Both the position numbers and the translations under genes were made by a program. DNA of 64,000 bases from a virus. Shown piece by piece: positions 1 to 64,000 of the stretch (its first letter is position 1; every line of letters begins with the position of its first letter). Below the pieces are notes generated by a model. The model was not told the DNA's origin and did no database searches. It worked only from the letters and a program-made list of their open reading frames with translations. Location of the stretch: the IMG/VR virus record IMGVR_UViG_3300046689_000961, positions 1 to 64,000 of that record; one strand, given 5' to 3'.

Positions 1-97
1 AGCGGTCGTCCTGATGGGGTCCGACGACTACACGCGCTGGCAGGCCGGCGCGTTCTTCCCGCATCGCGTCCCGGCCGGCCGTGCCCAGACCGCCTAA
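1..97 (+). CDS. C-terminal end of an unidentified gene
   Basis: Reading in the frame that starts at base 2, the window opens inside a coding sequence that stops with TAA at 95-97. Only 31 residues are visible, too few to name a family. Its end overlaps the GTG start of the polymerase gene by 17 nt, which fits the compressed operons of the rightward block. Confidence 0.45.
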   Translation, partial: AVVLMGSDDYTRWQAGAFFPHRVPAGRAQTA

Positions 98-3000
98 GTC
101 GCGTCGCGCCTTCACGCCGAAGCTCAGTAAGCCGCCGGGCTCGCATTGCCTCATCTGCCCGGCCTCGACCGCGTGTGTCGGGTACGTGCCGGCCTCGGGG
201 GATCCGGCGCTCCCGGTGCTCCTCTGGGGCGAGTCCCCCGCGGTTGACGAGCAGATTTCCGGCGTGCCGTTCACGGGTGCGGCTGGGTCGATGCTCACCC
301 GCTGCCTGCGGCTCATCGGGAAGACACGCGAGCAGGTGCGCGTCGACAACGTCGTGCGCGGCACGTTCCTGGCCCCGCTCGAGGCCCACCCCGAGGCCGT
401 GCGCGGGTGCCAGTACCGGAACGACGTGCTGGCGCAGGCCCCGCCCCAGGTGCTCGTCCCGATGGGCGCGGTGGCGCTCAGGGAAGCCCTCGGCCTCACC
501 GGGACGAAGGGCGTGCGCGTCCAGGACTTCCACGGCACGGTCACGCGCGACCCGACCAACCGCTTCTGGGTCGTCCCGACGTATCACCCGAGCCATCTGC
601 AGCGCGGCGCCACGAACCTCATGGGGACGGTCGCGTTCGATCTCCGCCGCGCGTTTGACGTGGCGAAGTCGGGCTGGGCGCCTGACCCGGGCCGGCTCGT
701 GATCGACCCGCCGGTCGAGTGGTTCCGCGCGTGGGTGGAGCTGGCGGTCGCCGCCCGTCACCAGTCACCGGACGCCTTCCCGCTGGCGGTCGACATCGAG
801 ACGCCGGATAAAGCGACCGACGAGGGCGACTTCTACGGCAAGGCCGACGAGGGCTCCTGGCAGATCAAACGCGTGAACGTCTCGGTCGACCCTGATGAAG
901 GCGTCACCGTGCCGTTCGAGGGCGCCTACATCACGCTCCTGATGCACCTACTGGCCGGCCCGGGCGTCCAGTACTACTGGTTCAAGGGGTTCGACGTGCC
1001 GCGGCTGGTGAAGGCCGGCGCGGCCATCCAGCCCGAGGAAGCCTACGACCTCATGTGGGCGTGGAAGGCGCTGCAGTCGGACCTGCCCGGCGGCCTCGGG
1101 TTCGCCGCCCCGTTCTACTCGACCTGGGGCGCCTGGAAGCACCTGGCCGAGACCGATGAGGCCCGCTACGGCGCCATCGACGGGCTGCAAACCCGCCGCG
1201 TGGGCGACGGCGTCGTCGGCGACCTCGTGAAGGAAGGCCGGTGGGACGTCTTCAAGCGGCACCAGCACGACTTCCACCGGCTGGTGCTCCAGCCGGCGAC
1301 CGACGTGGGCGTGCCGATCGACCGGGCGAGACTCCTCGCCTTCAAGGCGACACTCGACACGGAGGCCACGCGCCTGATTGACACGATTGCCGCGCTCGCC
1401 CCACCCGAGGTCACCCCGCTCACGCCGAAGCTGGGGCTGACGCGCCCGCCGGCGTCGATCCTCTACACGAAAGCGAATGCGTTCAAGCGGGACGGCACGC
1501 CGAAGAAGGAGGCGCCCGACCCGGTGAAGGCGGCGCTCTACACGCGCGCCAAGGTGGTCGAGGCGCTCGTCCTGCGCGAGGTCACGGTGTGCACGGGCTG
1601 CGGGGCGAAGGAGATTGCTAAGACGCACACATGCGCCGCCCCGCAGATCACGAAGGCCGTCGCGACCGTCCGCCGCTGGTTCTGGCAGGAACCCTTCAAC
1701 CCGGACTCGCCGCAACAGCTCATGGCGTACGTCCTCGCGAAGGGCCACACGCCGGGGAAGGCCAAAGCGACCGGGAACGACTCGGTCGATCGTGAGACCT
1801 TGTCGCGGCTGATTCGCGAGACCGAGGATCCGTTCTACCAGGCGATTCTCGACTACCGCGCGGTGGGGAAGGTCCGGTCGACCTACGTCATTGGGACCGA
1901 GAAGCGGCTCGATGCCGACGACCGCGTGCACCCGACGTTCAGCTTCAAGCCGTCGACGATGCGCCTCAGCGCGCAGAATCCCAACATCCAGAACGTCGTC
2001 CATGGCGACGACGAGGGGAAGTCGCTGGCGAGTGGCTACCGGCTGTGCGTCGTCGCGAAGCGCAGTAGCTGGATGATGGAGTTTGACTACTCCGCGATCG
2101 AGTCGGTGGTGAGTGGCTGGTGCATGCGAGACCCGCGGTTCATCCGGTACGCCAAGCTCGGCGTGCACGCGATTGTGGCGAGCCACTCGCTGGGCCGGCC
2201 CGCCGACCTCACCCAGCCCGACCGGGAGATTGCGGCGTACCTGAAGTCGCTCAAGACGTCGCACGAACCGGCGGTGCAGATCGCCTACAAGCGCAGTAAG
2301 CGCGTCGTCCACGGCACGACCTACGGGATGACCACGCACGGGATGATGCGGAACTACCCGACGACGTTCCCGACGGTGAAATCCGCCGAGGCGATTCGCG
2401 CGGTGTACTTCGCGCTCGCCCCGGGCGTGCCGCTGTTCCAAACGGCGGTGCACGCGACCGCGCACGAGACGCACCATCTGGGCGGGCCGCCGCCGTATGT
2501 GTATGACCTCACGACGCGCCGGGTCAGCGGCCATCCGTTCGGGTACCAACATTGGTTCTGGTCGGTCGTCAGCTACGAGCGGCTCACCGTGAGCCAGCGG
2601 CTCTGGCGTGAGAAGCGGGGGCTGCCGACGATCGAGATTAACGGCATCTGGTACGGCGTCGCGCTCGGGGAAGACGCGAAGCGCGGGTCGGCGTTTTACG
2701 GCCAGTCGATTGCGCGGGGCGTCCTCACCGAGGCGTGCTTTCCGCTGTTCGATCCGGCCGACGTGATGACCGACGGCGCCTCCTACATCGGCGACGCCTA
2801 CTACGGGGAGACGCCGCTGCGCGCGCCCATCCACGACTCGCTGCTGCTCGAAGTCCCGACCGGCTCGGTCGAGCGCGTGGCCGAGAAAGTCATCGGGGCC
2901 ATGAGCCGGCCGATTCAGGCGCTCCCGTGCCCGGCCGAGTGGGGGATGGGCGACTCCTTGACCATTGGCGTCGACGCGAAGATCGGCCCCGACTGGGGGA

Positions 3001-3110
3001 CGATGACGTCGCTCACGCACGACGTGAGTGTCGCCGCGGACGCGCGCGCCGTGAGCGACGAGGCCGAGGATGAGGATGACGTCCTCGACTTGGAAACGCG
3101 AACCGCCTGA
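81..3110 (+). CDS. Uracil-DNA glycosylase / 3'-5' exonuclease / family A DNA polymerase fusion
   Basis: Predicted replicative polymerase carrying its own uracil-excision domain. Residues about 20-200 resemble family 4-type uracil-DNA glycosylases: an N-terminal CxxC (Cys23, Cys26), GESPAVDE at 50-57, GVPFTGAAG just after it, and YHPSHLQR near 167. One usual Fe-S cysteine (the C of the family's 'VVKC') is G here, while Cys32 and Cys109 remain, so the cluster may be altered. Residues about 235-370 show DEDD exonuclease motifs: DIET near 239, KGFDVPRL near 302, YGAID near 363. The polymerase has motif A (FDYSAIES, about 668), motif B (KRVVHGTTYGM, about 740) and motif C (IHDSLLLE, about 918). 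Starts at GTG; the next gene overlaps by ATGA-type 1 nt. The domain calls are strong. The fused role in removing or avoiding uracil is inference. Confidence 0.92.
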   Translation: MPRPPKSRRAFTPKLSKPPGSHCLICPASTACVGYVPASGDPALPVLLWGESPAVDEQISGVPFTGAAGSMLTRCLRLIGKTREQVRVDNVVRGTFLAPLEAHPEAVRGCQYRNDVLAQAPPQVLVPMGAVALREALGLTGTKGVRVQDFHGTVTRDPTNRFWVVPTYHPSHLQRGATNLMGTVAFDLRRAFDVAKSGWAPDPGRLVIDPPVEWFRAWVELAVAARHQSPDAFPLAVDIETPDKATDEGDFYGKADEGSWQIKRVNVSVDPDEGVTVPFEGAYITLLMHLLAGPGVQYYWFKGFDVPRLVKAGAAIQPEEAYDLMWAWKALQSDLPGGLGFAAPFYSTWGAWKHLAETDEARYGAIDGLQTRRVGDGVVGDLVKEGRWDVFKRHQHDFHRLVLQPATDVGVPIDRARLLAFKATLDTEATRLIDTIAALAPPEVTPLTPKLGLTRPPASILYTKANAFKRDGTPKKEAPDPVKAALYTRAKVVEALVLREVTVCTGCGAKEIAKTHTCAAPQITKAVATVRRWFWQEPFNPDSPQQLMAYVLAKGHTPGKAKATGNDSVDRETLSRLIRETEDPFYQAILDYRAVGKVRSTYVIGTEKRLDADDRVHPTFSFKPSTMRLSAQNPNIQNVVHGDDEGKSLASGYRLCVVAKRSSWMMEFDYSAIESVVSGWCMRDPRFIRYAKLGVHAIVASHSLGRPADLTQPDREIAAYLKSLKTSHEPAVQIAYKRSKRVVHGTTYGMTTHGMMRNYPTTFPTVKSAEAIRAVYFALAPGVPLFQTAVHATAHETHHLGGPPPYVYDLTTRRVSGHPFGYQHWFWSVVSYERLTVSQRLWREKRGLPTIEINGIWYGVALGEDAKRGSAFYGQSIARGVLTEACFPLFDPADVMTDGASYIGDAYYGETPLRAPIHDSLLLEVPTGSVERVAEKVIGAMSRPIQALPCPAEWGMGDSLTIGVDAKIGPDWGTMTSLTHDVSVAADARAVSDEAEDEDDVLDLETRTA

Positions 3111-3424
3111 TGCACCTGGTGACGCTCGGCCTGGACGACGACGAGTACCGTGCCCTCTTCGAGATGATGCGCGTGACCGGGTGCGCCACCCCGGCCGCGG
3201 TCGTGAAGCAGGCGCTCTGGAAGCAGGCGCGGTTTCTCGAGGTGGACGTCGCCGCGGATGCGTTTGCCGGGTACCGCACGCCGGGCGAGCGCGCTACCCG
3301 CCGCCGCGTCCGCCGGTCGCGAGGCCGGCCGGGAGTGGCGGCGGTCCCCCCGCCCGACCCCCCGGCCCCGGTTGATTCGCCCCCGGTCCCGCCACCTGCG
3401 GCGGGGCCGTCCCGGGCGCGGTGA
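3110..3424 (+). CDS. Small ribbon-helix-helix-like protein with Pro/Arg-rich tail
   Basis: 104 residues. The ATG shares its first base with the last base of the polymerase TGA, so the two are translationally coupled. Residues 1-55 begin with a beta-strand-like MHLVTLGLDDDEY followed by two predicted helices, the pattern of MetJ/Arc-type DNA-binding proteins. The rest is a low-complexity Pro/Arg tail lying opposite the 3' end of the leftward internal-virion gene, a tail-to-tail overlap of 131 bp (3294-3424). The tail may therefore be constrained mainly by the other strand. DNA-binding function is inferred from pattern only. Confidence 0.5.
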   Translation: MHLVTLGLDDDEYRALFEMMRVTGCATPAAVVKQALWKQARFLEVDVAADAFAGYRTPGERATRRRVRRSRGRPGVAAVPPPDPPAPVDSPPVPPPAAGPSRAR

Positions 3425-6269
3425 GGAGATTCTCGCGGAGGAGCCACGACGTGAGCTGCCCCGCCATGCGCCCAGCCAGCCCGGTGTCGCCCGCAGCTTT
3501 CGCCGCCAGCCCGGTCGTGAGCCACGCGCGCGCCGCCGGGTTCATCATGATCTTCGTGACCATGGGTGGGGAGAGGAGCGCCGTCCCGATCCCGATCATT
3601 TCGCTCGCGCCGGCCGCGTGGCCCGTGGCCATGCGCACGGGCATCGAGATGAGGTCGAGGAGTGCCGCGCCCTGGCCGTACCGGAGGGCCACGTTGAACT
3701 TGCTGGCGTTTTTCGGCGAGATGATCGCCAGGGACCGCTGGATCGACTTGAGCTGCTCGACGGTGGCCGGGTCGTAGATGGCCCCGAGCGTCGTGTCGGT
3801 GTACTTGCCCAGCTCGTTCTTCAGCTGCTCGGCCGTGCGGAGCGTGCCGCCATCGCTGAAGAGGAGGTCCTGCAGATGCGCCGACTGGACCTGCTGCCAG
3901 TCCGAGGCGCCGACGAGCGTGCGGAGCTTGCGCACCCCGACCGTGTCGCCTTCCTTCAGGGCATTCGCGAAGAAGGTAATCGGCGTCTTCTCCTGATGGC
4001 GGAGGAGGTCGGCCGCAAACCCCGCGTGCTCGGCCTCGGCGGCGGCGGTCGCCTTGTCGGCGGCGGCGGTGGCTTTCGCGAGCGTCTGCTGGGCGGCCGT
4101 GTGGCCGGCGGCCGCCGCGTCAGCCGCCTCGGCTTTCGCGCCCGACTCGGCAAAGGCCGGGGCCAGGTCGGTGAGCTGCTGCGTCGTCGCCCGGTCGAAA
4201 ATCGACGCCAACGTCTCGGTCCCCATCTTGTTGACCCACGCCATGATGGCCTTGGGCGTTTTCGGGACGGTCCCGCCGTCGACAAAGAGCGCGTCACGAA
4301 GCACCTGCGCCTGCACGGCTTGTTTCGCCGCTGGCGAGACGAACTTCCACAGTTGCTGCGTCTCGGCGGCCCGGCCCGGCTGCACGATCATCGCGACGAC
4401 GCGGCGCGGGTCGACCTTGCCGGTTTCGATCGCCTTCGAGAGGATGCCACGCGAGTAGGCGCCGACTTGGTCGCGCCAGTGGTTGGTCGCCGCGTCATAC
4501 GCCTGGCGCAGGGCCGACTCGGGACCGCCGGCCGCCTCGGTCATCGACGCGTCGATCGAGTTCCGGAGCATCGTGAGGAACCGCACGTTCACGTCGGCGT
4601 TGGCGGCGGCCGAGTTCTTCGCCTCGTAGATCATCTGGCCGAGGGTCGACCGGAGCTGATGCGCCTGGCTGAAGGTGATGTCGCCCGAGGCCATGTCGGC
4701 GGCCGAGATCCCGGCGTCGTGAATGGCCATGGCGGCGGCCTGGTACTTCGGGTCGTTGAGAAGCGCCTGCGTGCCGGCCGGGTTGGTGAGCGGGGCGCCC
4801 TTGCCACTGGCCCCGGCGGCTTCGGCAGAGGCGGCTTCATCGGCCGCCTCCCCCGCGCGCGCGATGACCTTGGTCGCCCCGGCGCCCTGGCCCCGCGTGA
4901 GCGTTTGCGTGATCGGGTCGTACTCGCCGAGGAGGCCGCGCGCCACGTCCATCGTCGGCCCGAGCGGGACGCGCGTGTCGCCAGCCAGCTGGTCGACCGT
5001 GCCGAAGAGTTGGTTGCCGACCTGGCGCGCCGCCTTCTCCCCCGCATTCGCGGCGGCCGTGAAGAGCTGGCCGGTGCGTTCCCGGGCGCCGGCGGGACCG
5101 GCCCGCGTCGCAAGCGTCGCCCGCTGGCCCTCGGCCGCTGAAGCGGCCGACTGGGAGGCGGTCCCCGCCTCCCGGGCACTGAGCCCGGCGCGCGTCGCCC
5201 CGGCCTGCGCCCCCTGGAGTTCCGGGGGCGCCCCGGCCTGGGCCGGCGACACGGTCGGCGGCGTCATCGCGCGCCCGGTCGCGTCCTTGATCGCCTGGCC
5301 GGCTTCCTCGTTGGACGCCTTCGGGCCGAACTGATCGACCAGGTCGTTGGCGTACTGCTCGATGACGCGTGTGTTGGCGGCGTCCTCGGCCTCGAACGTG
5401 CCGCCGAGGCCCGCCCGACCGTACGCCTCGGCGAACTGGACGGCGCGGTTCGGGTTGAGCTGCGCCGGGGTCGGCTTCACGCCCGGGAGCGGCGGCCCGC
5501 CGTAGGTATTCTGGACGTGCTCGCTGACGCGCGAGGCGAAGGGCGCGGCCCAGCTGGGCGGGACCAGGCCCCGCTTGGCTAGGAAGTTCAATCCCCCACG
5601 CATCATCCCGGTGAGCGGGATCCCCAAGGCGTCGCCGGCCGCGAACTGGCCGAAGTCGCTCGCCATCGACGCGGGCGTCGGGTTCTCGCCGCCGATGGTC
5701 GCGTGCTGGGCGGCTTGCGAGGCGGCGCCGGCGGTGGCCGCGCCCACCCCGGTCGCCATGGCGTGCGTGCCCATGCGCACCATCTGCTGCAGCGGCGCGC
5801 GGAGCCACGGGGCGAGTTCCGTCGCCGCGGCGGTGATCCCCAGCTTGGCCGGGAGGAACTCGCCGCCGGCGACCATTGCGGCGCCGTTGATCGCCATGCC
5901 CAGCCAGTCTTTCTCCTTGTCGGAGGCGGCCGTCATCAGCCGGTCGGCCAGGCCCTTCACCGCGGCGTCGGCGGGGTTAATCTGCTGGATCTCCTCGGGC
6001 GAGAGCTTGCGCGTGTTCGGCGGCGGCGCCCCGGTCGATGGGCGGCTGGCCGGGTCACGAATGGCGGCAATCTCGTCGGCGCCCAGCGGACGCGCCTGTC
6101 CGGTGGGCGGCGTCTGAGCGGGCGGCCCGGGGTTCTTCAGCGAGAGCGAGACTTCGGCCGGCCCGGTCGGTCCACTCGGCTGCGTCACCTTGGGCGGCGC
6201 CTGGGGCGGCGGCGTCCCGGGAGCCTGCGGGAGGGTCGGGGGCGGCGTGGCAGCGAACGGCTCAGCCAT
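3294..6269 (-). CDS. Very large internal virion (ejection-type) protein
   Basis: 991 residues, last gene of the late block. The first ~80 residues are Pro/Gln-rich and disordered-looking; hydrophobic helices lie near 135-165 and near the C-terminus (about 860-900), with long Ala-rich helical stretches between. Two segments, about 648-702 and 789-845, are copies of each other (LFVDGGT / LFSDGGT, then SIFDRATTQQL / AIYDPATVEQL). Position, size and helical content match T7 gp16-like internal core proteins that are ejected with the DNA. No lytic transglycosylase or peptidase motif was seen. A TAGGAT box lies 9 nt upstream of the ATG with no Shine-Dalgarno sequence between, though its TAG is also the upstream stop. 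Confidence 0.6.
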   Translation of the reverse strand: MAEPFAATPPPTLPQAPGTPPPQAPPKVTQPSGPTGPAEVSLSLKNPGPPAQTPPTGQARPLGADEIAAIRDPASRPSTGAPPPNTRKLSPEEIQQINPADAAVKGLADRLMTAASDKEKDWLGMAINGAAMVAGGEFLPAKLGITAAATELAPWLRAPLQQMVRMGTHAMATGVGAATAGAASQAAQHATIGGENPTPASMASDFGQFAAGDALGIPLTGMMRGGLNFLAKRGLVPPSWAAPFASRVSEHVQNTYGGPPLPGVKPTPAQLNPNRAVQFAEAYGRAGLGGTFEAEDAANTRVIEQYANDLVDQFGPKASNEEAGQAIKDATGRAMTPPTVSPAQAGAPPELQGAQAGATRAGLSAREAGTASQSAASAAEGQRATLATRAGPAGARERTGQLFTAAANAGEKAARQVGNQLFGTVDQLAGDTRVPLGPTMDVARGLLGEYDPITQTLTRGQGAGATKVIARAGEAADEAASAEAAGASGKGAPLTNPAGTQALLNDPKYQAAAMAIHDAGISAADMASGDITFSQAHQLRSTLGQMIYEAKNSAAANADVNVRFLTMLRNSIDASMTEAAGGPESALRQAYDAATNHWRDQVGAYSRGILSKAIETGKVDPRRVVAMIVQPGRAAETQQLWKFVSPAAKQAVQAQVLRDALFVDGGTVPKTPKAIMAWVNKMGTETLASIFDRATTQQLTDLAPAFAESGAKAEAADAAAAGHTAAQQTLAKATAAADKATAAAEAEHAGFAADLLRHQEKTPITFFANALKEGDTVGVRKLRTLVGASDWQQVQSAHLQDLLFSDGGTLRTAEQLKNELGKYTDTTLGAIYDPATVEQLKSIQRSLAIISPKNASKFNVALRYGQGAALLDLISMPVRMATGHAAGASEMIGIGTALLSPPMVTKIMMNPAARAWLTTGLAAKAAGDTGLAGRMAGQLTSWLLRENLLTAPGTAPPQVAGPGANQPGPGGRAGGPPPLPAGLATGGRGGG

Positions 6270-6281
6270 CGTGGGCCGATC

Positions 6282-8627
6282 CTACTTGATGCGGTGGTAC
6301 GTCAGGTCGTCCAGGTACGCCCATTCCTCGCCCGTGTGCGACCCAGCGGCGATCGTCCAGCCGTAGCCAGGCTTGAGGGCGCCCGTGCGCTGGGCGTCCA
6401 GGACCTCGCGCGGCGGCGGGAGGATGGCGTTCTCGGCCCGGTCGAACGTGCCGGTGAGGTTGCGCATCTTCTGGAGGACGGTCGCGATCGTGTCCGACTG
6501 TTCGGGCAGGCCCGTGAGCGACTGCTTGATCTCGGGGAACGTGATGCGCATCTGCGGCCCACGCACCGTGTCAATCGCGGTCGTCCACTCCGAGACCATC
6601 GCGGCCAGCTCGGGGGTGGTCTGCAGCGTCTCACTCACCCAGTTGTTGAAGCTGGTCTTCAGCCGGTTGGCCGGCGACTTGGCCAGGTAGGGCAGGAGCT
6701 GCTTGGTGTAGTTCAGCACGTTCTCGCGCGCCTTCTGGAAGTCCTGCAGGCCCTGCGCCTGGGTCGGGCTGAGCACACGAATCCCCTTGGCGGTCGCGTC
6801 CCGAACGGCCAGCGTCTTCTGCTCGCCTGAGAGGCCGGTCGGGTCGAGGTACTCGGCCCCGGTCCCGCCCATGCGCGAGTATTCCTTCACGTCGACCGCG
6901 ACGTCGGGCTTGGTCTGGACGACACGCTCACCCGGCCGGGCCTGCGGCCCAGTGGCGGGGGGCGGGGCCCCCGCGGGTGGCGCCCCTGCCGCCGTGGCCA
7001 CCCCTTGGGGCTGGTCCGGCGAGGTAATCCCTTCCGGCACATTCACCGGCTTCTCCGGCTGCCCGGGCGCCGACCCGACCTGCGTCCCGACCGTGGGCGG
7101 GGCGGCTGCGCCACCCCCAGGCGCCGCCAGCGGCGCGGCCGTGACGCCTCCACTGCCGGCCACCGGCTGTGGAGCGGCCGCGACCGGCGCGACCGGGGCC
7201 GCAGCCGACGCGCCAGCGGCGGCGCTGGGCGGCGCACTCCCGCCGCCCACTTTCGGCACGAAGGCCGGGGGCGGCCCGGGCAGGTGCTGCGTCATGCCGC
7301 CCTCGGGGGTCGTCTCCTGATACGGGGCCTGCGCGGCGGTCGCCGCCGCCTTCAAGCCGGTGGCCGCGGCTTGCTGGCGCATGAACTCCTGGTTGAGCTG
7401 GCCGAGCTGCTCGGGGCTGAGCGCCTGCTCGATCTGGAGGCCCGTCATGTTCGGCCCGAAGAGGTGCCCGAACATCTGCTTGGCGAGCAGGCCCCGGTCG
7501 GTCGGGGTCTTGGCCGCCATGGGGTTCGGCGCGGCGAGCTTGGCGACCTCGTCCCAGCTGCCGGTCACCTGATTGAACGACCGGAGCGACGTGTAGTACT
7601 GGCCCGTGTCCGGGTCGATGGCGAGCACCTTCTCGGGCTTCTGCATCGCCGCGGGCAGCCCCGCCCAGCGCAGGCCCTCGAGGTGGGACGCGTTCTCGAG
7701 GTCCTCGGGCGAGATGTCCGGGTGCGAGACCTGGAGCGACGCCTTGGCGTTGTCGTAGCCGGCCTGGTAGTCCTGACCGCGCTTCCGCGACTCGGCCCCG
7801 GACGCCCAGACGTCCTGTTGCATGGGCGTCATCAGCCCGAAGCCACTCTGCGGGTTGAAGGGCGGCGGCTGGCCGGCCATCGACGCCGTCGGCATGGCCG
7901 GCGGGGGCGCCCCTGCTGGGGGCGCTGAGGCGGTCGGCTTGACCTGCGTCACCGCCTTCGCGTTCGAGGCCGTCGGCGCCATCGTCTCGGGGATGGTCGT
8001 CCCGCGTGACGACGACGGGGACGCCCCGCCGCCCCCGGCCGGGGCGGTCGAGGATCCGGGCGGCGCGACTGACGATGGGAGGGCAGGCGGTGGGGCGCCG
8101 GCCATGGCGGCGCCGCCACTGGGAGCGCCTGATGGGGCCTGCGGCGCTGGCAGCGGGCCGCCCATGTCCTTCGGGCCCATACCGCCGCCGGTGGCGACCG
8201 ACGCGGGCGAGGGCGACGGGAGCGGGGCGGCCGTCCCACCGCGCTCGGTCACGGTTTCAGCCGGCTGGGCCGCCGACCCGGGTACGGGCGGCGGCGCCCC
8301 GCCGGTCGCGGCGCCGGCTGACGGCGAGGCGCCGCGCGAGCGCACGAAGTCGAGCAGGCTCTGGACATCGGGCGAGGTTCCGGTGAGCCCCTTGCCGCCG
8401 AGGAACCGGGCGAGGCCGCCGGCGTGGTACTTCCCCTGGTTCATCGAGACCAGGCCGCTCATCGCGCGGTTCTGGATCTCGGGGTCGTTCGAGTGCTCGA
8501 CGAGCGTGGTGAGGGTGTCGTGGTCGCGCTGAAACGCCTTGTCGGCTTCTTCCTGCGACTGCTTGCGGTTGGCGGCAATCGTGTCGCCGAACCCCGAGAG
8601 GAAGCCCGAGAGAATGGGATGCGGCAT
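6282..8627 (-). CDS. Large Pro/Ala/Gly-rich virion protein, possibly internal core
   Basis: 781 residues, second-last gene of the late block. The N-terminus (about 1-85) and C-terminus (about 560-781) look globular and helical. Residues ~90-260 and ~430-560 are Pro/Ala/Gly linkers. No known catalytic motif was recognised. It follows the small Gly-rich gene with only CTC between stop and ATG. Length and location between a 214-residue and a 991-residue protein suggest the gp15-like place in a T7-type internal core series; this is positional inference, not sequence identity. Confidence 0.5.
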   Translation of the reverse strand: MPHPILSGFLSGFGDTIAANRKQSQEEADKAFQRDHDTLTTLVEHSNDPEIQNRAMSGLVSMNQGKYHAGGLARFLGGKGLTGTSPDVQSLLDFVRSRGASPSAGAATGGAPPPVPGSAAQPAETVTERGGTAAPLPSPSPASVATGGGMGPKDMGGPLPAPQAPSGAPSGGAAMAGAPPPALPSSVAPPGSSTAPAGGGGASPSSSRGTTIPETMAPTASNAKAVTQVKPTASAPPAGAPPPAMPTASMAGQPPPFNPQSGFGLMTPMQQDVWASGAESRKRGQDYQAGYDNAKASLQVSHPDISPEDLENASHLEGLRWAGLPAAMQKPEKVLAIDPDTGQYYTSLRSFNQVTGSWDEVAKLAAPNPMAAKTPTDRGLLAKQMFGHLFGPNMTGLQIEQALSPEQLGQLNQEFMRQQAAATGLKAAATAAQAPYQETTPEGGMTQHLPGPPPAFVPKVGGGSAPPSAAAGASAAAPVAPVAAAPQPVAGSGGVTAAPLAAPGGGAAAPPTVGTQVGSAPGQPEKPVNVPEGITSPDQPQGVATAAGAPPAGAPPPATGPQARPGERVVQTKPDVAVDVKEYSRMGGTGAEYLDPTGLSGEQKTLAVRDATAKGIRVLSPTQAQGLQDFQKARENVLNYTKQLLPYLAKSPANRLKTSFNNWVSETLQTTPELAAMVSEWTTAIDTVRGPQMRITFPEIKQSLTGLPEQSDTIATVLQKMRNLTGTFDRAENAILPPPREVLDAQRTGALKPGYGWTIAAGSHTGEEWAYLDDLTYHRIK

Positions 8628-8630
8628 GAG

Positions 8631-9275
8631 CTAGCCTCCGCCCCCGCCGCTGCCGCCGCCGCCGAACATCCCCTTGAAGGGGTTCACGAACTTGCCGCCG
8701 GGGCCGGAGAACAACCCGCCGCCGACCTGGCCGAAGATTTTGCCGAGGCCCTCGCCGAGCGCAGCCGATTCCTTGTCGTTGAACTGGCGCGACTTCTCGC
8801 CCTCGCCCATGAGGTCGCTGAAGAGTCCCGCGCCCGTTTTCGACGCGTCCATGCCGAGCGCGCTGGCCCCCTCAAGCGCCTGCGTCCGCGCCTGGAAGGG
8901 GAGCAGGCCCACCCGGCCGGCCGTATCCCGCGAGAGGTTCGCCTCGGCCTGGTCGCGCTGCGGGCCGCGCATCGTCGCTTCGATGGAGGACCGGGCACCC
9001 TTGGCCGCGTCGGTCACCCCAGCCACCGCAGGCGCGATAGCGGACTGGACGCCGGACTTGCTCGTCCCGAGGAGGTTCCGATAGTAGGTGGCCGCCTGGG
9101 TGAGGAGCGGCTGGCCGGTCGAGGAGAGAAAGTTGGCGCCCTGGAGCGTGCCGGCGATTCCGGGCTTGAGCCCGGCCTGCGCGCCGGTGTTGGAGCCGCC
9201 CCCGCCGCCGCCGCCAAAGAGCTTCCCGATGAGCGACCCACCCAGCGTGAAGGCCGGAACGGCGAGCGCGCCCAT
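8631..9275 (-). CDS. Small Gly-rich virion protein, possibly internal core
   Basis: 214 residues with a hydrophobic N-terminus, a (G)7 run near residue 20, a helical middle containing repeated Ala/Gln/Arg segments, and a Gly-rich end (KGMFGGGGSGGGGG). It sits between the GNAT-like gene and the 781-residue virion gene with 3-nt spacings. In T7-type layouts this place holds the small internal core protein (gp14). Family membership cannot be shown from sequence alone. Confidence 0.45.
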   Translation of the reverse strand: MGALAVPAFTLGGSLIGKLFGGGGGGGSNTGAQAGLKPGIAGTLQGANFLSSTGQPLLTQAATYYRNLLGTSKSGVQSAIAPAVAGVTDAAKGARSSIEATMRGPQRDQAEANLSRDTAGRVGLLPFQARTQALEGASALGMDASKTGAGLFSDLMGEGEKSRQFNDKESAALGEGLGKIFGQVGGGLFSGPGGKFVNPFKGMFGGGGSGGGGG

Positions 9276-9278
9276 CAG

Positions 9279-9674
9279 CTACTCCTTCGGGGGCACAGGC
9301 CCCACGTAGAGTCGGCCCGGGAGCGCCGTGAGCCCCAGCTTCTCGGCCATCGCGGCCGATTCGGGCGTGTCGGTGAGCGCGTAGACGACCGCGACGCCGG
9401 CGTCTTGGAGTTTCGTGACGACCGCGCCGACCATGGCGGCCACGAGCCGGGGATTGCCGCGGACGTCGGGGGCCAGATACACGCCGTCGATATGGACCGT
9501 GTTGAAGACGGGCCAGCGGCCGACGAGGCGCCCGGTCTCGGGATCCTCGGCGACGAACATGATCATCTGCGGGTCGGGCGGCGGCACGGGGAGTGGGAGC
9601 GCGGCGAGCTTGTCCCACTCCCACGGCTGGAGTTCGCGCACCCGATGTGTGCCGACCGTGACCGACCCCACCAT
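9279..9674 (-). CDS. GNAT-fold acetyltransferase-like virion-cluster protein
   Basis: 131 residues from the ATG at 9674. An upstream in-frame ATG at 9686 is less likely: 9674 has GAGG at good spacing and a TAGAAT box ends 10 nt upstream. The order of strands and helices, with IDGVYLAPDVRGNPRLVAAMV (acetyl-CoA-loop-like) and a late AEKLGLTALPGRLYVGP strand, is GNAT-like. Many podoviruses carry such a protein just after the tail nozzle gene, the same order as here. Substrate unknown; it could be structural rather than enzymatic. Confidence 0.55.
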   Translation of the reverse strand: MVGSVTVGTHRVRELQPWEWDKLAALPLPVPPPDPQMIMFVAEDPETGRLVGRWPVFNTVHIDGVYLAPDVRGNPRLVAAMVGAVVTKLQDAGVAVVYALTDTPESAAMAEKLGLTALPGRLYVGPVPPKE

Positions 9675-9701
9675 ATGGGGCCTCATTCTACGCTAGTCGG
9701 G

Positions 9702-10388
9702 CTAGTCGGCGATCCCTGCGTCCGGCACGGTCGCCCCACCGACGGTCGTCCCGCCGAAGACGACGGTCGTCTGCATGGCGTCGGGCGCATCGGCGTAGTC
9801 GATGACCCGGTAGGCGAACTGGGTATCGCCGATTTGCACGAGGAGGTCGAACGGGTTCCCCGGGTACCGACTGACGGCCGTGAAGCCGGCCAGGTTGAGG
9901 TGCCAGATCATCCGGCCGAGCAGCTCGAAGCGTTGGGCGTCACGCTCGGGCTGGGTGGCGACCGAGATGAGGAGGTTCGGGAACTCCTTGCCGACCCCGC
10001 AGGTAATCTGGCCCATCGTGAACGGGGTGACCGGGGCGTCGGGCGGGACGTGGCCGTTCGAGCCGGACGACGAGCACCCCTGCTCGCCCATGCCGTTGTC
10101 CAGATCCGTCGTCGGCGTTTGCGGCGTGCCGATCGGGATGTTGTTCGGGGAGGCCGAGACGGTCTTGCCGGTCGTCGACTGCGCCTGCTGGGCGAGGAAG
10201 GTCGCGTCGTCAATCGCCGCCTGCTGCGAGGTCAGCGTCGCCGCGTGCGTGTCGACGGTCGTCGAGAGCGCCGCCTGGCTCGCCTGGAGTTCCCGGTGGG
10301 CGTCCCAGAGGAGGCGCAGGCTCATCTTCGCGAACGGATCGGTAATCTGTTCGAGGTGCGGGTACTGCGGCTTCTGCGGCCCGGCCAT
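9702..10388 (-). CDS. Virion-cluster protein of unknown function
   Basis: 228 residues. The N-terminal 70 residues are helical and Gln/Ala-rich (coiled-coil-like), then a polar linker, then a beta-rich C-terminal half (ISVATQPERDAQRFELLGR onward). It lies between the nozzle-like protein and the GNAT-like protein, linked to the former by the stereotyped TAG-CCC-ATG junction. Not recognised; a virion component by context. Confidence 0.5.
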   Translation of the reverse strand: MAGPQKPQYPHLEQITDPFAKMSLRLLWDAHRELQASQAALSTTVDTHAATLTSQQAAIDDATFLAQQAQSTTGKTVSASPNNIPIGTPQTPTTDLDNGMGEQGCSSSGSNGHVPPDAPVTPFTMGQITCGVGKEFPNLLISVATQPERDAQRFELLGRMIWHLNLAGFTAVSRYPGNPFDLLVQIGDTQFAYRVIDYADAPDAMQTTVVFGGTTVGGATVPDAGIAD

Positions 10389-10391
10389 GGG

Positions 10392-13300
10392 CTAGGCCGT
10401 CCCGCCGCCACTGCGTTGCGCGGCGCCGACCGCGTTGGTCATCGAGCGCGTGAGGTCGAGGTCGTCATCGCCCCACGGCTTCTTCAGCTGCGGGTCGCCG
10501 CCATTCCACGGCTGCACGGTGACCTCGCTCTCCTCCCGGTACAGCCAGAACGGCGTGGGCGCGGTGAAGACGTACTTGTAGAGGATCCCCTTCCGCGCGC
10601 CGACCGCGGTCGCGCCAAACGGCAGGAACGTCTTCACCTTGAGGTTGTTGGTCGACGGGATGACGTAGGTGTCGACCGCCGCGGCGCCGTGCTGGTTGAG
10701 ATACGTCGTGAGCGTGAGCAGCACGTCGGTCGTCGACTTGATCGTGATGTTGGCCGCGACGAGCGTGTGGAACCCCGGCTGGTCGTGGTCGATTTCCTGC
10801 GTCTCCCAGCGTGCGAGGGCAAACGGCTCCTCGTCGAAGATCGGCTGGAGCGAGTACAGCCGGCTGGGCTGATGGTCGACCGGGAAGAAGCGCCAGACGC
10901 GGCCGAGCTTCTCGCCGGAGGGGAGTGCGAGCTGGACCACCTTGCGGCCGTTGGTGTTCACGACGAGCGTCTCGACGACGACGCCATCGGCCTCGATCGT
11001 CACCGACTTGTCCTGGCCGAACGTGTCGCACTCGAAGACCACCGCCTTCAGCCATTTATCCGCGCGTGAGCCGAGGATCGTGAACGGCTGATTCCAGTTG
11101 TGCTGCTCACTGGGCTCGTCGACGAGGAACCAGCGGTGCTCGAAAAGCTGCCCCGGGTTGGCGTCGGTCGCGACGAAATGGAACACGTGGCCGCGGCCCC
11201 ACGGGAGCGTCAGGTGGACGACTTTCCGGCCATCGGTCTGGACCGGGAAGAAGCCCAAGCCCGTCGCCGGGTCGTTCAAGGTCACGCCGTCGACTTGGAT
11301 GACGATCGTCTTGAGCAGGCCCAGCGTGTCGACCTCGAGGTCGAGCCCCGTGTAGTACTGGTCCCACTTGTTCTCGAAGTAGATGTCCCAGCCGGCGATC
11401 ATCGGCGGCTCGTTGACCGCGATCCAGTCGGCCCGGTACAGCAACCACGCCAGACAGTCGTCGTTCGGGCGGATGCGCACCTGATGACAGCGCACGGCCG
11501 GCCAGGTGAAGGCCACCTTGTGGCGGCCGGTCGTGTTGACGAGGAGGGTGGCCGCCAGACTCACGACCCCCAGCCAGTCGTACTCGATGAGGATCGTGCG
11601 GTCGACGCCGCCTGTGTCGACGTCAAAGGTCACCCCCGTGAGGTACTTCGGATCGGGATGGCCGAGGTCATCCCAGTTGGTGACGCGGTTCACCGTGAGG
11701 TCGGGCTGCAGCGTAATCGACGTGCCCATGAGGTACGCGATGGGCGAGCCGACCGAGGACGTGCCGGCGATGTCGATGGCGAGGTTGCGGCCGATCTGCG
11801 GGCCGATGCCGAAGCCGTCGAAGATGATGCGCGACCGGCCGGTGCCGGCGTCAATGGTGACCGCCGGGTTCACGACCGTTTCCGAGTTCACGTAGTTCGT
11901 CCACGTGAGCGCGTTCCCTTGCAGGTCGATGTCGAGAATCTGATCGCCGAAGAGTTTCTCCTCGCGCGGCTTGCCCCAGTCCCACGAGCCGGTACGGAGC
12001 GTCCACGCGATGGCGGCGCCGTCGTCGCTCGTGCCGTCGTGGGTGTACGCCTTGCCGGTCGACGCGCCGCCCAGATACAGCGTGGACCGCTCGCCGCCAC
12101 CCTGATCCTCGTACAAGGCCGACGGGGCGGCGCCGAACAGGTAGTGCCGCCACTGCTCGGTCAGAATCTCGAAGACCCAGACGTGCTGGCGGCCGTCGGT
12201 CCCCTGGAAGCTCATCCAGATTTCCTGCTGGAAGGCGACCATGCGCATCTGGCCCTGGAAGAAGAAGTCGATCGGGGCGTACCCGTTGACGGTCTGGCCC
12301 TCAAAGAGCGGCTGAATCTTCGTCGTGAAGAGCGTCTGGCCGGCCCCCGCGGTCGAGTACCCGCCGTCGCGACTCATGAACCAGATGCGGCCGTACCCGG
12401 TGCACAGCGACCAATAGCCGGCCAGGCCCCGGACGCAATCGGTCGGGTTGGCGGTGAGGCCGTTCGCGCCAAAGAGGTTCAGGTACACGACGTACATGCG
12501 CTCGCGCGAGAAGACGTACGGCTGGCTGCCGATGATGGCGCCGTTCATCAGCTCTTCACTCGGCGGACAGGCTTCGACTGAGAGGTCCGAGGGCCAGAGG
12601 TCGGGGTTGTCGGGTCGGCTGGCGTAGACGGTGCCCGGGCGGAGCGCGTCGCCGAGCGCGAGGAGCTGACCGTTCACGGGCCCGAGGAGCACGCGCACGT
12701 TCGATTGGGTCGTGAGGCCGGCGTCGTTGGTGGACGCCACCGGCTGGTAGTGGTCGATTTCCAGCGTTTGCGCGGCGGCAATCTCCTGGTCGGAGAGGAT
12801 GTCGATGTACGGCGCCCCGTCGGCGGTGTTCTGCCCGAGGAAGAACCAGTCGGTGGGGAGGGTTCCCCCGCGCCGGTAGAAGCGTTGGACGATGTCGGGC
12901 AGCGTCTTCGGGGTGGGCGTGAGCGTGACGGCGTTCCGCGCCGCATCGACCAGCTGGCTCGTCACCATGATGGGCGACGGGTTGGACTCGACCCCGCACC
13001 GCGTGTCGAAGTGGGTGTAGCGGTAGTCGTAGGAGCTGGCCGCCACGTCGGTCGTGTCCGGACCGTACCCGCCGGTGAGCCACCAATCCTTGAGCGTGAC
13101 CGAGGGGAAGTTCGAGACCGCGGAACTCCCGGTGTAGTGGATGTAGACGAACAGGCCGACCACCGTGCCCCAGCCGACGTTCACGTTGTTGCCGAAGCGT
13201 TGGAAGTCGCCGCGCCGGAGCGGGTTGCCGGAGATGCCAAATTCCACGGTCGCGCCCGACGACGCGCCGGCCTGAATCGACTCGATGAGCGACGGATCGA

Positions 13301-14423
13301 ACTGCGCGAGGAACGTGTCGGACTTCTTGATGACCTGGCCGGCCTGGACTTTCGCGAAGCCTTGCGCGGTCGCCTGCCGGTTGAGCGCGTCGTTGCGCAC
13401 GGCGATGACGCGCGCCAGCTCGGCGACGTCGGCCTGGCTGCCGCCCGGCTGGATCATCACCGAGAAGTCGCCGGGCCGGAGCGTCTTCAGGTAGAAGTTG
13501 GTGTTGTAGGTGGCGTCGGTGCCCGGGAGGATGGACGGCGAGAACGGGCCGCCCACGACGACGTAGAGGCGGACCTCGGTGAAGACCCACGGCTGCACGA
13601 AGGTGACGGCCAGGTGCATCAGGTCATCGTCACTGGCGCGCACAATGACCGGCGGTGAGCCGATGGCGCCGTAGTCGTCGAGATTCGCCGTGAGCGCGAT
13701 GCCCCACGACGTCCACGCACCCAGCGTGCCGAAGAACGGCGAGGATAGCGTCGGGAAGAGGCCGTTGATCGCGGCCGGCGGCGTACCCGTCGACTCCCCG
13801 GGCGTTTTCGCGTTGGGGTCGTCGACGACGCCGGCGTTCGGCGTCCAGCCGTTACTGGTCGGCGGCGTCGTGAAGTCCGCGATGACCTTCTTCAGCGGCG
13901 TCGAGACGGCGGTGGTCGGGACAAACGGCGGGGCGCCCACGCCGATCTCCTTGACCGTGCCGTCGGGGGCGACCTTGCTCATCTTGTTGAAGTCGCCGAT
14001 GTACGCCCAGGCGGTGCCCGAGAACGGCGGCCGCGCCGAGACGATCGTGAGCGGGTAGCCGGAGTAGCCCGAGTCGACCGCCGAGAGGCCGCCCGATTCG
14101 CCGACGTAGAGCGCGCCGTCCACGCCCCACACGCGCGTGAACATCGCGTGCTCGGGGTCGTTCAGCCGGAAGATGGAGTGGATGTCGGTGCCGGCGGCGG
14201 CCACCGCGGTTTGTCCCGGTCGGCCAGTAAGCGCGCGCGGGTTGTCGAGCGTCTGGGACCAATTCGTCAGCCGGGTGAAGTCGCCGACCGCGACCGCGTC
14301 AATCGCGTGGATGAGGTCGACCCCGCCCACGCCAATCGGGAAGATCGGCGTCTCAAACGGCGTCTCGAAGCCCGAGGTGGTAATCGGGTTGCCCCGGCGG
14401 GAGACGTCATCGGGCTCAGCCAT
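10392..14423 (-). CDS. Giant tail nozzle/beta-propeller-like protein
   Basis: 1343 residues, the largest gene of the window. It is beta-rich with recurrent aromatic strand-turn elements, including a section near residues 590-690 (RVLLGPVNGQLLALGD, then VYASRPDNPDLWP) typical of propeller domains in podovirus tail nozzle proteins such as T7 gp12. C-terminal parts contain repeated TFGQDKSVTIEADGV / TLGLLKTIVIQVDGV-type units ending in GRKVVHLTLPWG / GRKVVQLALPSG, i.e. an internal beta-domain duplication at about 1000-1170. Lies between the adaptor-like genes and the internal virion genes. A TAAAAT box sits 6 nt before the ATG with no Shine-Dalgarno sequence. Specific role (nozzle against other tail protein) is inference. 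Confidence 0.6.
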   Translation of the reverse strand: MAEPDDVSRRGNPITTSGFETPFETPIFPIGVGGVDLIHAIDAVAVGDFTRLTNWSQTLDNPRALTGRPGQTAVAAAGTDIHSIFRLNDPEHAMFTRVWGVDGALYVGESGGLSAVDSGYSGYPLTIVSARPPFSGTAWAYIGDFNKMSKVAPDGTVKEIGVGAPPFVPTTAVSTPLKKVIADFTTPPTSNGWTPNAGVVDDPNAKTPGESTGTPPAAINGLFPTLSSPFFGTLGAWTSWGIALTANLDDYGAIGSPPVIVRASDDDLMHLAVTFVQPWVFTEVRLYVVVGGPFSPSILPGTDATYNTNFYLKTLRPGDFSVMIQPGGSQADVAELARVIAVRNDALNRQATAQGFAKVQAGQVIKKSDTFLAQFDPSLIESIQAGASSGATVEFGISGNPLRRGDFQRFGNNVNVGWGTVVGLFVYIHYTGSSAVSNFPSVTLKDWWLTGGYGPDTTDVAASSYDYRYTHFDTRCGVESNPSPIMVTSQLVDAARNAVTLTPTPKTLPDIVQRFYRRGGTLPTDWFFLGQNTADGAPYIDILSDQEIAAAQTLEIDHYQPVASTNDAGLTTQSNVRVLLGPVNGQLLALGDALRPGTVYASRPDNPDLWPSDLSVEACPPSEELMNGAIIGSQPYVFSRERMYVVYLNLFGANGLTANPTDCVRGLAGYWSLCTGYGRIWFMSRDGGYSTAGAGQTLFTTKIQPLFEGQTVNGYAPIDFFFQGQMRMVAFQQEIWMSFQGTDGRQHVWVFEILTEQWRHYLFGAAPSALYEDQGGGERSTLYLGGASTGKAYTHDGTSDDGAAIAWTLRTGSWDWGKPREEKLFGDQILDIDLQGNALTWTNYVNSETVVNPAVTIDAGTGRSRIIFDGFGIGPQIGRNLAIDIAGTSSVGSPIAYLMGTSITLQPDLTVNRVTNWDDLGHPDPKYLTGVTFDVDTGGVDRTILIEYDWLGVVSLAATLLVNTTGRHKVAFTWPAVRCHQVRIRPNDDCLAWLLYRADWIAVNEPPMIAGWDIYFENKWDQYYTGLDLEVDTLGLLKTIVIQVDGVTLNDPATGLGFFPVQTDGRKVVHLTLPWGRGHVFHFVATDANPGQLFEHRWFLVDEPSEQHNWNQPFTILGSRADKWLKAVVFECDTFGQDKSVTIEADGVVVETLVVNTNGRKVVQLALPSGEKLGRVWRFFPVDHQPSRLYSLQPIFDEEPFALARWETQEIDHDQPGFHTLVAANITIKSTTDVLLTLTTYLNQHGAAAVDTYVIPSTNNLKVKTFLPFGATAVGARKGILYKYVFTAPTPFWLYREESEVTVQPWNGGDPQLKKPWGDDDLDLTRSMTNAVGAAQRSGGGTA

Positions 14424-14449
14424 GCCGGGATTTTACTCCCGCCGGCCGG

Positions 14450-15082
14450 TTACACCCAGCCGAGGAGGATGATGTTGGCGATCTGCTGGTCGAGCGCGTA
14501 CCGCATCTCGCAGTAGGTCGCGCGCGTCGGGTCGGCCCCGCGGCCGTCTTTCCCGAAGGCGTCGGCGAGCGTGCCGTACTTGAGGGCCGTGTAGGAGACT
14601 TCGGGGACGGTGAGCGGGTTCCCCGTGCCGTCCATGGGAAAGCCCTGGGCGACGTAGAGGGGGACCAGCACGCCGTTGACCGCCGGGACCGGGCCGATCG
14701 CGACGACCAGCACCGGCGCGTCATAGTCCTGGTAGGTGCGCGGCACCCCGCGGGTGTACTCCCAGGTCGGGTCGCCGTGATCCATCTCGAAGCTGTCGAC
14801 GCGGCTGAGTTCGCGGGTGACCCCGTCCTGGCCGTACCAGTAGAGGGAGAGCGTCGCCAGCCAGTCCTGCGGGAGCGCCACGCGGGACTGGCCGGCGGAC
14901 ACCACAATCGGCGCCCCTTCGACCACCACGCAATGCGTCGTCGTGAGGAAGCGGTTCCCGCGCTCGTTGAGGCGATGGAGGATTTCCTCCGGCGTCCACA
15001 GGCCCGACGGGTAGGTGAGCCCACCGTCGGGCGCCTCCATGAGCACCGTCTGGATGTCACTGAGGAGGTCGGTGTCCGTCAT
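14450..15082 (-). CDS. Head-tail adaptor / tail tubular A-like protein
   Basis: 210 residues. The helical N-terminus (TPEEILHRLNERGNRFL), beta-rich middle and C-terminal helices (SYTALKYGTLADAFGKDGRG, then RYALDQQIANIILLGWV) match the general plan of podovirus adaptor proteins, where the last helices pack on the portal. Its ATG overlaps the stop of the preceding gene by 4 nt (ATGA), and it precedes the nozzle-like gene as T7 gp11 precedes gp12. Confidence 0.6.
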   Translation of the reverse strand: MTDTDLLSDIQTVLMEAPDGGLTYPSGLWTPEEILHRLNERGNRFLTTTHCVVVEGAPIVVSAGQSRVALPQDWLATLSLYWYGQDGVTRELSRVDSFEMDHGDPTWEYTRGVPRTYQDYDAPVLVVAIGPVPAVNGVLVPLYVAQGFPMDGTGNPLTVPEVSYTALKYGTLADAFGKDGRGADPTRATYCEMRYALDQQIANIILLGWV

Positions 15083-15828
15083 GGCGTGTTGATGATGGGC
15101 GTGGCGCCGAAGGTCTGGGCGAGCGCGGCGGTCGAGTTGGCGACGCCGGCCGAGACCACTGGCTTGAGCGCCTGATTATCGAGGCCCATGACGCGCCGGT
15201 AGATCGACGCGGTCGTGATGGCTTGGTTCTCGTCGGCCGCGTGCGCGAGAAACAGCTTGAAGTACTTCAGCGACGTCTGGAACCACGGGCCGCCCTTCTT
15301 CAGGCTGATCGTGTGCAGCGACTGGCCGAGGAGCGCCGAGACGTCGGCTTCCGAGAGATTCACGAAGGCGGCGTCGGTGAGGAGCACGGGCGTCGCCATC
15401 ACGCCGTCGATGAGCAGCGAATTGTGGCCGGCGGCATCCGCCGGCCAGAGGTCGATGAGCTGGAGCGACCGCGGCGCCCAGAGCGTGACGACGGTCGGGA
15501 CGTCGTAGCCGGACGCGGTCGTCTCGGTGTACCACAGCCGCCGACCCAGGTTGAGGTCCTCGCGGCTGGTCGGCGAGAGCGGCTTGCCATTGAACGCGAC
15601 GCGGGTCGTGTAGGTGAGGCCGGCTGAGACGAACGCCGTGCGCATGCCGGGGGTGGTCTCGAGCGTCTCGCGCGTCTTCCACCGGCCGGTGAGCGCGTTG
15701 TAGAAGCGCAGGTTCTCGTTGAGTGCGGTGTTGGCCTCGTCGGCCGTCCAGAAGGGGACGCCCTCGTAGAACTCGGTGAGGCGCTGGCGGAGCTGCGCGC
15801 GCGTGATCGCCTGGTAGCCCGACGGCAT
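15079..15828 (-). CDS. Second adaptor-like virion protein
   Basis: 249 residues. It opens with ITRAQLRQRLTEFYEGVPFWTADEANTALNENLR, has a beta-rich middle and ends in helices containing KYFKLFLAHAADENQAI and IYRRVMGLD. This is the same helix-beta-helix plan as the downstream 210-residue protein, so the two may be distant paralogues. A TAAACT box lies 6 nt before the ATG, but its TAA is also the stop of the small upstream gene. Confidence 0.5.
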   Translation of the reverse strand: MPSGYQAITRAQLRQRLTEFYEGVPFWTADEANTALNENLRFYNALTGRWKTRETLETTPGMRTAFVSAGLTYTTRVAFNGKPLSPTSREDLNLGRRLWYTETTASGYDVPTVVTLWAPRSLQLIDLWPADAAGHNSLLIDGVMATPVLLTDAAFVNLSEADVSALLGQSLHTISLKKGGPWFQTSLKYFKLFLAHAADENQAITTASIYRRVMGLDNQALKPVVSAGVANSTAALAQTFGATPIINTP

Positions 15829-15837
15829 GGGCGCAGT

Positions 15838-15975
15838 TTACCGCCGAACGATGCCGGCGTCCTTGTCGTGGTCCTTGAGCGCGTGGCGGACCGCCGTGCG
15901 GATGACCACGTACCCGATGAGGGTGGCCAGCGCCGCGACGAGCATCCAGCCGGTCCAGTACATCTCGACCGTCAT
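15838..15975 (-). CDS. Tiny single-pass membrane protein
   Basis: 45 residues: MTVEMYWTGWMLVAALATLI, then GYVVIRTAVRHALKDHDKDAGIVRR. One hydrophobic helix (about 6-24) is followed by a charged tail. The ATG overlaps the stop of the fibre gene by 4 nt (15972-15975) and its TAA directly precedes the next gene, so it fits the operon exactly. Could be a lysis accessory or membrane anchor; function not assignable. Confidence 0.6.
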   Translation of the reverse strand: MTVEMYWTGWMLVAALATLIGYVVIRTAVRHALKDHDKDAGIVRR

Positions 15976-16955
15976 TGGGCGGCGCCGAGGAGGAGGTAGC
16001 CGAGGGTGATGGTCGCCGTGTTGGCGGCGTTGCCCCCCGTGAAGGCGCCTGAGCCGTTGTTATCCGCCTTGATCACGATGGTCGCGTTGTCGGTGTCGGC
16101 GCGCGGGTGGCTGCGGGTAATCGGCCCCCACTCGTCGACGTCCTCGGTGTCGGCCGTCGGCGTGAAGAGTTGCCGTTTCGGCGTCGTCGAGCCGAGCAGG
16201 TCGGTGAGCCGCGTCGTCGATCCGGTCGTGATGAGGGTGTCGTTCGGGATGTAGCTCAGGAGGTCGACCACCGGCGTCGACGCGATGAGGATCCCCAGCC
16301 ACGCCGCCGCGTCGATATTCGTGTACGCCCCGGCGGCGAAGTTGGTCGTGATCGCCCCGAAGAGGGGAATGCCCATGACTCCGGCGCCAGCTTGGACGAT
16401 GGCGGTGACGGGCGTGTCGGCCCCGAGGGCCTTGATCTGGGCGTCGGAGAGGGTGATCGTCACGAGCCGAATCGCCGCCATCGACGTGGCCATCTTCGCG
16501 GCGGTCACCGAGGCGTCGGTCGGCACGCGCGTGTCGGAGAGCCGAGGGTCGTCGCCTTCCGCGGCGGTCCCGGCGGTGGTCCCGATGACGAGCGGCGCCC
16601 CGCCATCCTCAATCGCGCCGTCGCCCACCCAGACCGCGGCGTGGCCGGCGACCACCGCGCCCTGCTGGACGACTGCGCCGACAATCACCGCCACCTGGAT
16701 GTTCGGCAGCGTGTAGCTGGTCGCCCCGACTTTCGTCACCGTGAGGTCGTAGGCGCCGGCCGCGACGAAGAAGGTGAACTGGCCGGTGTCGGCGTCTGAG
16801 GTGAAGGGGTTCGCGAGCGGCGTGACTTCCCCGGCGTCCGCCCAGAGGACCGCGAACGTCTGCGTGCCGGTCTCGTACACGGCGACCGTCGCGCCCGGGA
16901 GCGCCTGGTTGGTCAGGACGTCGACGGTGACGCCGGAGTACTGCGGCAGGCTCAT
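15972..16955 (-). CDS. Tail fibre-like protein with shared C-terminal domain
   Basis: 327 residues from MSLPQYSG. This start is chosen because its ATG overlaps the preceding stop by 4 nt; an in-frame start at 16985 would overlap more. N-terminal ~80 residues look like a Big/CarboxypepD-type beta domain (VTVDVLTNQALPGATVAVYE). Residues ~165-327 share clear blocks with the C-terminus of the 695-residue fibre gene nearby: TLSDAQIKAL, AGAYTNIDAA, a TRLTDLLG segment, and GSGAFTGGNAAN. Probably a receptor-binding or trimerisation module. Confidence 0.6.
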   Translation of the reverse strand: MSLPQYSGVTVDVLTNQALPGATVAVYETGTQTFAVLWADAGEVTPLANPFTSDADTGQFTFFVAAGAYDLTVTKVGATSYTLPNIQVAVIVGAVVQQGAVVAGHAAVWVGDGAIEDGGAPLVIGTTAGTAAEGDDPRLSDTRVPTDASVTAAKMATSMAAIRLVTITLSDAQIKALGADTPVTAIVQAGAGVMGIPLFGAITTNFAAGAYTNIDAAAWLGILIASTPVVDLLSYIPNDTLITTGSTTRLTDLLGSTTPKRQLFTPTADTEDVDEWGPITRSHPRADTDNATIVIKADNNGSGAFTGGNAANTATITLGYLLLGAAQ

Positions 16956-17152
16956 TTCGCCGCTCCGAGGAGCATCGCCTTGCAATCAGGCCGGGACAGA
17001 CAGCCGTTGATGAGGTCGACCACTTGGTGATGCGTCACGTGGTCGGTGTAGAGGTGCAGCGCCACGACGCCGATGAAGACGCCCACGACACTCACGAGGA
17101 GCGTGAGCGCGAGGAAGGTTTTCGGGCGGCTGTGCGCGAGGGTCATCAGCAT
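16952..17152 (-). CDS. Small single-pass membrane protein
   Basis: 66 residues: a short basic N-terminus (AHSRPKTF), one long hydrophobic helix (about 13-35), then a periplasm-type tail with two cysteines (NGCLSRPDCKAML). Starts 5 nt after the large fibre gene stop and overlaps the next start by 4 nt. Holin, pinholin or spanin-like roles are possible; none is shown. Confidence 0.55.
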   Translation of the reverse strand: MLMTLAHSRPKTFLALTLLVSVVGVFIGVVALHLYTDHVTHHQVVDLINGCLSRPDCKAMLLGAAK

Positions 17153-17157
17153 GGGGG

Positions 17158-19245
17158 TTACAGGGTCGGGAGAATCACGTACAGGAGCATCACGCGCAAG
17201 GCGTTGGCGGCATTCCCACCGGTGAAGGCGCCCGAGCCGCCGTTATCACAGGTGAACTGGAGCGGCGTGTTCACCCCGCCGGTGCCGGTCACGGCGAAGG
17301 GAATGAGACCCCAGTTGCCGCTGGTGTCGACGTCGTAGTACTGCTGCATCCGCATCCGGGTCACGCGCGCATTGCCGAGGAGCCGCGTGAGACTGTCGGC
17401 GGCCGCCCCCGTGATCGCCACGTCGTTCACGATGAACGACATGGCCCCTGTCGTATCGCCGTACTGAATCCCGCACCACCCCGCGGCGTTGATGTTGGTG
17501 TAGGCGCCGCTCGTCGTAGTGGCCTGCACCAGCGCGGCCAGGGGTTGGAGCACGGTATTGGGAGCGGCGGGCGCAAGCACGATCGGCGTGGTCGGCAGCG
17601 CCTTCACCTGCGCATCGGTGAGCGTCACGATGGACGTGAGCACCGTCCCGGCGCCGGTCGCCAGCTGACAGCTCGAGAGGTAGACCGACCCGTTCCACGT
17701 GAACGAGCAGACGTCAATCGCGTTCGGCGTCGTCGAGAGGACCGGCGCCACCCCGCCAAACCACGTCACCGTCCCCGGCCACACGACAATCCGGCCGCCG
17801 GTCCCATCCTGCGCGACGACCAGCCGGTACGTGCTCCCGGCCAGCGGATTCGTGAAGGTGTACGTGCACGAGGCGGCTGAGAGCGTCGACGTGTGGATGA
17901 CGCTCAGGTTGAAGTTGATCGTCTGGGCGGCGCCGCAGTTCCCGTCGGCGACAAGCCCGAGGTTCGGCTGGCCGCTGTAGTGGAGGACTTCCGAGCCCGT
18001 GCAGCCGGTCCCGAGGCCCACGCAGGCGAACTGCGGCAGGGACGTCGTCGCGATCGACTGCGGCGTCGCGAGGGTGATCGTGCCGGCGCCGTTGGTGACC
18101 GTGATCTGGTTGGCCGTGCCGGTGAGGGTCCCGAGCACGTAGGCCGAGCCGTTGCCGATGAGGAGCTGGCCGTTGGTGGGGACGGTCGACAGGGCCGTGC
18201 CGCCGTTGGCGATCGGGAGGACGCCCGAGACGTGCGTCGTGAGGCCAATTTTGCCCCAGCTCGGCGCAATGCCGATCCCACCAGAGATCACGGCGCTCCC
18301 GGGCGCCACGTCCGCGAGTTTCGAGAGGGTCGTCGAGGCCGTCGCGTAGAGGAGGTCGCCGATCGCGTAGGAGGTGATCCCCGTGCCGCCGTTGGCGACC
18401 CCGGTCGTGCCGCCGGGCGTGATGGAGGTCTGGCTGGCGGCGGTGATCCGCCCCTTGCTATCAATCGCGATCGTGACCGAGTGCGTGCCGTCCCCGTAGG
18501 TCGCCGGCGTGACGGCGGTATTCGCGAGCGTGGCCGCACAGGCCGAGGTCGTCACGTCGCCGGTGAGGGCCGGCAGGCGCGCGCAGGCCAGCGTGCCGGT
18601 CGTGATCGCGCCGGCGGCCAGATTCGTGAGGTTCGCGCCTGAGATGGCCGGCAGCACGGCCGGGAAGACGCCGTCTTGGAGCGTCCCCGAGGTGAGGTCG
18701 GTCGCCGACCGGGTGATGAGGTCGCCGAGGGACGAGCCCGTCTTACTGACTGAGTTCCACGTGACCGTGCCGGTCGAGTTGATGGTGATGCCGTCCGGGA
18801 TGTCGTTGTCGACGAGCGCGCGGAAGGCCGGCGTGCCGGGGGATCCACTCTGCGGGCCAGCCCAGACCGTGTTGGCGGCTTGATTAGCGGCGGTCAGCGT
18901 CAGCGTCCCGGACGAGACGACCGGCGAGCCGGAGACCGTGAAGATGTTCGGGGCGGCCAGGCCGACCGAGGTGACCGTGCCGGCGCCGGCGGTCGGCGTC
19001 ACGAGCGCACAGTTGAAGTAGAGGTTCCCGCCGAGGTTGCTGAACCGGTCGGCGCACCCCGTCTGGAGGACGTTGCCGCGCTCGAGGGCGACGCCGACCG
19101 ACCGGCTGTAGGTATTGACGCCCGACCAGTAGTTGTTGCGCGTGAGGAGCGCGAGGACCGAACTGGGCAGGTCCTGGACGGCACCCCACGCCGCGGCGGC
19201 GCCGAGCGTGGCCGTGAGGAGCACCCCGACCATGAGTTTCCGCAT
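17158..19245 (-). CDS. Tail fibre-like protein with N-terminal signal-like segment
   Basis: 695 residues from ATG at 19245; a TAGAAT box lies 8 nt upstream. GTG at 19263 is the alternative and has GGGG upstream. Residues 1-22 (RKLMVGVLLTATLGAAAA) form a classical signal-peptide or anchor pattern, odd for a fibre. The body is Gly/Thr/Ser-rich with fibre-type repeats (GTGITSYAIGDLLYATAS; NGGTALSTVPTNGQLLIGNG). The last ~160 residues are homologous to the end of the neighbouring 327-residue protein. Likely a receptor-binding fibre; whether it is exported is unknown. Confidence 0.6.
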   Translation of the reverse strand: MRKLMVGVLLTATLGAAAAWGAVQDLPSSVLALLTRNNYWSGVNTYSRSVGVALERGNVLQTGCADRFSNLGGNLYFNCALVTPTAGAGTVTSVGLAAPNIFTVSGSPVVSSGTLTLTAANQAANTVWAGPQSGSPGTPAFRALVDNDIPDGITINSTGTVTWNSVSKTGSSLGDLITRSATDLTSGTLQDGVFPAVLPAISGANLTNLAAGAITTGTLACARLPALTGDVTTSACAATLANTAVTPATYGDGTHSVTIAIDSKGRITAASQTSITPGGTTGVANGGTGITSYAIGDLLYATASTTLSKLADVAPGSAVISGGIGIAPSWGKIGLTTHVSGVLPIANGGTALSTVPTNGQLLIGNGSAYVLGTLTGTANQITVTNGAGTITLATPQSIATTSLPQFACVGLGTGCTGSEVLHYSGQPNLGLVADGNCGAAQTINFNLSVIHTSTLSAASCTYTFTNPLAGSTYRLVVAQDGTGGRIVVWPGTVTWFGGVAPVLSTTPNAIDVCSFTWNGSVYLSSCQLATGAGTVLTSIVTLTDAQVKALPTTPIVLAPAAPNTVLQPLAALVQATTTSGAYTNINAAGWCGIQYGDTTGAMSFIVNDVAITGAAADSLTRLLGNARVTRMRMQQYYDVDTSGNWGLIPFAVTGTGGVNTPLQFTCDNGGSGAFTGGNAANALRVMLLYVILPTL

Positions 19246-19271
19246 GGTCGGCGATTCTACCACCCGAGCCC

Positions 19272-21755
19272 CTACAGCTTCTGGTCGTCGACCGCGCAGC
19301 CGGTGGTGGGCGTCGCCCCGCCGAGGCCGATCGAGGCGGCCGCCCGGAAGTGTTGCGAGGGCGGCGGCTGGGGCGGCCCGGGGACGTTTTCGAGGATGTT
19401 GCAGGGGTTCTTCGGCGCCACCGCCCCGTCGATCGGCGTGTCGCCGACCGGGTGCCCGGCCAGCCCCGCCCCCGGCGTGTCGCTGCCGAAGTTGGTGAGG
19501 TCGGTCGCGTCACGCAGCTTCCACCAGAGGGCCGGGAGGGTGCCGGCCGTGCAGTCGCACTCGGCCGCCATGTGGGCCTCGCTGATGCCGCCGGGGTTAC
19601 TGGACGGGTTCCCCAGGAAGAGCTTGAAGTCGTAAAGGGAGATAGCCGTCGGCGCCTGGCCGGCCAGGAGCGTCGGGTTCGGGATCCCGCCGACGAAGAC
19701 GGTGCGGGTGCCCGGGCCGATCGCGTCGGGCGAGACGGTGAGGTTCGCGTACGGCAGGAAGAACTTCGAGTAGCCGTCCGAGCGCGAGTTGACCGGGATG
19801 GTCGTCGAGGCGACGAGGGTACACCCGACCCACAGCTCGAGCGTCGACGAGGCGATCTGCGGCGTGAGTGGGCCGGTCGTGAGCGTCACCCAGCGCCACG
19901 CCACGCGCACCCAGCGGCCGGGGGGAATGACCGGGCCGGTGAGCGTCACCTTCTGGGCGTAGGAGGTCCCGGGCGGCGGCACCGAGGGCATCCCGAAGCC
20001 GACCGGGTAGGCCGAGTAGAACTCCGTCGTCTGGGCCGGGAAGCCCGGGCGGTTGTCACACGAGAGGGTCGTCTCGGTGGGACTCCCGATCGAGAAACAC
20101 GGCTCAGGCAACCCGGTGAGGTAGATGATCTCGTAGCTGCCGACTTGGGCGTCGCGCGCGGCCGAGAGAGCCGGGAAGCCGAAGTCGCAATTCGGCGGCA
20201 CATTCGGATCGATGCCGAAAATGGGCGGGATGCCGATGTACCACTGTGAGACGCAATCGTGCCACGTCCCCGAGAACGGCGGGAACATCGCCGACGGCTG
20301 CACGTTGCCAAAGAGGGGACCGGCGTCGAGCACCACGCAGCCCGAGCCGCCGGCCGGGCTGAGGGTGATGTCGGACGGGCCGCCCGGGTTGGGCCCCGAC
20401 GTGATGTACCCGGTGACGCGGCCGTCCTGCACCTCGCAAACGAGCCGCCCATTCCGCACGCCGAACCACCAGTACGAGAACAGCGGGTTGAGGTAGGCCC
20501 ACTCCCACGTATCGCCCGAGGGCGGGACATTGGGCGGCAGCCCCGGCGGCGGGATCGGGAGCGTCTTCCTGAAGTCGTCCTGAAACGGCCAGGCCCGATG
20601 GCGAATCGTCGAGTAGATGGTCGCCGAGCCGGTGTTGTCGAGCCGGATGTACGCCTCACAGGTGAGGTTGCCGTTCGTGTCGGCAATGGCTTGGGGGGAG
20701 GCCCCGCCGACGGCGAGCGTGCGTGACTGCGCGAGCGGGGTATCGGGGATGGTGAGGTAGCTGCGCGGCCCGCTCGTCAGACGGATGGACAGATTCTGCC
20801 GGGAATGTGACGGGCCGGCGACCGCAAACGACGAGTCCCCAATGAGGTTGAACGCGGCCACGCGCGCGAAGTACAGCTGATCGGGCGAGACCGGGAGCGT
20901 GATCGTCGTCACGTTCGGGCCGACCCCATGGACCGTGCCCCAGACGACGTTGTCGACCGAGAGCTGAATCTTGAAGCCGTCCTCGTTGGTCGAGTTATCC
21001 GCCCAGGTGATCGTCGCCTGCTCGAACTGGCTCATGTCGATCGCGACATCCGACGGGGTATTCGGAATGACGCCGCCGCCGCCCCCGAGCACGGCCGGCC
21101 CGGCGACCGTTTGCGCGAGGCCCCCGACGCGCAGGAAGGGATGCCCCTGGCCGGAGGCATCGGCCGTGTCCATGTCGTTCGAGAGATTGGTCGCGCTGTA
21201 AATGCCGGTGGTGTTCGTAATCGCGTAGGCGTCACGCTCCTGCGCGATCTGGGTGGGCGTCAGGTTCACGCCGATCCACACCTTGCAGTTCGTCATCGCG
21301 CACAGGTGGTCGCAATCAAAGTCGATCTGCCCGAGGTTCGGCAGGAGCGCATCGAACGTCGTCGTGAGGTCGACCGAGAGGTTGAGCGTGTGGTCTTCGC
21401 TCGTCAGGTACAGCGTGTGCGCGCCGGCGTTGTAATTCCACGCCAGGTGGTACCACATGGTCGGCGAGAGGCTGTCAAAGTCGAACGCCCCGATGGGCGC
21501 GACAAACGTCGTGCCGTCGTAGCCGCTGTAGACGAGATGCGTCCCATGCGGCGGTCCGAAGATGCCCTCGATGTCAAAGAAATGCTGGTGGACGCCGCTC
21601 GTGTCGAAGATGTCGAAGATGCTGGGGTTGAAGCTGGTCGCCCCCCGGAACCAGCACATGAGGGTCCAGACGGTCGGTGGCCCGGCGGGCAGGCCGCCCG
21701 GGTCGGTCGAGAAGCGGCTGAAGCTGAAGCTCCCGGCGCCCGCGGCGACCGCCAT
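19272..21755 (-). CDS. LamG/FnIII-type tail fibre or adhesin
   Basis: 827 residues. Residues ~1-200 have the concanavalin-like LamG pattern (WTLMCWFRGATSF, MWYHLAWNYNAGAHTLYL, DFDCDHLCAMTNCKVWIGV). Residues ~235-325 match a fibronectin type III domain (FEQATITWADNSTNEDGFKI ... LYFARVAAFNLIGDSSFAV). The C-terminal half contains another beta-sandwich (VRVAWRWVTLTTGPL, STLELWVGCTLVAS). Such carbohydrate-binding modules are common in virion surface proteins. Four nt separate it from the upstream gene. Confidence 0.65.
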   Translation of the reverse strand: MAVAAGAGSFSFSRFSTDPGGLPAGPPTVWTLMCWFRGATSFNPSIFDIFDTSGVHQHFFDIEGIFGPPHGTHLVYSGYDGTTFVAPIGAFDFDSLSPTMWYHLAWNYNAGAHTLYLTSEDHTLNLSVDLTTTFDALLPNLGQIDFDCDHLCAMTNCKVWIGVNLTPTQIAQERDAYAITNTTGIYSATNLSNDMDTADASGQGHPFLRVGGLAQTVAGPAVLGGGGGVIPNTPSDVAIDMSQFEQATITWADNSTNEDGFKIQLSVDNVVWGTVHGVGPNVTTITLPVSPDQLYFARVAAFNLIGDSSFAVAGPSHSRQNLSIRLTSGPRSYLTIPDTPLAQSRTLAVGGASPQAIADTNGNLTCEAYIRLDNTGSATIYSTIRHRAWPFQDDFRKTLPIPPPGLPPNVPPSGDTWEWAYLNPLFSYWWFGVRNGRLVCEVQDGRVTGYITSGPNPGGPSDITLSPAGGSGCVVLDAGPLFGNVQPSAMFPPFSGTWHDCVSQWYIGIPPIFGIDPNVPPNCDFGFPALSAARDAQVGSYEIIYLTGLPEPCFSIGSPTETTLSCDNRPGFPAQTTEFYSAYPVGFGMPSVPPPGTSYAQKVTLTGPVIPPGRWVRVAWRWVTLTTGPLTPQIASSTLELWVGCTLVASTTIPVNSRSDGYSKFFLPYANLTVSPDAIGPGTRTVFVGGIPNPTLLAGQAPTAISLYDFKLFLGNPSSNPGGISEAHMAAECDCTAGTLPALWWKLRDATDLTNFGSDTPGAGLAGHPVGDTPIDGAVAPKNPCNILENVPGPPQPPPSQHFRAAASIGLGGATPTTGCAVDDQKL

Positions 21756-21758
21756 CAG

Positions 21759-22244
21759 TTACCGCCCGTAGGACGGTTCGGCGTGCAGGATGATTTGAAT
21801 CGCGCCGGTCGTCTTGCCGGACGCGGAGCGGTTGCACAGCACGAGGTGGATCTTGCCCGCGCCGGCCGCGTCGAAGTACGGGATGTCCAGGCCGCCCTTG
21901 TAGTAGTAGTAGCTGCCCGCGCCAGCGAACTGCTTCCCGTCGGCGGCGATGAACCGCCAGCCGCCGAGGAAGCTCGCGCTGGCAATGGCCGAGGCGACGG
22001 CCGCTGAGAACACGTCGATTTCCCAGTCGAGGTTGTCGACCGAGACGACCGTGATGCCACGAATCCGGCAGGCGACGCTCGTCCCGCCCAGACCCTGGTC
22101 GACGTAGCCGACCGGGGGGTTGGCCGCGACGCCGGTCGCGGGCACCGGCGGGAGGTCGACGCCGAGCGTCGCGTTCTGGGCGAGCGTCGCCGTGAACTGC
22201 GTCGCCGGGTCGGTCTGGACGAGGATGATCTGGCCGACTTGCAT
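21759..22244 (-). CDS. Small virion-cluster protein
   Basis: 161 residues, beta-rich throughout (MQVGQIILVQTDPATQFTA; TTGAIQIILHAEPSYGR at the end). Sits in the fibre region with short spacings on both sides. A small capsid- or tail-surface protein is likely from context; no family recognised. Confidence 0.5.
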   Translation of the reverse strand: MQVGQIILVQTDPATQFTATLAQNATLGVDLPPVPATGVAANPPVGYVDQGLGGTSVACRIRGITVVSVDNLDWEIDVFSAAVASAIASASFLGGWRFIAADGKQFAGAGSYYYYKGGLDIPYFDAAGAGKIHLVLCNRSASGKTTGAIQIILHAEPSYGR

Positions 22245-22262
22245 GGACGGGGGTCCCCTCGC

Positions 22263-22508
22263 CTACTCGGTCTGGAACGTGCCGGGGGACGCGACCGGCG
22301 GCATGTCGACCTGGGTGCCCGGGCCGTTCTCGCCACCCGTCACGCCGAAGGTGGTGATCTGGGCGGGGAGGCCCGACATCGAATTGGCCGACTCTTTCTC
22401 GGCGCCACCCGGCAGGTCGAAGCCGCCGGTGGTGTCGCCTGAGCCGGAGGGGCTGCCCGACGGGGCGCTCGCCACGGCCTTCTCGAACGGGGTCTGGAGT
22501 TCAGCCAT
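22263..22508 (-). CDS. Short unstructured virion-cluster protein
   Basis: 81 residues rich in Gly, Pro, Ser and Thr with no predicted core. GAGGA lies upstream of the ATG, and a TAGAAT box ends 16 nt before it. Located just after the HNH insertion. Function unknown. Confidence 0.45.
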   Translation of the reverse strand: MAELQTPFEKAVASAPSGSPSGSGDTTGGFDLPGGAEKESANSMSGLPAQITTFGVTGGENGPGTQVDMPPVASPGTFQTE

Positions 22509-22538
22509 AAGGTCCTCGTCGGGGATTCTACACGAAGC

Positions 22539-23162
22539 TCAGTCGTGCTGCATCGGGAGCATCCCGGTGCCTTGGTCGAGCCGCACGCCGCGATGCGTCC
22601 ATTGCCCAGTCAGCCAGAGTTCAAGATTATCGGGGTGATTATCTCCCCGGTCGCCGTTGCGATGATGCACATCCTCGTGGCGCGTCAGCGGTCGCCCGAG
22701 CTTCTCGGCCATCACGAGGCGGTGTTCCTTCTCCCAGCCGCGCGGCGTCTTCACCGAGACGTAGCCATTTTTATCGACTTGGCGGTCACCGAGAGGCCGA
22801 TAACGCGAACGGCCCACGACCAGCTTCTGCGCGCGGATGAGCCGGTTACGGTGCCGGGTCGCGCACGACCGCGAACACAGTTGATGCTTGGGGAGCTTGC
22901 ACGGCCGTCCGCACTCGCTACACGGTGGAAGGGCGACACGAAGCGAGGCGCCATAGCAAGCCCGCGAACAAAAGCGGCGGCGGACCCAACCGCCATGTAC
23001 GGGCTGTCCGCACTGCTGACAGGGACGCGGTTTCTTGCGCGATCTGATGTGTGCGTACGCGCATGTTGGCGAGCAGTACTTGGTGCTGGCGTGCCATGGA
23101 TGAAATTCCACACGACACTGCCCGCAGACCACGAGCCTGCCCTGCGTGCGCTTACCAGCCAA
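22539..23162 (-). CDS. HNH homing-type endonuclease with three zinc knuckles
   Basis: 207 residues from TTG at 23162, preceded by a GGGGAGGGGG Shine-Dalgarno run; the start lies 11 nt inside the upstream adaptor-like gene. Three successive cysteine knuckles (CGQCRVEF...YCSPTC; CQQCGQ...FCSRAC; CSECGRP...LCSRSC) precede an HNH_3-type domain: GYVSVKTPRGWEKEHRLVMA, then EDVHHRNGDRGDNHPDNLEL with the catalytic HH/N/N residues. DNA here is visibly less GC-rich than its neighbours. Free-standing HNH genes of this type are selfish insertions between virion genes. GTG near 23129 is a possible later start. Confidence 0.85.
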   Translation of the reverse strand: MAGKRTQGRLVVCGQCRVEFHPWHASTKYCSPTCAYAHIRSRKKPRPCQQCGQPVHGGWVRRRFCSRACYGASLRVALPPCSECGRPCKLPKHQLCSRSCATRHRNRLIRAQKLVVGRSRYRPLGDRQVDKNGYVSVKTPRGWEKEHRLVMAEKLGRPLTRHEDVHHRNGDRGDNHPDNLELWLTGQWTHRGVRLDQGTGMLPMQHD

Positions 23163-24474
23163 GACTTCCCCCTCCCCAGTTCGCGTAGGAAGAAAGCGTC
23201 GCGTCGGATGCTTGCAGCAAATGTGTACTGTACGCCCACGTGTACATCGACCACCGCTGCCAGGGGATCGTATCGAAGGACTGCTGCCATTGGTCGTCGT
23301 CGCGCAAGTCGAGCTGCTGGGCCGCCAGCTCGAAGTCGGCGTCGAGCGTGCGCGCCAGCATGAGGTTGAAGTACGGGTTCTTCTGGTCGAGCGTGCCGGG
23401 CCACTTGGCCGCGCGCGCCAGCGCCCCGGTCTCGAGGATGTCGACGCGGGACTGGAGGAGGCCCGGGATGGCGTCGGTATCGGCGAGGAGCCCCGGCCGG
23501 CGCGCGTAGTAGTACTGCAGGGCCCCGGCGGCGGTCGGCTTCGGCCAGTACTCGTACTGCATCTGGCCGCGCGTCGCGCTGAAGACGCTGTTCGAGGACG
23601 GCACGAGCAGCCGCGGGGTCGCATCGGCCGCCGTGCGGTTCGGGTCGATGAGGTCCAGCTCCATCTGCGTGCCCCACCACGGGACCATCCGCTGATAGAT
23701 CGGGTCGACGACGACGACAAACGCGCCGAAGTCGACGGGCATCGTGGCGTAGCAATCCGAGATGGTCGCCGAAACGACGCCGGCTGAGAGGCCCTGGTAC
23801 GCCAGCGAGAGGGTGACGGAACTCCCGTCGGCTGCCACCGAGAGGATCGTGTAGATCGGCCACGTCCCTTGGCGGAATTGCCGGCCGGCGTCGCCCGCGA
23901 CAAACGTCGCGACCGCGGCCGTGACCAGCGTCGAGCCGAGGGTCACCACACAGTCGACCTGGCGGGCGGCCGCGAAGGTGATCTGGTCCTGCGCGACGAC
24001 CCAGCCCCACTGCCGCTTCATCACGAGCGCGCGGAAGGCGTCCTGGACCCACGTGCGGACGAGATGGAGCGGCGCGTTCGGCGCGTAGAGGCGCACCTTG
24101 CGCCACACGTCCTCGAAGGTGAGGACGCCCGGGCCGGCGGCCGGGGTGACGACTTGTGGCGCGGTCGGGACGACCTGGAGGGGCGAGAACGAGACGACGG
24201 CGTACTGGGTGTCGACCGGGTCGGCCCCGGTCGCCGAGGCGTGGAGGATGAGTGGGCCGAGCGTGTTGGCGTCGCCCGCGTTCGGCGCGACTTGATACCA
24301 GCCGTTGCCGATCTCGCTCACGGCGCCGGCGGCCGGGGTGAACGGGCTGCCGGCCTTCGAGAGCACCACCGTCGGCGTCGCCCCGACGACGGGCGAAATG
24401 TGGTCGGCGGCCGCGATGAGGATGAAGACGAGCGGCTGGGTCAGGTTGTACTGCTGGAGGTTCTCAGCCGGCAT
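23152..24474 (-). CDS. Adaptor-like virion protein with N-terminal beta domain
   Basis: 440 residues. Residues ~1-105 form a beta domain (TQPLVFILIAAADHISPVVG ... YAVVSF) like those that attach accessory proteins to virions. From TFEDVWRKVRLYAPNAPLHLV onward the protein shows a helix-beta-helix plan with helices containing LVRTWVQDAFRALVMKRQW and LMLARTLDADFELAAQQLDL, reminiscent of head-tail adaptor proteins. It is the third such protein in the block. A TATAGGAT element precedes the ATG but overlaps the upstream stop. Confidence 0.5.
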   Translation of the reverse strand: MPAENLQQYNLTQPLVFILIAAADHISPVVGATPTVVLSKAGSPFTPAAGAVSEIGNGWYQVAPNAGDANTLGPLILHASATGADPVDTQYAVVSFSPLQVVPTAPQVVTPAAGPGVLTFEDVWRKVRLYAPNAPLHLVRTWVQDAFRALVMKRQWGWVVAQDQITFAAARQVDCVVTLGSTLVTAAVATFVAGDAGRQFRQGTWPIYTILSVAADGSSVTLSLAYQGLSAGVVSATISDCYATMPVDFGAFVVVVDPIYQRMVPWWGTQMELDLIDPNRTAADATPRLLVPSSNSVFSATRGQMQYEYWPKPTAAGALQYYYARRPGLLADTDAIPGLLQSRVDILETGALARAAKWPGTLDQKNPYFNLMLARTLDADFELAAQQLDLRDDDQWQQSFDTIPWQRWSMYTWAYSTHLLQASDATLSSYANWGGGSLGW

Positions 24475-24483
24475 GGGGGCATC

Positions 24484-26304
24484 CTATAGCTTTTCGGGTT
24501 CGGTGCGGCTGCCGATGCGCAGCTGCAGACTCCGGCGATAGAGCGGCCGCTCGTGCGGCGGCGGCGTCGGGCCGTACGGGGCATGGTAGGCCGCCCCGAG
24601 GAGCGCGGCCGACCGCACGACGGTGAGATGGTCTGGGTAGATGACCCCCCACGACAGCGGCGGCACCGGGTTCTGGATGATGCGGAGCGGCTCGGTATAG
24701 TCGGTGAGGTCGCGCCACGACACGCGCGGGTGCAGCGGCTCGGTCTGGCCCCATTCGGTGTACGGCACTGGCGGCGGCAGGATCGGCTCGGTCAGCCAAT
24801 CAGGCGCCGCGTGGCCCGCGCGGCGCACCTGATCGGGGAAGACGTCCACGAAGTAGGTAGGCGCTGGGGCGGCGGGCGGCGTGACCGGGGCGGTATACGT
24901 CGTCCGCGGGACGGCCACCCCAAACCGGGCCCCAGGCAGACTCGTGTCGATGATCGGCGGGGCCGGCGGGGGCGCAGGGGGCGCGGTGAACCAGCCCTCG
25001 GCGGCCTTGGTCCCGGCCCGCACCTGATCCGGGTAGGTGTCAGTGAAGTAGGTCGGGGCCGGCGTCGTCGGGACCGTCGCCGGGATCGTGAACCAGCCGG
25101 GGGCCGTCCGGGTGGGGAGGACCGGGTCGACGCGCACCGAGGCGAACCAGGTCGGGAGGATCGGCGGCCCGAGCGGATCGGCGAGGACCCAGCCGTGAGG
25201 CGGCGGCGGCGCCGGGGCGACCGGATCCCCCACCTGACTCCAGCCCCAGACGACGGTCGACGGCGTGTACGGCGTGAAGGTAAGGAAGGACGAGCCGGTC
25301 TTCTGGTTGTTGTAGGTGGCGGTGACCCAGTCGGCCGAGCGGGTGGTCACGGCGAAGGTGATCTCATCGAGCACGGCATTCAAGTAATTCGAGGGCGTCG
25401 AGTAGGCGCCCATCGCGATCGTCGTGTCCGAATTGTCGAGCGTGCCGGTCAGGGCCGCCGTGACGTCGGCCGCGCCGTCCACGTACGCCTGGACCGTCGT
25501 GCCGTCCCACGTGAGGACGACATGATGCGCGACCCCGCCGAAATCGAAGACCGCGGCTGTCGTCGCGGTGTTGCCGGTGTTGCCGCCAATCGAGTTCTGA
25601 ATGTAGAAGACGACTTTCTGGAAGTCGCCCGTTTGCCCCTTGGCGATCACGAAATCGGAGAAGCCACCCGTGCCCTTGCTGAGGACTCCCTCAAACCCGC
25701 CCGCGTTTGGAAAGCCGTTCGCCCAGAAGGTGATCGTGAAGGCGGTGATGCCGCCAAACCCGGCCGGGGCCGAGAGGTACTGACTGTTCGCGGCGATAAA
25801 GGACGCCCCGCCGTCGATCTGGCCGGCCGCTGCCGCGACCGCGTTGTGATTGGTCGCGTCGTTAGCGTTGCCGGTCGAGTCGAGGGTGGCCAGGGTGGTC
25901 CCATCGGGCAGGTGGTACACGCCCTTGTAGTTCGACTCCCACGTCCCGGAGACATTCCCTTGGAAGGTCGAGACCGAGGCGTCACCGTACCCGAGGTAGA
26001 AGAGGAGATCGATCGCGTGCGTGAGGGTCGGCACCTGGACGTGCGCCACGAGCGTCCCGGCGACGCCATCGTAGAACTCGATCTCGAAATTGAGGAGGCT
26101 GGTGATCGCCGGGTCACTCGCGAAGGCGAGATCGGCCGGGACGACCTGGCCGTGCGACGTGACCGTGTGCTGGATGAGGCCGCCGTTCCCGACGGTTTTC
26201 AGGTTCGGGTCGGAGATTCCGACCTTGACGACGAAGTTGGACGAGTCGGTCCCGCCACACTGGGTGTGGTCGACCGCGATTTCGACGAAGTGGGCATAGG
26301 CCAT
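24484..26304 (-). CDS. DUF2341/LamG surface protein with Pro-rich repeats
   Basis: 606 residues. The N-terminal ~115 residues resemble DUF2341 (FEIEFYDGVAGTL, LLFYLGYGDASVST). Residues ~125-335 are a LamG/concanavalin domain (FTITFWANGFPNAGGF; HHVVLTWDGTTVQAYVDG; YLNAVLDEITF). Residues ~345-606 are Pro-rich with imperfect repeats around YF(T/V)D(T/V)(Y/F)PDQVR followed by a GWF/DWLTxP element. Probably a virion-surface or glycan-binding fibre; located just after the capsid genes. Confidence 0.6.
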   Translation of the reverse strand: MAYAHFVEIAVDHTQCGGTDSSNFVVKVGISDPNLKTVGNGGLIQHTVTSHGQVVPADLAFASDPAITSLLNFEIEFYDGVAGTLVAHVQVPTLTHAIDLLFYLGYGDASVSTFQGNVSGTWESNYKGVYHLPDGTTLATLDSTGNANDATNHNAVAAAAGQIDGGASFIAANSQYLSAPAGFGGITAFTITFWANGFPNAGGFEGVLSKGTGGFSDFVIAKGQTGDFQKVVFYIQNSIGGNTGNTATTAAVFDFGGVAHHVVLTWDGTTVQAYVDGAADVTAALTGTLDNSDTTIAMGAYSTPSNYLNAVLDEITFAVTTRSADWVTATYNNQKTGSSFLTFTPYTPSTVVWGWSQVGDPVAPAPPPPHGWVLADPLGPPILPTWFASVRVDPVLPTRTAPGWFTIPATVPTTPAPTYFTDTYPDQVRAGTKAAEGWFTAPPAPPPAPPIIDTSLPGARFGVAVPRTTYTAPVTPPAAPAPTYFVDVFPDQVRRAGHAAPDWLTEPILPPPVPYTEWGQTEPLHPRVSWRDLTDYTEPLRIIQNPVPPLSWGVIYPDHLTVVRSAALLGAAYHAPYGPTPPPHERPLYRRSLQLRIGSRTEPEKL

Positions 26305-26307
26305 CGG

Positions 26308-26631
26308 CTAGACGCCGACGGTACGAAGCAGCCGAGCGCGCGCCTCCATCCGATCGAGCTGCTGCTCCCACGGGTCACAGCCGCCCTTCTCAATACAGGC
26401 GAGGCAGAGCGGACGCTGGCAGGTGTAGCAGCCGCCGCCCATTTCTTCCCGCCACGGGGTGCCCAGCGGCGCCCCGAGGTGCGGCGGGAGGAGGTACACC
26501 GTCTGGGCCGAACCGGGCTTGACGTGAATCACGTGCTGACAGTGGAAGCACGTGATCGTGTCACGCTCGATGGACGGGCCGTCTGGGTCGGTCCAGACGG
26601 CGTAGCCGCGCGCGACACGAGGGTCGGGCAT
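26308..26631 (-). CDS. Cys-rich zinc-binding virion-cluster protein
   Basis: 107 residues with CFHCQHVIHV near residue 28 and CYTCQRPLCLAC near 68, enough ligands for two zinc sites. Similar small Cys-rich proteins occur among capsid-associated genes of podoviruses. Three nt separate it from the next gene. Role unknown. Confidence 0.55.
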   Translation of the reverse strand: MPDPRVARGYAVWTDPDGPSIERDTITCFHCQHVIHVKPGSAQTVYLLPPHLGAPLGTPWREEMGGGCYTCQRPLCLACIEKGGCDPWEQQLDRMEARARLLRTVGV

Positions 26632-26645
26632 CGTCGGCCCCGACC

Positions 26646-27092
26646 CTACTGCGAATCGACCATGAGCGTGGCCGAGAAGTCGACGGCCGAGGCCGAGGCC
26701 AAAGCGCCGGTGATGCCGTTGTTCGCGGTGACCGGCCAGACCAGTTCGCCGCCCGGCTGGGCGGCCCAGCGGTAGGTACCGCGCTGGTTCACCGGCACGC
26801 GCAGGAGCAGGACGCCGAGCGTCGGGTCAGCCGTGTAGGTGTCCGAGGCCAAGAAGCCGGTCGCGGCCAGGTCGGCCACGTCGAGCGGGCTCGGCGTGTT
26901 CGAGGCGCCGGTGCCGGCGGTCGAACTGCGCACGAGGGTGTGATCGAACGCGTTGTCGGCCGGCGTCGCGGGACTGCCGACCATGTAGTCGTAGACGCGG
27001 CCACGCGCGCTGGCCGAGGCGGCCGCCCGCGCGTTCACGATCGACTTCACCGACGCCGTGCCTTTGTTACCCGCCACCGCAAACTTGGCCAT
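26646..27092 (-). CDS. Small capsid-associated protein
   Basis: 148 residues; an Ala/Lys-rich start (MAKFAVAGNKGTASVKSI) then beta strands (LGVLLLRVPVNQRGTYRWAA). AAGGAG lies just upstream of the ATG, and a TAGAAT box ends 20 nt before it. It follows a strong intergenic hairpin. Decoration or head-completion role by position only. Confidence 0.5.
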   Translation of the reverse strand: MAKFAVAGNKGTASVKSIVNARAAASASARGRVYDYMVGSPATPADNAFDHTLVRSSTAGTGASNTPSPLDVADLAATGFLASDTYTADPTLGVLLLRVPVNQRGTYRWAAQPGGELVWPVTANNGITGALASASAVDFSATLMVDSQ

Positions 27093-27126
27093 GCGAGTCT
27101 CCTTGGGGAGGGATTCTACAACGAAC

Positions 27127-27157
27127 GACGCCGGTGAGGGGGATCCCCACCGGCGTC
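27127..27157 (-). terminator. Perfect 10-bp hairpin between capsid-region genes
   Basis: GACGCCGGTG (27127-27136) pairs with CACCGGCGTC (27148-27157) around an 11-nt loop that can extend the stem. It lies in the 108-bp gap between two leftward genes, downstream of 27201. No T-run follows, so attenuation or mRNA-end protection is as likely as full termination; this would lower expression of genes distal to capsid. Confidence 0.5.
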
Positions 27158-27200
27158 CAGGGTCGTCCGGCGGCGCCCGTAGCGTCGCCGCGTGATCGGC

Positions 27201-27521
27201 CTACTGGCCGATCACTTCGATGTAGGCCGTGTAGGTGCTGAGATTGGTCAGGGCGGCGATTTCCGCCCCGGCCATGTCGAACACCTGGAAGGCGTCGGTC
27301 GACGGCTCGTAGCGCCCGATGAGAATGGCCGTCCCGTTCGACAGGATGAAGCCGTTCACCACGAACACCTTGCCGATGCCCAGCGCGTCCTTCACGCCGA
27401 TGTCGCCGCCGGTCGTATAGCTGGCCGGGCCGACATAGGAGCAGAGATACCGCCGAGTGGTCGACCCCGCGTCTTGCGGGGCCTTGCCACTCTGCGTCTT
27501 GTCGAGGGTACCTGCGAGCAT
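27201..27521 (-). CDS. Small capsid-associated protein
   Basis: 106 residues, beta-rich (RYLCSYVGPASYTTGGDIGV; KVFVVNGFILSNGTAILIG). Adjacent to the 185-residue and capsid genes with short gaps, and followed by a hairpin. Likely decoration protein or minor head component; no family recognised. Confidence 0.5.
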   Translation of the reverse strand: MLAGTLDKTQSGKAPQDAGSTTRRYLCSYVGPASYTTGGDIGVKDALGIGKVFVVNGFILSNGTAILIGRYEPSTDAFQVFDMAGAEIAALTNLSTYTAYIEVIGQ

Positions 27522-27530
27522 GGATCCCCC

Positions 27531-28088
27531 TTATGGATTCTCGTCGACGTCGATGTCGACGAGGCCGAAGTGGCTCGTGGCGGCGCCCGCCGACATGCCG
27601 ATCTTCGGGTAGGACGACGCGGTGCCCGCGGCCAGGCAGTCGGCCTTGGCATCGGTCGCGCTCGGCGTCACGAACAGACCCGTGGCGTCGGGCGAGGCGG
27701 TCGGCGAGTCGATGTAGTTGACGTTGCCGATGCCCTTCACCTGGATGCACACGATGTTCTGGGCGGTGACATCCGCGGTGACCGGGGCCGTGGCGGCCGT
27801 CGACTGGAAGACGCCGGCGACCTGGCCGCGGCCCGGCGCCGAGGCGCTGGTCGTGACGAGGTACTTGGCGCGATCCTTCCACCAGGCGACGGCGCCGGCG
27901 TACGGCAGGACCGACATCGTCGAGTCGAGCTGGACGACCTGCCACCCTTTGGCGCGGTTGGAGTCGCTCTTGTCGACGAGGATGGCCCGCTGGCCGAGCT
28001 GGCCCGGGTAGACGGTCGCCGCGCGGTTCTCGGTCTGCGGGCTGCCGCTGACGAGGTAGAGCGTCTGCTGCGGGAAGTTGTTGGGCAT
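27531..28088 (-). CDS. Capsid-associated, decoration-like protein
   Basis: 185 residues, directly after the major capsid gene. Beta-rich with few charges (YLVSGSPQTENRAATVYPG; GVFQSTAATAPVTADV). Small beta proteins immediately downstream of capsid are often head decoration proteins. No direct homology was visible. Confidence 0.5.
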   Translation of the reverse strand: MPNNFPQQTLYLVSGSPQTENRAATVYPGQLGQRAILVDKSDSNRAKGWQVVQLDSTMSVLPYAGAVAWWKDRAKYLVTTSASAPGRGQVAGVFQSTAATAPVTADVTAQNIVCIQVKGIGNVNYIDSPTASPDATGLFVTPSATDAKADCLAAGTASSYPKIGMSAGAATSHFGLVDIDVDENP

Positions 28089-28106
28089 GATGTCCTCCGT
28101 CTCCCC

Positions 28107-29156
28107 TTAGCTGGTGAGGCCGTAGAGGCCCCGGTTGAGGCGCGGGCTGCGGCAGGTGAGATTGCCGCCGAAGAGAATCTGCCCGCTGACCTGGTTGTCA
28201 TCGCGCGCGCCCTTGAAGCCGGTGAAGCCGAAGGCGAACTTGGGCGAGGCCGCGATGTAGAGGCGGAGGTACGCGTCGTCGCCCTGGGGGCCGGGATTGA
28301 GCCACCAGAAGGTCTCCGACGTGTTCGAGTAGTTGCCCAGGTCGGCGTCATTCACGCCATCCTGCCCGGGACAGTACTGGGAGACGACGATCGTCGCCTG
28401 GTTGAACTTCAGGCCGGGCCAGTTGATCTCCGGGTCGAGCACGTCGATCTTCTGCTGCGGCGTGAAGGTCTCGGCGATGAAGCCCATCTCGCGGTTGGTC
28501 GTGATGCCGAGCTTGGGCCGTTCGGCCCCGATGACGCACGACATGTACGTCTGCTCGAGCATGCGGAAGGACGTCGTCGCGATGTTGGCGCCGATGAGTC
28601 CGGTCGGGCTGTTGAGCGCCGGCGAGACGGCGGCGCGCGTCTGCAGGCCGTAGCTCGGGAAGGTCTTCCCGCTCCAGGTCGCATCGGTGCCGTTGGTGAA
28701 CGCTTCCTCAAGGCCGTTGATTTCGGCCGTGCGGTCCACCCCGCCGACGTTCTGGCCGTTCTGGAAGGCAGCGATTTCGAGAATCGCCGACATCGTGAGG
28801 GCCGCGTTCGCCATGTCGACCTTGAGGGTCGAGAAGACGGCGGTCGGGCCGGCCATTTCGACTTCGAGGTCTTCCAGGAACTCGGTGATGTTCACCTCGT
28901 AGTAGCGCGGGGTGAACTGAATGCCCGAGCGGGTCTGCTGGCGGGTGATGTTGAAGGTCGAGCCCTTCTTGTACGCGCCACCCTTCAGCGCCTTGAACTC
29001 GTAGTTCTCCTGGATGAGCGGGCCGGTCCACTTCTGGTTGAAGCGGGTCTTGAGGTACGCGATGAGCGGCCCCGCCTTGAAGTAGTTGTCGACTACGCCG
29101 CGATTGATCTTCTTGGTCGCGACCGTGTTGACTTCGTCGAGCAGAATGTTAGCCAT
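28107..29156 (-). CDS. Major capsid protein, HK97-fold type
   Basis: 349 residues, immediately after the scaffold-like gene. Features usual for this class: a helical N-terminus (VNTVATKKINRGVVDNYFKA), an extended-loop region (KKGSTFNITRQQTRSGIQF), a spine-helix segment (MANAALTMSAILEIAAFQNG) and P-domain-like strands toward the C-terminus (YLRLYIAASPKFAFGF). Position between portal/scaffold and decoration genes supports the call. HK97 fold is inferred from order and pattern; no maturation protease gene was seen. Confidence 0.8.
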   Translation of the reverse strand: MANILLDEVNTVATKKINRGVVDNYFKAGPLIAYLKTRFNQKWTGPLIQENYEFKALKGGAYKKGSTFNITRQQTRSGIQFTPRYYEVNITEFLEDLEVEMAGPTAVFSTLKVDMANAALTMSAILEIAAFQNGQNVGGVDRTAEINGLEEAFTNGTDATWSGKTFPSYGLQTRAAVSPALNSPTGLIGANIATTSFRMLEQTYMSCVIGAERPKLGITTNREMGFIAETFTPQQKIDVLDPEINWPGLKFNQATIVVSQYCPGQDGVNDADLGNYSNTSETFWWLNPGPQGDDAYLRLYIAASPKFAFGFTGFKGARDDNQVSGQILFGGNLTCRSPRLNRGLYGLTS

Positions 29157-29205
29157 GCTGAGAGCGCCTCCTGGGCGCGGTCAGCGATGGGAAGGCCCGA
29201 GCGAG

Positions 29206-29964
29206 CTAGTGCGTCCGCGCGGCGACGAGGGCTTCGTACTCGGCGACGGCGTCTTGCACCAGCCCCGGCTTCCCATCGGAAACGGGAGCCAGCGCGTCCA
29301 GCGGCGAGGGGGCTTGACCATTGACCGGAACGATGGGCCGATCGGCGCCGCGGCGGCGCTCTTCCCCGAGGCGCTTCTGCACCTCGGCTTCGATCAGCTT
29401 GGTCCGGTCGGTCGTAGCCTTCTCGTCAAGGCGCTCCTTGAAGCGGGCCTGGTACACCCCGTCGAGCCCGAGCTGACCCACACGCGGGTCGGTCACGAGT
29501 TCACGGAGGTTCAGGGCCTCGCCAAAGGTCGCCAGATGCTGGTCACGCAGGCGGTTGGATTCGAGATAGAAGGCCAGCTGGCCCTCTTCCCGAAGATTGA
29601 GGGCCTGCTCAAATTCCTTCTTGCGAAGGACGTCGGCGGGGACCTCGGGGGTCGTGGTCGAGCCTCCCTCGGGGGTCCAGCCTTTGTCGAGCGCGGCGGC
29701 GCCAAGTTTGGCGGCGGCTTCGTTCTGCGTCCACCAGGCGTCGAGCTTGGCTTGGTGGTCGCGCAGGCGGGCCTCCGATTGCTTGACTTCGTCGAGCGCG
29801 CGCGAGTGATCAGCCCGGCGCAAGGCGGCGTTCCCGAGTTCTTCGAGCGCAGGCGCAGCCGCAGGGTCATTCCAGATGGCCCGAGCCGCGTCGGCTTTGT
29901 CCTGGGGGAGCTTCCCGAGGACGGTTTCAAGGACGGATTTACCCGCCTGGAGGAGATCAGCCAC
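29206..29964 (-). CDS. Scaffolding protein
   Basis: 252 residues, almost entirely helical and highly charged, with long coiled-coil-like stretches (SRALDEVKQSEARLRDHQAKL; RFKERLDEKATTDRTKLIEA). GTG start at 29964; AAGGG lies 9 nt upstream. The gene lies directly upstream of the capsid gene, the standard place for a scaffold. No protease motif is fused. Confidence 0.75.
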   Translation of the reverse strand: MADLLQAGKSVLETVLGKLPQDKADAARAIWNDPAAAPALEELGNAALRRADHSRALDEVKQSEARLRDHQAKLDAWWTQNEAAAKLGAAALDKGWTPEGGSTTTPEVPADVLRKKEFEQALNLREEGQLAFYLESNRLRDQHLATFGEALNLRELVTDPRVGQLGLDGVYQARFKERLDEKATTDRTKLIEAEVQKRLGEERRRGADRPIVPVNGQAPSPLDALAPVSDGKPGLVQDAVAEYEALVAARTH

Positions 29965-29971
29965 AGTCTAC

Positions 29972-30394
29972 CTACCCTTGCTGGGGCAAGCGTGGGGGGC
30001 CGTTCTGGTCGATCCCACCGCCGGGGAATCCCGGGCCAGTGGAGGTCGGAGAGGTCGGCCCCGCGCCGGCCAGTTGGAGTTTGCTCATTGCACTTTGGAG
30101 GGCCGTGAGGACGGCCGCCCAATCTTGGGCCAGGTCTGGGGTCGCCTGGGCGAAACTGTTGAGGGTCTGCACCATCGCGTCGGCGGCCGACTGCATCCCG
30201 GAGAGCATCTCGGGCGGCAGCTGGGCGGACGCGATCGGCGGGGCCATCTGCCCCATCGGGGGCATCGGGTTGCCGTTGCCCTGACCGAGCGACTGCGTCA
30301 TGGACGGGGGCGGCCCGTCGAGTTGATTAGCGCCCGGGGTCGTCCCGGGGACCGGGAGACCGGCGCCGACTGAGCCGCCGCCACCGCCGAACAT
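29972..30394 (-). CDS. Gly/Pro-rich protein next to scaffold
   Basis: 140 residues: a Gly-rich start (MFGGGGGSVGAG), a Pro/Met-rich linker, one helical segment (about 60-105, MLSGMQSAADAMVQTLNSFA) and a Gly/Pro tail. Its ATG directly follows the TAG of the preceding tiny gene. Function unknown; assembly or head role by context. Confidence 0.5.
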   Translation of the reverse strand: MFGGGGGSVGAGLPVPGTTPGANQLDGPPPSMTQSLGQGNGNPMPPMGQMAPPIASAQLPPEMLSGMQSAADAMVQTLNSFAQATPDLAQDWAAVLTALQSAMSKLQLAGAGPTSPTSTGPGFPGGGIDQNGPPRLPQQG

Positions 30395-30559
30395 CTAGCG
30401 CCGTCCCTTCATGCCGCCCATCGAGCGGCCGGGGGAGGTGAGCGTGCCGGGCTTGGCCGGTGGCTTCTTGCCGCCGGGGGTCGTCGGCTTCCGGACCGAC
30501 GACAGAATGCCCGTCGGGCCGGTCGGCTTGTCCATCACGGTCGGGCGAGGGGTCGGCAT
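30395..30559 (-). CDS. Tiny basic Pro/Lys/Gly-rich protein
   Basis: 54 residues (MPTPRPTVMDKPTGPTGILS at the start, GGMKGRR at the end). Net strongly basic and without hydrophobic core. TAG-CCC-ATG links it to the DUF6496-like gene upstream; its own TAG is immediately followed by the next ATG. One of five consecutive tiny basic proteins between portal and scaffold. DNA or RNA binding in the head is a possibility only. Confidence 0.55.
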   Translation of the reverse strand: MPTPRPTVMDKPTGPTGILSSVRKPTTPGGKKPPAKPGTLTSPGRSMGGMKGRR

Positions 30560-30562
30560 GGG

Positions 30563-30742
30563 CTAGCGTCCTTTGCTCATCGACTTGGGCGCGGCCGGCG
30601 CCTTGCCGCCGTGCTTGCGCGCTTCCGAGAGGCTGATCGCGATCGCCTGCTTGCGCGAGGTGACCTTCGGGCCGCCCTTGCCCGAGTGCAGGTCGCCCGA
30701 CTTGAACTCTTTCATGCCCTGCTCGACGGTGGAGAACGGCAT
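30563..30742 (-). CDS. DUF6496-like tiny protein
   Basis: 59 residues. The pattern MKEFKSGDLHSG...VTSRKQAIAIALSE-like (here QAIAISLSEARKHGGK) matches the DUF6496 family of short phage and bacterial proteins of unknown role. Ends in basic MSKGR. Spaced 4 nt from the previous and 3 nt from the next tiny gene. Confidence 0.7.
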   Translation of the reverse strand: MPFSTVEQGMKEFKSGDLHSGKGGPKVTSRKQAIAISLSEARKHGGKAPAAPKSMSKGR

Positions 30743-30746
30743 GGCG

Positions 30747-30947
30747 CTACCGCGTCCCGGCGATCTTGCGCATGTGTCGCGCCTTGCTCGCCGCGTGCTT
30801 CTTGATGGCGCCGTGCAGGCCGGGCTTCGACTTGATCGCCTCGGCCTGTTCCATCGTCCGCAGGCCGTCCTCGACGTCGTACTTGTCGTGGCCGTGCAGC
30901 TGCGGCGGCTTGTGCGACGACGGCATGCCGACGGGTGAACTGCCCAT
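30747..30947 (-). CDS. Tiny basic His/Lys-rich protein
   Basis: 66 residues, with DKYDVEDGLRTMEQAEAIKS in the middle (also seen in short phage proteins that pair with DUF6496-type genes) and a basic end (HAASKARHMRKIAGTR). Within the five-gene basic cassette. No enzymatic motif. Confidence 0.55.
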   Translation of the reverse strand: MGSSPVGMPSSHKPPQLHGHDKYDVEDGLRTMEQAEAIKSKPGLHGAIKKHAASKARHMRKIAGTR

Positions 30948-30952
30948 GGCCG

Positions 30953-31144
30953 TTACCGCTTCCCCGACATGTGGCCGGCGCCCATCGGGTGGTGGCCCGA
31001 GGCTTTGTGGGCCGCGTGCTTGCCCGACTTCCCGCCGCGCTTGCCGCCCTTGTCGAGGTTGATCGCGGGCGCCTTGATTTCATTCCCCTTGGAGGAGGCG
31101 CCAGGAATCGTGTGCAGCTCTTTCCCGTAGGTGGGTGCGGCCAT
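30953..31144 (-). CDS. Tiny basic Gly/Lys/His-rich protein
   Basis: 63 residues; the C-terminal half is Lys/Gly/His-rich (GGKRGGKSGKHAAHKASGHH) and ends GHMSGKR. Low-complexity and probably unfolded when free; composition suggests nucleic-acid or metal binding. Part of the basic cassette. Confidence 0.55.
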   Translation of the reverse strand: MAAPTYGKELHTIPGASSKGNEIKAPAINLDKGGKRGGKSGKHAAHKASGHHPMGAGHMSGKR

Positions 31145-31146
31145 TG

Positions 31147-31323
31147 CTAGCGTCCCTTCGCCATGGGCTTGGCGCCCTTGAGAGAGTGGCCGGAGGCGGC
31201 GGCCGACGCCATCTTCTTGGCGCCGTACTTCTTGCGACCCACGGCAGCGGCAACCGCGCCGGGGTTGCGCGCGCCGGATTTCGCGGCGGATGCCTCGACG
31301 GCCTTGAAGCCTTCGTACGCCAT
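31147..31323 (-). CDS. Tiny basic protein, first of the capsid-side operon
   Basis: 58 residues: MAYEGFKAVEASAAKSGARN, then NPGAVAAAVGRKKYGAKKMA and an end PMAKGR. The GAVAAAVGRKKYGAKKM segment resembles short phage proteins of unknown role. Its ATG lies 8 nt downstream of the CACAAT box of a TTGACA promoter, so the mRNA would begin within about 2 nt of the start codon. Confidence 0.6.
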   Translation of the reverse strand: MAYEGFKAVEASAAKSGARNPGAVAAAVGRKKYGAKKMASAAASGHSLKGAKPMAKGR

Positions 31324-31331
31324 GGGACGGG

Positions 31332-31361
31332 ATTGTGCGCGACTAATAGTGGCTGTGTCAA
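31332..31361 (-). promoter_or_regulatory. Leftward promoter upstream of the basic cassette and capsid genes
   Basis: On the minus strand, TTGACA (31356-31361) and CACAAT (31332-31337) are separated by 18 nt. It sits in the 48-bp gap after the portal gene, so it could boost expression of scaffold and capsid over portal and terminase. The start codon at 31323 leaves almost no 5' leader. Confidence 0.6.
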
Positions 31362-31371
31362 CAACCGACCA

Positions 31372-33525
31372 CTAGGTACCGGGGCCGGGACGGGAATTCG
31401 GTCCCTTGTCGTGCGTCGACTCGGCGACGGTGGTGCGGCCGTCCGACTTCTGCTCCATGTGCGGCGGGGCTTGCGCGGAGGCGGGACGGCCGGCGGCCGA
31501 TTGGGTCATGCCGATCCCGAGCTGCGCCTGCGCTTGCAGCCGCTCGACAATCGTCACCGGCTCGCGGATCTCGAGAATCTGGCCGGTCGCCGGGTCGATG
31601 GTGTACTGCTGCGACAGCTGCGCGGCGAGCGCCGGGTCCTGCTGCGCCTGGAGCATCACCTGCTGGACGATCTGCGGGTCGAGCGGCTTCAGCGGCGGCA
31701 GCGGAATCTTCGGCGGCGCCCCAGCGTTCGGGATTTCGAGCGCCTCCCAGAGCGACCAGACATCCATCATGCCCATGCGGGAGAGCTGGAGCTTCATCAG
31801 CTTCCCCTCCATGGCGTTGAGCGAGAGGATGGAATTGGGCGCCAGCACGAAGACGATCTTCTTGTGGACGCCCTGCGCCCGCTGGTCCCGCGTGAGCTGG
31901 GCGTCGATGAGCGGCGAGTACCCCGGCGTGCCGGGCGTGAGCGCCGGGACGAGCACCTCGGGGTCGAAGTCGAAGTCCTGGAGGAGCGTGCCGGCGTCGC
32001 CGAGGATCGTGACGCGGCGCGCGGACGACTCGTACTGGAAGCGCAGGACTTTGGACTGCTCGCCCACGTCGCGCAGGAAGGCTTCGACTTGCCGGCCCTC
32101 TTGACGCAGCTCGGGCGTGAGGGCCTGGAGCGCCTTGTCGATCGTGTCGGCGGCGGGCAGCTGCCGGAGCGCGAGAATCTCCTGGAGGTTCGGCGTACCC
32201 GAGAGCGAGTCGAATCGCTGCAGGAGGAACTGGATAATTTCCAGCGAGAGCTGCATCACCTGCGGCGGCGGCCCCTCGAGCGGCTTGAACCCTTCCTTGC
32301 TGCCGGTCGGGTTGAGCTTCACCTTGCTACCGGGCCGGCGCGCGTCGTACAGGCGCATGAAGGATTCGCTGACGGCCCCGCGGTCGTAGACGACGGCCGG
32401 GTCCATCCACTTGCGAATGCCGAGCAGCACGTCCTGAATCGACTGGTTGATCCCGTCCTGCATGGGAATCAGGTCGTTCAGGAGCCCCTGCCCGAGGAAA
32501 TGCCACGGCAGGTCCCACATTTTGAGGCGGCTGACCGGGTACTGGCCGTGCCAGTACGGGGAGGGGCCGTCGTAGAGGATCTGCTCGGGGGTCGACACGA
32601 CCATGCGCTTGTACGGGTAGAGGTACCCGCCGGGCGGCACGATGTACGACCAGGACGCGCCGGGCGTGCCCATGGGAATCGCTTTGGTCGTGAGGTTCTG
32701 CGAGCGGTCGTTGAGATAGGTCCGGTAGAGGAGGATCTCGCCACTGCGCACGCGCGAGGCCATGGCCGGCGCGTTCAGGCCCGAGAGCGTGTCGTTGGCG
32801 GGGGACAAGAAGCGGCCAGAGATTTGACGGAACCGGCCCATGAGGGTACTGAGCATCGAGTCGGTGGTGGGCCGGAAGGCCGAGGCGTACTGCGGGTAGA
32901 GCGACCGCAGGACGTTCACCGTGTGCGATTCGCGCAGAATGAGCCCTTCCCAGTTCTGGACCGAGCGGCCGTGTGGGGCCGGGCGAATCGGGAGGGTGTC
33001 GCGGAAGTCGCGCGCCTGGATCGCGATGTCGCCGCCGAGGGTGGTGTACGGGTTCCACTCGGTGACCAGATCCCCGGTGCCGGCCGCCTCGGCGTACTTG
33101 ATGACGTAGCCCAGTTCGATGTCGGCCATGGCGGTGACCCACCAGGCGACGGTCAGCTTGTTGAGATAGTCGGCCTGGAGCGTGAAGGCCGGGTCCATCG
33201 ACTTGTAGGAGAAGAGCGGCTTCAGGTCCGTGAGGGCCGAGACGTGGGCGTTCACGACGCGGCGCGATTCGTTGAGCGTCGTCCGCGGGAGGTAGGCCGG
33301 CGGCTCGGCGGCGTTCTCGGCATTCACGCGCTGGTCGCCCGAGACGTACCGCATCCCGATTTCGGCGCGGTCGTAGAAGGGGTCCGAGCGGTTGATCCGG
33401 TCGCCCTCCATGACGGCTTCCTTGATCCAGCCGAGGACGCGCGGGTCGCCGGTGCCGCTGACCGCATCGTGCGTGAGGGAGGGAAGGCCCATGCCTTCGA
33501 GGCCCGAGGACGAGTAATCCGCCAT
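31372..33525 (-). CDS. Portal protein
   Basis: 717 residues, the size of P22-like portals. Located between terminase-side genes and scaffold/capsid. Features include a helical N-terminal region with NESRRVVNAHVSALTDLKP, a central beta/helix region (HGQYPVSRLKMWDLPWHFLG, LLNDLIPMQDGINQSIQDVL) typical of portal stem sections, and a Gln/Ala-rich C-terminal helix (QVMLQAQQDPALAAQLSQQY) like the barrel of long portals. A TATAGT box sits 8 nt before the ATG and overlaps the upstream TAG. Confidence 0.85.
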   Translation of the reverse strand: MADYSSSGLEGMGLPSLTHDAVSGTGDPRVLGWIKEAVMEGDRINRSDPFYDRAEIGMRYVSGDQRVNAENAAEPPAYLPRTTLNESRRVVNAHVSALTDLKPLFSYKSMDPAFTLQADYLNKLTVAWWVTAMADIELGYVIKYAEAAGTGDLVTEWNPYTTLGGDIAIQARDFRDTLPIRPAPHGRSVQNWEGLILRESHTVNVLRSLYPQYASAFRPTTDSMLSTLMGRFRQISGRFLSPANDTLSGLNAPAMASRVRSGEILLYRTYLNDRSQNLTTKAIPMGTPGASWSYIVPPGGYLYPYKRMVVSTPEQILYDGPSPYWHGQYPVSRLKMWDLPWHFLGQGLLNDLIPMQDGINQSIQDVLLGIRKWMDPAVVYDRGAVSESFMRLYDARRPGSKVKLNPTGSKEGFKPLEGPPPQVMQLSLEIIQFLLQRFDSLSGTPNLQEILALRQLPAADTIDKALQALTPELRQEGRQVEAFLRDVGEQSKVLRFQYESSARRVTILGDAGTLLQDFDFDPEVLVPALTPGTPGYSPLIDAQLTRDQRAQGVHKKIVFVLAPNSILSLNAMEGKLMKLQLSRMGMMDVWSLWEALEIPNAGAPPKIPLPPLKPLDPQIVQQVMLQAQQDPALAAQLSQQYTIDPATGQILEIREPVTIVERLQAQAQLGIGMTQSAAGRPASAQAPPHMEQKSDGRTTVAESTHDKGPNSRPGPGT

Positions 33526-33534
33526 GAGCGGAGA

Positions 33535-34047
33535 CTATAGCGCGTCGAGGGGCGAGGGTGTCGACTCGGTGACGCCCGGGCCGAGGTCGCCGGTCGGCTC
33601 GCCGCCCACCGCGCGCACCTTCAGCTTGGAAGATTTCGTCGGCGCTTCCGACGGGTCGGCCATGAGCGAGTGCACGTCGCGGTTCGAGCGGTCCTGGGAA
33701 TAGTCGCGCCACGCCATCGGGCGGCCCTCGCCGTTCCGGTACCGCTGCTCGGATTCGCGCTCGACCTTGCGGAGCTTGGCGAGCGAGTCGATATGCTCGG
33801 TGCGGTAGCCGCCGCGGCCGTCTTCGACCGAGGTGGAAAACTCGCCGAAGGGCTCGTAGGCGTCGACGGCGACACGTGGGGGGAGGATGACGAGCGGGTC
33901 GCCACACGTCCCGCAGGTCGGCCGCTCGAAGTCCTGCGTCACGCGGTAGCCGTCACGGACGCGCGGTTCGGGGAGCGTGTACAGGCGGCTGTAGACGTTC
34001 CGCGAGACGGCCCCGCAGCTTGGGCATTGATAATCGTGGTTCGGCAC
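33535..34047 (-). CDS. FmdB-like zinc-ribbon protein
   Basis: 170 residues. The N-terminus MPNHDYQCPSCG with a second CGTCG near residue 46 is the FmdB/CxxC regulatory-ribbon pattern. The C-terminal half is polar. GTG start, linked to the upstream gene by TAG-CCC-GTG. Placed between the terminase and portal genes; may assist head assembly. Role unknown. Confidence 0.6.
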   Translation of the reverse strand: MPNHDYQCPSCGAVSRNVYSRLYTLPEPRVRDGYRVTQDFERPTCGTCGDPLVILPPRVAVDAYEPFGEFSTSVEDGRGGYRTEHIDSLAKLRKVERESEQRYRNGEGRPMAWRDYSQDRSNRDVHSLMADPSEAPTKSSKLKVRAVGGEPTGDLGPGVTESTPSPLDAL

Positions 34048-34050
34048 GGG

Positions 34051-34563
34051 CTAGGCTCGCGCGGCCTTCGGGGCCTTGGCGGCGGGCTTGAGCGCCGGCG
34101 GCGGCACGCCAATCGCCGCATCCAACCGCGCGTCCTCGTCCGCCTGCGCCGCTTCCCGCACGAGCACCGGCAGGTCGCCCGTCGCCTTCCAGAAGAACTG
34201 GTCGTTGAAGGTGCGCAGGATCTCGCGGATGAGGCGCTCGACGGGCAGCCCTTGGCGGGCGGCGCGCGTCTCGAGTTCCACCAGCTGCGACGGCGTGAAG
34301 TCGAGGTCGACCCGGTGGAAGCGGATCCCGGCCAGCTGCGACACGCGGATGACGAGGTCGGCCACGCTGGTAAACGTCACCGCGCCGAGCTTCTTGGCGA
34401 GGAGTTCGAGGGTGGCCTGATCGAGCGTGAGATGCGGGCGGCCGAGCGTCGGGGCGGCATGGACCAGCTGGTCGGCGATGACCGATTCGACCGGCAGCGC
34501 GTGGGCGTCGGCGTACTGGGAGTAGAGGTCGACCAGGTCGTCAGGGAGGGAGACGCGCATCAC
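34051..34563 (-). CDS. Ribbon-helix-helix-like protein near terminase
   Basis: 170 residues. MMRVSLPDDLVDLYSQYADA resembles a ribbon-helix-helix start, and a second similar unit occurs near 88 (VDLDFTPSQLVELETRAARQ, then LPVERLIREIL). Ends in a basic Lys/Ala tail. A DNA-binding protein next to the terminase nuclease could be the small terminase subunit, but a DnaJ-motif gene upstream (40117) is a rival candidate. Confidence 0.45.
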   Translation of the reverse strand: MMRVSLPDDLVDLYSQYADAHALPVESVIADQLVHAAPTLGRPHLTLDQATLELLAKKLGAVTFTSVADLVIRVSQLAGIRFHRVDLDFTPSQLVELETRAARQGLPVERLIREILRTFNDQFFWKATGDLPVLVREAAQADEDARLDAAIGVPPPALKPAAKAPKAARA

Positions 34564-34575
34564 ACACCTCGCGGG

Positions 34576-35532
34576 CTAGATAGTGAAGAACCCGTCATGG
34601 GCACTCACGTCCGTCGCGCGCAGATCATACAACGCCTCTTCGTCGGCCGCCTCGGTCGCGTCCGGGCCGGTCGGGAGCGAGGTGGCTTCCTCGGCCGTGC
34701 AGGCCGTGTTGCGAAAGTCGGGGGTGCCGGCCTGGGTGGCTTCAGCCACCCGAGCGAGCACGCTTTTCTGCTCGCTCCGCCGACGGCGCCGATCTTCGAG
34801 CGGTTCCTGCTCCCCCGCTCGAAGCCGCCAGGTGCAGTAGTAGGCGATCGCCGCCGCCATGATGCGGTCGTCATGGGCGCCCTTGGCGGCCTCGGCTTCC
34901 CAGAGCGCGCCCTGCGTCTGGAAGTCTTTGAGTTCCTCGTGCAGGTGCGGCGAGTGCGTGATGAGGTCCGGGAGGCCGGTGACCGCGTCGCGGGTCGTGA
35001 GCGCCGTGCGGAACTTGTCGAGGAGGATCGGGCGGGTGCGCGTCGTCGTCATCCAGCCGATCTTGGTCGAGAACCGCGCCGACGGGTCGGCCGAGTCGTA
35101 GTACTCCCACCGGTAGAAGTGGGTGTACCCCAGGTGGAGTTGCAGCGTGTCCTGGGTCGACAGGCCGTGGTTGTTGCACTCGATGGCGACGAGCGCCTCG
35201 TACCCGGACTCGTCGCGGTACCAGTCGCCGAGCGCGAGGAGAATCGACGCGAATTCGGCCGGCGCGATGGTGTCACTGGCAAACTCGGCGACCTGCTCGT
35301 CGGGCTCGTCGATCGATCCCTGGCGCACGACTTGGGCGACCGAGCGATCGAGCCCGAGGCCGTCGCCGATGTCGGCGCCGATGACGTAGCGGTAGGTGCC
35401 ACGCCGGCGGGGCGGTTCATAGCAGAGGAGGAGATCCAGACCGAGGGACGTGGCCTCGGCGGTCTCGCGGAGTTCCTGCGCCGAGGGCACGCGGAAGCCC
35501 ATGCCGGCTGGGAGGATCAGGGGCTCGCTCAT
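34576..35532 (-). CDS. Terminase large subunit, nuclease part
   Basis: 318 residues from the ATG at 35532, which overlaps the ATPase stop by 4 nt; an in-frame start at 35574 is less likely. It shows the RNase H-fold terminase motifs: VIGADIGDGLGLDRSVAQVV (first Asp), ALVAIECNNHGLST (Glu), and GAHDDRIMAAAIAYY (last Asp pair). It would cut concatemeric DNA during packaging. In most phages this domain is fused to the ATPase; here it is a separate cistron. Confidence 0.85.
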   Translation of the reverse strand: MSEPLILPAGMGFRVPSAQELRETAEATSLGLDLLLCYEPPRRRGTYRYVIGADIGDGLGLDRSVAQVVRQGSIDEPDEQVAEFASDTIAPAEFASILLALGDWYRDESGYEALVAIECNNHGLSTQDTLQLHLGYTHFYRWEYYDSADPSARFSTKIGWMTTTRTRPILLDKFRTALTTRDAVTGLPDLITHSPHLHEELKDFQTQGALWEAEAAKGAHDDRIMAAAIAYYCTWRLRAGEQEPLEDRRRRRSEQKSVLARVAEATQAGTPDFRNTACTAEEATSLPTGPDATEAADEEALYDLRATDVSAHDGFFTI

Positions 35533-36842
35533 GGGCGTGGGGCGCCTGAGCGCCCCTCGTCGCTGCGTTCCCACGCTCTGAGGGTCGCGATGTCCTTAGC
35601 CGGCTCGATTTTCAGAATCCGCGGCGCGGTCTCCTGCCGGCGGACGGCCTCGAGGGTGGCGGCGGTAAAGACCGAGCGGCCCGAGTACTGAAACATCTCG
35701 GCGGGCGTCGCCGGGTACTCCTCGTAAAACTTGTACAGGTCGCCCTTCTCGGTGTACATGTCGCGCGTCTGCTCGTACCAGGCCAGCTGCTCACGCGTGA
35801 GCCGGATGGTCTTGCCGAAGAGCCACTCGGGGGATTCGCGCTCGACGGCCACCGCATGGGCGAGCGTGCCCGCGTCGGGCTGCCACGAGAGACTCGTCGG
35901 GACGGCCCAGTACTTCTCGGGCTCGACGTACCACGGGATGAAGATGTTGCGGAACCGCGTCTTCCCCCGCGCGGTCGCCGTCCAGTGCGTGTGCCACCAG
36001 TCGTGCCGGCCCTTGGCGGTGGATTCAAACCCGGCGAAGGACCGCGGGCGACGAGGAATCGCTGGGATTAACCCATCGTCGATCTGGTCGGGCTTCTCCC
36101 AGGTCGAGAGTTCCGAGAGGTGCACCCGGCCGAAGGTTTTGCCGCGGCCGATGTTGCCCTTGGCTTTGGCGTCGTCGGCCAAGCCGCCGCGAGACGACTT
36201 GCCCCAGGCGGTGCGGACTTCCGTCCGGTTGGTTGCGGTCGACCAGAACCGGCCGGTGTCGTAGGCCCCAAGCGTCGGCAGCAGCCACCACGGGAGTTCC
36301 TTGACGATGCCCTCGAAGAGGCTGAAGAGGTACTTCGACTGGTCCTCGACGTCGGCGGCGACGAGTCCCCGCAAGGCCGTTTGCGTCGTCGCGCCGTGCG
36401 CCATGATGACTTCCAGTTCGGTGGAGAGGCCCAGCTGGCGGGCTTTGCCGACGTTCACGAGGACGCCGTTTTGGCTGCCCGCGCGGAACTGGTCGATCTC
36501 CATGGCGGCGACGTGGTCGAGGAAGAGCTGCTGGCTCGCCCAGCGCGGATGGATGGGCGCGGCGTCCTGGGTCTCCTTCGTGATGACGGCCCAGGCGTCG
36601 CTCCAGTAGCGGTAGTCGAGCTTGGCGAGGAGCAGCTCGTGCGTGATGAAGTCGGACTCGGCTGACGTGAGGGCGCGCGAGGCGGGCTCGCCCTTTTTCT
36701 TCGGGGCGGCTGAGGCGAGCTGGTCGCGCATCGTCCAGCGTTCGTCGAGCGAGCGGCGGACGAGACGGCCGCCGGGCAGCGTCCCCTTCAGGGACGCACT
36801 GACCGCGCGTTCAGCGCGGTCGATGACCTCGGGGTGGAACAC
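35529..36842 (-). CDS. Terminase large subunit, ATPase part
   Basis: 437 residues from GTG. A terminase-type Walker A variant lies near residue 130 (NVGKARQLGLSTELEV), with an adenine-motif-like Gln upstream (HPRWASQQLF). The Walker B-like GRVHLSELSTWEKPD near 240 has the acidic pair, and a coupling motif-like FAGFESTAKG follows. Ends with the usual linker (EEYPATPAEMFQYSG) after which the nuclease domain normally continues; here the reading frame stops and the nuclease starts with ATGA. Powers DNA packaging at the portal. Confidence 0.85.
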   Translation of the reverse strand: MFHPEVIDRAERAVSASLKGTLPGGRLVRRSLDERWTMRDQLASAAPKKKGEPASRALTSAESDFITHELLLAKLDYRYWSDAWAVITKETQDAAPIHPRWASQQLFLDHVAAMEIDQFRAGSQNGVLVNVGKARQLGLSTELEVIMAHGATTQTALRGLVAADVEDQSKYLFSLFEGIVKELPWWLLPTLGAYDTGRFWSTATNRTEVRTAWGKSSRGGLADDAKAKGNIGRGKTFGRVHLSELSTWEKPDQIDDGLIPAIPRRPRSFAGFESTAKGRHDWWHTHWTATARGKTRFRNIFIPWYVEPEKYWAVPTSLSWQPDAGTLAHAVAVERESPEWLFGKTIRLTREQLAWYEQTRDMYTEKGDLYKFYEEYPATPAEMFQYSGRSVFTAATLEAVRRQETAPRILKIEPAKDIATLRAWERSDEGRSGAPRP

Positions 36843-36851
36843 GCGGCCAGT

Positions 36852-37052
36852 CTACGCTTTTGGATGGGCGGCGAGCCACGCCTCGTCGGTGGCAATCGAC
36901 GACGCGCAGGCCGAGAGGTACGCCGCGATGACCTCGGCGTCGGTCGGCGGGGCGACGCCGGGATTGCGCGACGCGAAGGCGGCCTTGAGGAAGCCGATGA
37001 GGGCCGGCAGCTCCTGGATGGCGATCGTGACGAGCGGGGCGGCGGCGCCCAT
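36852..37052 (-). CDS. Small Ala-rich protein
   Basis: 66 residues; hydrophobic-amphipathic N-terminal helix (LVTIAIQELPALIGFLKAAF) then an acidic helix (DAEVIAAYLSACASSIATDE). Its start overlaps the preceding stop by 1 nt. Lies in the small-membrane-protein cluster before terminase. Unknown function. Confidence 0.5.
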   Translation of the reverse strand: MGAAAPLVTIAIQELPALIGFLKAAFASRNPGVAPPTDAEVIAAYLSACASSIATDEAWLAAHPKA

Positions 37053-37486
37053 TAGCTGAGTCCTGCGATGAGGGTCTGGAGGAGGACGAGGTACGGCGCG
37101 ATGACGTGCTGCTGGGCCGGGGTGAGCGTCTTACTGAACTCGGTCACGGCGGTCGAGACGGCCACCTGCCAACCCTGATCGGTCGCCTGCAACGTCTTGA
37201 TCGTCGCCTCGTGGAACTGCACCACCAGCCGCGTGTCGTCGGTCGAGAGCACGGGCGGCGTCTGCGCATTGGCGAGGATGGCGGTGTCCCGCACGAGGTC
37301 GAGCGCCTTCACGACGCGCGTCTTGTTGAAGGCGGTCGCGCCGGCCGGCGAGAGGTTCGGGGGCGTCGTCGGGCAGGCCGTGAAGACGATCACGCTGAAG
37401 AGGATGAACGCCGCCAGCGGCGCGGCGACCAGCACCTCGGGGCGACGGCCGATGAGGGTATCGAGTCGGCGCAATAGGAGACGCAT
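37052..37486 (-). CDS. Membrane or lipoprotein-like protein of the lysis cluster
   Basis: 144 residues. A basic N-terminus (RLLLRRLDTLIGRRP) is followed by a hydrophobic helix ending VIVFTACPTTPP, a lipobox-like site. The remaining ~100 residues are helical (VVQFHEATIKTLQATDQGWQ). This layout would fit an outer-membrane spanin-like lipoprotein if the host has two membranes, or a plain membrane protein if not. Neighbours are holin-like genes. Confidence 0.45.
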   Translation of the reverse strand: MRLLLRRLDTLIGRRPEVLVAAPLAAFILFSVIVFTACPTTPPNLSPAGATAFNKTRVVKALDLVRDTAILANAQTPPVLSTDDTRLVVQFHEATIKTLQATDQGWQVAVSTAVTEFSKTLTPAQQHVIAPYLVLLQTLIAGLS

Positions 37487-37488
37487 AA

Positions 37489-37716
37489 CTACTGCCCATC
37501 CTTCGGCATGAGGTGGAGCGACTGAGCGACGGCCGCCGTGGCCGACCCTTCGGTCGGGGCGCCGGCGACGAGCGCCACGACGAACGAGCCGATCATGCCA
37601 ATCACCGCGCCGATGAACGGCGGGTGCGTGGCCTCGACCCAGGTGGGGAGCGTCGAGACGAGGGCCGACAGCGCGGTGAAGAAGGCCCCGAGGGCCACCC
37701 AGTGCAAGGTGCGCAT
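37489..37716 (-). CDS. Holin-like small membrane protein
   Basis: 75 residues with two hydrophobic segments (about 5-25 and 33-52) and a short polar tail. A TAGACT box lies 10 nt upstream of the ATG without a Shine-Dalgarno sequence. Size and topology fit class II holins, but holins cannot be proved by sequence. Confidence 0.5.
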   Translation of the reverse strand: MRTLHWVALGAFFTALSALVSTLPTWVEATHPPFIGAVIGMIGSFVVALVAGAPTEGSATAAVAQSLHLMPKDGQ

Positions 37717-37752
37717 ATGGGCCGAGAGTCTACCAGAGATGCGACGGAAGGG

Positions 37753-37766
37753 AAGCCCCCCGGGGG
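37753..37766. terminator. GC-rich palindrome in intergenic gap
   Basis: GCCCCCCGGGGGGC is a perfect 14-nt palindrome in the 121-bp gap 37717-37837 between two leftward membrane-protein genes. Nothing else coding was seen in the gap. Possible attenuator; no T-run on either side. Confidence 0.3.
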
Positions 37767-37837
37767 GCCGTCCATGGGGTCCGCCTCGGGGTGAGGTGGC
37801 CCAGTCCCGTCGGCGACCCGCCCGGGGGAAGGCGAAC

Positions 37838-38038
37838 CTAGCGCAACCGGGGAATCTGCGGGTCGTAGTGGGTGAGGCCGAGCGCGGTCGCCAGCGTCAC
37901 CAGAATCACGAGAATCGCGACGCCCCAGATGACCTGCTGGACCAGCACCGGCGCCTCGAACTTCTTCGCGATGAGGACAGCGAACCACGCGAGGACCACA
38001 CACACGATGACGAGGAGGAAGAACTCGACGATGCCCAT
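37838..38038 (-). CDS. Small two-helix membrane protein (holin-like)
   Basis: 66 residues from MGIVEFF; a longer in-frame reading to 38185 runs back into the preceding gene. Two strong hydrophobic segments (about 4-23 and 32-54) with a short KKFEAP loop. GAGA precedes the ATG. Second holin-like protein of the cluster. Confidence 0.55.
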   Translation of the reverse strand: MGIVEFFLLVIVCVVLAWFAVLIAKKFEAPVLVQQVIWGVAILVILVTLATALGLTHYDPQIPRLR

Positions 38039-38069
38039 GGGGTCTCCTGTCCGGGGATGCGGGGGCAGT

Positions 38070-39083
38070 CTACGCGATGAGGCTGTTCGGGACCATGGCC
38101 CGGAGATACGCCCGGTCGTGCTCGATGCCGGCCGGGGTACACCACCCGCGCACGTCGTAATACGTCGCCCACTCCATGCACTCATGGAGGATGGGGCCGC
38201 GGGCGCTGTCGGCGAAGTACCCCGGCGGGTTCGGGTCGTCGTGCGCGGGCTGGTCGGGCGGCCGATTGTACGGGTCGTCGGGATAGCGCAGCCGGCCGTT
38301 AATCTGCCACACGTTGTCGTCGTGGACCAAGCACTGGGTGTCGCCGCCCTGGCCGTTGTACTCGCTCGCGACGATGTCGTAGGCGGCCATCTGCGTGCCG
38401 ACGCCGTAGTTGAGCGCGCCGTCGCCGAGCGGCGGGTGGCCGATGTCGTGCTCGAGCGCGAGCACCGCGTGCGGGTATTTCACCCGCACGGTGGCCTCGA
38501 AGAGGGCCCCGAAGGCCGCGACCTGCTCGGGCGACCAGCCGTAGAAGATGGCGTCGTACCCCGGGATGAACTGGATGAACTGGGCCCGCCAGCCGAGCGA
38601 GGCGACCACGCGCTCGAAGTTCGCCATGAGCCAGGCGTGGCCGTAGGTCCGGCCGACCGGGTCGTTGTACCCCGGGCCGGCGCCTTGGCCGTCACCGGCG
38701 AGGAACAACCGGACGTACCCGTACGGGAGAATCTCGTCGATGAGCGCGTTGAGGCTCGGGAGGTCCTGGCTGAAGTCGACGCCCGGGAACTGCGCATACG
38801 GCTGGTCCGATTCCAGATACGCGCCCGACAGCGACACGCCATAGAGGCGGTCGCCGGCGGCCTGCTTGACGGCGTACACCTTCGGGCGGTCGGCCTTCGC
38901 AATCCACGCGAGCGCCGGCTCGAACCAGCCGGTGTTCGGCGGCATGGGGAGCCCTGGGACGCGCAGCCCCTGGAAATGCCACGGGGCGCGCATGAGGGTC
39001 ATCCGGTCGGGTGGGGCGGGGGGCCGAGGCCCGCGGCCGTGCCCCCGACCCATGTAGTACGGCGCCAGTGAGAGGAGCGCCAC
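38070..39083 (-). CDS. Protein of unknown function, possibly a glycosidase-like fold
   Basis: 337 residues, GTG start after a TAG-CCC linker. Alternating strands and helices (VRLFLAGDG; AQFIQFIPGYDAIFYG; AVLALEHDIGHPPLG; DIVASEYNGQGG; LHECMEWATYYD) suggest a TIM-barrel-like enzyme, with Glu/His-rich strand ends that could be catalytic. Flanked by holin-like genes, so a lysin that cuts cell-wall sugar is the most economical idea. No family motif was recognised with confidence; an exopolysaccharide depolymerase or structural protein is also possible. Confidence 0.35.
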   Translation of the reverse strand: MALLSLAPYYMGRGHGRGPRPPAPPDRMTLMRAPWHFQGLRVPGLPMPPNTGWFEPALAWIAKADRPKVYAVKQAAGDRLYGVSLSGAYLESDQPYAQFPGVDFSQDLPSLNALIDEILPYGYVRLFLAGDGQGAGPGYNDPVGRTYGHAWLMANFERVVASLGWRAQFIQFIPGYDAIFYGWSPEQVAAFGALFEATVRVKYPHAVLALEHDIGHPPLGDGALNYGVGTQMAAYDIVASEYNGQGGDTQCLVHDDNVWQINGRLRYPDDPYNRPPDQPAHDDPNPPGYFADSARGPILHECMEWATYYDVRGWCTPAGIEHDRAYLRAMVPNSLIA

Positions 39084-39086
39084 GGG

Positions 39087-39488
39087 CTAGACCGCGCCGG
39101 CGACCTGGTCGCTCCGCGTCACCGAGTAATCGAACGCCGGCGGGTTCCCGCCCGTGAGCGCGAACCAGTCGAAGCCCGGCTGGGCGGTGACCTTCGCCCC
39201 ATCGAACACGAGAATGGCTTCCTGCGGGAAGCTCGGCGCGGTGTCCGGGCCGCCCACCCGCCCGGCGCCGGTCTTCGCGTCGAACACGTAGAAGCTGCCG
39301 TCCGAGATGAAGACGTACCGGGCCCCGCCGCCGGCGCCTGAGTTGGCCTCGCCGACGTAAAACAACCCGCCGCGCAGTTTCGTCTGCGGGTAGGTGAGAC
39401 TGCCGTCAATCTTCGGCGTGAAGGGATTCACCTGCATGAGGCAGGGAATCGACGGCCCGAGCGGCGACGGGGCGAGGTGGTCGGCCAT
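39087..39488 (-). CDS. Unknown protein in the lysis-like cluster
   Basis: 133 residues, beta-rich (GGLFYVGEANSGAGGGARYV; SFYVFDAKTGAGRVGG). No membrane segment. Gene order places it between a coiled-coil membrane protein and the putative glycosidase-like protein. Function unknown. Confidence 0.45.
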   Translation of the reverse strand: MADHLAPSPLGPSIPCLMQVNPFTPKIDGSLTYPQTKLRGGLFYVGEANSGAGGGARYVFISDGSFYVFDAKTGAGRVGGPDTAPSFPQEAILVFDGAKVTAQPGFDWFALTGGNPPAFDYSVTRSDQVAGAV

Positions 39489-39500
39489 GGAGGGGCTCGC

Positions 39501-39746
39501 CTACGGCGTGGTCGTGACGGGCGGCACGAGCTGGTTGATGGACGCGGTGTTGGCGTCGATGCCGGCCTTGACCGTATCGAGGTCCGCTTCGGTGGCCGCG
39601 CCGGGGGTTGGAATGCGGGCGGCGAGCGCCACGATGGCGGCCGTCTGGGTGGTGATCGCGTCGTTCACGTCTGCGAGCTTGGCCATGGTGAGCACTCCAA
39701 AGACGATGACGGTGAGGAGAATGGCGGCGAGGAAGCCGACAACCAC
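39501..39746 (-). CDS. Membrane-anchored coiled-coil protein
   Basis: 81 residues: N-terminal hydrophobic helix (VVGFLAAILLTVIVFGVLTM) then a heptad-like segment (LADVNDAITTQTAAIVALAA ... DLDTVKAGIDANTASINQL). Topology fits an inner-membrane spanin-like or holin-accessory protein. The start codon is not certain; TTG or GTG alternatives lie nearby. Confidence 0.45.
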   Translation of the reverse strand: MVVGFLAAILLTVIVFGVLTMAKLADVNDAITTQTAAIVALAARIPTPGAATEADLDTVKAGIDANTASINQLVPPVTTTP

Positions 39747-39790
39747 GATGGCGGGAGGATAACGCGCGCGTGTGACGATTGTCTAGCGGG

Positions 39791-40120
39791 CTACGTGTGC
39801 CGTTCAGATCGGGGCGCGTACCGCTCGCTCAGCCACCCGCCGCGCAGCCGGATTTCCGTCGTGAGCGTCGTAATCGCCGACGTGTTTTCCTTCACCACGT
39901 CGGTGAGCAGATCCGTCTGCTGCTGCTGATTGGCGAGCCGGTCTTTCATGTCGCGCCGGTAGAACATGAACATGAAGGCGGCCAGGATCCCGCCGACCCC
40001 GAGCGAGGCGCACCACTTCGCAAAGTCGGTCCAGTCCTGCGACATCAGCCACCGCTCCATCGCGACGAGGGCTACGACGGCGATGGACCCGACCGCGTAG
40101 CGCGTGGCCCTCGCGGTCAT
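39791..40120 (-). CDS. Holin/hemolysin XhlA-like membrane coiled-coil protein
   Basis: 109 residues. Two hydrophobic stretches (about 7-25 and 35-54) are followed by a charged coiled coil (RRDMKDRLANQQQQTDLLTD ... NTSAITTL). This resembles small phage membrane proteins annotated as holin-like. Overlaps the preceding stop by 4 nt (40117-40120). Confidence 0.5.
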   Translation of the reverse strand: MTARATRYAVGSIAVVALVAMERWLMSQDWTDFAKWCASLGVGGILAAFMFMFYRRDMKDRLANQQQQTDLLTDVVKENTSAITTLTTEIRLRGGWLSERYAPRSERHT

Positions 40121-40971
40121 GGGAGCGACTCCGATGACGACAACGACGCTGAGGGTGCGGTCGTTGTATCACAGGTAAGGTTTCGGTTGGACGCGTCGGG
40201 CGCTTCTGTCATGTCAGCCTCGGCGACGACGGTGCCGTCCACGACGCCACGGGCGTCGGCCTCGGGCGAGTCGTCCTCGCTCGCCCGTCCATACAAGATG
40301 CGGTCCACGGCCGTGATCAGCCGATCGTAGGCTTGGCTGGGCACGAGGGGCGCCGCCGGTGCGACATTCACCCCCACGTTGGTGGTAATGCCCCCACCGC
40401 CTTTGCTCACGAGCTTCGTCATCTCGAAGAAGAGCTTCTGGCGCTCGAGTTCGGGGAGCTGGCGGATCGTGCCAAGCGCGTTACAGGTCTCGCAGGGGGA
40501 CGGGCGACCGTCGGGCGTGGTCGGCGCGAGCGAGCCCGTGCCGTTACACGCGCGACACGTCTCGTCGTACGGCGCCGACCGGGTGGCCAGATCCTCGACG
40601 GCCGCCGGGGCCGCCTGCGCGAGCCGGTAGACCGAGAGGACCGCCATCTTGGCGTAGGTGCCTTGCTTGAAGGCTTCGAGGAGTTCGCCGAGCGTCACCC
40701 CGCCACGCGCGCACAGGACCGCGAGATCGGTCGCGTCTTCCCGGGGGTCGGCGATGAGGCCGACCACATAGTCGAGCGCGCTCGACGGCGGCGCTTGGAG
40801 CATCGCCTCGATGAGTTTCACGCGGCCACCGACCGCCGCTTCAAAGGCGCGGACCGCGGCGACCGCGCCCGGCTGGGCGTAGACCCGGCTGGTCTCGCGA
40901 GCGGCCAAGGCGTCGCCCTCGCGCTTCGAGGCGGTGGAGACGAGGGAGAGCGCGCGGGTGGGCGGCCGCAT
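40117..40971 (-). CDS. DnaJ-type zinc-motif protein, candidate small terminase
   Basis: 284 residues. Helical N-terminal ~130 residues (DLAVLCARGGVTLGELLEAF) precede a DnaJ-like zinc motif, CRACNGTGSLAP...CETCNALGTI (about 139-168), and a helix ERQKLFFEMTKLVSKGGG. I recall similar helix-plus-CxxCxGxG proteins beside terminase genes, where they are candidates for DNA recognition in packaging. A TAGAAT box lies 9 nt before the ATG without a Shine-Dalgarno sequence. Confidence 0.45.
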   Translation of the reverse strand: MRPPTRALSLVSTASKREGDALAARETSRVYAQPGAVAAVRAFEAAVGGRVKLIEAMLQAPPSSALDYVVGLIADPREDATDLAVLCARGGVTLGELLEAFKQGTYAKMAVLSVYRLAQAAPAAVEDLATRSAPYDETCRACNGTGSLAPTTPDGRPSPCETCNALGTIRQLPELERQKLFFEMTKLVSKGGGGITTNVGVNVAPAAPLVPSQAYDRLITAVDRILYGRASEDDSPEADARGVVDGTVVAEADMTEAPDASNRNLTCDTTTAPSASLSSSESLP

Positions 40972-40989
40972 CGGTGGGGCATTCTACCG

Positions 40990-41307
40990 CTACTCGCGCG
41001 CGCGAGGCGAGATCGGTGGGAGCGGCGCGGCGGCCGTTTCACTCAGCGCGCCGATCAACGTGTAGCCGGCCTCAAACGCGGCGGCTGGCGAGAACGATTG
41101 GTACCCGTCCTCGTACACGACGAAGTAGCCGCCGACCTGCGGGTCGTGCTTGGCCGCGTAGCTGGGCGGCACGAGCCACGGTACCGTCGTCCCATCCGGC
41201 CATCCCAGCAGGAGCCGCCCCAAGCCGCCCATCGTCGGATGCAGGTCGATGCGGACGATCTTGGCGGCGCGCACGACTTTGTGGCAGCGGTACTGCGGTA
41301 ACTCCAT
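40990..41307 (-). CDS. Conserved small phage protein
   Basis: 105 residues. Segments ELPQYRCHKVVRAAKIVRID and GYFVVYEDGYQSFSPAAAFE belong to a common small phage/bacterial protein pattern of unknown function, often near packaging or lysis genes. GGAG lies upstream of the ATG. Confidence 0.6.
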   Translation of the reverse strand: MELPQYRCHKVVRAAKIVRIDLHPTMGGLGRLLLGWPDGTTVPWLVPPSYAAKHDPQVGGYFVVYEDGYQSFSPAAAFEAGYTLIGALSETAAAPLPPISPRARE

Positions 41308-41316
41308 GGCCTCTCC

Positions 41317-41628
41317 TTAGCGACGCACGAACGGCAGCGGCGACACGTCTTCGGGCGGAATCTCCTCCCGCGCGGTCAGGCCGTCCAGCTCCCGCAGGAT
41401 TTCCTCGGGCTCGGGGTCGCGATTGAGGTGCCGGCGCAGCCGCGTCTCAATCTCGTACGCCGCGGCCATGCGCCGGTCGTCCACGTAGGTAATGGCGGCG
41501 GTCGCTTCGTCTTCCGGGGAGACGGGGAGCGGGACGAACTTCCCCTCGGCCACGTTGGCGAGCCGTTCGAGCGCGTCGGCGATCCGGTCGAGGCTGCGCG
41601 AACTGCGGAGGAGGTCGGCCAGGCTCAT
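41317..41628 (-). CDS. Small helical acidic protein
   Basis: 103 residues from MSLADLLR; this ATG overlaps the preceding stop by 4 nt, so the longer in-frame reading to 41664 is rejected. Mostly helical (RSLDRIADALERLANVAEGK; YEIETRLRRHLNRDPEPEEI). Unknown function. Confidence 0.5.
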   Translation of the reverse strand: MSLADLLRSSRSLDRIADALERLANVAEGKFVPLPVSPEDEATAAITYVDDRRMAAAYEIETRLRRHLNRDPEPEEILRELDGLTAREEIPPEDVSPLPFVRR

Positions 41629-41894
41629 GGCGTGGGCGGGCGATAGGCCGTGTGCCAAGCACACGCCGTCCGTTCGGTGCAGCCACAGTCACGAAAGCTC
41701 GTGAGCAGGTCGAAGGCCGCGTCAAGGTCGTGGGCGAACTCCGGCGACCGTTCGAGGTGTGTCAGCTCCGTGAGCGGCGGCGCCCCCGGGTCAATGGGCA
41801 CGTTGACGAAGAAGGCCGTGCCATCGCTGCGGCGCGCCCAGAGTTTCAGATGCGTCCACGTCCGATCCGCCACTTTCACCAGGTCGGCGCTCAT
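41625..41894 (-). CDS. Small conserved-looking protein
   Basis: 89 residues; WTHLKLWARRSDGTAFFVNV near the start and a Cys pair CGCTERTACAWH near the C-terminus that could bind metal. Coupled on both sides by 4-nt overlaps. Unknown function. Confidence 0.5.
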   Translation of the reverse strand: MSADLVKVADRTWTHLKLWARRSDGTAFFVNVPIDPGAPPLTELTHLERSPEFAHDLDAAFDLLTSFRDCGCTERTACAWHTAYRPPTP

Positions 41895-42214
41895 CTGATC
41901 GTCTCGTCGAGCGTCACACCCTCGGGCGGCGTGGCCGTGATCCTCGGCGCCGGCCGCGAGAGGCGCAGCTCCACGCCGAACCCGTACGCCGCGGCCACCT
42001 TGATAATCGTCTGGAGCTTCGCGCGGCCGTGTTCCACGCGGAACCGATGGGCCGAGTTCAGCCCGGCCGGGTGGCCGTACAGCCGGTACAGCTGCCGGAA
42101 CTCGTCACCCAGTTTGGCGAGGACCGCATCGGCGGCCGGGTCGGGCGCGGCTGGGCCCCGGCGACGGGGCCCCCCGCGAGGCGTCCGCGCCTCGCCCGCC
42201 TCACGCGTGGACAT
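41891..42214 (-). CDS. HTH (Cro/C1-like) regulator candidate
   Basis: 107 residues from ATG at 42214, which has AAGGG upstream; TTG at 42232 is an alternative. After a basic, disordered N-terminus, residues ~40-90 (LGDEFRQLYRLYG ... HRFRVEHGRAKLQTIIKVAAAYGFGVEL) fit the helix-turn-helix scaffold of XRE-type proteins. Overlaps the previous gene by 14 nt. May regulate the late operon in which it is second. Confidence 0.5.
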   Translation of the reverse strand: MSTREAGEARTPRGGPRRRGPAAPDPAADAVLAKLGDEFRQLYRLYGHPAGLNSAHRFRVEHGRAKLQTIIKVAAAYGFGVELRLSRPAPRITATPPEGVTLDETIR

Positions 42215-42512
42215 GAATCCCTTCGTCCTCAAGCGCGCTCACCGGATGGAGCACGCCCGGCCGCAGCGCGAAGAGCTTCCCATGCGTTGCGCAGCAATCC
42301 CCCACCGGCGCGACGCGCTCAATCCCGTACTCGACGCCCGGCGGGATCCAGGCGGCCTGCTCCACGAGGCGGACCACCGCCTCGAGGTCGTCGGGCCCGC
42401 CCCGCACGACCATGACCTTCGGCTCGGCCCAGTCGACATGGGACAGCGCGACCCAATAGAGGTGGGTCGGCGTCGCCAGGTCGATGGCGTCGGGCGTCTT
42501 GTAGACGGTCAT
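42201..42512 (-). CDS. First gene of the late leftward operon, unknown function
   Basis: 103 residues from MTVYKTPDAID. The in-frame reading to 42635 would run through the inverted-repeat leader and is rejected. Globular alpha/beta look (HLYWVALSHVDWAEPKVMVV; DLEAVVRLVEQAAWIPPGVE). Preceded by a ~330-nt structured leader from the promoter at 42850-42879. Confidence 0.5.
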   Translation of the reverse strand: MTVYKTPDAIDLATPTHLYWVALSHVDWAEPKVMVVRGGPDDLEAVVRLVEQAAWIPPGVEYGIERVAPVGDCCATHGKLFALRPGVLHPVSALEDEGIHVHA

Positions 42513-42562
42513 GGTCGTGGGCGACTCAGGTGGTTGCACAGCGAATGCCAGCGTCGCGGGTG

Positions 42563-42582
42563 GACGCCCCGTGAGGGGCGTC
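42563..42582. repeat. GTGA tetraloop hairpin with alternative partner
   Basis: GACGCCCC, GTGA, GGGGCGTC: an 8-bp perfect stem with a GNRA-type loop when read on the plus strand. The segment 42562-42569 also complements 42590-42597, so two structures exclude each other. Lies 50 nt upstream of the first late-operon gene. Confidence 0.6.
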
Positions 42583-42605
42583 ACCGAGTGGGCGTCCTCG
42601 CCCCT

Positions 42606-42728
42606 CGCTTCGACTGAGCCCACCGAACCATCCAAGGTGTTCCCCGGAGACGACGCAGCCCTCAGCCGGCGCCTTCGGTCCCTGGTCAGGTGCAGCCATG
42701 CCCCCGAACGGTGGGCTCAGTCGAAGCG
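42606..42728. repeat. 20-bp perfect inverted repeat with 83-nt interior
   Basis: Left arm 42606-42625 (CGCTTCGACTGAGCCCACCG) and right arm 42709-42728 are exact reverse complements. The interior is GC-rich and can hold further small stems. As DNA it could be a cruciform or protein site, as RNA a closed multi-branch domain. Confidence 0.75.
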
Positions 42729-42849
42729 TCGCGCGCGTCGGTGGGGTCGTCGGCAGGCGATCCGGCTCCCCAGCTCTTCGGCTCATCCTCGAAAGAATGT
42801 GCCTAGACGGCGTGCGACGAGGGTCCCTTCCCGCGCGCGCGACGAGGGA

Positions 42850-42879
42850 ACGATACGCGACTGTAATTACGATTGTCAA
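42850..42879 (-). promoter_or_regulatory. Strong leftward (late) promoter
   Basis: On the minus strand TTGACA (42874-42879), 18-nt spacer, TATCGT (42850-42855). The -35 box abuts a perfect 8-bp hairpin (42880-42900). It points into the long virion operon and is the best candidate for its main promoter. Confidence 0.7.
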
Positions 42880-42941
42880 GTCCCGCGAGGACCGCGGGAC
42901 AGTGGGGGCGCGAGCCCCCACGGCTTTGGCGAAGCCAAAGC
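42880..42941. terminator. Three tandem perfect 8-bp hairpins
   Basis: Stem 1: 42880-42887 with 42893-42900 (GTCCCGCG). Stem 2: 42902-42909 with 42914-42921 (GTGGGGGC, GCGA loop). Stem 3: 42923-42930 with 42934-42941 (GCTTTGGC, GAA loop). Only one base separates neighbours. None has a T-run. They lie directly upstream of the late promoter and could stop read-through from 43120, insulate the promoter, or form an RNA on the plus strand. Confidence 0.65.
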
Positions 42942-43119
42942 GCACGTCGTCGGAGTCGGCCCGCGGAGCGCCTGAAGGGATTCGACGAGTCGGCCCGGGG
43001 CGAGCCAGGCCAACGCGAAACCACCTTCGTCGTTGAACGCCGCTGACGTCGGCGCGGGAGTGACCGGCGGAGTCGGCGGGCGGAGCGACGACGTGCTGGC
43101 GGCTAGCGTAGCACAGCCA
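42942..43119. other. Non-coding stretch upstream of the hairpin array
   Basis: About 180 bp of GC-rich sequence after the leftward gene at 43120. The minus-strand frame here has a protein-like composition but no ATG or GTG start and runs through the hairpins, so no gene is called. No promoter was seen. Confidence 0.4.
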
Positions 43120-43473
43120 CTACCGCGGCCGGCGACTCGGCCGTCCCGGCATCGCCATCCCAGCCTGTTGCAGCTTCCAGCGCAGCCAGCGCAGCACGAC
43201 GAGTCGCCGCTGTTTCGGCGACGCGCTCGCCGGCACCGAGTCATTGACCATGGCGACCTCGTCGATGAAGTCGAACTTCAGCGCGAGTGGCGCGGTCTTG
43301 TTGGCGAACACCCACCCGATGGCGCAGTGCTCGCCTTGGGCGCCATCGAGCTTGCCGCGAATCAACCCCGGCGCCGCGAGCACCGCGTTGTAGGTCATCA
43401 GGTAGGCCGTCCCATTCGAGGGGCAGGGCGTGTCGGGTGAGGCGGTGCGCATCTCGGGTCGCAGGGTACTCAT
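43120..43473 (-). CDS. Unknown small protein
   Basis: 117 residues from MSTLRPEM; GAGGAG lies upstream of this ATG, so the longer reading to 43623 is rejected. Contains YLMTYNAVLAAPGLIRGKLD, CAIGWVFANKTAPLALKFDF and a basic C-terminus (RWKLQQAGMAMPGRPSRRPR). Not recognised. Served by its own promoter upstream. Confidence 0.5.
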   Translation of the reverse strand: MSTLRPEMRTASPDTPCPSNGTAYLMTYNAVLAAPGLIRGKLDGAQGEHCAIGWVFANKTAPLALKFDFIDEVAMVNDSVPASASPKQRRLVVLRWLRWKLQQAGMAMPGRPSRRPR

Positions 43474-43524
43474 GGGTCGCTCCTCGTCGGGGTGGTGGGT
43501 GGGTGACGTCGTCAGACGACCACT

Positions 43525-43553
43525 ACGATAGCGTAATCGAGAGAGGCAGGCAA
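43525..43553 (-). promoter_or_regulatory. Leftward promoter candidate
   Basis: Minus strand TTGCCT (43548-43553), 17-nt spacer, TATCGT (43525-43530), about 50 nt before the start codon at 43473. The -10 box is identical to that of the late promoter at 42850 and the rightward promoter at 45175. The rest of 43554-43868 holds a T-run on the minus strand (43564-43569), a 9-bp inverted repeat (43774-43782 with 43796-43804) and no convincing gene. Confidence 0.5.
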
Positions 43554-43868
43554 GAGGGCGACAAAAAATTTGCGTCGGCCACTGGCCATGGACGAGGCCC
43601 CCACCCCCGGCCCCGTCGGACAATTCCGCCGGTTCGCCCCTGGTATGACTATTGCATGCGACAAGCGCCGGCCGTCCTGGTGCGCACGACCTAGCCGGCC
43701 GGATAGCGTGAACTCGAGGTGGAGGGTACAGGCCGGCGACGCGACGCGAGCTGGACGCCTATCCTTATGTAGGGCCGGCGACAATGCTTGGCGACGTCGC
43801 CGGCAATGCCTAGCAGGTCCTCGACTCCCAGTGTCGCCAGTGTCGCCGGCGTCGACGGCCGTACGCAG

Positions 43869-43905
43869 CACGGGCCCAGCGACGCGAGAGTCAGCTGGGC
43901 CCGTG
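43869..43905 (-). terminator. 12-bp hairpin downstream of a leftward gene
   Basis: CACGGGCCCAGC (43869-43880) pairs exactly with 43894-43905 around a 13-nt loop. It starts 23 nt beyond the stop of the gene at 43929. No T-run follows; likely a terminator or 3'-end stabiliser. Confidence 0.55.
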
Positions 43906-43928
43906 AGACTCGCGACGCGACGACGTCC

Positions 43929-44450
43929 TTAGACCACAGCCCAGCATTCCACCCAACGGCCGCGCACACCCGCGCGGCGATACAACGTCGCATTCCCATG
44001 GTCGTTGACGTGCAAGGCGTACGGCGTCGCGACGTTGGTACGCTCACTCGTGTCGCTAATCTTCGTCACGCCGGCGTCACGATCGCGGTAGTCCTTCGGA
44101 TCAAGGTACCCATGATGCGCGCGCGTATCGTCCTCCAGCTGCTCCCAGCATGGCCACACGCCGATACAGGCGCCGTCGCCTTCGATGCTGCCAAAGTAGC
44201 AGTAATCGGGCACGTGACTCTCCGCGATGTTGCACAACGTTTCGTAGTCCTCGGATGCACCTTCAGCCCAGTACGGCGCATCTTCGGAGGCGTGATCAGA
44301 CGTCGCCGCGATCGTACGGCAGGTAATCCGCTCACTCTTCGTGAGTCGAATCGTCGATAAGGCGCCTAAAACGGCCGGAATCAGGTCCTCGAGTCGCAAC
44401 GTCGCCTCCGAAACGGTGCCGAGGGGTAACGTCGATGTTCGCGTACGCAT
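43929..44450 (-). CDS. Conserved small phage protein
   Basis: 173 residues from MRTRTSTLP; an upstream in-frame start at 44513 would lie inside the promoter. The middle (WAEGASEDYETLCNIAESHV, then YCYFGSIEGDGACIGVWPCW) matches a recurrent phage and plasmid protein pattern of unknown role. C-terminus ends RYxYALHVNDHGNATLY-type strands. Driven by a TTGACT/TATGCT promoter with an overlapping inverted repeat. Confidence 0.6.
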   Translation of the reverse strand: MRTRTSTLPLGTVSEATLRLEDLIPAVLGALSTIRLTKSERITCRTIAATSDHASEDAPYWAEGASEDYETLCNIAESHVPDYCYFGSIEGDGACIGVWPCWEQLEDDTRAHHGYLDPKDYRDRDAGVTKISDTSERTNVATPYALHVNDHGNATLYRRAGVRGRWVECWAVV

Positions 44451-44484
44451 GGTGTCAGTCCTCCCAAACAGGTTGCCTACTGAA

Positions 44485-44513
44485 AGCATACACGCGCACG
44501 CGGTAGCAGTCAA
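44485..44513 (-). promoter_or_regulatory. Leftward promoter TTGACT-17-TATGCT
   Basis: Minus strand -35 TTGACT (44508-44513), -10 TATGCT (44485-44490), 17-nt spacer. About 35 nt before the ATG at 44450, with GGGAGGA as ribosome-binding site. The spacer is almost filled by one arm of a 12-bp inverted repeat. Confidence 0.75.
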
Positions 44514-44544
44514 TACCCTTATCGGGAGTCGATGCTACCGCGTG
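44497..44544. promoter_or_regulatory. Operator-like 12-bp inverted repeat over a promoter
   Basis: CACGCGGTAGCA (44497-44508) and its exact reverse complement (44533-44544), centres 36 bp apart. One arm covers the spacer between -35 and -10, the other lies upstream of -35. This geometry fits binding of a dimeric or looping repressor. Confidence 0.6.
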
Positions 44545-44594
44545 TTAGGCGTGCGCTCGAGCTGGACGACGTGTGTCGACGCGTCGACGGTCGA

Positions 44595-44834
44595 CTAGTC
44601 CCTCGGATCACTCGGCCACAGCTCCGCGAGCTGCAGCATGGCTAGACGTTGCCGGACGTGTCGCGTGCGCTCGCGCGCGGCATGCTGGGACTGGCCACAC
44701 TGGCCCCAAGTCTCAAGGAGATAGGCGCGGCACTGATCGGCCGTCCAGCTCGCGACGGTCGACGCGTCAATGAGTGTGTAGATGTCCTCGGACGTGTCGA
44801 CGGTCGACGTAATGCCGCGATGGGTGACGCGCAT
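44595..44834 (-). CDS. Unknown small protein
   Basis: 79 residues from the ATG at 44834, which shares one base with the upstream TAA. Longer readings to 44978 lie inside the zinc-ribbon gene and are rejected. N-terminal strands (MRVTHRGITSTVDTSEDIYT) then a basic helix (SQHAARERTRHVRQRLAMLQ). Unknown function. Confidence 0.5.
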   Translation of the reverse strand: MRVTHRGITSTVDTSEDIYTLIDASTVASWTADQCRAYLLETWGQCGQSQHAARERTRHVRQRLAMLQLAELWPSDPRD

Positions 44835-45088
44835 TAGGCGTCGACCTCGGCGCGCGCATTGCCGTACGTGAGGCCCATGAGGAGCAGCTCCTCGGCGCCG
44901 TACACCTTGGCGGCGCCGCACGTCTCGCACGTGTAACGGCGTGCATCGGGTTCGCAGCCACCTTGGGTATTCCCGCACGCGAGACAGAATCCCTCGCAGT
45001 TATCGCCTTCGATCACCGACTGTACCCATCGAAGGGACGGTTTGTACTGCGTCACTCCCGCAAGTGTCTTGTACGTGTGCTTCGCCAT
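44834..45088 (-). CDS. Zinc-ribbon protein, conserved in phages
   Basis: 84 residues with CEGFCLACGNTQGGCEPDAR and CETCGAAKVYGAEELLLMG. This CxxC...CxxC arrangement with a YGAEELL end is a frequent small phage protein of unknown function. First gene behind a divergent promoter. Confidence 0.7.
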   Translation of the reverse strand: MAKHTYKTLAGVTQYKPSLRWVQSVIEGDNCEGFCLACGNTQGGCEPDARRYTCETCGAAKVYGAEELLLMGLTYGNARAEVDA

Positions 45089-45108
45089 ATGCCTAACCTC
45101 CAGTGCTA

Positions 45109-45137
45109 AGCCTAGCAGGGTATCGGCTGAGAGTCAA
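45109..45137 (-). promoter_or_regulatory. Leftward member of a divergent promoter pair
   Basis: Minus strand TTGACT (45132-45137), 17-nt spacer, TAGGCT (45109-45114), 21 nt before the ATG at 45088, with GGTTAGGC as weak ribosome-binding site. Confidence 0.65.
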
Positions 45138-45151
45138 TGGAAGGATAGGGG

Positions 45152-45180
45152 TTGACTGGCGATAGGGGATGGGGTATCGT
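45152..45180 (+). promoter_or_regulatory. Rightward member of a divergent promoter pair
   Basis: TTGACT (45152-45157), 17-nt spacer, TATCGT (45175-45180), followed by GGGAGGA and the ATG at 45201. The -35 boxes of the two promoters are 14 bp apart, so one regulator could control both. Confidence 0.7.
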
Positions 45181-45200
45181 TCGCGCTGGGAGGACACCTC

Positions 45201-45656
45201 ATGTCAGACGCTCACGAAACACTCACCGATGTACTCCGCCAGTCCCTGGCCCGGCCGGCGCATTGCTACTCGGCGCACGTCCCTGGACAGGGGTACGTGA
45301 ATGACGGGTCGACCGTCGCGACGCGCGCCGACTACGATCGCCAGCGCCGGCGCGCCGGTGAAGCGGAGATCGATAACCTGGGGTACGCCCCTGTGTACGC
45401 GGAGCCCGGGTACACCCAACCGCGCGCGGGTGTCTTAATGGCCGATTGGAACGTGTTTCCCTCGGATATCGCGGATGTCCTCGAGGACCTGGGCTACGCG
45501 GTCGAATGGTCGGATGAGTGGATCACCTGCGAGGATTGCGGCGGCGCCGTACGGACGCAGCCCGATAGCTACAGCTGGACGCCCGCGTATCAGATCGTCG
45601 ACGGCGCCGTCCTGTGTCGCGCGTGTGTCCCGGCGCCTGAGACGGAGGAGGCGTAA
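45201..45656 (+). CDS. Small protein with C-terminal zinc ribbon
   Basis: 151 residues. Beginning MSDAHETLTDVLRQSLARPA; the C-terminal third has CEDCGGAVRTQ near 112 and CRACVPAP near 140, a probable zinc ribbon. GGGAGGA precedes the ATG. First rightward gene; early expression is likely. Unknown role. Confidence 0.6.
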   Translation: MSDAHETLTDVLRQSLARPAHCYSAHVPGQGYVNDGSTVATRADYDRQRRRAGEAEIDNLGYAPVYAEPGYTQPRAGVLMADWNVFPSDIADVLEDLGYAVEWSDEWITCEDCGGAVRTQPDSYSWTPAYQIVDGAVLCRACVPAPETEEA

Positions 45657-45953
45657 ATGGTGGCCTATCTACCTGATTGGACACTCACCGCGCCGTACAG
45701 CCGCGTTGAATCGGCATGGCGCGCCGGACAGCTCACCGACGACACGTGGATCGCCTATCGCGCGGCGTGGCGCTATGGCGCCGCGCGTTTGTCGGACATC
45801 GTGCCGTGGCCGCCCGTGCGGGCGATCCATGCCTACCTAGATCGCGGCGCCATGCCGGGCGACACGATCCGCGTGACGTGGGCGGGCGCCGGTACGCAGG
45901 ATCACTGTACGCAGCACTGGCCGCCGACGTTCGCGAACGCTGGGAGCTGGTAA
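45657..45953 (+). CDS. Small unknown protein
   Basis: 98 residues, ATG directly following the TAA of the previous gene. W/Y-rich helical segments (DWTLTAPYSRVESAWRAGQL; YRAAWRYGAARLSDIVPWPP). Not recognised. Confidence 0.5.
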   Translation: MVAYLPDWTLTAPYSRVESAWRAGQLTDDTWIAYRAAWRYGAARLSDIVPWPPVRAIHAYLDRGAMPGDTIRVTWAGAGTQDHCTQHWPPTFANAGSW

Positions 45954-45977
45954 GCCGGCGCACGACTACTCTACCCA

Positions 45978-46022
45978 TTGACAAGCGATACCGGCCCGCA
46001 CTAGTATTGACGGTGCGGGCCG
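45978..46022 (+). promoter_or_regulatory. Rightward promoter flanked by a 10-bp inverted repeat
   Basis: TTGACA (45978-45983), 18-nt spacer, TAGTAT (46002-46007). CGGCCCGCAC (45992-46001) and GTGCGGGCCG (46013-46022) are exact inverted repeats bracketing the -10 box; the second arm is followed by TTTG. It may be an operator, or a terminator of the upstream genes that shares bases with the promoter. Confidence 0.6.
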
Positions 46023-46056
46023 TTTGCACGTTTGGCGGCCTGGGGAGGGTGACAGG

Positions 46057-46782
46057 ATGCACAGCACACAAAGCACGGCGGCGCGCGGGTACACCTTCGC
46101 GCCGGCGGTACAGGGTGACGGGATGGACCCGCGGCGCGCGCGGATCGCGCGAGACTGGGCCAAGGTCGACGGGCGCCGGGATGCGGCGGCCGCCAAACCT
46201 GATCCGCGGACGCCGGCGGTCCAGACGGTGACGGCCAAGGGCCGGCCGGCGGCCGTGATCCTGGCCGGCTTGCGCGAGCTGGGCGATCCCAAGTACGCCG
46301 ACAAGTACCACGGCCGGCCGGTGATCGACGGGTACTGGCTTGGCGTGACCGATGGCCACTTCGCGTTACTCGAGCCCGGGCCGGGGATCGCGGGGCTGTC
46401 CCGCGCGCCGATCGTGCGGGAGGACCTGCCACGCGTGGCCACGCTGGGGATCGACTTCTTTGACGTCGTGCGCCGCGTCGCCACGTGCGCCCCCAAGACG
46501 GGCCGGATCACCCTCACGCCGTGCACGGCGGGCGTGCGCGTAAGCGCCGAGGACGTCAGCGCCGGCGTGAGCGCCGCCGAGGTCTATCCCTGCGAGTCGT
46601 GCGGGGAGGACCTGGCCGCGCCGACGGCCGCCTTCGACGTGACGTATCTGCGCGCGATGGCCGGCGCGGCCTGGACCTGGCAGCACGGCACGGGTGAAGC
46701 GGCCGGCGGGGCGGCGCTCTTTACGGCGGTCGACCGGTTCGCGGCCGTCGTGATGATGCCGATGGCGCCGACGAAGGGGTAA
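46057..46782 (+). CDS. Unknown protein, weak sliding-clamp-like pattern
   Basis: 241 residues from the ATG at 46057 (GGGAGGG upstream); a TTG at 46024 is disfavoured. Late segments (GRITLTPCTAGVRVSAED; FDVTYLRAMAGAAW; ALFTAVDRFAAVVMMPM) resemble the last domain of beta sliding clamps, which end in a similar VMPM strand, and GVTDGHFALLEP resembles the clamp 'TDGHRLA' strand. A CxxC (CESCGED) lies between. A clamp for the family A polymerase is an attractive but unproven reading. Confidence 0.35.
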   Translation: MHSTQSTAARGYTFAPAVQGDGMDPRRARIARDWAKVDGRRDAAAAKPDPRTPAVQTVTAKGRPAAVILAGLRELGDPKYADKYHGRPVIDGYWLGVTDGHFALLEPGPGIAGLSRAPIVREDLPRVATLGIDFFDVVRRVATCAPKTGRITLTPCTAGVRVSAEDVSAGVSAAEVYPCESCGEDLAAPTAAFDVTYLRAMAGAAWTWQHGTGEAAGGAALFTAVDRFAAVVMMPMAPTKG

Positions 46783-46799
46783 ACGGCCGGCCGCGTGAC

Positions 46800-46830
46800 G
46801 GGAGGTACGGACAGCCGGGACGTACCTCCC
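46800..46830. terminator. 10-bp hairpin with CAGCCGG repeats
   Basis: GGGAGGTACG (46800-46809) pairs exactly with CGTACCTCCC (46821-46830), loop of 11 nt containing CAGCCGGGA. It lies in the 101-bp gap after 46782. No T-run. Could be an attenuator or a protein site. Confidence 0.5.
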
Positions 46831-46871
46831 AGCCGGTACTTAGTACAGCCGGTACAGCGAGTACAGCTAAG
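46811..46871. repeat. Cluster of AGCCGG(G/T)AC and GTACAGC repeats
   Basis: Copies at about 46811, 46831 and 46846, with GTACAGC units following; further copies occur at about 47447, 47459 and 47468 in the end of the gene at 47093. All lie just upstream of ribosome-binding sites. Function unknown. Confidence 0.45.
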
Positions 46872-46883
46872 AGGGAGGGCGAG

Positions 46884-47090
46884 ATGTTCACACTGACGAT
46901 CACGACGGACAACGCGGCATTTGAGGAGGACGCCCGCGGCGAGGTGGCGCGGATTCTCCGCACGGCGGCCGCGGCGATTGAGGCCGGCCGCGATACCGCC
47001 CGGTTGCGGGATGCGAACGGGAACACGGTCGGGAGCTTTGACCTGGACGTGCGCGCGGCCGACGGTGACGGCGCCACGGGGAGGGACTGA
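46884..47090 (+). CDS. Conserved small phage protein
   Basis: 68 residues with TDNAAFEEDARGEVARILRT and RLRDANGNTVGSFDL, a pattern widespread in actinobacteriophage-like genomes. GGGAGGG precedes the ATG. Unknown function. Confidence 0.65.
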   Translation: MFTLTITTDNAAFEEDARGEVARILRTAAAAIEAGRDTARLRDANGNTVGSFDLDVRAADGDGATGRD

Positions 47091-47092
47091 TC

Positions 47093-47497
47093 ATGCTGCT
47101 TAAGGGGATCGATCTGACCGACCGCCAGCGCGCGCAAGTCCTGGCGGCGTACGTCCAGCGGTGGACGCATGAGAACGCCCGGCAGACCTACGGCGGCCGG
47201 TGTCCGGGCTGCGCGCAGTCCGGGCCGTTTCCGGGGGTGCTCAGGGGGCAGCCGTCAGACGGCCGCATCTGGACCGAGGCCGAGTGGCACGCCTACCACG
47301 TGCCGCTTATGAGTGACGCGGCCTGGGTGGCCGCGCATGCGTTCGAGTTCCTCAAGGACGGTTCACGGCTGAGCACACGCGCGCATGATGCGCGGCCGGC
47401 GTACCGTACCGAGTGGGCGCGGCCGGTGGGCCCGGCCGCCCCAGCCGGTACGGTACGTACAGCCGGGACAGCCGTACAGGGAGGCCGCCATGAGTAA
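47093..47497 (+). CDS. Conserved small phage protein with CxxC
   Basis: 134 residues starting LLKGIDLTDRQRAQVLAAYV, then VQRWTHENARQTYGGRCPGC, a common phage pattern, and a helix-rich middle (DAAWVAAHAFEFLKDGSRLS). The C-terminus is low-complexity and coincides with AGCCGGTAC repeats. Starts 2 nt after the previous stop. Unknown function. Confidence 0.6.
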   Translation: MLLKGIDLTDRQRAQVLAAYVQRWTHENARQTYGGRCPGCAQSGPFPGVLRGQPSDGRIWTEAEWHAYHVPLMSDAAWVAAHAFEFLKDGSRLSTRAHDARPAYRTEWARPVGPAAPAGTVRTAGTAVQGGRHE

Positions 47498-47951
47498 AGC
47501 CAGCCAGCGCGACGAGTTCCTCGTGGCGTTTGTCCGCGACCGGGTGTGTCAGGGCGATCAGCCCGTACACCTGGCCGTGGCCGACGGCCGGACGATGCTC
47601 CGGTACGCGGCCACGCTGCAGCGCCTGGCCGAAGCGCAGTGTAACGGCGACTGGCCGGCCGACAACGGCGAGCGCCGGACGGTGGTGTGCTCGAGCTGCG
47701 AAGGCGGGTGGGCGCCGGTCGCCATGATGCGGGCGCCGGAGCTGGCCAAGGCTAACGACGATCCCCCGGCGACGAAGTACTGCCCGGACTGCCGTACGGC
47801 GTTCCGAGTGAAACGCCTGGCCGCCCAGTACGGGTACCTCGCGCGCGTCGGCGGCGACCCGCGCGGGTACGTCGTGCAGCTCGTCCCGCTGGGGACCAGC
47901 CATGAGGACGCCGAGAGTGGGCGGGTGCGGGGGATCGGCGTTCCCGCCTAG
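47490..47951 (+). CDS. Small zinc-ribbon protein
   Basis: 153 residues from ATG at 47490, overlapping the previous gene by 8 nt with AGGGAGG upstream. CSSCEGGWAP near 70 and CPDCRTAFRVKR near 98 form a likely zinc ribbon. Followed by a strong hairpin. Function unknown. Confidence 0.6.
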   Translation: MSKASQRDEFLVAFVRDRVCQGDQPVHLAVADGRTMLRYAATLQRLAEAQCNGDWPADNGERRTVVCSSCEGGWAPVAMMRAPELAKANDDPPATKYCPDCRTAFRVKRLAAQYGYLARVGGDPRGYVVQLVPLGTSHEDAESGRVRGIGVPA

Positions 47952-47960
47952 GATGCCCTC

Positions 47961-48016
47961 AGACAGGCGATCGGCCCCCCGGTCGCCTGTCTCCCTGTCG
48001 CGGGGGGCCGATCGCC
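47961..48016 (+). terminator. Terminator-like element with two exclusive hairpins
   Basis: Stem A: 47961-47970 with 47983-47992 (AGACAGGCGA, 10 bp). Stem B: 47966-47981 with 48001-48016 (16 bp, perfect). They share 47966-47970 and cannot form together. B is very stable, without a following T-run. The layout resembles an antiterminator/terminator switch before the gene at 48040. Confidence 0.6.
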
Positions 48017-48039
48017 CCGCCTGCCAAGGACCGGCGCCT

Positions 48040-48525
48040 ATGAGTGACGACCTGGACGACGACCCCAAGCCCCCGCACGGCCCGCGCATCTACGGCCACA
48101 TCGCCGCGGCCGAGCTGACGTGCCCGCGCTGTGGCACGTTTCACCGTTTCGGCAATAGCGGCGCCCGGGCGCGCGTGACGGCGCAGAATCCCTACGATTA
48201 CAAAACCGGCGTGTTTCGCTGTGGGGTGGGGAGCTGCAAGTACCGCGCGTACCTCGGGATTGTGTGCTGGCCGATTAAGCCGACGCGCCATTCCCTCACC
48301 CGGCCGCCTGATCACGTGCCCACGCCTGGCGAGGCGGCGCAGATGCGCATCCTCGGGTCGTTCGCGTCCGGCGGGAGACTCGGCGCCCGGCGCGAGCAAA
48401 AGACGCACCTCGAGTGCATTTGCGGCACGCCGTGCCCGGTCCACACGGCGCCGCCTGAACCGACCGGGCTGAAGGACGCCACCCCGCGTCGAGCCCCGGT
48501 GACGCGCTCGGACGCTGACGAGTAG
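48040..48525 (+). CDS. Zinc-ribbon protein of unknown function
   Basis: 161 residues from MSDDLDDDPK; the in-frame reading from 47902 would cross the hairpin region and is rejected. CPRCGTFHRFG near 30 and CGVGSCKYRAYLGIVCW near 62 suggest a zinc ribbon; CICGTPCPVH lies further on. Last rightward gene before the iterons. Confidence 0.55.
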   Translation: MSDDLDDDPKPPHGPRIYGHIAAAELTCPRCGTFHRFGNSGARARVTAQNPYDYKTGVFRCGVGSCKYRAYLGIVCWPIKPTRHSLTRPPDHVPTPGEAAQMRILGSFASGGRLGARREQKTHLECICGTPCPVHTAPPEPTGLKDATPRRAPVTRSDADE

Positions 48526-48539
48526 CCGGGGCGACTTTC

Positions 48540-48812
48540 GCCCTCGCCGGCCATCCCGTTTATGCATGCAATGTATGCATACGATATTGTAACCCCTTAT
48601 AGAGGTTAGTGGCAGGTGGCACATGGTGGGTTAACTCTATGATTCTGCTCGTCTAACTCGTCTGCCACTCTATTATTGTAATAGTGGCAGGTGGCACATG
48701 GTGACTGCCACGGCGTACCATCTGCCACAGTACCTGCCACCCCTCGTGGCAGATGGTTAACGCTTTTAATTGGATATAGATAGGTGTGGTTGGGGGTGTC
48801 ACCTGCCACCAC
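48540..48812. other. Iteron cluster, candidate origin of replication
   Basis: AT-rich pocket between two convergent genes (gap 48526-48872). GTGGCAGGTGGCA and flanks recur as an exact 22-bp direct repeat at 48607-48628 and 48682-48703. TGGCAG/CTGCCA occurs at 48610, 48662, 48685, 48705, 48722, 48734, 48747 and 48803. ACCATCTGCCAC (48717-48728) has an exact inverted copy at 48746-48757. The left part holds TGCATGCAATGTATGCAT near 48563. A RepA-like ATPase gene is adjacent. Iterons plus AT-rich DNA are typical of theta origins. Confidence 0.6.
48607..48703. repeat. Direct 22-bp iteron pair
   Basis: Two exact 22-bp copies (48607-48628, 48682-48703), 75 bp start to start, both ending ACATGGTG. 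The same 8-mer occurs on the minus strand near 49934-49943, in the divergent promoter region of the ATPase gene. Confidence 0.8.
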
Positions 48813-48814
48813 TT

Positions 48815-48832
48815 CCCCCCCTTAGCGGGGGG
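48815..48832. terminator. Bidirectional hairpin between convergent genes
   Basis: CCCCCC (48815-48820) and GGGGGG (48827-48832) with a 6-nt loop, between the 3' ends of 48040 (+) and 48873 (-). Likely stops transcription from either side, keeping it off the iterons. Confidence 0.5.
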
Positions 48833-48872
48833 TCTGTATAGTGGCGGTGGGGGTCTTGAGGGGGTCTTTCGC

Positions 48873-49832
48873 CTAGCCGATCGTGAGTGTTCCGGTCGGC
48901 ATCCACAGCCCTTTATCGGGCTGGGAGATGAGCCCCTTGGCCTCGAGCGCACGGAGGCGACGGTAGAGCGTGCGCGGCGGAATCTTGGCCCGCTCGAGGA
49001 TCTCGGCCGTAGCCGTCGGGGTCGGCGGCTCGTTGAGGAGCGCGTAGACGGCCATGAGGTCCTCGGCCGGGATCTGGGTGACGCCCGGGTCGTCGCTGGC
49101 CGTCTCGTCGACGGTCGTGAAGCTGAGGAGCCCGGTCGTCTCGTCCCGTTTGAGGTACCACGTCTCGGCTTTGGCCAGATGGGGATTCACGTAGCACTGC
49201 AGGAGCCCATCGTCGCGTCCCGTCTCGTCCGGGCCGGCGAGGTTCATTTGGGTACTGGTGAAGCCGAGGAGCGCCCCGGTCCCGTTGATACGATCCTGCA
49301 TCCGCAGGTACCGCTCGCCCTTGTCCGCTTTCTGCTTGGACGTGTGACACACGCCGACCAGGCAGTGCCCGTGGTCCATGGCGTACCGTTGGATCTCGAT
49401 ACAGCTCAACGCGACCGTGTGGTAGTCGAGGAGGTTCCCGCCCATGAACAAGGCGGCCGGATCAATGAAGATGATCCCCGGTTCGGCCAGCTCGAGGCGG
49501 TCCACGCATTCGATGAGCGCGGCCGGCCCGCTGGCGCGCTTACTGATTTTCATGAGGTCGAACGTGCGGTCATCGACGAGCGAGTACTGGGCAATCTCGG
49601 AGAAGCCCACGCGATCGAACCACTGGCGGGACTCCTGCCAGCTGCGGTCCCCGGTGATGTAGCCGACCAGGCTGCGCGTGGCCTGGTGGCCGCCAATCTG
49701 GCCGCCCTCGTGGAACGTGCGCGCCAACATGGCGATAAAGGCCGTCTTCCCGACGCCGCTGGCGCCGGAGAGCAGCGAGAGCGAGCCGGCCGTGAAGAAG
49801 TGGGGCAGCGGATCGGGCGTCGTCGTGGGCAT
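48873..49832 (-). CDS. RepA-like RecA-fold ATPase/helicase with winged-helix C-terminus
   Basis: 319 residues from ATG at 49832; a longer reading to 49901 is rejected as it spans the promoter. Walker A GASGVGKT (23-30), Walker B PGIIFIDPAAL (about 112-122), sensor-like VCHTSKQKADKGERY and an RINGTGAL motif match RSF1010 RepA-type hexameric helicases and related phage ATPases. Residues ~250-319 (TPTATAEILERAKIPPRTLY, then RRLRALEAKGLI) form a winged helix that could bind the adjacent iterons. The only leftward gene in the right half. A TACTGT box lies 10 nt upstream of the ATG with no Shine-Dalgarno sequence. Confidence 0.8.
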   Translation of the reverse strand: MPTTTPDPLPHFFTAGSLSLLSGASGVGKTAFIAMLARTFHEGGQIGGHQATRSLVGYITGDRSWQESRQWFDRVGFSEIAQYSLVDDRTFDLMKISKRASGPAALIECVDRLELAEPGIIFIDPAALFMGGNLLDYHTVALSCIEIQRYAMDHGHCLVGVCHTSKQKADKGERYLRMQDRINGTGALLGFTSTQMNLAGPDETGRDDGLLQCYVNPHLAKAETWYLKRDETTGLLSFTTVDETASDDPGVTQIPAEDLMAVYALLNEPPTPTATAEILERAKIPPRTLYRRLRALEAKGLISQPDKGLWMPTGTLTIG

Positions 49833-49842
49833 GGCCGCGGCT

Positions 49843-49871
49843 ACAGTATCTCCGCGACGGCGCCACGTCAA
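49843..49871 (-). promoter_or_regulatory. Promoter of the RepA-like gene, leaderless
   Basis: Minus strand TTGACG (49866-49871), 17-nt spacer, TACTGT (49843-49848). Transcription would begin about 4 nt before the ATG at 49832. An iteron-like CTGCCAG (49914-49920) and a dyad GACATGG-cgca-CCATGTC (49925-49942) lie upstream, so autoregulation is plausible. Confidence 0.65.
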
Positions 49872-49961
49872 TAGTGTGGTAACTGCGCGACACCCCCACA
49901 TTTAGTGGCTTGACTGCCAGATGGGACATGGCGCACCATGTCACCCGTGTCACATAACCAC

Positions 49962-49991
49962 TTGACAGCCGTTGCGGCCCTCGACTAGGAT
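49962..49991 (+). promoter_or_regulatory. Rightward promoter of the replication module, leaderless
   Basis: TTGACA (49962-49967), 18-nt spacer, TAGGAT (49986-49991), only 7 nt before the ATG at 49999. The predicted start site coincides with the start codon. Divergent from the RepA-like promoter. Confidence 0.7.
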
Positions 49992-49998
49992 TCAATCC

Positions 49999-50292
49999 AT
50001 GCCTGATACCGCCGCAGTTACCGCCGCCGTACTCGTCCCGACGATTGAACGAGTCGGCCAGAACCCCTACCCCGACAAGCCGCTCGAGGAGCGCGCCGCC
50101 GCACTCCAGCCCGGCGAGCCGCTGAAGATTCAGATTCGCCCACTCATCTACACGAATCCGGGGAACCCGACGCCGTTCGTGTTCATGAGCGGCGTGAGCT
50201 GGACGCTGCTGTTCCCGAAGCTCGAGGAGGCCAAGGCGTTCCGGGCTGACCTGGACGCGTGGATTCGGGCGTGGGTCGAGGCGAGGCAGTAA
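49999..50292 (+). CDS. Small unknown protein at the head of the replication operon
   Basis: 97 residues from MPDTAAVTAA; no Shine-Dalgarno sequence, consistent with a leaderless mRNA. Contains beta strands (LKIQIRPLIYTNPGNPTPFV; MSGVSWTLLFP) and a C-terminal helix (DLDAWIRAWVEARQ). Unknown function. Confidence 0.55.
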   Translation: MPDTAAVTAAVLVPTIERVGQNPYPDKPLEERAAALQPGEPLKIQIRPLIYTNPGNPTPFVFMSGVSWTLLFPKLEEAKAFRADLDAWIRAWVEARQ

Positions 50293-50579
50293 TGGCCGGC
50301 CTCCTCTACACGAATACGCAGGTGAACGGCGCGACCGTCGCGACGAGTTCGTGCGTCCTCAGCGGCAGCGCCGAGGCGCCCGACGAGCACCATGTCGCGT
50401 TTGCGAGGCAGCTCGGTGAGGGATCTCCCGTGTTGACGCTCCACGTCGATACGTGGGTGCCGGAGCGGAACCGGCGAGACCGGCTCTCGTGCTCCTTCGC
50501 AGACTTCGTGGCGTGGCTCGAGGCGCGCGAGGCGGCGGCGGCGAGTGTGCTGGACGCCTCGGGCGACGACGGCGCGTAG
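50292..50579 (+). CDS. Small unknown protein
   Basis: 95 residues; the ATG shares a base with the preceding TAA. A beta-rich middle (VLTLHVDTWVPERNRRDRLS) and a helical end (FVAWLEAREAAAASVL). Unknown function. Confidence 0.5.
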   Translation: MAGLLYTNTQVNGATVATSSCVLSGSAEAPDEHHVAFARQLGEGSPVLTLHVDTWVPERNRRDRLSCSFADFVAWLEAREAAAASVLDASGDDGA

Positions 50580-50581
50580 CC

Positions 50582-51961
50582 ATGGCCCTCACCCTTTGGC
50601 TTGTCGACCGCTCGCGGTACGAGACCGGCACCGGCCACTGTGCCTGGGACCGCTACCTCACCTATCACGCCGGCCCGAACGGGTACGGGTACGCGCGCCT
50701 GGCCCAGTCGGTGCCGACGGTCACCGGGACGCTGATTCACGAGCCGATTGCGGCGATTCTGCAATGGTGTGAGGAGTACGACCGGTTGCCGACCGACACG
50801 TTCGTCTACGCGGCCATTCGCCAAGCGATCGAGACGTACGACCGCCTCGTCGAGACGCGCGGGTTGACGACGCTCGGTGACCCCGAGGCCCTCGCCAAGC
50901 GGACGAAGGAGCAGACGCAGCTGCTCGAGGGCCTCGTCTGGGCGTGGGCACGCGTGACGCTCCCCGCCTTCCTCACCGAGTGGCAAGTGGTCCAAGTCGA
51001 GACCGAACGGGTGACCGTCATCGGATGTACCTGTGGGCTGGGCGACCGCATCGGCGAGGCCGAGGCCCACGACGCGCGCGAGTGCCAAGGCATCGGCTGG
51101 ATGACGCGCGGAGACTGCATCGCGCGCCGGCGGCAGACGGGGGGCCTGGCCTACCACGACGTGAAGACGGCCTCGATGCTGTCGGCGAACTGGGAGGCGG
51201 CCTATAACTACCGCGTGCAGCTCATCGCGGGCGTGCTCGGCGACGAGCGCGTGCTCGGCCAGACCATCGACGAGGTGTACCTCTGGCCGCTGCTCAAGGG
51301 GAAGTACGAGTCGACCTGGAATGCCGAGGAGGGGAAGGCCAGCGGGCCCAAGTTTCAGAACTCGCCGCTCGTCTACGGCTGGAAGAAGGCCGCCAACCCG
51401 CCGCTCTGGGACGAGGAGTGGGCGACCAGCTTCTACTACGTGGGCGACGACGGCAAACGCCACCGGCTGGGGAAGCTCTTCGAGCGGACGCCGCTCTGGG
51501 AGATGGACGTGGCCACCTGGGCCGGGTGCCTGTCGCCGGGGGATTACTGGACGCGCGTGCTGCTCAACGAGGGCAAGCTCGGCGAGACGAGCCGCGTGAT
51601 TGGCCCGATTCACCGGGATGACTGGAAGCTCGAGAGTTTCCTGCGCGAGCTGCGCGGCGAGGAACGTCGGTGGCAAGAGACGCTGTGGGCGCTGCACGAG
51701 ACGGGCGGCGTCTGGGGCGAGGCGGCCTTTATGGCGGCGCTCGAAGCGCGCGTCACGCAGAACCGCGGCGACGCCTGCCACCAGTACTTCGGCGAGACGT
51801 GTAGCAAGCTGGCGCTGTGCGAGCGCACGCCGGGCTGGGAACGGCCTGAGACGATCGGGTACATCGCGCGCCGGCCGCATCACCAGCCCGAGCTGGAGCA
51901 AGCGATTAGCCGAGGACTCCTGCCGCCCACTGACGGCGCGGCAGATACCGTAGAGGAGTGA
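50582..51961 (+). CDS. Cas4/AddB-like Fe-S PD-(D/E)XK exonuclease
   Basis: 459 residues from the ATG at 50582. An N-terminal Cys (GHCAWDRYLTYH, about 20), GTLIHEPIAAIL (about 49-60), the nuclease core GDCIARRR...GLAYHDVKTAS (D192, K194), and a C-terminal cysteine set DACHQYFGETCSKLALC (about 396-412) fit the iron-sulfur 'staple' of Cas4, AddB and Dna2-type nucleases. Likely resects DNA ends for the annealing ATPase and SSB-like protein encoded downstream. No cas genes are present, so a CRISPR role is unlikely. Confidence 0.75.
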   Translation: MALTLWLVDRSRYETGTGHCAWDRYLTYHAGPNGYGYARLAQSVPTVTGTLIHEPIAAILQWCEEYDRLPTDTFVYAAIRQAIETYDRLVETRGLTTLGDPEALAKRTKEQTQLLEGLVWAWARVTLPAFLTEWQVVQVETERVTVIGCTCGLGDRIGEAEAHDARECQGIGWMTRGDCIARRRQTGGLAYHDVKTASMLSANWEAAYNYRVQLIAGVLGDERVLGQTIDEVYLWPLLKGKYESTWNAEEGKASGPKFQNSPLVYGWKKAANPPLWDEEWATSFYYVGDDGKRHRLGKLFERTPLWEMDVATWAGCLSPGDYWTRVLLNEGKLGETSRVIGPIHRDDWKLESFLRELRGEERRWQETLWALHETGGVWGEAAFMAALEARVTQNRGDACHQYFGETCSKLALCERTPGWERPETIGYIARRPHHQPELEQAISRGLLPPTDGAADTVEE

Positions 51962-52215
51962 CGGACATGGCGAGACGACTGACGAAGACGAGACGACGGA
52001 CGACGACGGTGCCGAACGGGGGCACGGTGACGTACCCCACGATGCCCGAGCTGATTCACCCGCTGCCGCCGCCGCGCGGGTTCTTCACGCAGCTCCCGTC
52101 GACCGAGCTGGTGGCGTCGCTGCACGGGGCGCTCATCCAGACGATTAACTACGGGGTGAAGCCGAGCGACCTCGACCTGCTGCGCGACGAGTGCGTGCGC
52201 CGGGGCCTCCTGTAG
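51958..52215 (+). CDS. Small basic protein
   Basis: 85 residues (GTG at 51958 overlapping the previous stop, or ATG at 51967). Basic start (MARRLTKTRRRTTTV) and a helical end (GALIQTINYGVKPSDLDLLR). Unknown function. Confidence 0.5.
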   Translation: MTDMARRLTKTRRRTTTVPNGGTVTYPTMPELIHPLPPPRGFFTQLPSTELVASLHGALIQTINYGVKPSDLDLLRDECVRRGLL

Positions 52216-52217
52216 CC

Positions 52218-52433
52218 ATGGCCACCGACTACACCCAGGGCGTCTTCCGTCGCGTGAAGTACGAGCTGATCTACGAAGGCACCGAGACGTGGGTCGGCGA
52301 GACGCTCATGCGATCACTGATGAACACCGACCGGTCGCCCACCCCGCCGGCGGCCGTGCGCTATACGACGCCGTACGGGGAGATTCGCCGGCTGCTGGTG
52401 AGCGACGAGACGATCGACGGGAGGACGCTGTGA
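52218..52433 (+). CDS. Small unknown protein
   Basis: 71 residues from ATG at 52218, two bases after the previous TAG. Contains FRRVKYELIYEGTETWVGET. Its stop overlaps the next GTG. Unknown function. Confidence 0.5.
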   Translation: MATDYTQGVFRRVKYELIYEGTETWVGETLMRSLMNTDRSPTPPAAVRYTTPYGEIRRLLVSDETIDGRTL

Positions 52434-52864
52434 GCGATCCCATCGTCCCGCCGCCCGGGTTCCGCGGCCGGCAACCTCACGAGCGTGAGGCGCTCGAGCG
52501 GGCGCCGTTCAAGTGGCGCTGCGGGACGTGCGGGACCGAGCACTACACGCCGCCCGAGGACGGCTGTCAGAGCTGTGGCATGGGCACGCAGGCCGAGGTC
52601 GCGCGTGCGGTCGCCAGTCGCGAAGCCGAGACGGTGACTGATGCGGAGTTCACGCGCACGGTGTTCGCGCCGGCGAACGACGACGGCGAGGTCTTCAGCG
52701 CGAAGGCGTGGAAGACGATCGCGGCCGCCCTGGCCTTCTATCTGGCGCAGGGGCCGCCGCCTGAAGCCGAGGAACTCCCGCGGGTGTACGTGCGGGCGTG
52801 GCTCACGCGCATCCTCGAGGACGACGACCCGGCGAAGGACGACGAGGATCCGACGACCGACTGA
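52430..52864 (+). CDS. Zinc-ribbon protein
   Basis: 144 residues from GTG at 52430 (4-nt overlap). CGTCGTEHYTPPEDGCQSCG near 32-51 is a clean four-Cys ribbon; the rest is helical and acidic (KTIAAALAFYLAQGPPPEAE). Immediately before the P-loop ATPase; may be its partner. Unknown function. Confidence 0.55.
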   Translation: MSDPIVPPPGFRGRQPHEREALERAPFKWRCGTCGTEHYTPPEDGCQSCGMGTQAEVARAVASREAETVTDAEFTRTVFAPANDDGEVFSAKAWKTIAAALAFYLAQGPPPEAEELPRVYVRAWLTRILEDDDPAKDDEDPTTD

Positions 52865-52899
52865 CCGGCCCTGTCACGGGCCACGGAGAGACTGACGAC

Positions 52900-54414
52900 A
52901 TGACTGAAACCGTAACGACCCCAGCGGACGCGACGCCAAAAACCGACGAGACGAGTGCCGCCTCGCCCTCGGCCACCCTCGTGATGGGCCCGAGTGGCTC
53001 AGGCAAGTCGAGCCTGCTCGCCACGGCGGCCGAGTACTGCTGGGAGACCTTCAAGAAGGTGTCCCTCTACTACTGCGCCGACGGCGGAGGCTACCCGACG
53101 CAGATGCAGGCGCTCATCAACCACGGCATCGTGCGCGTGTGGCGCGTGCGCTCGCGGAGCGGGCCGGGACTCGTGCCCGAGACGATCCACCGGGCCAGCC
53201 AAGGCTGGTGGCCGGTGTCGGTCGACCCGCGAACCGGCGAGACGGCCGCCTCGGTGAAGCTCGTGCCGCCGATGACCGAGACCTACGAGACGCGCTGCCC
53301 CAACGGCCACCTCGTGCAGGTGTCGCCGATGCAGGCGTTCCCGCCGGCGGGGAAACCGTGCCCGACCTGCGCGGTGCTCGTGAGCGCGGCCAACATGCAG
53401 GTGACGCGTACCAGCCGGCGCACCAAGGGGTTCGAGACCGTGGGCGCGGTGCTCCACGACGGGCTCACGTCCTACTCCAGCTGGCTCATGGACGACTTGA
53501 GTCGCCGGAACCTCGGCGGCGAGCAGAGCAACCTCGGCGGGATTGTCGAGTCGGGCAGCCTGCGGTTTGGCAGCAACAACCGGGCCCAGTACGGGTTCAC
53601 CCAGGCGCGGGCGGAGAACTGGATCCTCAATGCCCAGTCGATTCCCGGCATGGTCATGTCGCCCATCTGGACGGCCCTGCCCAAGGAAGGCGACGACGAG
53701 AGTCTCACCGTCGTCGGCCCAGACTTCGCCGGGAGCGCCAAGATCGCGGCCGCGCTCCAGTGGTTCGGGAACACGTTCGAGGTGATGGAGGTCGAGCGGG
53801 ACGGGAAGAAGTACCGACGCATCATGCTGTCGCCCTACGTCGACGCGGCCGGCCGCCGGCACATGTGTAAGACGCGCAGCGCGCCGGGCTATCTCCCCGC
53901 CTACGTCGAAGACGAGGTCGTCACCGAGACGGGCAAGCGGCCGGACGGCCGGACGTTTGTCGACTTCAGCCTCGGCTCGGTCTTCCGCATGATCGACCGC
54001 GTGCGCGTCGAACTCGAGTCCGACTACAAGGGGAAGTACCCCGACGCCCCGGGGTTGGGCGCCGGCGAGGTCGGGGACGCGGCGCCGGAGGGTCCGGCCT
54101 CGAGCGGGGTGACAGCCGCCGGAGTGACACCCGCGTCTCCGATCGCGCCGGCCGTCGGCAGCGGAGGGGGACGACCGCTCAGCCCGGCCGAGCTGGTCGC
54201 CCAGCGCCAGAAGAAGGCGGTCGTGGCGGCCGCCCCGGTGGCGACGCCGGCCGTAGTGGCCGAGTCGACGACCGCGCAGACGGCGACCGCCGGCCCGACC
54301 GCACCGCCGCCAGTCTTGGCCGCGCCGACCGGGCCCAAGCCGATTAGTGTCAGCCCTCCCGGACGACGGCCGTCGACGTCGACGCCGCCGCCTGCGGAGA
54401 CGAAAGTCGAGTAG
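52900..54414 (+). CDS. P-loop ATPase of the Sak4/AAA_24 type with zinc insertion
   Basis: 504 residues from ATG at 52900. Walker A MGPSGSGKSS (29-38), Walker B-like SSWLMDDLSRR (about 194-204). A zinc-ribbon-like insert CPNGHLVQV...CPTC lies at about 131-157, unusual for the family. Residues ~370-504 are a Pro/Ala/Thr-rich tail. Phage RecA-core ATPases of this class (Sak4) act in single-strand annealing recombination with an SSB partner; the next gene is SSB-like. The Sak4 name rests on fold and context. Confidence 0.65.
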   Translation: MTETVTTPADATPKTDETSAASPSATLVMGPSGSGKSSLLATAAEYCWETFKKVSLYYCADGGGYPTQMQALINHGIVRVWRVRSRSGPGLVPETIHRASQGWWPVSVDPRTGETAASVKLVPPMTETYETRCPNGHLVQVSPMQAFPPAGKPCPTCAVLVSAANMQVTRTSRRTKGFETVGAVLHDGLTSYSSWLMDDLSRRNLGGEQSNLGGIVESGSLRFGSNNRAQYGFTQARAENWILNAQSIPGMVMSPIWTALPKEGDDESLTVVGPDFAGSAKIAAALQWFGNTFEVMEVERDGKKYRRIMLSPYVDAAGRRHMCKTRSAPGYLPAYVEDEVVTETGKRPDGRTFVDFSLGSVFRMIDRVRVELESDYKGKYPDAPGLGAGEVGDAAPEGPASSGVTAAGVTPASPIAPAVGSGGGRPLSPAELVAQRQKKAVVAAAPVATPAVVAESTTAQTATAGPTAPPPVLAAPTGPKPISVSPPGRRPSTSTPPPAETKVE

Positions 54415-54450
54415 TCTCACGCGTTCACGTTCGCTGTAGCAGGTACGACC

Positions 54451-54468
54451 GGCCGCAAAGGAGCGGCC
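54451..54468 (+). promoter_or_regulatory. Hairpin presenting the ribosome-binding site of the SSB-like gene
   Basis: GGCCGC (54451-54456) and GCGGCC (54463-54468) form a stem with the Shine-Dalgarno AAAGGAG in loop and stem base, 6 nt before the ATG at 54475. The gap 54415-54474 holds nothing else. Could tune or autoregulate translation. Confidence 0.5.
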
Positions 54469-54474
54469 TCTCCC

Positions 54475-55158
54475 ATGAGTCTCCAGGACATCGGTTCCGA
54501 AAAGCTGCAAGACACCGTCGACGTCGAGAATTTGCCCGAGCAGGGACGCCAGTTCCCCGACCCGCCCCAGCCCGGGACGTATCGGTTCGCGCTGTCCCCG
54601 CTCGACGACGAGAACTTCAGCGCCATCGACAGCCAGAAGGGCAAGCGCGTCCAGGTGCGCTTCAACGAAGACGCCCCGCTCGTCATCGTCCAGTCGCCGG
54701 CCGGCACGAAGAACGGCGAGACGTTCGAGACGTCGATTTCCAACATCACGCGCGAGCGCGGGAAGAAGGGCAGTGGCGTCGAGGCGAGCGACTGGGACTA
54801 CCTCAACAAGGCGTTGAAGGAAGCGGGCCCGCGGCCGGCCAGTAACAAGGAGTTCGCCACCCGGCTCATGGCGAAGGCCGCGGCGAAGGCCGAGTTTGCG
54901 GCCGACGTCGAGTGGAGCTGGCGCTGCACGGCGACCCGTGACGCGTACTTCGCGGCCGCCGACGGCTCGACCCAGACGGTCCCCGAGACCGACCCGGCGA
55001 CCGGCCAGCCGACCGGCCGGAACGTCCCGGGCTGCGGCAAGAAGCTCTACCAGAAGGACGTACCCAAGGTGAACGGGGTGTACCCGGCCCGCATCACCTG
55101 CCCGGACTGCCAGGCCAGCGTGCGGGCGTTCGGCAACCTCACGCGGATTCGGGAGTAG
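54475..55158 (+). CDS. Single-stranded DNA-binding-like protein with zinc ribbon
   Basis: 227 residues. Beta-rich N-terminal half (PPQPGTYRFALSPLDDENF; KRVQVRFNEDAPLVIVQSP) and a 4-Cys region in the C-terminal half (WRCTATRD near 143, CGKKLYQKD near 182, CPDCQASV near 208). Position straight after the P-loop ATPase is typical for phage SSB genes. OB fold not provable by eye; an annealing accessory factor is the alternative. Confidence 0.55.
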   Translation: MSLQDIGSEKLQDTVDVENLPEQGRQFPDPPQPGTYRFALSPLDDENFSAIDSQKGKRVQVRFNEDAPLVIVQSPAGTKNGETFETSISNITRERGKKGSGVEASDWDYLNKALKEAGPRPASNKEFATRLMAKAAAKAEFAADVEWSWRCTATRDAYFAAADGSTQTVPETDPATGQPTGRNVPGCGKKLYQKDVPKVNGVYPARITCPDCQASVRAFGNLTRIRE

Positions 55159-55168
55159 GGGAGGGGTC

Positions 55169-55381
55169 ATGCCACGCAGCCGTCTCTCACCGCAACAGAA
55201 GCTCATCCACGCCTTCCTCGACTTGAACGGCGCCGAGCAGGCGTCGCTCATCGAGACGTTCATCGCGCTCCAGCGCCGGGGGGCCCAGGTGCATGGGGCC
55301 ACCCCGCGGACGCCGGCGGCGAAGACGACGCGCAAGCCGCGTAAGCCGGCCCAGCCGACCCTTCCGGGGACCGGGGCCTAG
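55169..55381 (+). CDS. Small basic protein
   Basis: 70 residues: a helical start (SPQQKLIHAFLDLNGAEQAS) and a basic Pro/Lys/Thr tail. GGGGAGGGG precedes the ATG. Unknown function. Confidence 0.5.
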   Translation: MPRSRLSPQQKLIHAFLDLNGAEQASLIETFIALQRRGAQVHGATPRTPAAKTTRKPRKPAQPTLPGTGA

Positions 55382-55382
55382 C

Positions 55383-56588
55383 ATGGCCCGCGTCCCGTTC
55401 TTGATCGTTGGCGACGCGCCCGAGGGCCACTCTGGCCTCGGGCGCATCCTGAGAGACCTCCGTCGGCGGCTGAGTGACGCCGCCGAGGCCGACGCCTTGG
55501 GCGTCGACGTGAAGACCTGCGCCTGGGTGGCCGACCCCAAGTACCGCGGCACGCCGCCCTGTGGGCTGGTCACGGGCCTGGCCGACTGGCGGTTCATGAA
55601 TATCGAGACGTGGGGCCGGGAAGCGGTGGAGTCGGCATGGCAGTACTTCTACGGCGACCGCCCGGGGATCGTCTTCACGATCTGGGACCCGGCCCGGTGC
55701 CATGCGTTTTTGGAGCTGCCGGCGCACCTGGCCAAGTGGGGCTACTTCGCGGTGGATGGGCATAACCGGCGCAGCACGTTTGGCGGGCCAGCGGCCGAGG
55801 CGGTGAAGGGGTACCAGGGCGTGCTCGCTTACGGGCTGTACGGTGCACAGACGCTCGCGCGTGTCTTCGACGCGGGTTCACGCGTGGTCGAGTACTTGCC
55901 GCACGGCATCGACACGTCGGTCTTCAAGCCGACGATGACGGCCGCCGCGCGGGCGGCCGCCGAGCGCATCATCGGGGCGCGGCTGACGGACCAGACGCGC
56001 GTCATCGGCTGTGTCGCGACCAATCAAGCGAGGAAGGACCTCGGGCTGGTCTTCGAGACGATGGCGAGCCTCATCATGCGCGGACAGGACGTCCACCTCT
56101 GGTTGCATATCGACGAGCAGGTGACCGAGGCGTGGTCGGTCCCGCAGCTCTATGAAGACTACCCGGCACTGCGCGGCCGGCTGAGCGTGAGCCAGTCGGT
56201 CACGGATGAAGTCCTAGCCGCCTGCTACGCCAGCTGTAGCGTGACGATCGCCCCCGGACGCGGCGAGGGGTTCGGGTACCCGATCCTCGAGAGCCAGTGG
56301 TGCGGGACGCCGGTCGTCGGGTTCGACTACGCCGGCGGGGCCGAGTACCTGCCAGACGCTGGGCGGGCCCGCACGCACATGTACCGGCCCGAGGGGCCGT
56401 ACAACCTGCTGCGCCCGATCGGGGACGCCGGACACTGGGCGAGCCTCATCGAGCGGCTTCTCACGACAGACAACGCGTGGACGATGCCCCCGGCCGCCCA
56501 CCGCACTCGCTGGTCGACCCTCTGGCCCGAGTGGCGCGAGTGGGTGGCGGCCGGCCTCACCGATTGGAGAGAGACCCATGGCCACTAA
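55383..56588 (+). CDS. GT-B glycosyltransferase (GT1/GT4 type)
   Basis: 401 residues from ATG at 55383. The Rossmann-like start (RVPFLIVGDAPEGHSGLGRI) and the donor-binding block GRGEGFGYPILESQWCGTPV (about 290-310) with VGFDYAGGAEYL are classic GT4 features, including the E-x7-E pattern. LPHGIDTSVFKP also fits. Transfers a sugar from a nucleotide donor to an unknown acceptor. Sits among replication genes, which hints at DNA or early-protein modification, though envelope modification is possible. Confidence 0.85.
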   Translation: MARVPFLIVGDAPEGHSGLGRILRDLRRRLSDAAEADALGVDVKTCAWVADPKYRGTPPCGLVTGLADWRFMNIETWGREAVESAWQYFYGDRPGIVFTIWDPARCHAFLELPAHLAKWGYFAVDGHNRRSTFGGPAAEAVKGYQGVLAYGLYGAQTLARVFDAGSRVVEYLPHGIDTSVFKPTMTAAARAAAERIIGARLTDQTRVIGCVATNQARKDLGLVFETMASLIMRGQDVHLWLHIDEQVTEAWSVPQLYEDYPALRGRLSVSQSVTDEVLAACYASCSVTIAPGRGEGFGYPILESQWCGTPVVGFDYAGGAEYLPDAGRARTHMYRPEGPYNLLRPIGDAGHWASLIERLLTTDNAWTMPPAAHRTRWSTLWPEWREWVAAGLTDWRETHGH

Positions 56589-56814
56589 GCAGGTCATCGT
56601 GTGCGACCACTGCGGGCTTGTCATGCCGTCATTCGAGGGGGCCGAGGGCGTCAAGTTTCAGGACAAGCCGTACGCCGGGATTAACAGCTTTCACCTCTGT
56701 GTGGGCTGTGCGAAGACCCTCACCGTCTGGGACGCCATCGAGACGGTGTGCATTCCCCTCGCCACGGCCGCCAAGGCCGCGCATCAGGCCGCGAAGGCCA
56801 GAAATGTCAGGTAG
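56578..56814 (+). CDS. Zinc-ribbon protein
   Basis: 78 residues with CDHCGLVMPSFEG near 9 and CVGCAKTLTVWDA near 41, a probable single zinc site; Ala/Lys-rich C-terminus. Overlaps the glycosyltransferase by 11 nt. Unknown function. Confidence 0.6.
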   Translation: MATKQVIVCDHCGLVMPSFEGAEGVKFQDKPYAGINSFHLCVGCAKTLTVWDAIETVCIPLATAAKAAHQAAKARNVR

Positions 56815-56816
56815 TC

Positions 56817-57137
56817 ATGGCTGAGATTCTCAAGATGGACGGCACGCCCGCGACCCCACCGGCCGCGCTCACCGTACGGGACGCCTTCGGGCGCGCACTC
56901 GCGGTCGGCGACGAGGTGATTCTCCGCAACGCGCTCGCCCCGTCGGCGGTCGTCCTCGAGATGACGCCCGTCCTGCACCCGCAGGCGCCGCCGAACCTCA
57001 TCGCGGTCACGTTTCAGATCACGCTCCAGCTCCAGGTGTCGGGGCTCCGGCCGGTCGGCGAGTTCGTCCTGGCGCGGACCCAAGCCGAGCGCGAGGCGTA
57101 CCTGGCCACGCAGGTACCGGTCGGCGGCCAGCCATGA
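56817..57137 (+). CDS. Small beta-rich protein
   Basis: 106 residues from ATG at 56817. VRDAFGRALAVGDEVILRNA and LQLQVSGLRPVGEFVLARTQ suggest a small beta-barrel, perhaps SH3-like. Overlaps the helicase start by 4 nt. Unknown function. Confidence 0.5.
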   Translation: MAEILKMDGTPATPPAALTVRDAFGRALAVGDEVILRNALAPSAVVLEMTPVLHPQAPPNLIAVTFQITLQLQVSGLRPVGEFVLARTQAEREAYLATQVPVGGQP

Positions 57138-58531
57138 GCGAGACCCCCGACGCCCCGACGCCCGTCGCCCCGCCGCCCGACCTGGTCATCCCAGCCCCGC
57201 TCGAGGCAGGCACGAGCTTCCTCTGCGGCCCGGCCGGCACGGGGAAGACGTACCTCGCCAAGGCGATCGTCCGCCAGAAGCCGGGGACGCTCCTCTGTGC
57301 GACGACCGGCATCGCCAGTGTGAACCTGGGCGAAGGCACGACCGTGAACGCCGCGCTCGGCTACTACGACACGGCCAGCCTCATCGACAGCTACACGAGC
57401 GGTCGGCTCACCGGCCGGCTGGGCAAGCTCTGGCGCAGTGGCGTCCGCCGGCTGCTGATTGACGAGGTCAGCATGATGGACGCCGAGCAGCTCACCATCA
57501 TCACGCGTGCGATTGACGAACTCTCCGGCCGCGGCTACGTGCTCGACCACCAGCTGGCCGACGAGATTGACGAGGACTTCAAGACGACCGGCGAGGGCGA
57601 CGTCGCGCGCCGGGCGGCGATTAAAGTCATCCTAGTCGGGGACTTCTGCCAGCTCCCGCCGGTGAAGGCCCCGTGGGCGTTCACCTCGGGCGAGTGGCCG
57701 CGGTTTGCGGCGAACCAGCACCTCCTCACCGAGGTGAAGCGTCAAGTCGACCCCGGGTTCATCGCCGCGATGGCGGCCGCCCGGAAGGGCGACAAGGACA
57801 CGGTCGTCGACTACTTCCGCGACCGGCTCGTCGACACGCCCGACCACCACTACGAGGGCATGACGGTCGTCGCGACCAATGACGCCGCCGACCGGCTGAA
57901 CCAGCTGCGGCTCGACCGCGTCCCGCACCCGCTCATGTACTGGGAGTCGGCGACGTGGGGCAAGCCGCGCGGTGACTGGAAGAACATTCCCACGCGCCTC
58001 GGGCTGAAGGTCGGCGCGCTCGTGATGATCCTGGCCAACCGCCGACTGGCGGTGGACGGCCTCCCGAGTTACCTCTGGCCGATCGACTACGCCAATGGCG
58101 ACCTGGCGACGGTCGTCGCGATGGACCCGGAGAAAGCCCGCGTGACCGTGCGGCTGGACCGGGGCGCGCGCGAGGTCAGTGTCGACTGGGTGACCCGCCA
58201 GAACACCATCCCGATGGAACCCGGTCGGAAGACGGCCTTGCGCGCGGCCAACCAGGACCACCTCATCAGCGAAGACGGCAAGTGGGAAACGATCGGCGAA
58301 CTCACGTATCTCCCGCTGCGCCTCGCCTACGCGTCGACCGTGCACAAGGTGCAGGGGCTCTCGATGGACAAGGTGCAGGTGGCGACGCGCGAGGGGATGT
58401 TCAAACAGCCGGGGATGCTCTACGTGGCGCTCACGCGGGCGCGCACGCCCGAGGGGCTGCGCCTGGTCGGCAACGTCGATGGGCTGCGCGAGCGCGTGAC
58501 CGTGCACCCGGATCTGGGGGCCTGGCTATGA
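57134..58531 (+). CDS. PIF1-like SF1 helicase
   Basis: 465 residues. Motif I CGPAGTGKTYL (31-41), motif II LLIDEVSMMD (about 107-116), motif III VGDFCQLPPV (about 166-175), motif V STVHKVQGLSMDKVQV (about 401-416), motif VI YVALTRAR (about 429-436). This is the Pif1/Dda/RecD2 group of 5'-3' helicases, used by phages in replication and recombination. A Ser/Glu-rich loop (LDHQLADEIDEDFKTTGEGD) separates motifs II and III. All catalytic motifs are intact. Confidence 0.88.
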   Translation: MSETPDAPTPVAPPPDLVIPAPLEAGTSFLCGPAGTGKTYLAKAIVRQKPGTLLCATTGIASVNLGEGTTVNAALGYYDTASLIDSYTSGRLTGRLGKLWRSGVRRLLIDEVSMMDAEQLTIITRAIDELSGRGYVLDHQLADEIDEDFKTTGEGDVARRAAIKVILVGDFCQLPPVKAPWAFTSGEWPRFAANQHLLTEVKRQVDPGFIAAMAAARKGDKDTVVDYFRDRLVDTPDHHYEGMTVVATNDAADRLNQLRLDRVPHPLMYWESATWGKPRGDWKNIPTRLGLKVGALVMILANRRLAVDGLPSYLWPIDYANGDLATVVAMDPEKARVTVRLDRGAREVSVDWVTRQNTIPMEPGRKTALRAANQDHLISEDGKWETIGELTYLPLRLAYASTVHKVQGLSMDKVQVATREGMFKQPGMLYVALTRARTPEGLRLVGNVDGLRERVTVHPDLGAWL

Positions 58532-58854
58532 CACTCGGCGATTGGCTGCTCGTGGCGATTCTGCTCGTCCCAGTCGTGTTCGCGGCGCTTAGGCTCGACG
58601 CGCGGAGTCGCCCCGGCGGCGGGAAAACCGACGTGGTCGAACTGTGCGTTGACCTGGGCTGGGATAGCGAGGCGGTCTACACGCTCGCCCCGCCGATCGA
58701 GTGCCCGGCGTGCGCGACGCGGCTGCTCAAGGTCGACGTCGTGCGCTACCCGAACGAGGATTTGACGGTGAGCTGCCCGCATTGTGACGAGCGGCTGCCG
58801 GTTCAGCGCGTCGAGATTCATGGCGGGTTGACGTTTCTGGAGGTCGTCTCGTGA
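58528..58854 (+). CDS. Membrane-anchored zinc-ribbon protein
   Basis: 108 residues from ATG at 58528 (4-nt overlap). One hydrophobic helix (LGDWLLVAILLVPVVFAALR) then CPACATRLL and CPHCDERLP about 30 residues apart, a zinc ribbon. Could hold a sugar-modification or replication complex at the membrane. Unknown function. Confidence 0.6.
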   Translation: MTLGDWLLVAILLVPVVFAALRLDARSRPGGGKTDVVELCVDLGWDSEAVYTLAPPIECPACATRLLKVDVVRYPNEDLTVSCPHCDERLPVQRVEIHGGLTFLEVVS

Positions 58855-59951
58855 GCGGGCTGGCGAGGAAGCCGTACCGGATCCCGGTGAGCCGGCCGGC
58901 GTACTTCGGGAACGAGATTGACTACGTCATGGGCGCCGTCGCGCGTCGCGAACTCTCCATGGGCGACTACGTGGAGTCCTTCGAGTGGCGCTGCGCCCAG
59001 TACCTGCAGGTGAAGCACGCCATCGCGGTCAGTAGCGGCACGGCCGGCCTACACCTGGCGGCACTCGTCGCCGGGGGCGGCTGGGATTGCCTGCCGGCGC
59101 CGACGATTCTCACGACGCCGCTGACCTACGTCGCCAGCGCGAATGCGATCTGGTACTGCGGCGCATCCAAGCACTTCGTCGACGTCGCCCCGGGAACGTG
59201 GCTCGCGACCGTCGCCGACGGCACGAACATGGGCGACGGCTTCCTCCCGGTCGACCTCTACGGGCTGCCGGGCCTCTGGCGCAGCGACGCCGCCGACTAC
59301 GCCATCGTGTATGACGCCTGCGAAGCCTTCGGCGCGACGATCGACGGCCGGCCGCTGACGATGCGCGGCGGGATCCACGTCTTCAGCTTCTACGGGAACA
59401 AGATCGTGACGACCGGTGAGGGCGGCCTCGTGACGACCGACGACGACGACGACGCGCGGTTGATTCGCCAGCTCCGCGGCCAAGGCCAGTCGCTCACCCA
59501 GCGGTACGTGCACCCGGTCGTTGGGTATAACTACCGCATGACGAACCTGCAGGCGGCGCTGGGCCTCGCGCAGGTCGAGACGATCGAGACGCACCTCGAC
59601 CGCCGGCGCACGCGTGAGCACCAGTACTTCGACCGGCTGGGGGACACGCTCGCGACGCAGGTCGCCCCGGTCGGGGTGGAAGCCGCCCCGTGGGTCTTCG
59701 CCGGCCTCGTCCCGCCGCACGTCTCACGCGACGGGCTGATGGCCGCGCTCGACGCGCGCGGGATCGAGAGTCGGCCGGTCTTCCCGTGCCTGCACCGCGA
59801 GGGCGTCCATGCGACGCGCCAGCGGCTGCCGGTGGCCGAGGACATCAGCGCCCGTGGGATCGTGCTGCCGTTGTACGCCGAGATGACCGAGGGCGAGTGT
59901 GACGAAGTGTGCGACGTCGTCCTCGGCTGGCTGGAGGAACAATCCCGATGA
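58851..59951 (+). CDS. DegT/DnrJ/EryC1/StrS-type sugar aminotransferase
   Basis: 366 residues from GTG (4-nt overlap). Family features: SSGTAGLHLAAL (about 61-72, phosphate binding), VYDACEAFGATI (about 150-161, cofactor ring Asp), and the PLP lysine in SFYGNKIVTTGEGG (Lys184), followed by LRGQGQ and a GYNYRMTNLQAALGLAQ block. These enzymes put an amino group on a nucleotide-linked keto-sugar. The next gene is an acyltransferase, as in many N-acyl amino-sugar pathways. No matching dehydratase is in the window, so the keto-sugar may come from the host or from genes outside. Confidence 0.88.
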   Translation: MSGLARKPYRIPVSRPAYFGNEIDYVMGAVARRELSMGDYVESFEWRCAQYLQVKHAIAVSSGTAGLHLAALVAGGGWDCLPAPTILTTPLTYVASANAIWYCGASKHFVDVAPGTWLATVADGTNMGDGFLPVDLYGLPGLWRSDAADYAIVYDACEAFGATIDGRPLTMRGGIHVFSFYGNKIVTTGEGGLVTTDDDDDARLIRQLRGQGQSLTQRYVHPVVGYNYRMTNLQAALGLAQVETIETHLDRRRTREHQYFDRLGDTLATQVAPVGVEAAPWVFAGLVPPHVSRDGLMAALDARGIESRPVFPCLHREGVHATRQRLPVAEDISARGIVLPLYAEMTEGECDEVCDVVLGWLEEQSR

Positions 59952-60790
59952 CCCCCATGAAAGAAGGCCGTGTCGAGCGGCTCGACGACTCGACCGATGC
60001 CGTCTATCTCTACGGGACCGAGCACGGCCGGGCGCCGGGCTGGTACCTGCGCGAACGCCGTGCGGGAGGCATCGGGCGGTTTGTCGCCGGGCCGTTTGAG
60101 ACGGTCGCGACGGCCGCGACGGGATACGCCGCGTTTCAGCACGCGATGACGCTGCGCGCCTTCCCGGAGCTGCCGGCGCTCACGATTCACGCCGCCGACA
60201 GTCAGCCGGTCGCCGCCCCCGTCGACTGGCGCGCGCTCGCCGCGGCGTACATGGCCATCCGGCACGTCGAGGCGACCCAGGACCACGACTACTATTTCGC
60301 CGGGACCGCCGCCGGGCCCGCGCACGTCGATACCGGCGGCGCGCAGCTGTTCGTCGTGAACCCGGCGGCGCTCGTCGTGGCGAAGGCCACGCCCCGGATC
60401 GACGACTTCGTGAAGCTCGAGGCCGGCCTGGGCATGGTGCTCGGCCCGCGCGTCCACGTCGCCAGCTTCTGCCACCTCGGGATCGGCGGCGGCATCACCA
60501 TTCTCGAGGAAGGCGCGTCGACCGGCTCAGGCGCGAAGATCGTGTCGGGCTCGGCCGTCCCCTCTGAGGTCGGCTGCTCGGCCGTCCAGCCCGGCGTCGT
60601 GAACGTGCGGAGCTTCGCCTGGATGAAGCCGTTCTCGACGCTGTACGCCGGCGCGATCCTGCTTCCCGGGTGCGTGCTGGGCGCGCGGAGCGTGCTCGCG
60701 GCCGGGAGTGTGCTGAAGGCCGGGACCGTGACGGGTGAGGACGAACTCTGGGCCGGCGTGCCGGCCGTGCTGAAGCGGCGGGGGCGATGA
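59948..60790 (+). CDS. Left-handed beta-helix acyltransferase
   Basis: 280 residues from ATG at 59948 (4-nt overlap). An N-terminal ~100-residue domain is followed by hexapeptide-repeat coils (GGITILEEGASTGSGAKIVS; AGAILLPGCVLGARSVLAAG; SVLKAGTVTGEDELWAGVPA). The WAGVPAVLKRR end is typical of sugar O- or N-acetyltransferases. Probably acylates the amino sugar made by the upstream aminotransferase. Confidence 0.8.
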   Translation: MTPMKEGRVERLDDSTDAVYLYGTEHGRAPGWYLRERRAGGIGRFVAGPFETVATAATGYAAFQHAMTLRAFPELPALTIHAADSQPVAAPVDWRALAAAYMAIRHVEATQDHDYYFAGTAAGPAHVDTGGAQLFVVNPAALVVAKATPRIDDFVKLEAGLGMVLGPRVHVASFCHLGIGGGITILEEGASTGSGAKIVSGSAVPSEVGCSAVQPGVVNVRSFAWMKPFSTLYAGAILLPGCVLGARSVLAAGSVLKAGTVTGEDELWAGVPAVLKRRGR

Positions 60791-60936
60791 GGGCGTTCCT
60801 CGCGGCCTGGTGGACGCTCTGGCGCCTCCACCCCGTGGAGGCGGCGCTGGGGATGGTCGTCGGGTACAGCCTGGCCGAAGGCGTGAAATGGGGCTGGCGT
60901 CGGTGGAGACGCCACCGCCCACGGAGGCGACGATGA
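60787..60936 (+). CDS. Tiny membrane protein with Arg-rich tail
   Basis: 49 residues: MRAFLAAWWTLWRLHPVEAA, then a hydrophobic stretch (LGMVVGYSLAEGV) and a tail WRRWRRHRPRRRR. Both ends overlap neighbours by 4 nt, strong evidence for a real gene. Function unknown; holin-like, anchor or peptide toxin are possible. Confidence 0.6.
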   Translation: MRAFLAAWWTLWRLHPVEAALGMVVGYSLAEGVKWGWRRWRRHRPRRRR

Positions 60937-61250
60937 GTGACGACCAGCGATGGGCCGACGGCCTGATGCCAGACGAACCGCTGTGGGTGCGCGACCTCGT
61001 GACGGAGGAAGTCGCACGCCTTTGGGAACTCGTGACGACGCGCGATGCGATGCTGGCGGAGCGGGACGCGACGATCGCGCGGCTGCAGGAGAACGCGCGT
61101 GAGATGCGCGATGCCCTCAGCGACTACGCCACGCCCGGTGAAGGCTGGCGCGACACGTGGCACGCGGACGTCTTCGAGCGGTCACGACGACTCGCGCCTG
61201 ACGCAACTGCTCTGACGCCCGCGAAGGAGGCCGACCGTGAAGGAGTTTGA
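60933..61250 (+). CDS. Helical protein with coiled coil
   Basis: 105 residues from MSDDQRWADG. Helical and charged, with RDAMLAERDATIARLQENAR forming a coiled-coil-like stretch. Next gene overlaps by 14 nt. Unknown function. Confidence 0.5.
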   Translation: MSDDQRWADGLMPDEPLWVRDLVTEEVARLWELVTTRDAMLAERDATIARLQENAREMRDALSDYATPGEGWRDTWHADVFERSRRLAPDATALTPAKEADREGV

Positions 61251-61479
61251 CGTGCGGGCCTGTCCGACCTGCGGCGGCGACGGTCGCACGCGGCTGGTGA
61301 ATCCGGACTGGCTGAGGATGAAGCGGAACGGCGCCGGGCTGACCTTGCGCGACGTGGCGAAGCGACTGCACATCAGCGCGGTCTACGTCTGCGACATCGA
61401 ACTCGGCCGACGTGCCGTGCCCGCGCGCCTGCATGACCTGTATCGCACGTTCACCGCGAAGGAGGCCGACCGTGGCTAA
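61237..61479 (+). CDS. HTH regulator with N-terminal zinc motif
   Basis: 80 residues. CPTCGGDGRTRLV (9-21) precedes an XRE-type helix-turn-helix (LTLRDVAKRLHISAVYVCDI, then ELGRRAVP). GAAGGAGG is upstream. Likely controls genes of the early block; the operator at 44497-44544 and the repeat at 45992-46022 are candidate sites. Confidence 0.65.
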   Translation: MKEFDVRACPTCGGDGRTRLVNPDWLRMKRNGAGLTLRDVAKRLHISAVYVCDIELGRRAVPARLHDLYRTFTAKEADRG

Positions 61480-61741
61480 GCCCGACGCGCAGACGGACAC
61501 GCGCTACTCGGCGGAGGAACTGCGGCAGGTGGCCGAGTGGCCTGCCGTCACCACAGGACTGCCAAAGGTCGTCGCCATGCTCCGCCAAGCCGCCCGAGAC
61601 GCCGAGACGCTGGCGGGGATTCGGGCGTGGCTGGAGAAACAACAGCACGGCGGCGTGTCTGGCGAATACAGCGAAGGCTTGGTGTTCTCAGCCAAAGAGG
61701 GCCTGCGCGAACTCAACCGGCTCTCCCGAGGTGACGCATGA
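61472..61741 (+). CDS. Small helical protein
   Basis: 89 residues from GTG at 61472, overlapping the previous stop by 8 nt with AAGGAGG upstream. Helical (LPKVVAMLRQAARDAETLAG). Unknown function. Confidence 0.5.
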   Translation: MAKPDAQTDTRYSAEELRQVAEWPAVTTGLPKVVAMLRQAARDAETLAGIRAWLEKQQHGGVSGEYSEGLVFSAKEGLRELNRLSRGDA

Positions 61742-62088
61742 CTGACTGGGCGAAACAGCTCACCGACCACGATTGGCCGAAGACTGACCGGACGCTCTCG
61801 GCGGCGGAGTTGGAGGCGCTGATGCCAGACGACTTGACCCTTATCGCGGAACTGCTCCGGCGAGATGCTGCCGGGGCCGCGGGCGTCTACATGAGTCCGA
61901 GCGACGTGCGCCACGAAGCGGCGCGGTTGCTTGACATGCTCGCCGCGGTCCTGCCAATGGCCCGACGCACCGAGGCCGCCGAGCGGAAGCTGGCCCGCGT
62001 TGAAACGCTGATCGCCGGGATTCCCGCCGACGACCCTTACAGCGCCGTGTGCGGCACCGACATCCGCCGTGCCCTCGCCGAGGACTGA
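61738..62088 (+). CDS. Small helical protein
   Basis: 116 residues, ATG overlapping the previous stop by 4 nt. Helical and acidic (LSAAELEALMPDDLTLIAEL; RRTEAAERKLARVETLIAGI). Similar in style to the preceding two genes, which may be phage 'ruler' or accessory proteins; unknown function. Confidence 0.5.
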   Translation: MTDWAKQLTDHDWPKTDRTLSAAELEALMPDDLTLIAELLRRDAAGAAGVYMSPSDVRHEAARLLDMLAAVLPMARRTEAAERKLARVETLIAGIPADDPYSAVCGTDIRRALAED

Positions 62089-62101
62089 GGAGACCCTCCC
62101 C

Positions 62102-62857
62102 ATGACGCTCACCCTCTGTACGATGGTCCGCGACGCCGCCAGCCGCGGTACGCTCGCCCGCTTCCACCGGCAGGTGGGGACCCTTGAACGCCGCCTGCAC
62201 GCCCCGCTCACCGTCGTCATTGCCGAGGGCGACTCGCGGGACCACACGCGCCTCGCCCTCGTGCAGGAAGCTGAGCGTGCGAAAGCCTGGCATCGACGCA
62301 CGCTCGTCATGGACGTCTCGCATGGCGGCCCGTTCTGGGGGTCGACCGAGGAACCGGCGCGACTCGCCGGCCTCTCGACGATTTTCAACCGCGTGCTCGA
62401 CGTCGCGACCGAGACGAAGGCGGACGTCGTCGTGTGGGTCGAGAGTGACCTGCACTGGACGGCCGACACGATCTTGCGGCTCGCGTCGCACGTCGACCAG
62501 AAGCTCGTCGCCCTCGTCGCGCCGATGACGCACGCGGGCGTCGCGTACTACGATACGTGGGGCTGTCGGCTGCTTGACGGCCGCCGGATTGATAGCGTGC
62601 CGCCGCACCTGCCGGCCGACTATCTGGCCGCGCACGGGGTCGGCGCCCTCGTCGAGATGGCGAGCGTCGGCTCGGTCGTCGCGATGAGTCGCCCGGTCGC
62701 CCGTGACGTGCGCATCAGCGGCGGCGGCGCGATTGTGGAATGGTGCGCGGTGGCGCGGGGGATCGGCCACCGCGTGTGGCTCGACACCGGGGCGCGCGTC
62801 GAGCACCCGCACGACGGATTCATGGGCCTCCCCGAGGCCGAAGGAGCGACGGCATGA
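62102..62857 (+). CDS. GT-A fold glycosyltransferase
   Basis: 251 residues from ATG at 62102. LTLCTMVRDAAS at the start, then PLTVVIAEGDSRDHTRLALV and the metal-binding-type VVVWVESDLHWTADTILRL (about 110) fit a GT-A fold like GT2/GT62-type enzymes. A mostly conserved IVEWCAVARGIG follows near the C-terminus. Acts on an unknown acceptor. Part of the sugar module around the aminotransferase. Confidence 0.7.
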   Translation: MTLTLCTMVRDAASRGTLARFHRQVGTLERRLHAPLTVVIAEGDSRDHTRLALVQEAERAKAWHRRTLVMDVSHGGPFWGSTEEPARLAGLSTIFNRVLDVATETKADVVVWVESDLHWTADTILRLASHVDQKLVALVAPMTHAGVAYYDTWGCRLLDGRRIDSVPPHLPADYLAAHGVGALVEMASVGSVVAMSRPVARDVRISGGGAIVEWCAVARGIGHRVWLDTGARVEHPHDGFMGLPEAEGATA

Positions 62858-63054
62858 GTACCCCGCACACATTCAAAGTCGGCGACCGCGTGACCTACAC
62901 GCCCGCCTGGGAGTCGGCCACGCGCCGCGACGCGGTCGGCACCGTCGTCGCGGTGCTCGACAAGGGCCGCGTCCAAGTGGAATGGGATCCGCTGCCGCCC
63001 GAGACGTTGATCAAGACGTACGCGGCGACGCAGCTCACGCGAGTCGAGCCATGA
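62854..63054 (+). CDS. KOW/SH3-like small protein
   Basis: 66 residues: TFKVGDRVTYTPAWESATRR, then AVGTVVAVLDKGRVQVEWD, a small beta-barrel like KOW or SH3 domains. 4-nt overlaps on both sides. Nucleic-acid or protein binding; unknown role. Confidence 0.6.
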   Translation: MSTPHTFKVGDRVTYTPAWESATRRDAVGTVVAVLDKGRVQVEWDPLPPETLIKTYAATQLTRVEP

Positions 63055-63206
63055 GCGTCGGGGGGCTGCTCGCCTCGTTTCTCTTCGCCGGCCTGACCGG
63101 GCTGGCCGTCCATTACGCCGCCTATGGCGCGGCGGTGACGCTCGCGCTGTTCGTCTTCGTCATCGGGATGGCCGAACTCATGGACGTTCTCGGAGACGCA
63201 CGATGA
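63051..63206 (+). CDS. Small membrane protein
   Basis: 51 residues with two adjoining hydrophobic segments (LLASFLFAGLTGLAVHYAAY; VTLALFVFVIGMAELM). 4-nt overlaps with both neighbours. May anchor glycosyltransferases or act in lysis; unknown. Confidence 0.55.
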   Translation: MSVGGLLASFLFAGLTGLAVHYAAYGAAVTLALFVFVIGMAELMDVLGDAR

Positions 63207-64000
63207 AGGTCTGCGTCGCCCCGATCCCCGCCACCCTCTCGCTCTCCATGCACCGGCTCGGCCGGGCACTGGCCGACCACGCCCCGGCCGGCGTGACGAT
63301 CGTCCCGACCTGGGAGGCGGCGGATCTCTCGCTGCTGCACCTCATCGGCATCGAGGACGTCGAGACGGTGATGACCGGCATCTTCAGCCGCGGCGGGCAC
63401 GTCGCCCTCTGGCAGCACTGCTACCGCACCGCCCGCGGGACGCCGCTCGATTGGACCGCCCTCTGGTCGCAGGCCTCGCTCGTCAGTAGCTGCTACGACC
63501 TGGCGTGGATGCTCGACGTCGAAGGCATCGACCGCGCCGGCATCGACTTTCACTTGACGCCGCTCGGCGTCGACACGACGGTCTTCCGCCCGTGCGGGTG
63601 CGCGCGGCACTTCTCGATTGCGACGAGCGGCTACGTCGCCGACCAGGAGTGCCTGAACGAGGTCGCGCAGGCGGTCTTCGCCACCCCGCACGCGCTGCCG
63701 CAGTTTCACCTCGGGCCGGCCAGTGCCATCACCGTGGCGACGCCGCCCGGCCGGGTCATCATCGCCCAGTCCGGCATGGACGACACGGAACTGGCCAAGC
63801 GGTTCAGTCGCGCCCAGTACGTGAGCGGGTTGCGCCGCAGCGAAGGGTTCGAGCTGCCGGCGTTTGAGGGGTTGGCCTGTGGCGCCCGGCCGATCATGTT
63901 CAACCGGCCGGATGCGCGCATGTGGATGGGTGAGCACGCGCTGTACCTCGAGGAGGGCAGCGCGGCCGACGTCCAAGCGCAGCTCGAGGCGATCCTCCTC
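63203..64000 (+). CDS. GT-B glycosyltransferase, 3' end outside window
   Basis: At least 266 residues; the reading frame is still open at 64000. The N-terminal Rossmann-like half contains DFHLTPLGVDTTVFRPCGC, and the donor site block LRRSEGFELPAFEGLACGAR (about 210-230) with the E-x7-E arrangement is GT4-like. Third glycosyltransferase of the module. Confidence 0.75.
   Translation, partial: MKVCVAPIPATLSLSMHRLGRALADHAPAGVTIVPTWEAADLSLLHLIGIEDVETVMTGIFSRGGHVALWQHCYRTARGTPLDWTALWSQASLVSSCYDLAWMLDVEGIDRAGIDFHLTPLGVDTTVFRPCGCARHFSIATSGYVADQECLNEVAQAVFATPHALPQFHLGPASAITVATPPGRVIIAQSGMDDTELAKRFSRAQYVSGLRRSEGFELPAFEGLACGARPIMFNRPDARMWMGEHALYLEEGSAADVQAQLEAILL

Follow-up and report, generated by a model that had tools for sequence, protein, structure and literature searches.

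Phage DNA polymerases that carry a uracil-DNA glycosylase (UDG) domain in the same chain have been annotated for years, with no clear function found in the literature searched. Aravind and Koonin, writing on UDG families in 2000, reportedly discussed the SPO1 case. A UDG domain was noted in the polymerases of Shbh1 and SPO1 in 2016, with the suggestion that it aids processivity (PMC5135824), and the three-domain UDG-exonuclease-polymerase arrangement was described in 2020 for PaBG gp205 and its relatives (PMC7412058). To these can be added the polymerase of Thermus phage phiLo (phiLo_158), to which PDB entry 9QHS (2026) is linked by its molecule name and its description; the corresponding gene is present in the phiLo record, and its UDG site is intact. 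Our literature search found no publication on 9QHS, and no mention of UDG was found in the available portions of PMC10684548, PMC9023294, PMC11348598, and PMC9324360. A preliminary description of the locus studied here had implied that such a fusion was new; given the SPO1/Shbh1, PaBG, and phiLo precedents, it is not. The same architecture occurs in SPO1, Serbin, PMBT14, and Mel-JY34, and 84 open frames with both UDG and PolA domains were identified in IMG/VR viral loci, a count that includes overlapping copies of the same contig. A later scan gave 25 loci of the wider clade of the present phage, several overlapping the earlier ones.

The window analyzed here, i.e., the whole 64,000-nucleotide stretch of DNA, covers positions 1-64000 of a virus record that is 64,574 bases long. 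Its first 126 bases (1-126) recur as a direct terminal repeat at about 64448-64574 of the record, beyond the window (4449-4574 of locus L097), so that the record probably represents a whole, closed genome, about 64.4 kb long. Portal and terminase homologues are encoded in the window, as are a Dda-like helicase and an ATPase weakly matching Sak4, the last two of which fit replication encoded by the phage. Glycosyltransferase, DegT-type aminotransferase, hexapeptide-repeat, and CAP59-like genes (55497-56588, 58851-60790, and 62102-62857) form a possible sugar-modification module. Nucleotide-level relatives of the window were not found among named phages, nor were host copies of the fusion among the genome contigs searched.

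At positions 81-3110 (+), a single uninterrupted frame (GTG start, 1009 codons, zero internal stops) codes for one chain in which a family 4-like UDG is followed by a DEDDy 3'-5' exonuclease and then by a family A polymerase, as in the fusions of SPO1, PaBG, and phiLo. The preliminary description had read UDG motifs, DEDD exonuclease motifs, and family A motifs in this frame, an assignment on which Pfam (UDG and DNA_pol_A), NCBIfam, PDB sequence searches, and AlphaFold/Foldseek agree. There is no missed frameshift or stop between the domains, since the entire fused frame recurs on a second contig (L001), in a homologue of 97% identity, and, as far as the contig end, in L002, and since, of 57 bases that differ within the UDG part, 49 fall at third codon positions. 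The layout is also identical in L003. A whole-protein AF2 model, built with 38 homologues as input, reached a pLDDT of 86 and a pTM of 0.85 and matched Klenow-type polymerases by fold (Foldseek). The polymerase gene begins before a small frame upstream of it has ended; in L002, the frame immediately before the polymerase is cytosine-C5 DNA methyltransferase-like (4654-5811; recognized by eye from FFAGIGG and PCQPFS), and its place is taken in the window by a small unrelated frame.

The UDG domain spans about residues 16-197 (126-671, +). Profile searches of the N-terminal part place residues 39-178 in the UDG superfamily (Pfam UDG PF03167, E=1.8e-16, 61 bits vs. a cut-off of 24.3), with further NCBIfam matches to archaeal type-4 UDG (E=1.6e-18) and UDG_fam4 (E=5e-16), both under the curated cut-offs. 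The nearest solved sequences are the family 4 UDGs of Thermotoga and Thermus (1l9g/1vk2/1ui0; E about 1e-13). Modelled alone, the domain reached a pLDDT of 88, and Foldseek returned 1l9g as best match (E=6.8e-15), with UdgX and 1ui1 also matched; against 9QHS, the score was E=3.5e-7 and UDG residues align. Alpha/beta UDG fold and profile match both point to the UDG superfamily, family 4. UdgX membership was rejected, as the KRRIH loop with its covalent His has no counterpart in the window protein (the UdgX chain compared is the H109K mutant, with loop ...GGKRRI-KTPS...); a UdgX-type covalent trap is accordingly unlikely.

The roles of the Glu, Phe, Asn, and His residues of family 4 UDGs are known from TthUDG and UdgX. 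Their counterparts in the uracil pocket, E51, F64, N90, and H169, are all retained in the window. As scored in an alignment of 38 homologues, (i) motif 1 (GESPAVDE, G50-E57; 228-251, +) keeps the catalytic-type E51, with the conserved Gly of GE-x-x-G changed to A54; (ii) the uracil-pocket Asn, N90 (348-350, +; TthUDG N80), is kept in 37 of 38; and (iii) H169-P170 of motif 2 (HPSHLQR; 585-590, +) is invariant in 38/38. Across 69 distinct fused UDGs, the set of E, F or L, N, and H is kept in 58 and all four Fe-S cysteines in 64, a pattern that a site in use would be expected to show.

The domain is also under strong purifying selection. Between the window and L001, dN/dS is 0.052 in the UDG part (from about 48 synonymous changes and 9 non-synonymous ones), similar to the 0.045 of the polymerase part, which argues that the UDG domain is kept for a function and rules out a decaying one. 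Values against relatives of 45-51% identity were saturated and left out.

It is at the Fe-S site that the window protein departs from its family. The first two ligands, C23-x2-C26 (147-158, +), align with C13/C16 of TthUDG, and the fourth, C110 (408-410, +), is invariant in 38/38; the third is missing, deleted together with its CxPP motif between R93 and G94 (357-362, +). The preliminary description had one Fe-S cysteine replaced by Gly; the loss of the ligand stands, while the change is a deletion of the whole CxPP, leaving the loop short by about five residues relative to its counterparts in related proteins. With the third of four cysteine ligands gone, the [4Fe-4S] cluster has probably been lost or destabilized in this lineage. 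Within a clade of about 30, CxPP loss is confined to the window and two near-identical contigs (L001 and L002; about 97% protein identity over shared length), the three having the motif-1 Gly change in common. A sequencing error was rejected as cause, the loop DNA being identical on three contigs; since the loop codons show no differences, support for the reading frame there comes from the flanks and not from synonymous changes within the loop. That the window and L001 agree at 22 successive codons around the loop is itself unremarkable, as such a run is expected by shuffling (P=0.40) and longer runs exist elsewhere.

A possible origin of the deletion lies in the inteins of related loci. In two intein-bearing fused UDGs (L057 529-4716; L059 3617-7801), the intein lies within the UDG domain, inserted immediately N-terminal to the third Fe-S cysteine (HN|CHPPGDW), making this Cys the +1 residue of the splice; the L057 intein matches Pfam Intein_splicing at E=3.1e-8, under that model's curated cut-off. 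The CxPP deletion in the window coincides with this insertion point, which suggests that intein loss or escape, possibly imprecise, may have removed the Fe-S ligand. Elsewhere in the family, intein/homing-endonuclease domains in the exonuclease/polymerase part and polymerase genes split into two frames were observed (L044, L017, L060, L064; L048, L052, L054, L058).

The remainder of the chain consists of a proofreading exonuclease with all of its DEDDy residues and a family A polymerase. Aligned to Klenow by profile, the DEDDy 3'-5' exonuclease domain (693-1307, +) holds D238, E240, D305, Y363, and D367, with F301 at the exo II Asn position, a change common to the window and L001. The family A polymerase domain (1683-3005, +), supported by Pfam (DNA_pol_A PF00476 in the C-terminal half, E=5.7e-32, above the curated cut-off), homologue alignment, profile alignment to Klenow, and fold search, holds D669 of motif A, K740 of motif B, and H918-D919 of motif C; Y736 and H744 occupy the positions of Klenow R754 and F762. 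Key residues of both domains are invariant or nearly so among the 38 homologues. A possible zinc-binding insert in the thumb region, CxxC-x8-HxC (C504, C507, H516, C518; 1590-1634, +), is kept in L003, L053, L061, L062, and L065-L067.

With the fusion, its predicted fold, its residues, and purifying selection directly supported, the explanation that we favor, at a probability of roughly 55%, is that this protein is the polymerase with which the phage replicates its DNA, and that it belongs to the SPO1/PaBG/phiLo type, with a UDG domain that handles uracil by excision or grip. The pocket formed by E51, F64, N90, and H169 would flip and recognize uracil, most likely in DNA being copied or just made; the uracil would then be either excised or gripped, in a domain whose Fe-S cluster has probably been lost or destabilized and whose fold would be maintained by other contacts. 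The earlier proposal that the polymerase inspects or excises uracil at the fork is thus plausible from the retained pocket residues, the strong selection, and the distribution of Asn losses among relatives. Weighing against this explanation, loss of CxPP, of the motif-1 Gly (A54), and of the exo II Asn (F301) is unique to the window lineage in its near clade, and on these changes the UDG may no longer be catalytic.

The distribution of Asn losses mostly follows the neighboring genes. The uracil Asn is lost in 5/6 fused UDGs encoded beside thymidylate-synthase/dCMP-deaminase genes (SPO1, Serbin, PMBT14, L018, L019, and L007) vs. 4/66 of those without such neighbors (Fisher p=5e-5, uncorrected for kinship, with the flanks examined often only 4 kb). 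Most simply, the pocket would be disarmed in phages that make U-like bases and retained, for dealing with uracil, in those whose DNA is ordinary. The window, with its Asn kept and such genes lacking nearby, belongs with the Asn-keeping group, which favors real uracil handling; no thymidylate-synthase, dCMP-deaminase, or hydroxymethylase homologues were found within its 64 kb. A strict rule equating Asn loss with nearby thymidylate genes fails, since L007 keeps the Asn despite its neighbors, and L069 and the first copies in L075/L088/L089 have lost it with no such neighbors in the available flanks. Among L148, L149, L018, L019, L009, and L007, Asn loss tracks these neighbors with the exception of L007. 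Separately, some phages encode two adjacent UDG-PolA fusions (L075, 2810-5050 and 5215-7503; L078, 2861-5131 and 5299-7605; and L089), in which the UDG pocket is degenerate in the first copy (N to T) and intact in the second; the second copy in L089 is cut off inside the UDG part at the locus end.

A tentative alternative, clearly less probable than uracil handling, is that the UDG is no longer an enzyme and serves as a DNA-binding arm raising processivity, as vaccinia D4 UDG does for its polymerase. Such a role is mentioned as a suggestion in the Shbh1 paper (PMC5135824), and it would suit both the retention of the domain without the uracil Asn in SPO1, Serbin, and PMBT14 and the absence of CxPP and the motif-1 Gly from the window lineage; more broadly, a structural role for fused UDGs is possible by analogy with SPO1, in which the domain has lost Cys and Asn yet is kept. 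However, E51, F64, N90, and H169 are kept in the window and most of the family, exceeding what a pure grip would need. The preliminary description had raised a changed chemistry or a uracil sensor as possibilities for this domain. Preservation of recognition residues alongside an altered Fe-S loop and motif 1, in a domain adjoining the exonuclease in the chain, could instead point to a non-cleaving sensor that pauses the polymerase at template uracil, as does the uracil pocket of archaeal family B enzymes; we consider this unlikely, as the UdgX covalent-trap loop KRRIH is missing. Slightly more doubtful still is the combined proposal that the fused UDG is an Fe-S-free uracil reader, stopping or redirecting the polymerase without base cutting, whose Cys was lost at the L057/L059 intein point, possibly through imprecise intein loss; if true, it would correspond, among family A enzymes, to the uracil brake of archaeal polymerases. 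That the domain reads modified pyrimidines instead of uracil, for which the modified template deposited with 9QHS and the hydroxymethyluracil DNA and dUMP hydroxymethylase gene of SPO1 could be cited, is very improbable, given that the tested thymidylate-synthase, dCMP-deaminase, and hydroxymethylase homologues are absent from the window genome and that the window keeps the Asn mostly lost in phages with such genes.

The window protein can be compared with several known systems. Pseudomonas phage PaBG gp205 and its relatives, likened to the window protein from their published description, have the same three domains and differ in belonging to jumbo phages. Bacillus phage SPO1 gp31 and Shbh1 have the UDG-exonuclease-PolA order, and the SPO1 N-terminus matches TthUDG at E=2.7e-27; unlike the window protein, that of SPO1 retains neither the uracil Asn nor any of the four Cys. 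The 'DNA polymerase I' proteins of Serratia phage Serbin and Pseudomonas phage PMBT14 likewise have a UDG fused to PolA, whereas their uracil Asn is changed to Pro and their genes adjoin those for thymidylate synthase and dCMP/cytidine deaminase. In phiLo, the UDG also lies N-terminal to a family A polymerase; identity to the window is low, however, all four Cys and GEAPG are kept, and the structure was deposited with a modified template. The nearest relatives, an IMG/VR clade with the same domain order (L003, L053, L061, L062, L065-L067, and L098-L121; 45-51% full-length identity for the aligned members), differ from the window in keeping CxPP and the motif-1 Gly, and in nearly all cases the exo II Asn. 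Fused UDGs thus form a natural series, from a full site, through one without Fe-S ligands, to one in which the uracil Asn is missing (in most cases with thymidylate-synthase/dCMP-deaminase genes alongside), which lets the purpose of polymerase-linked UDG domains be tested. Within this series, the window protein is a useful point, with a full pocket and a damaged cluster site; what sets its fusion apart from those already described is this damaged Fe-S site in a UDG domain still under strong selection.
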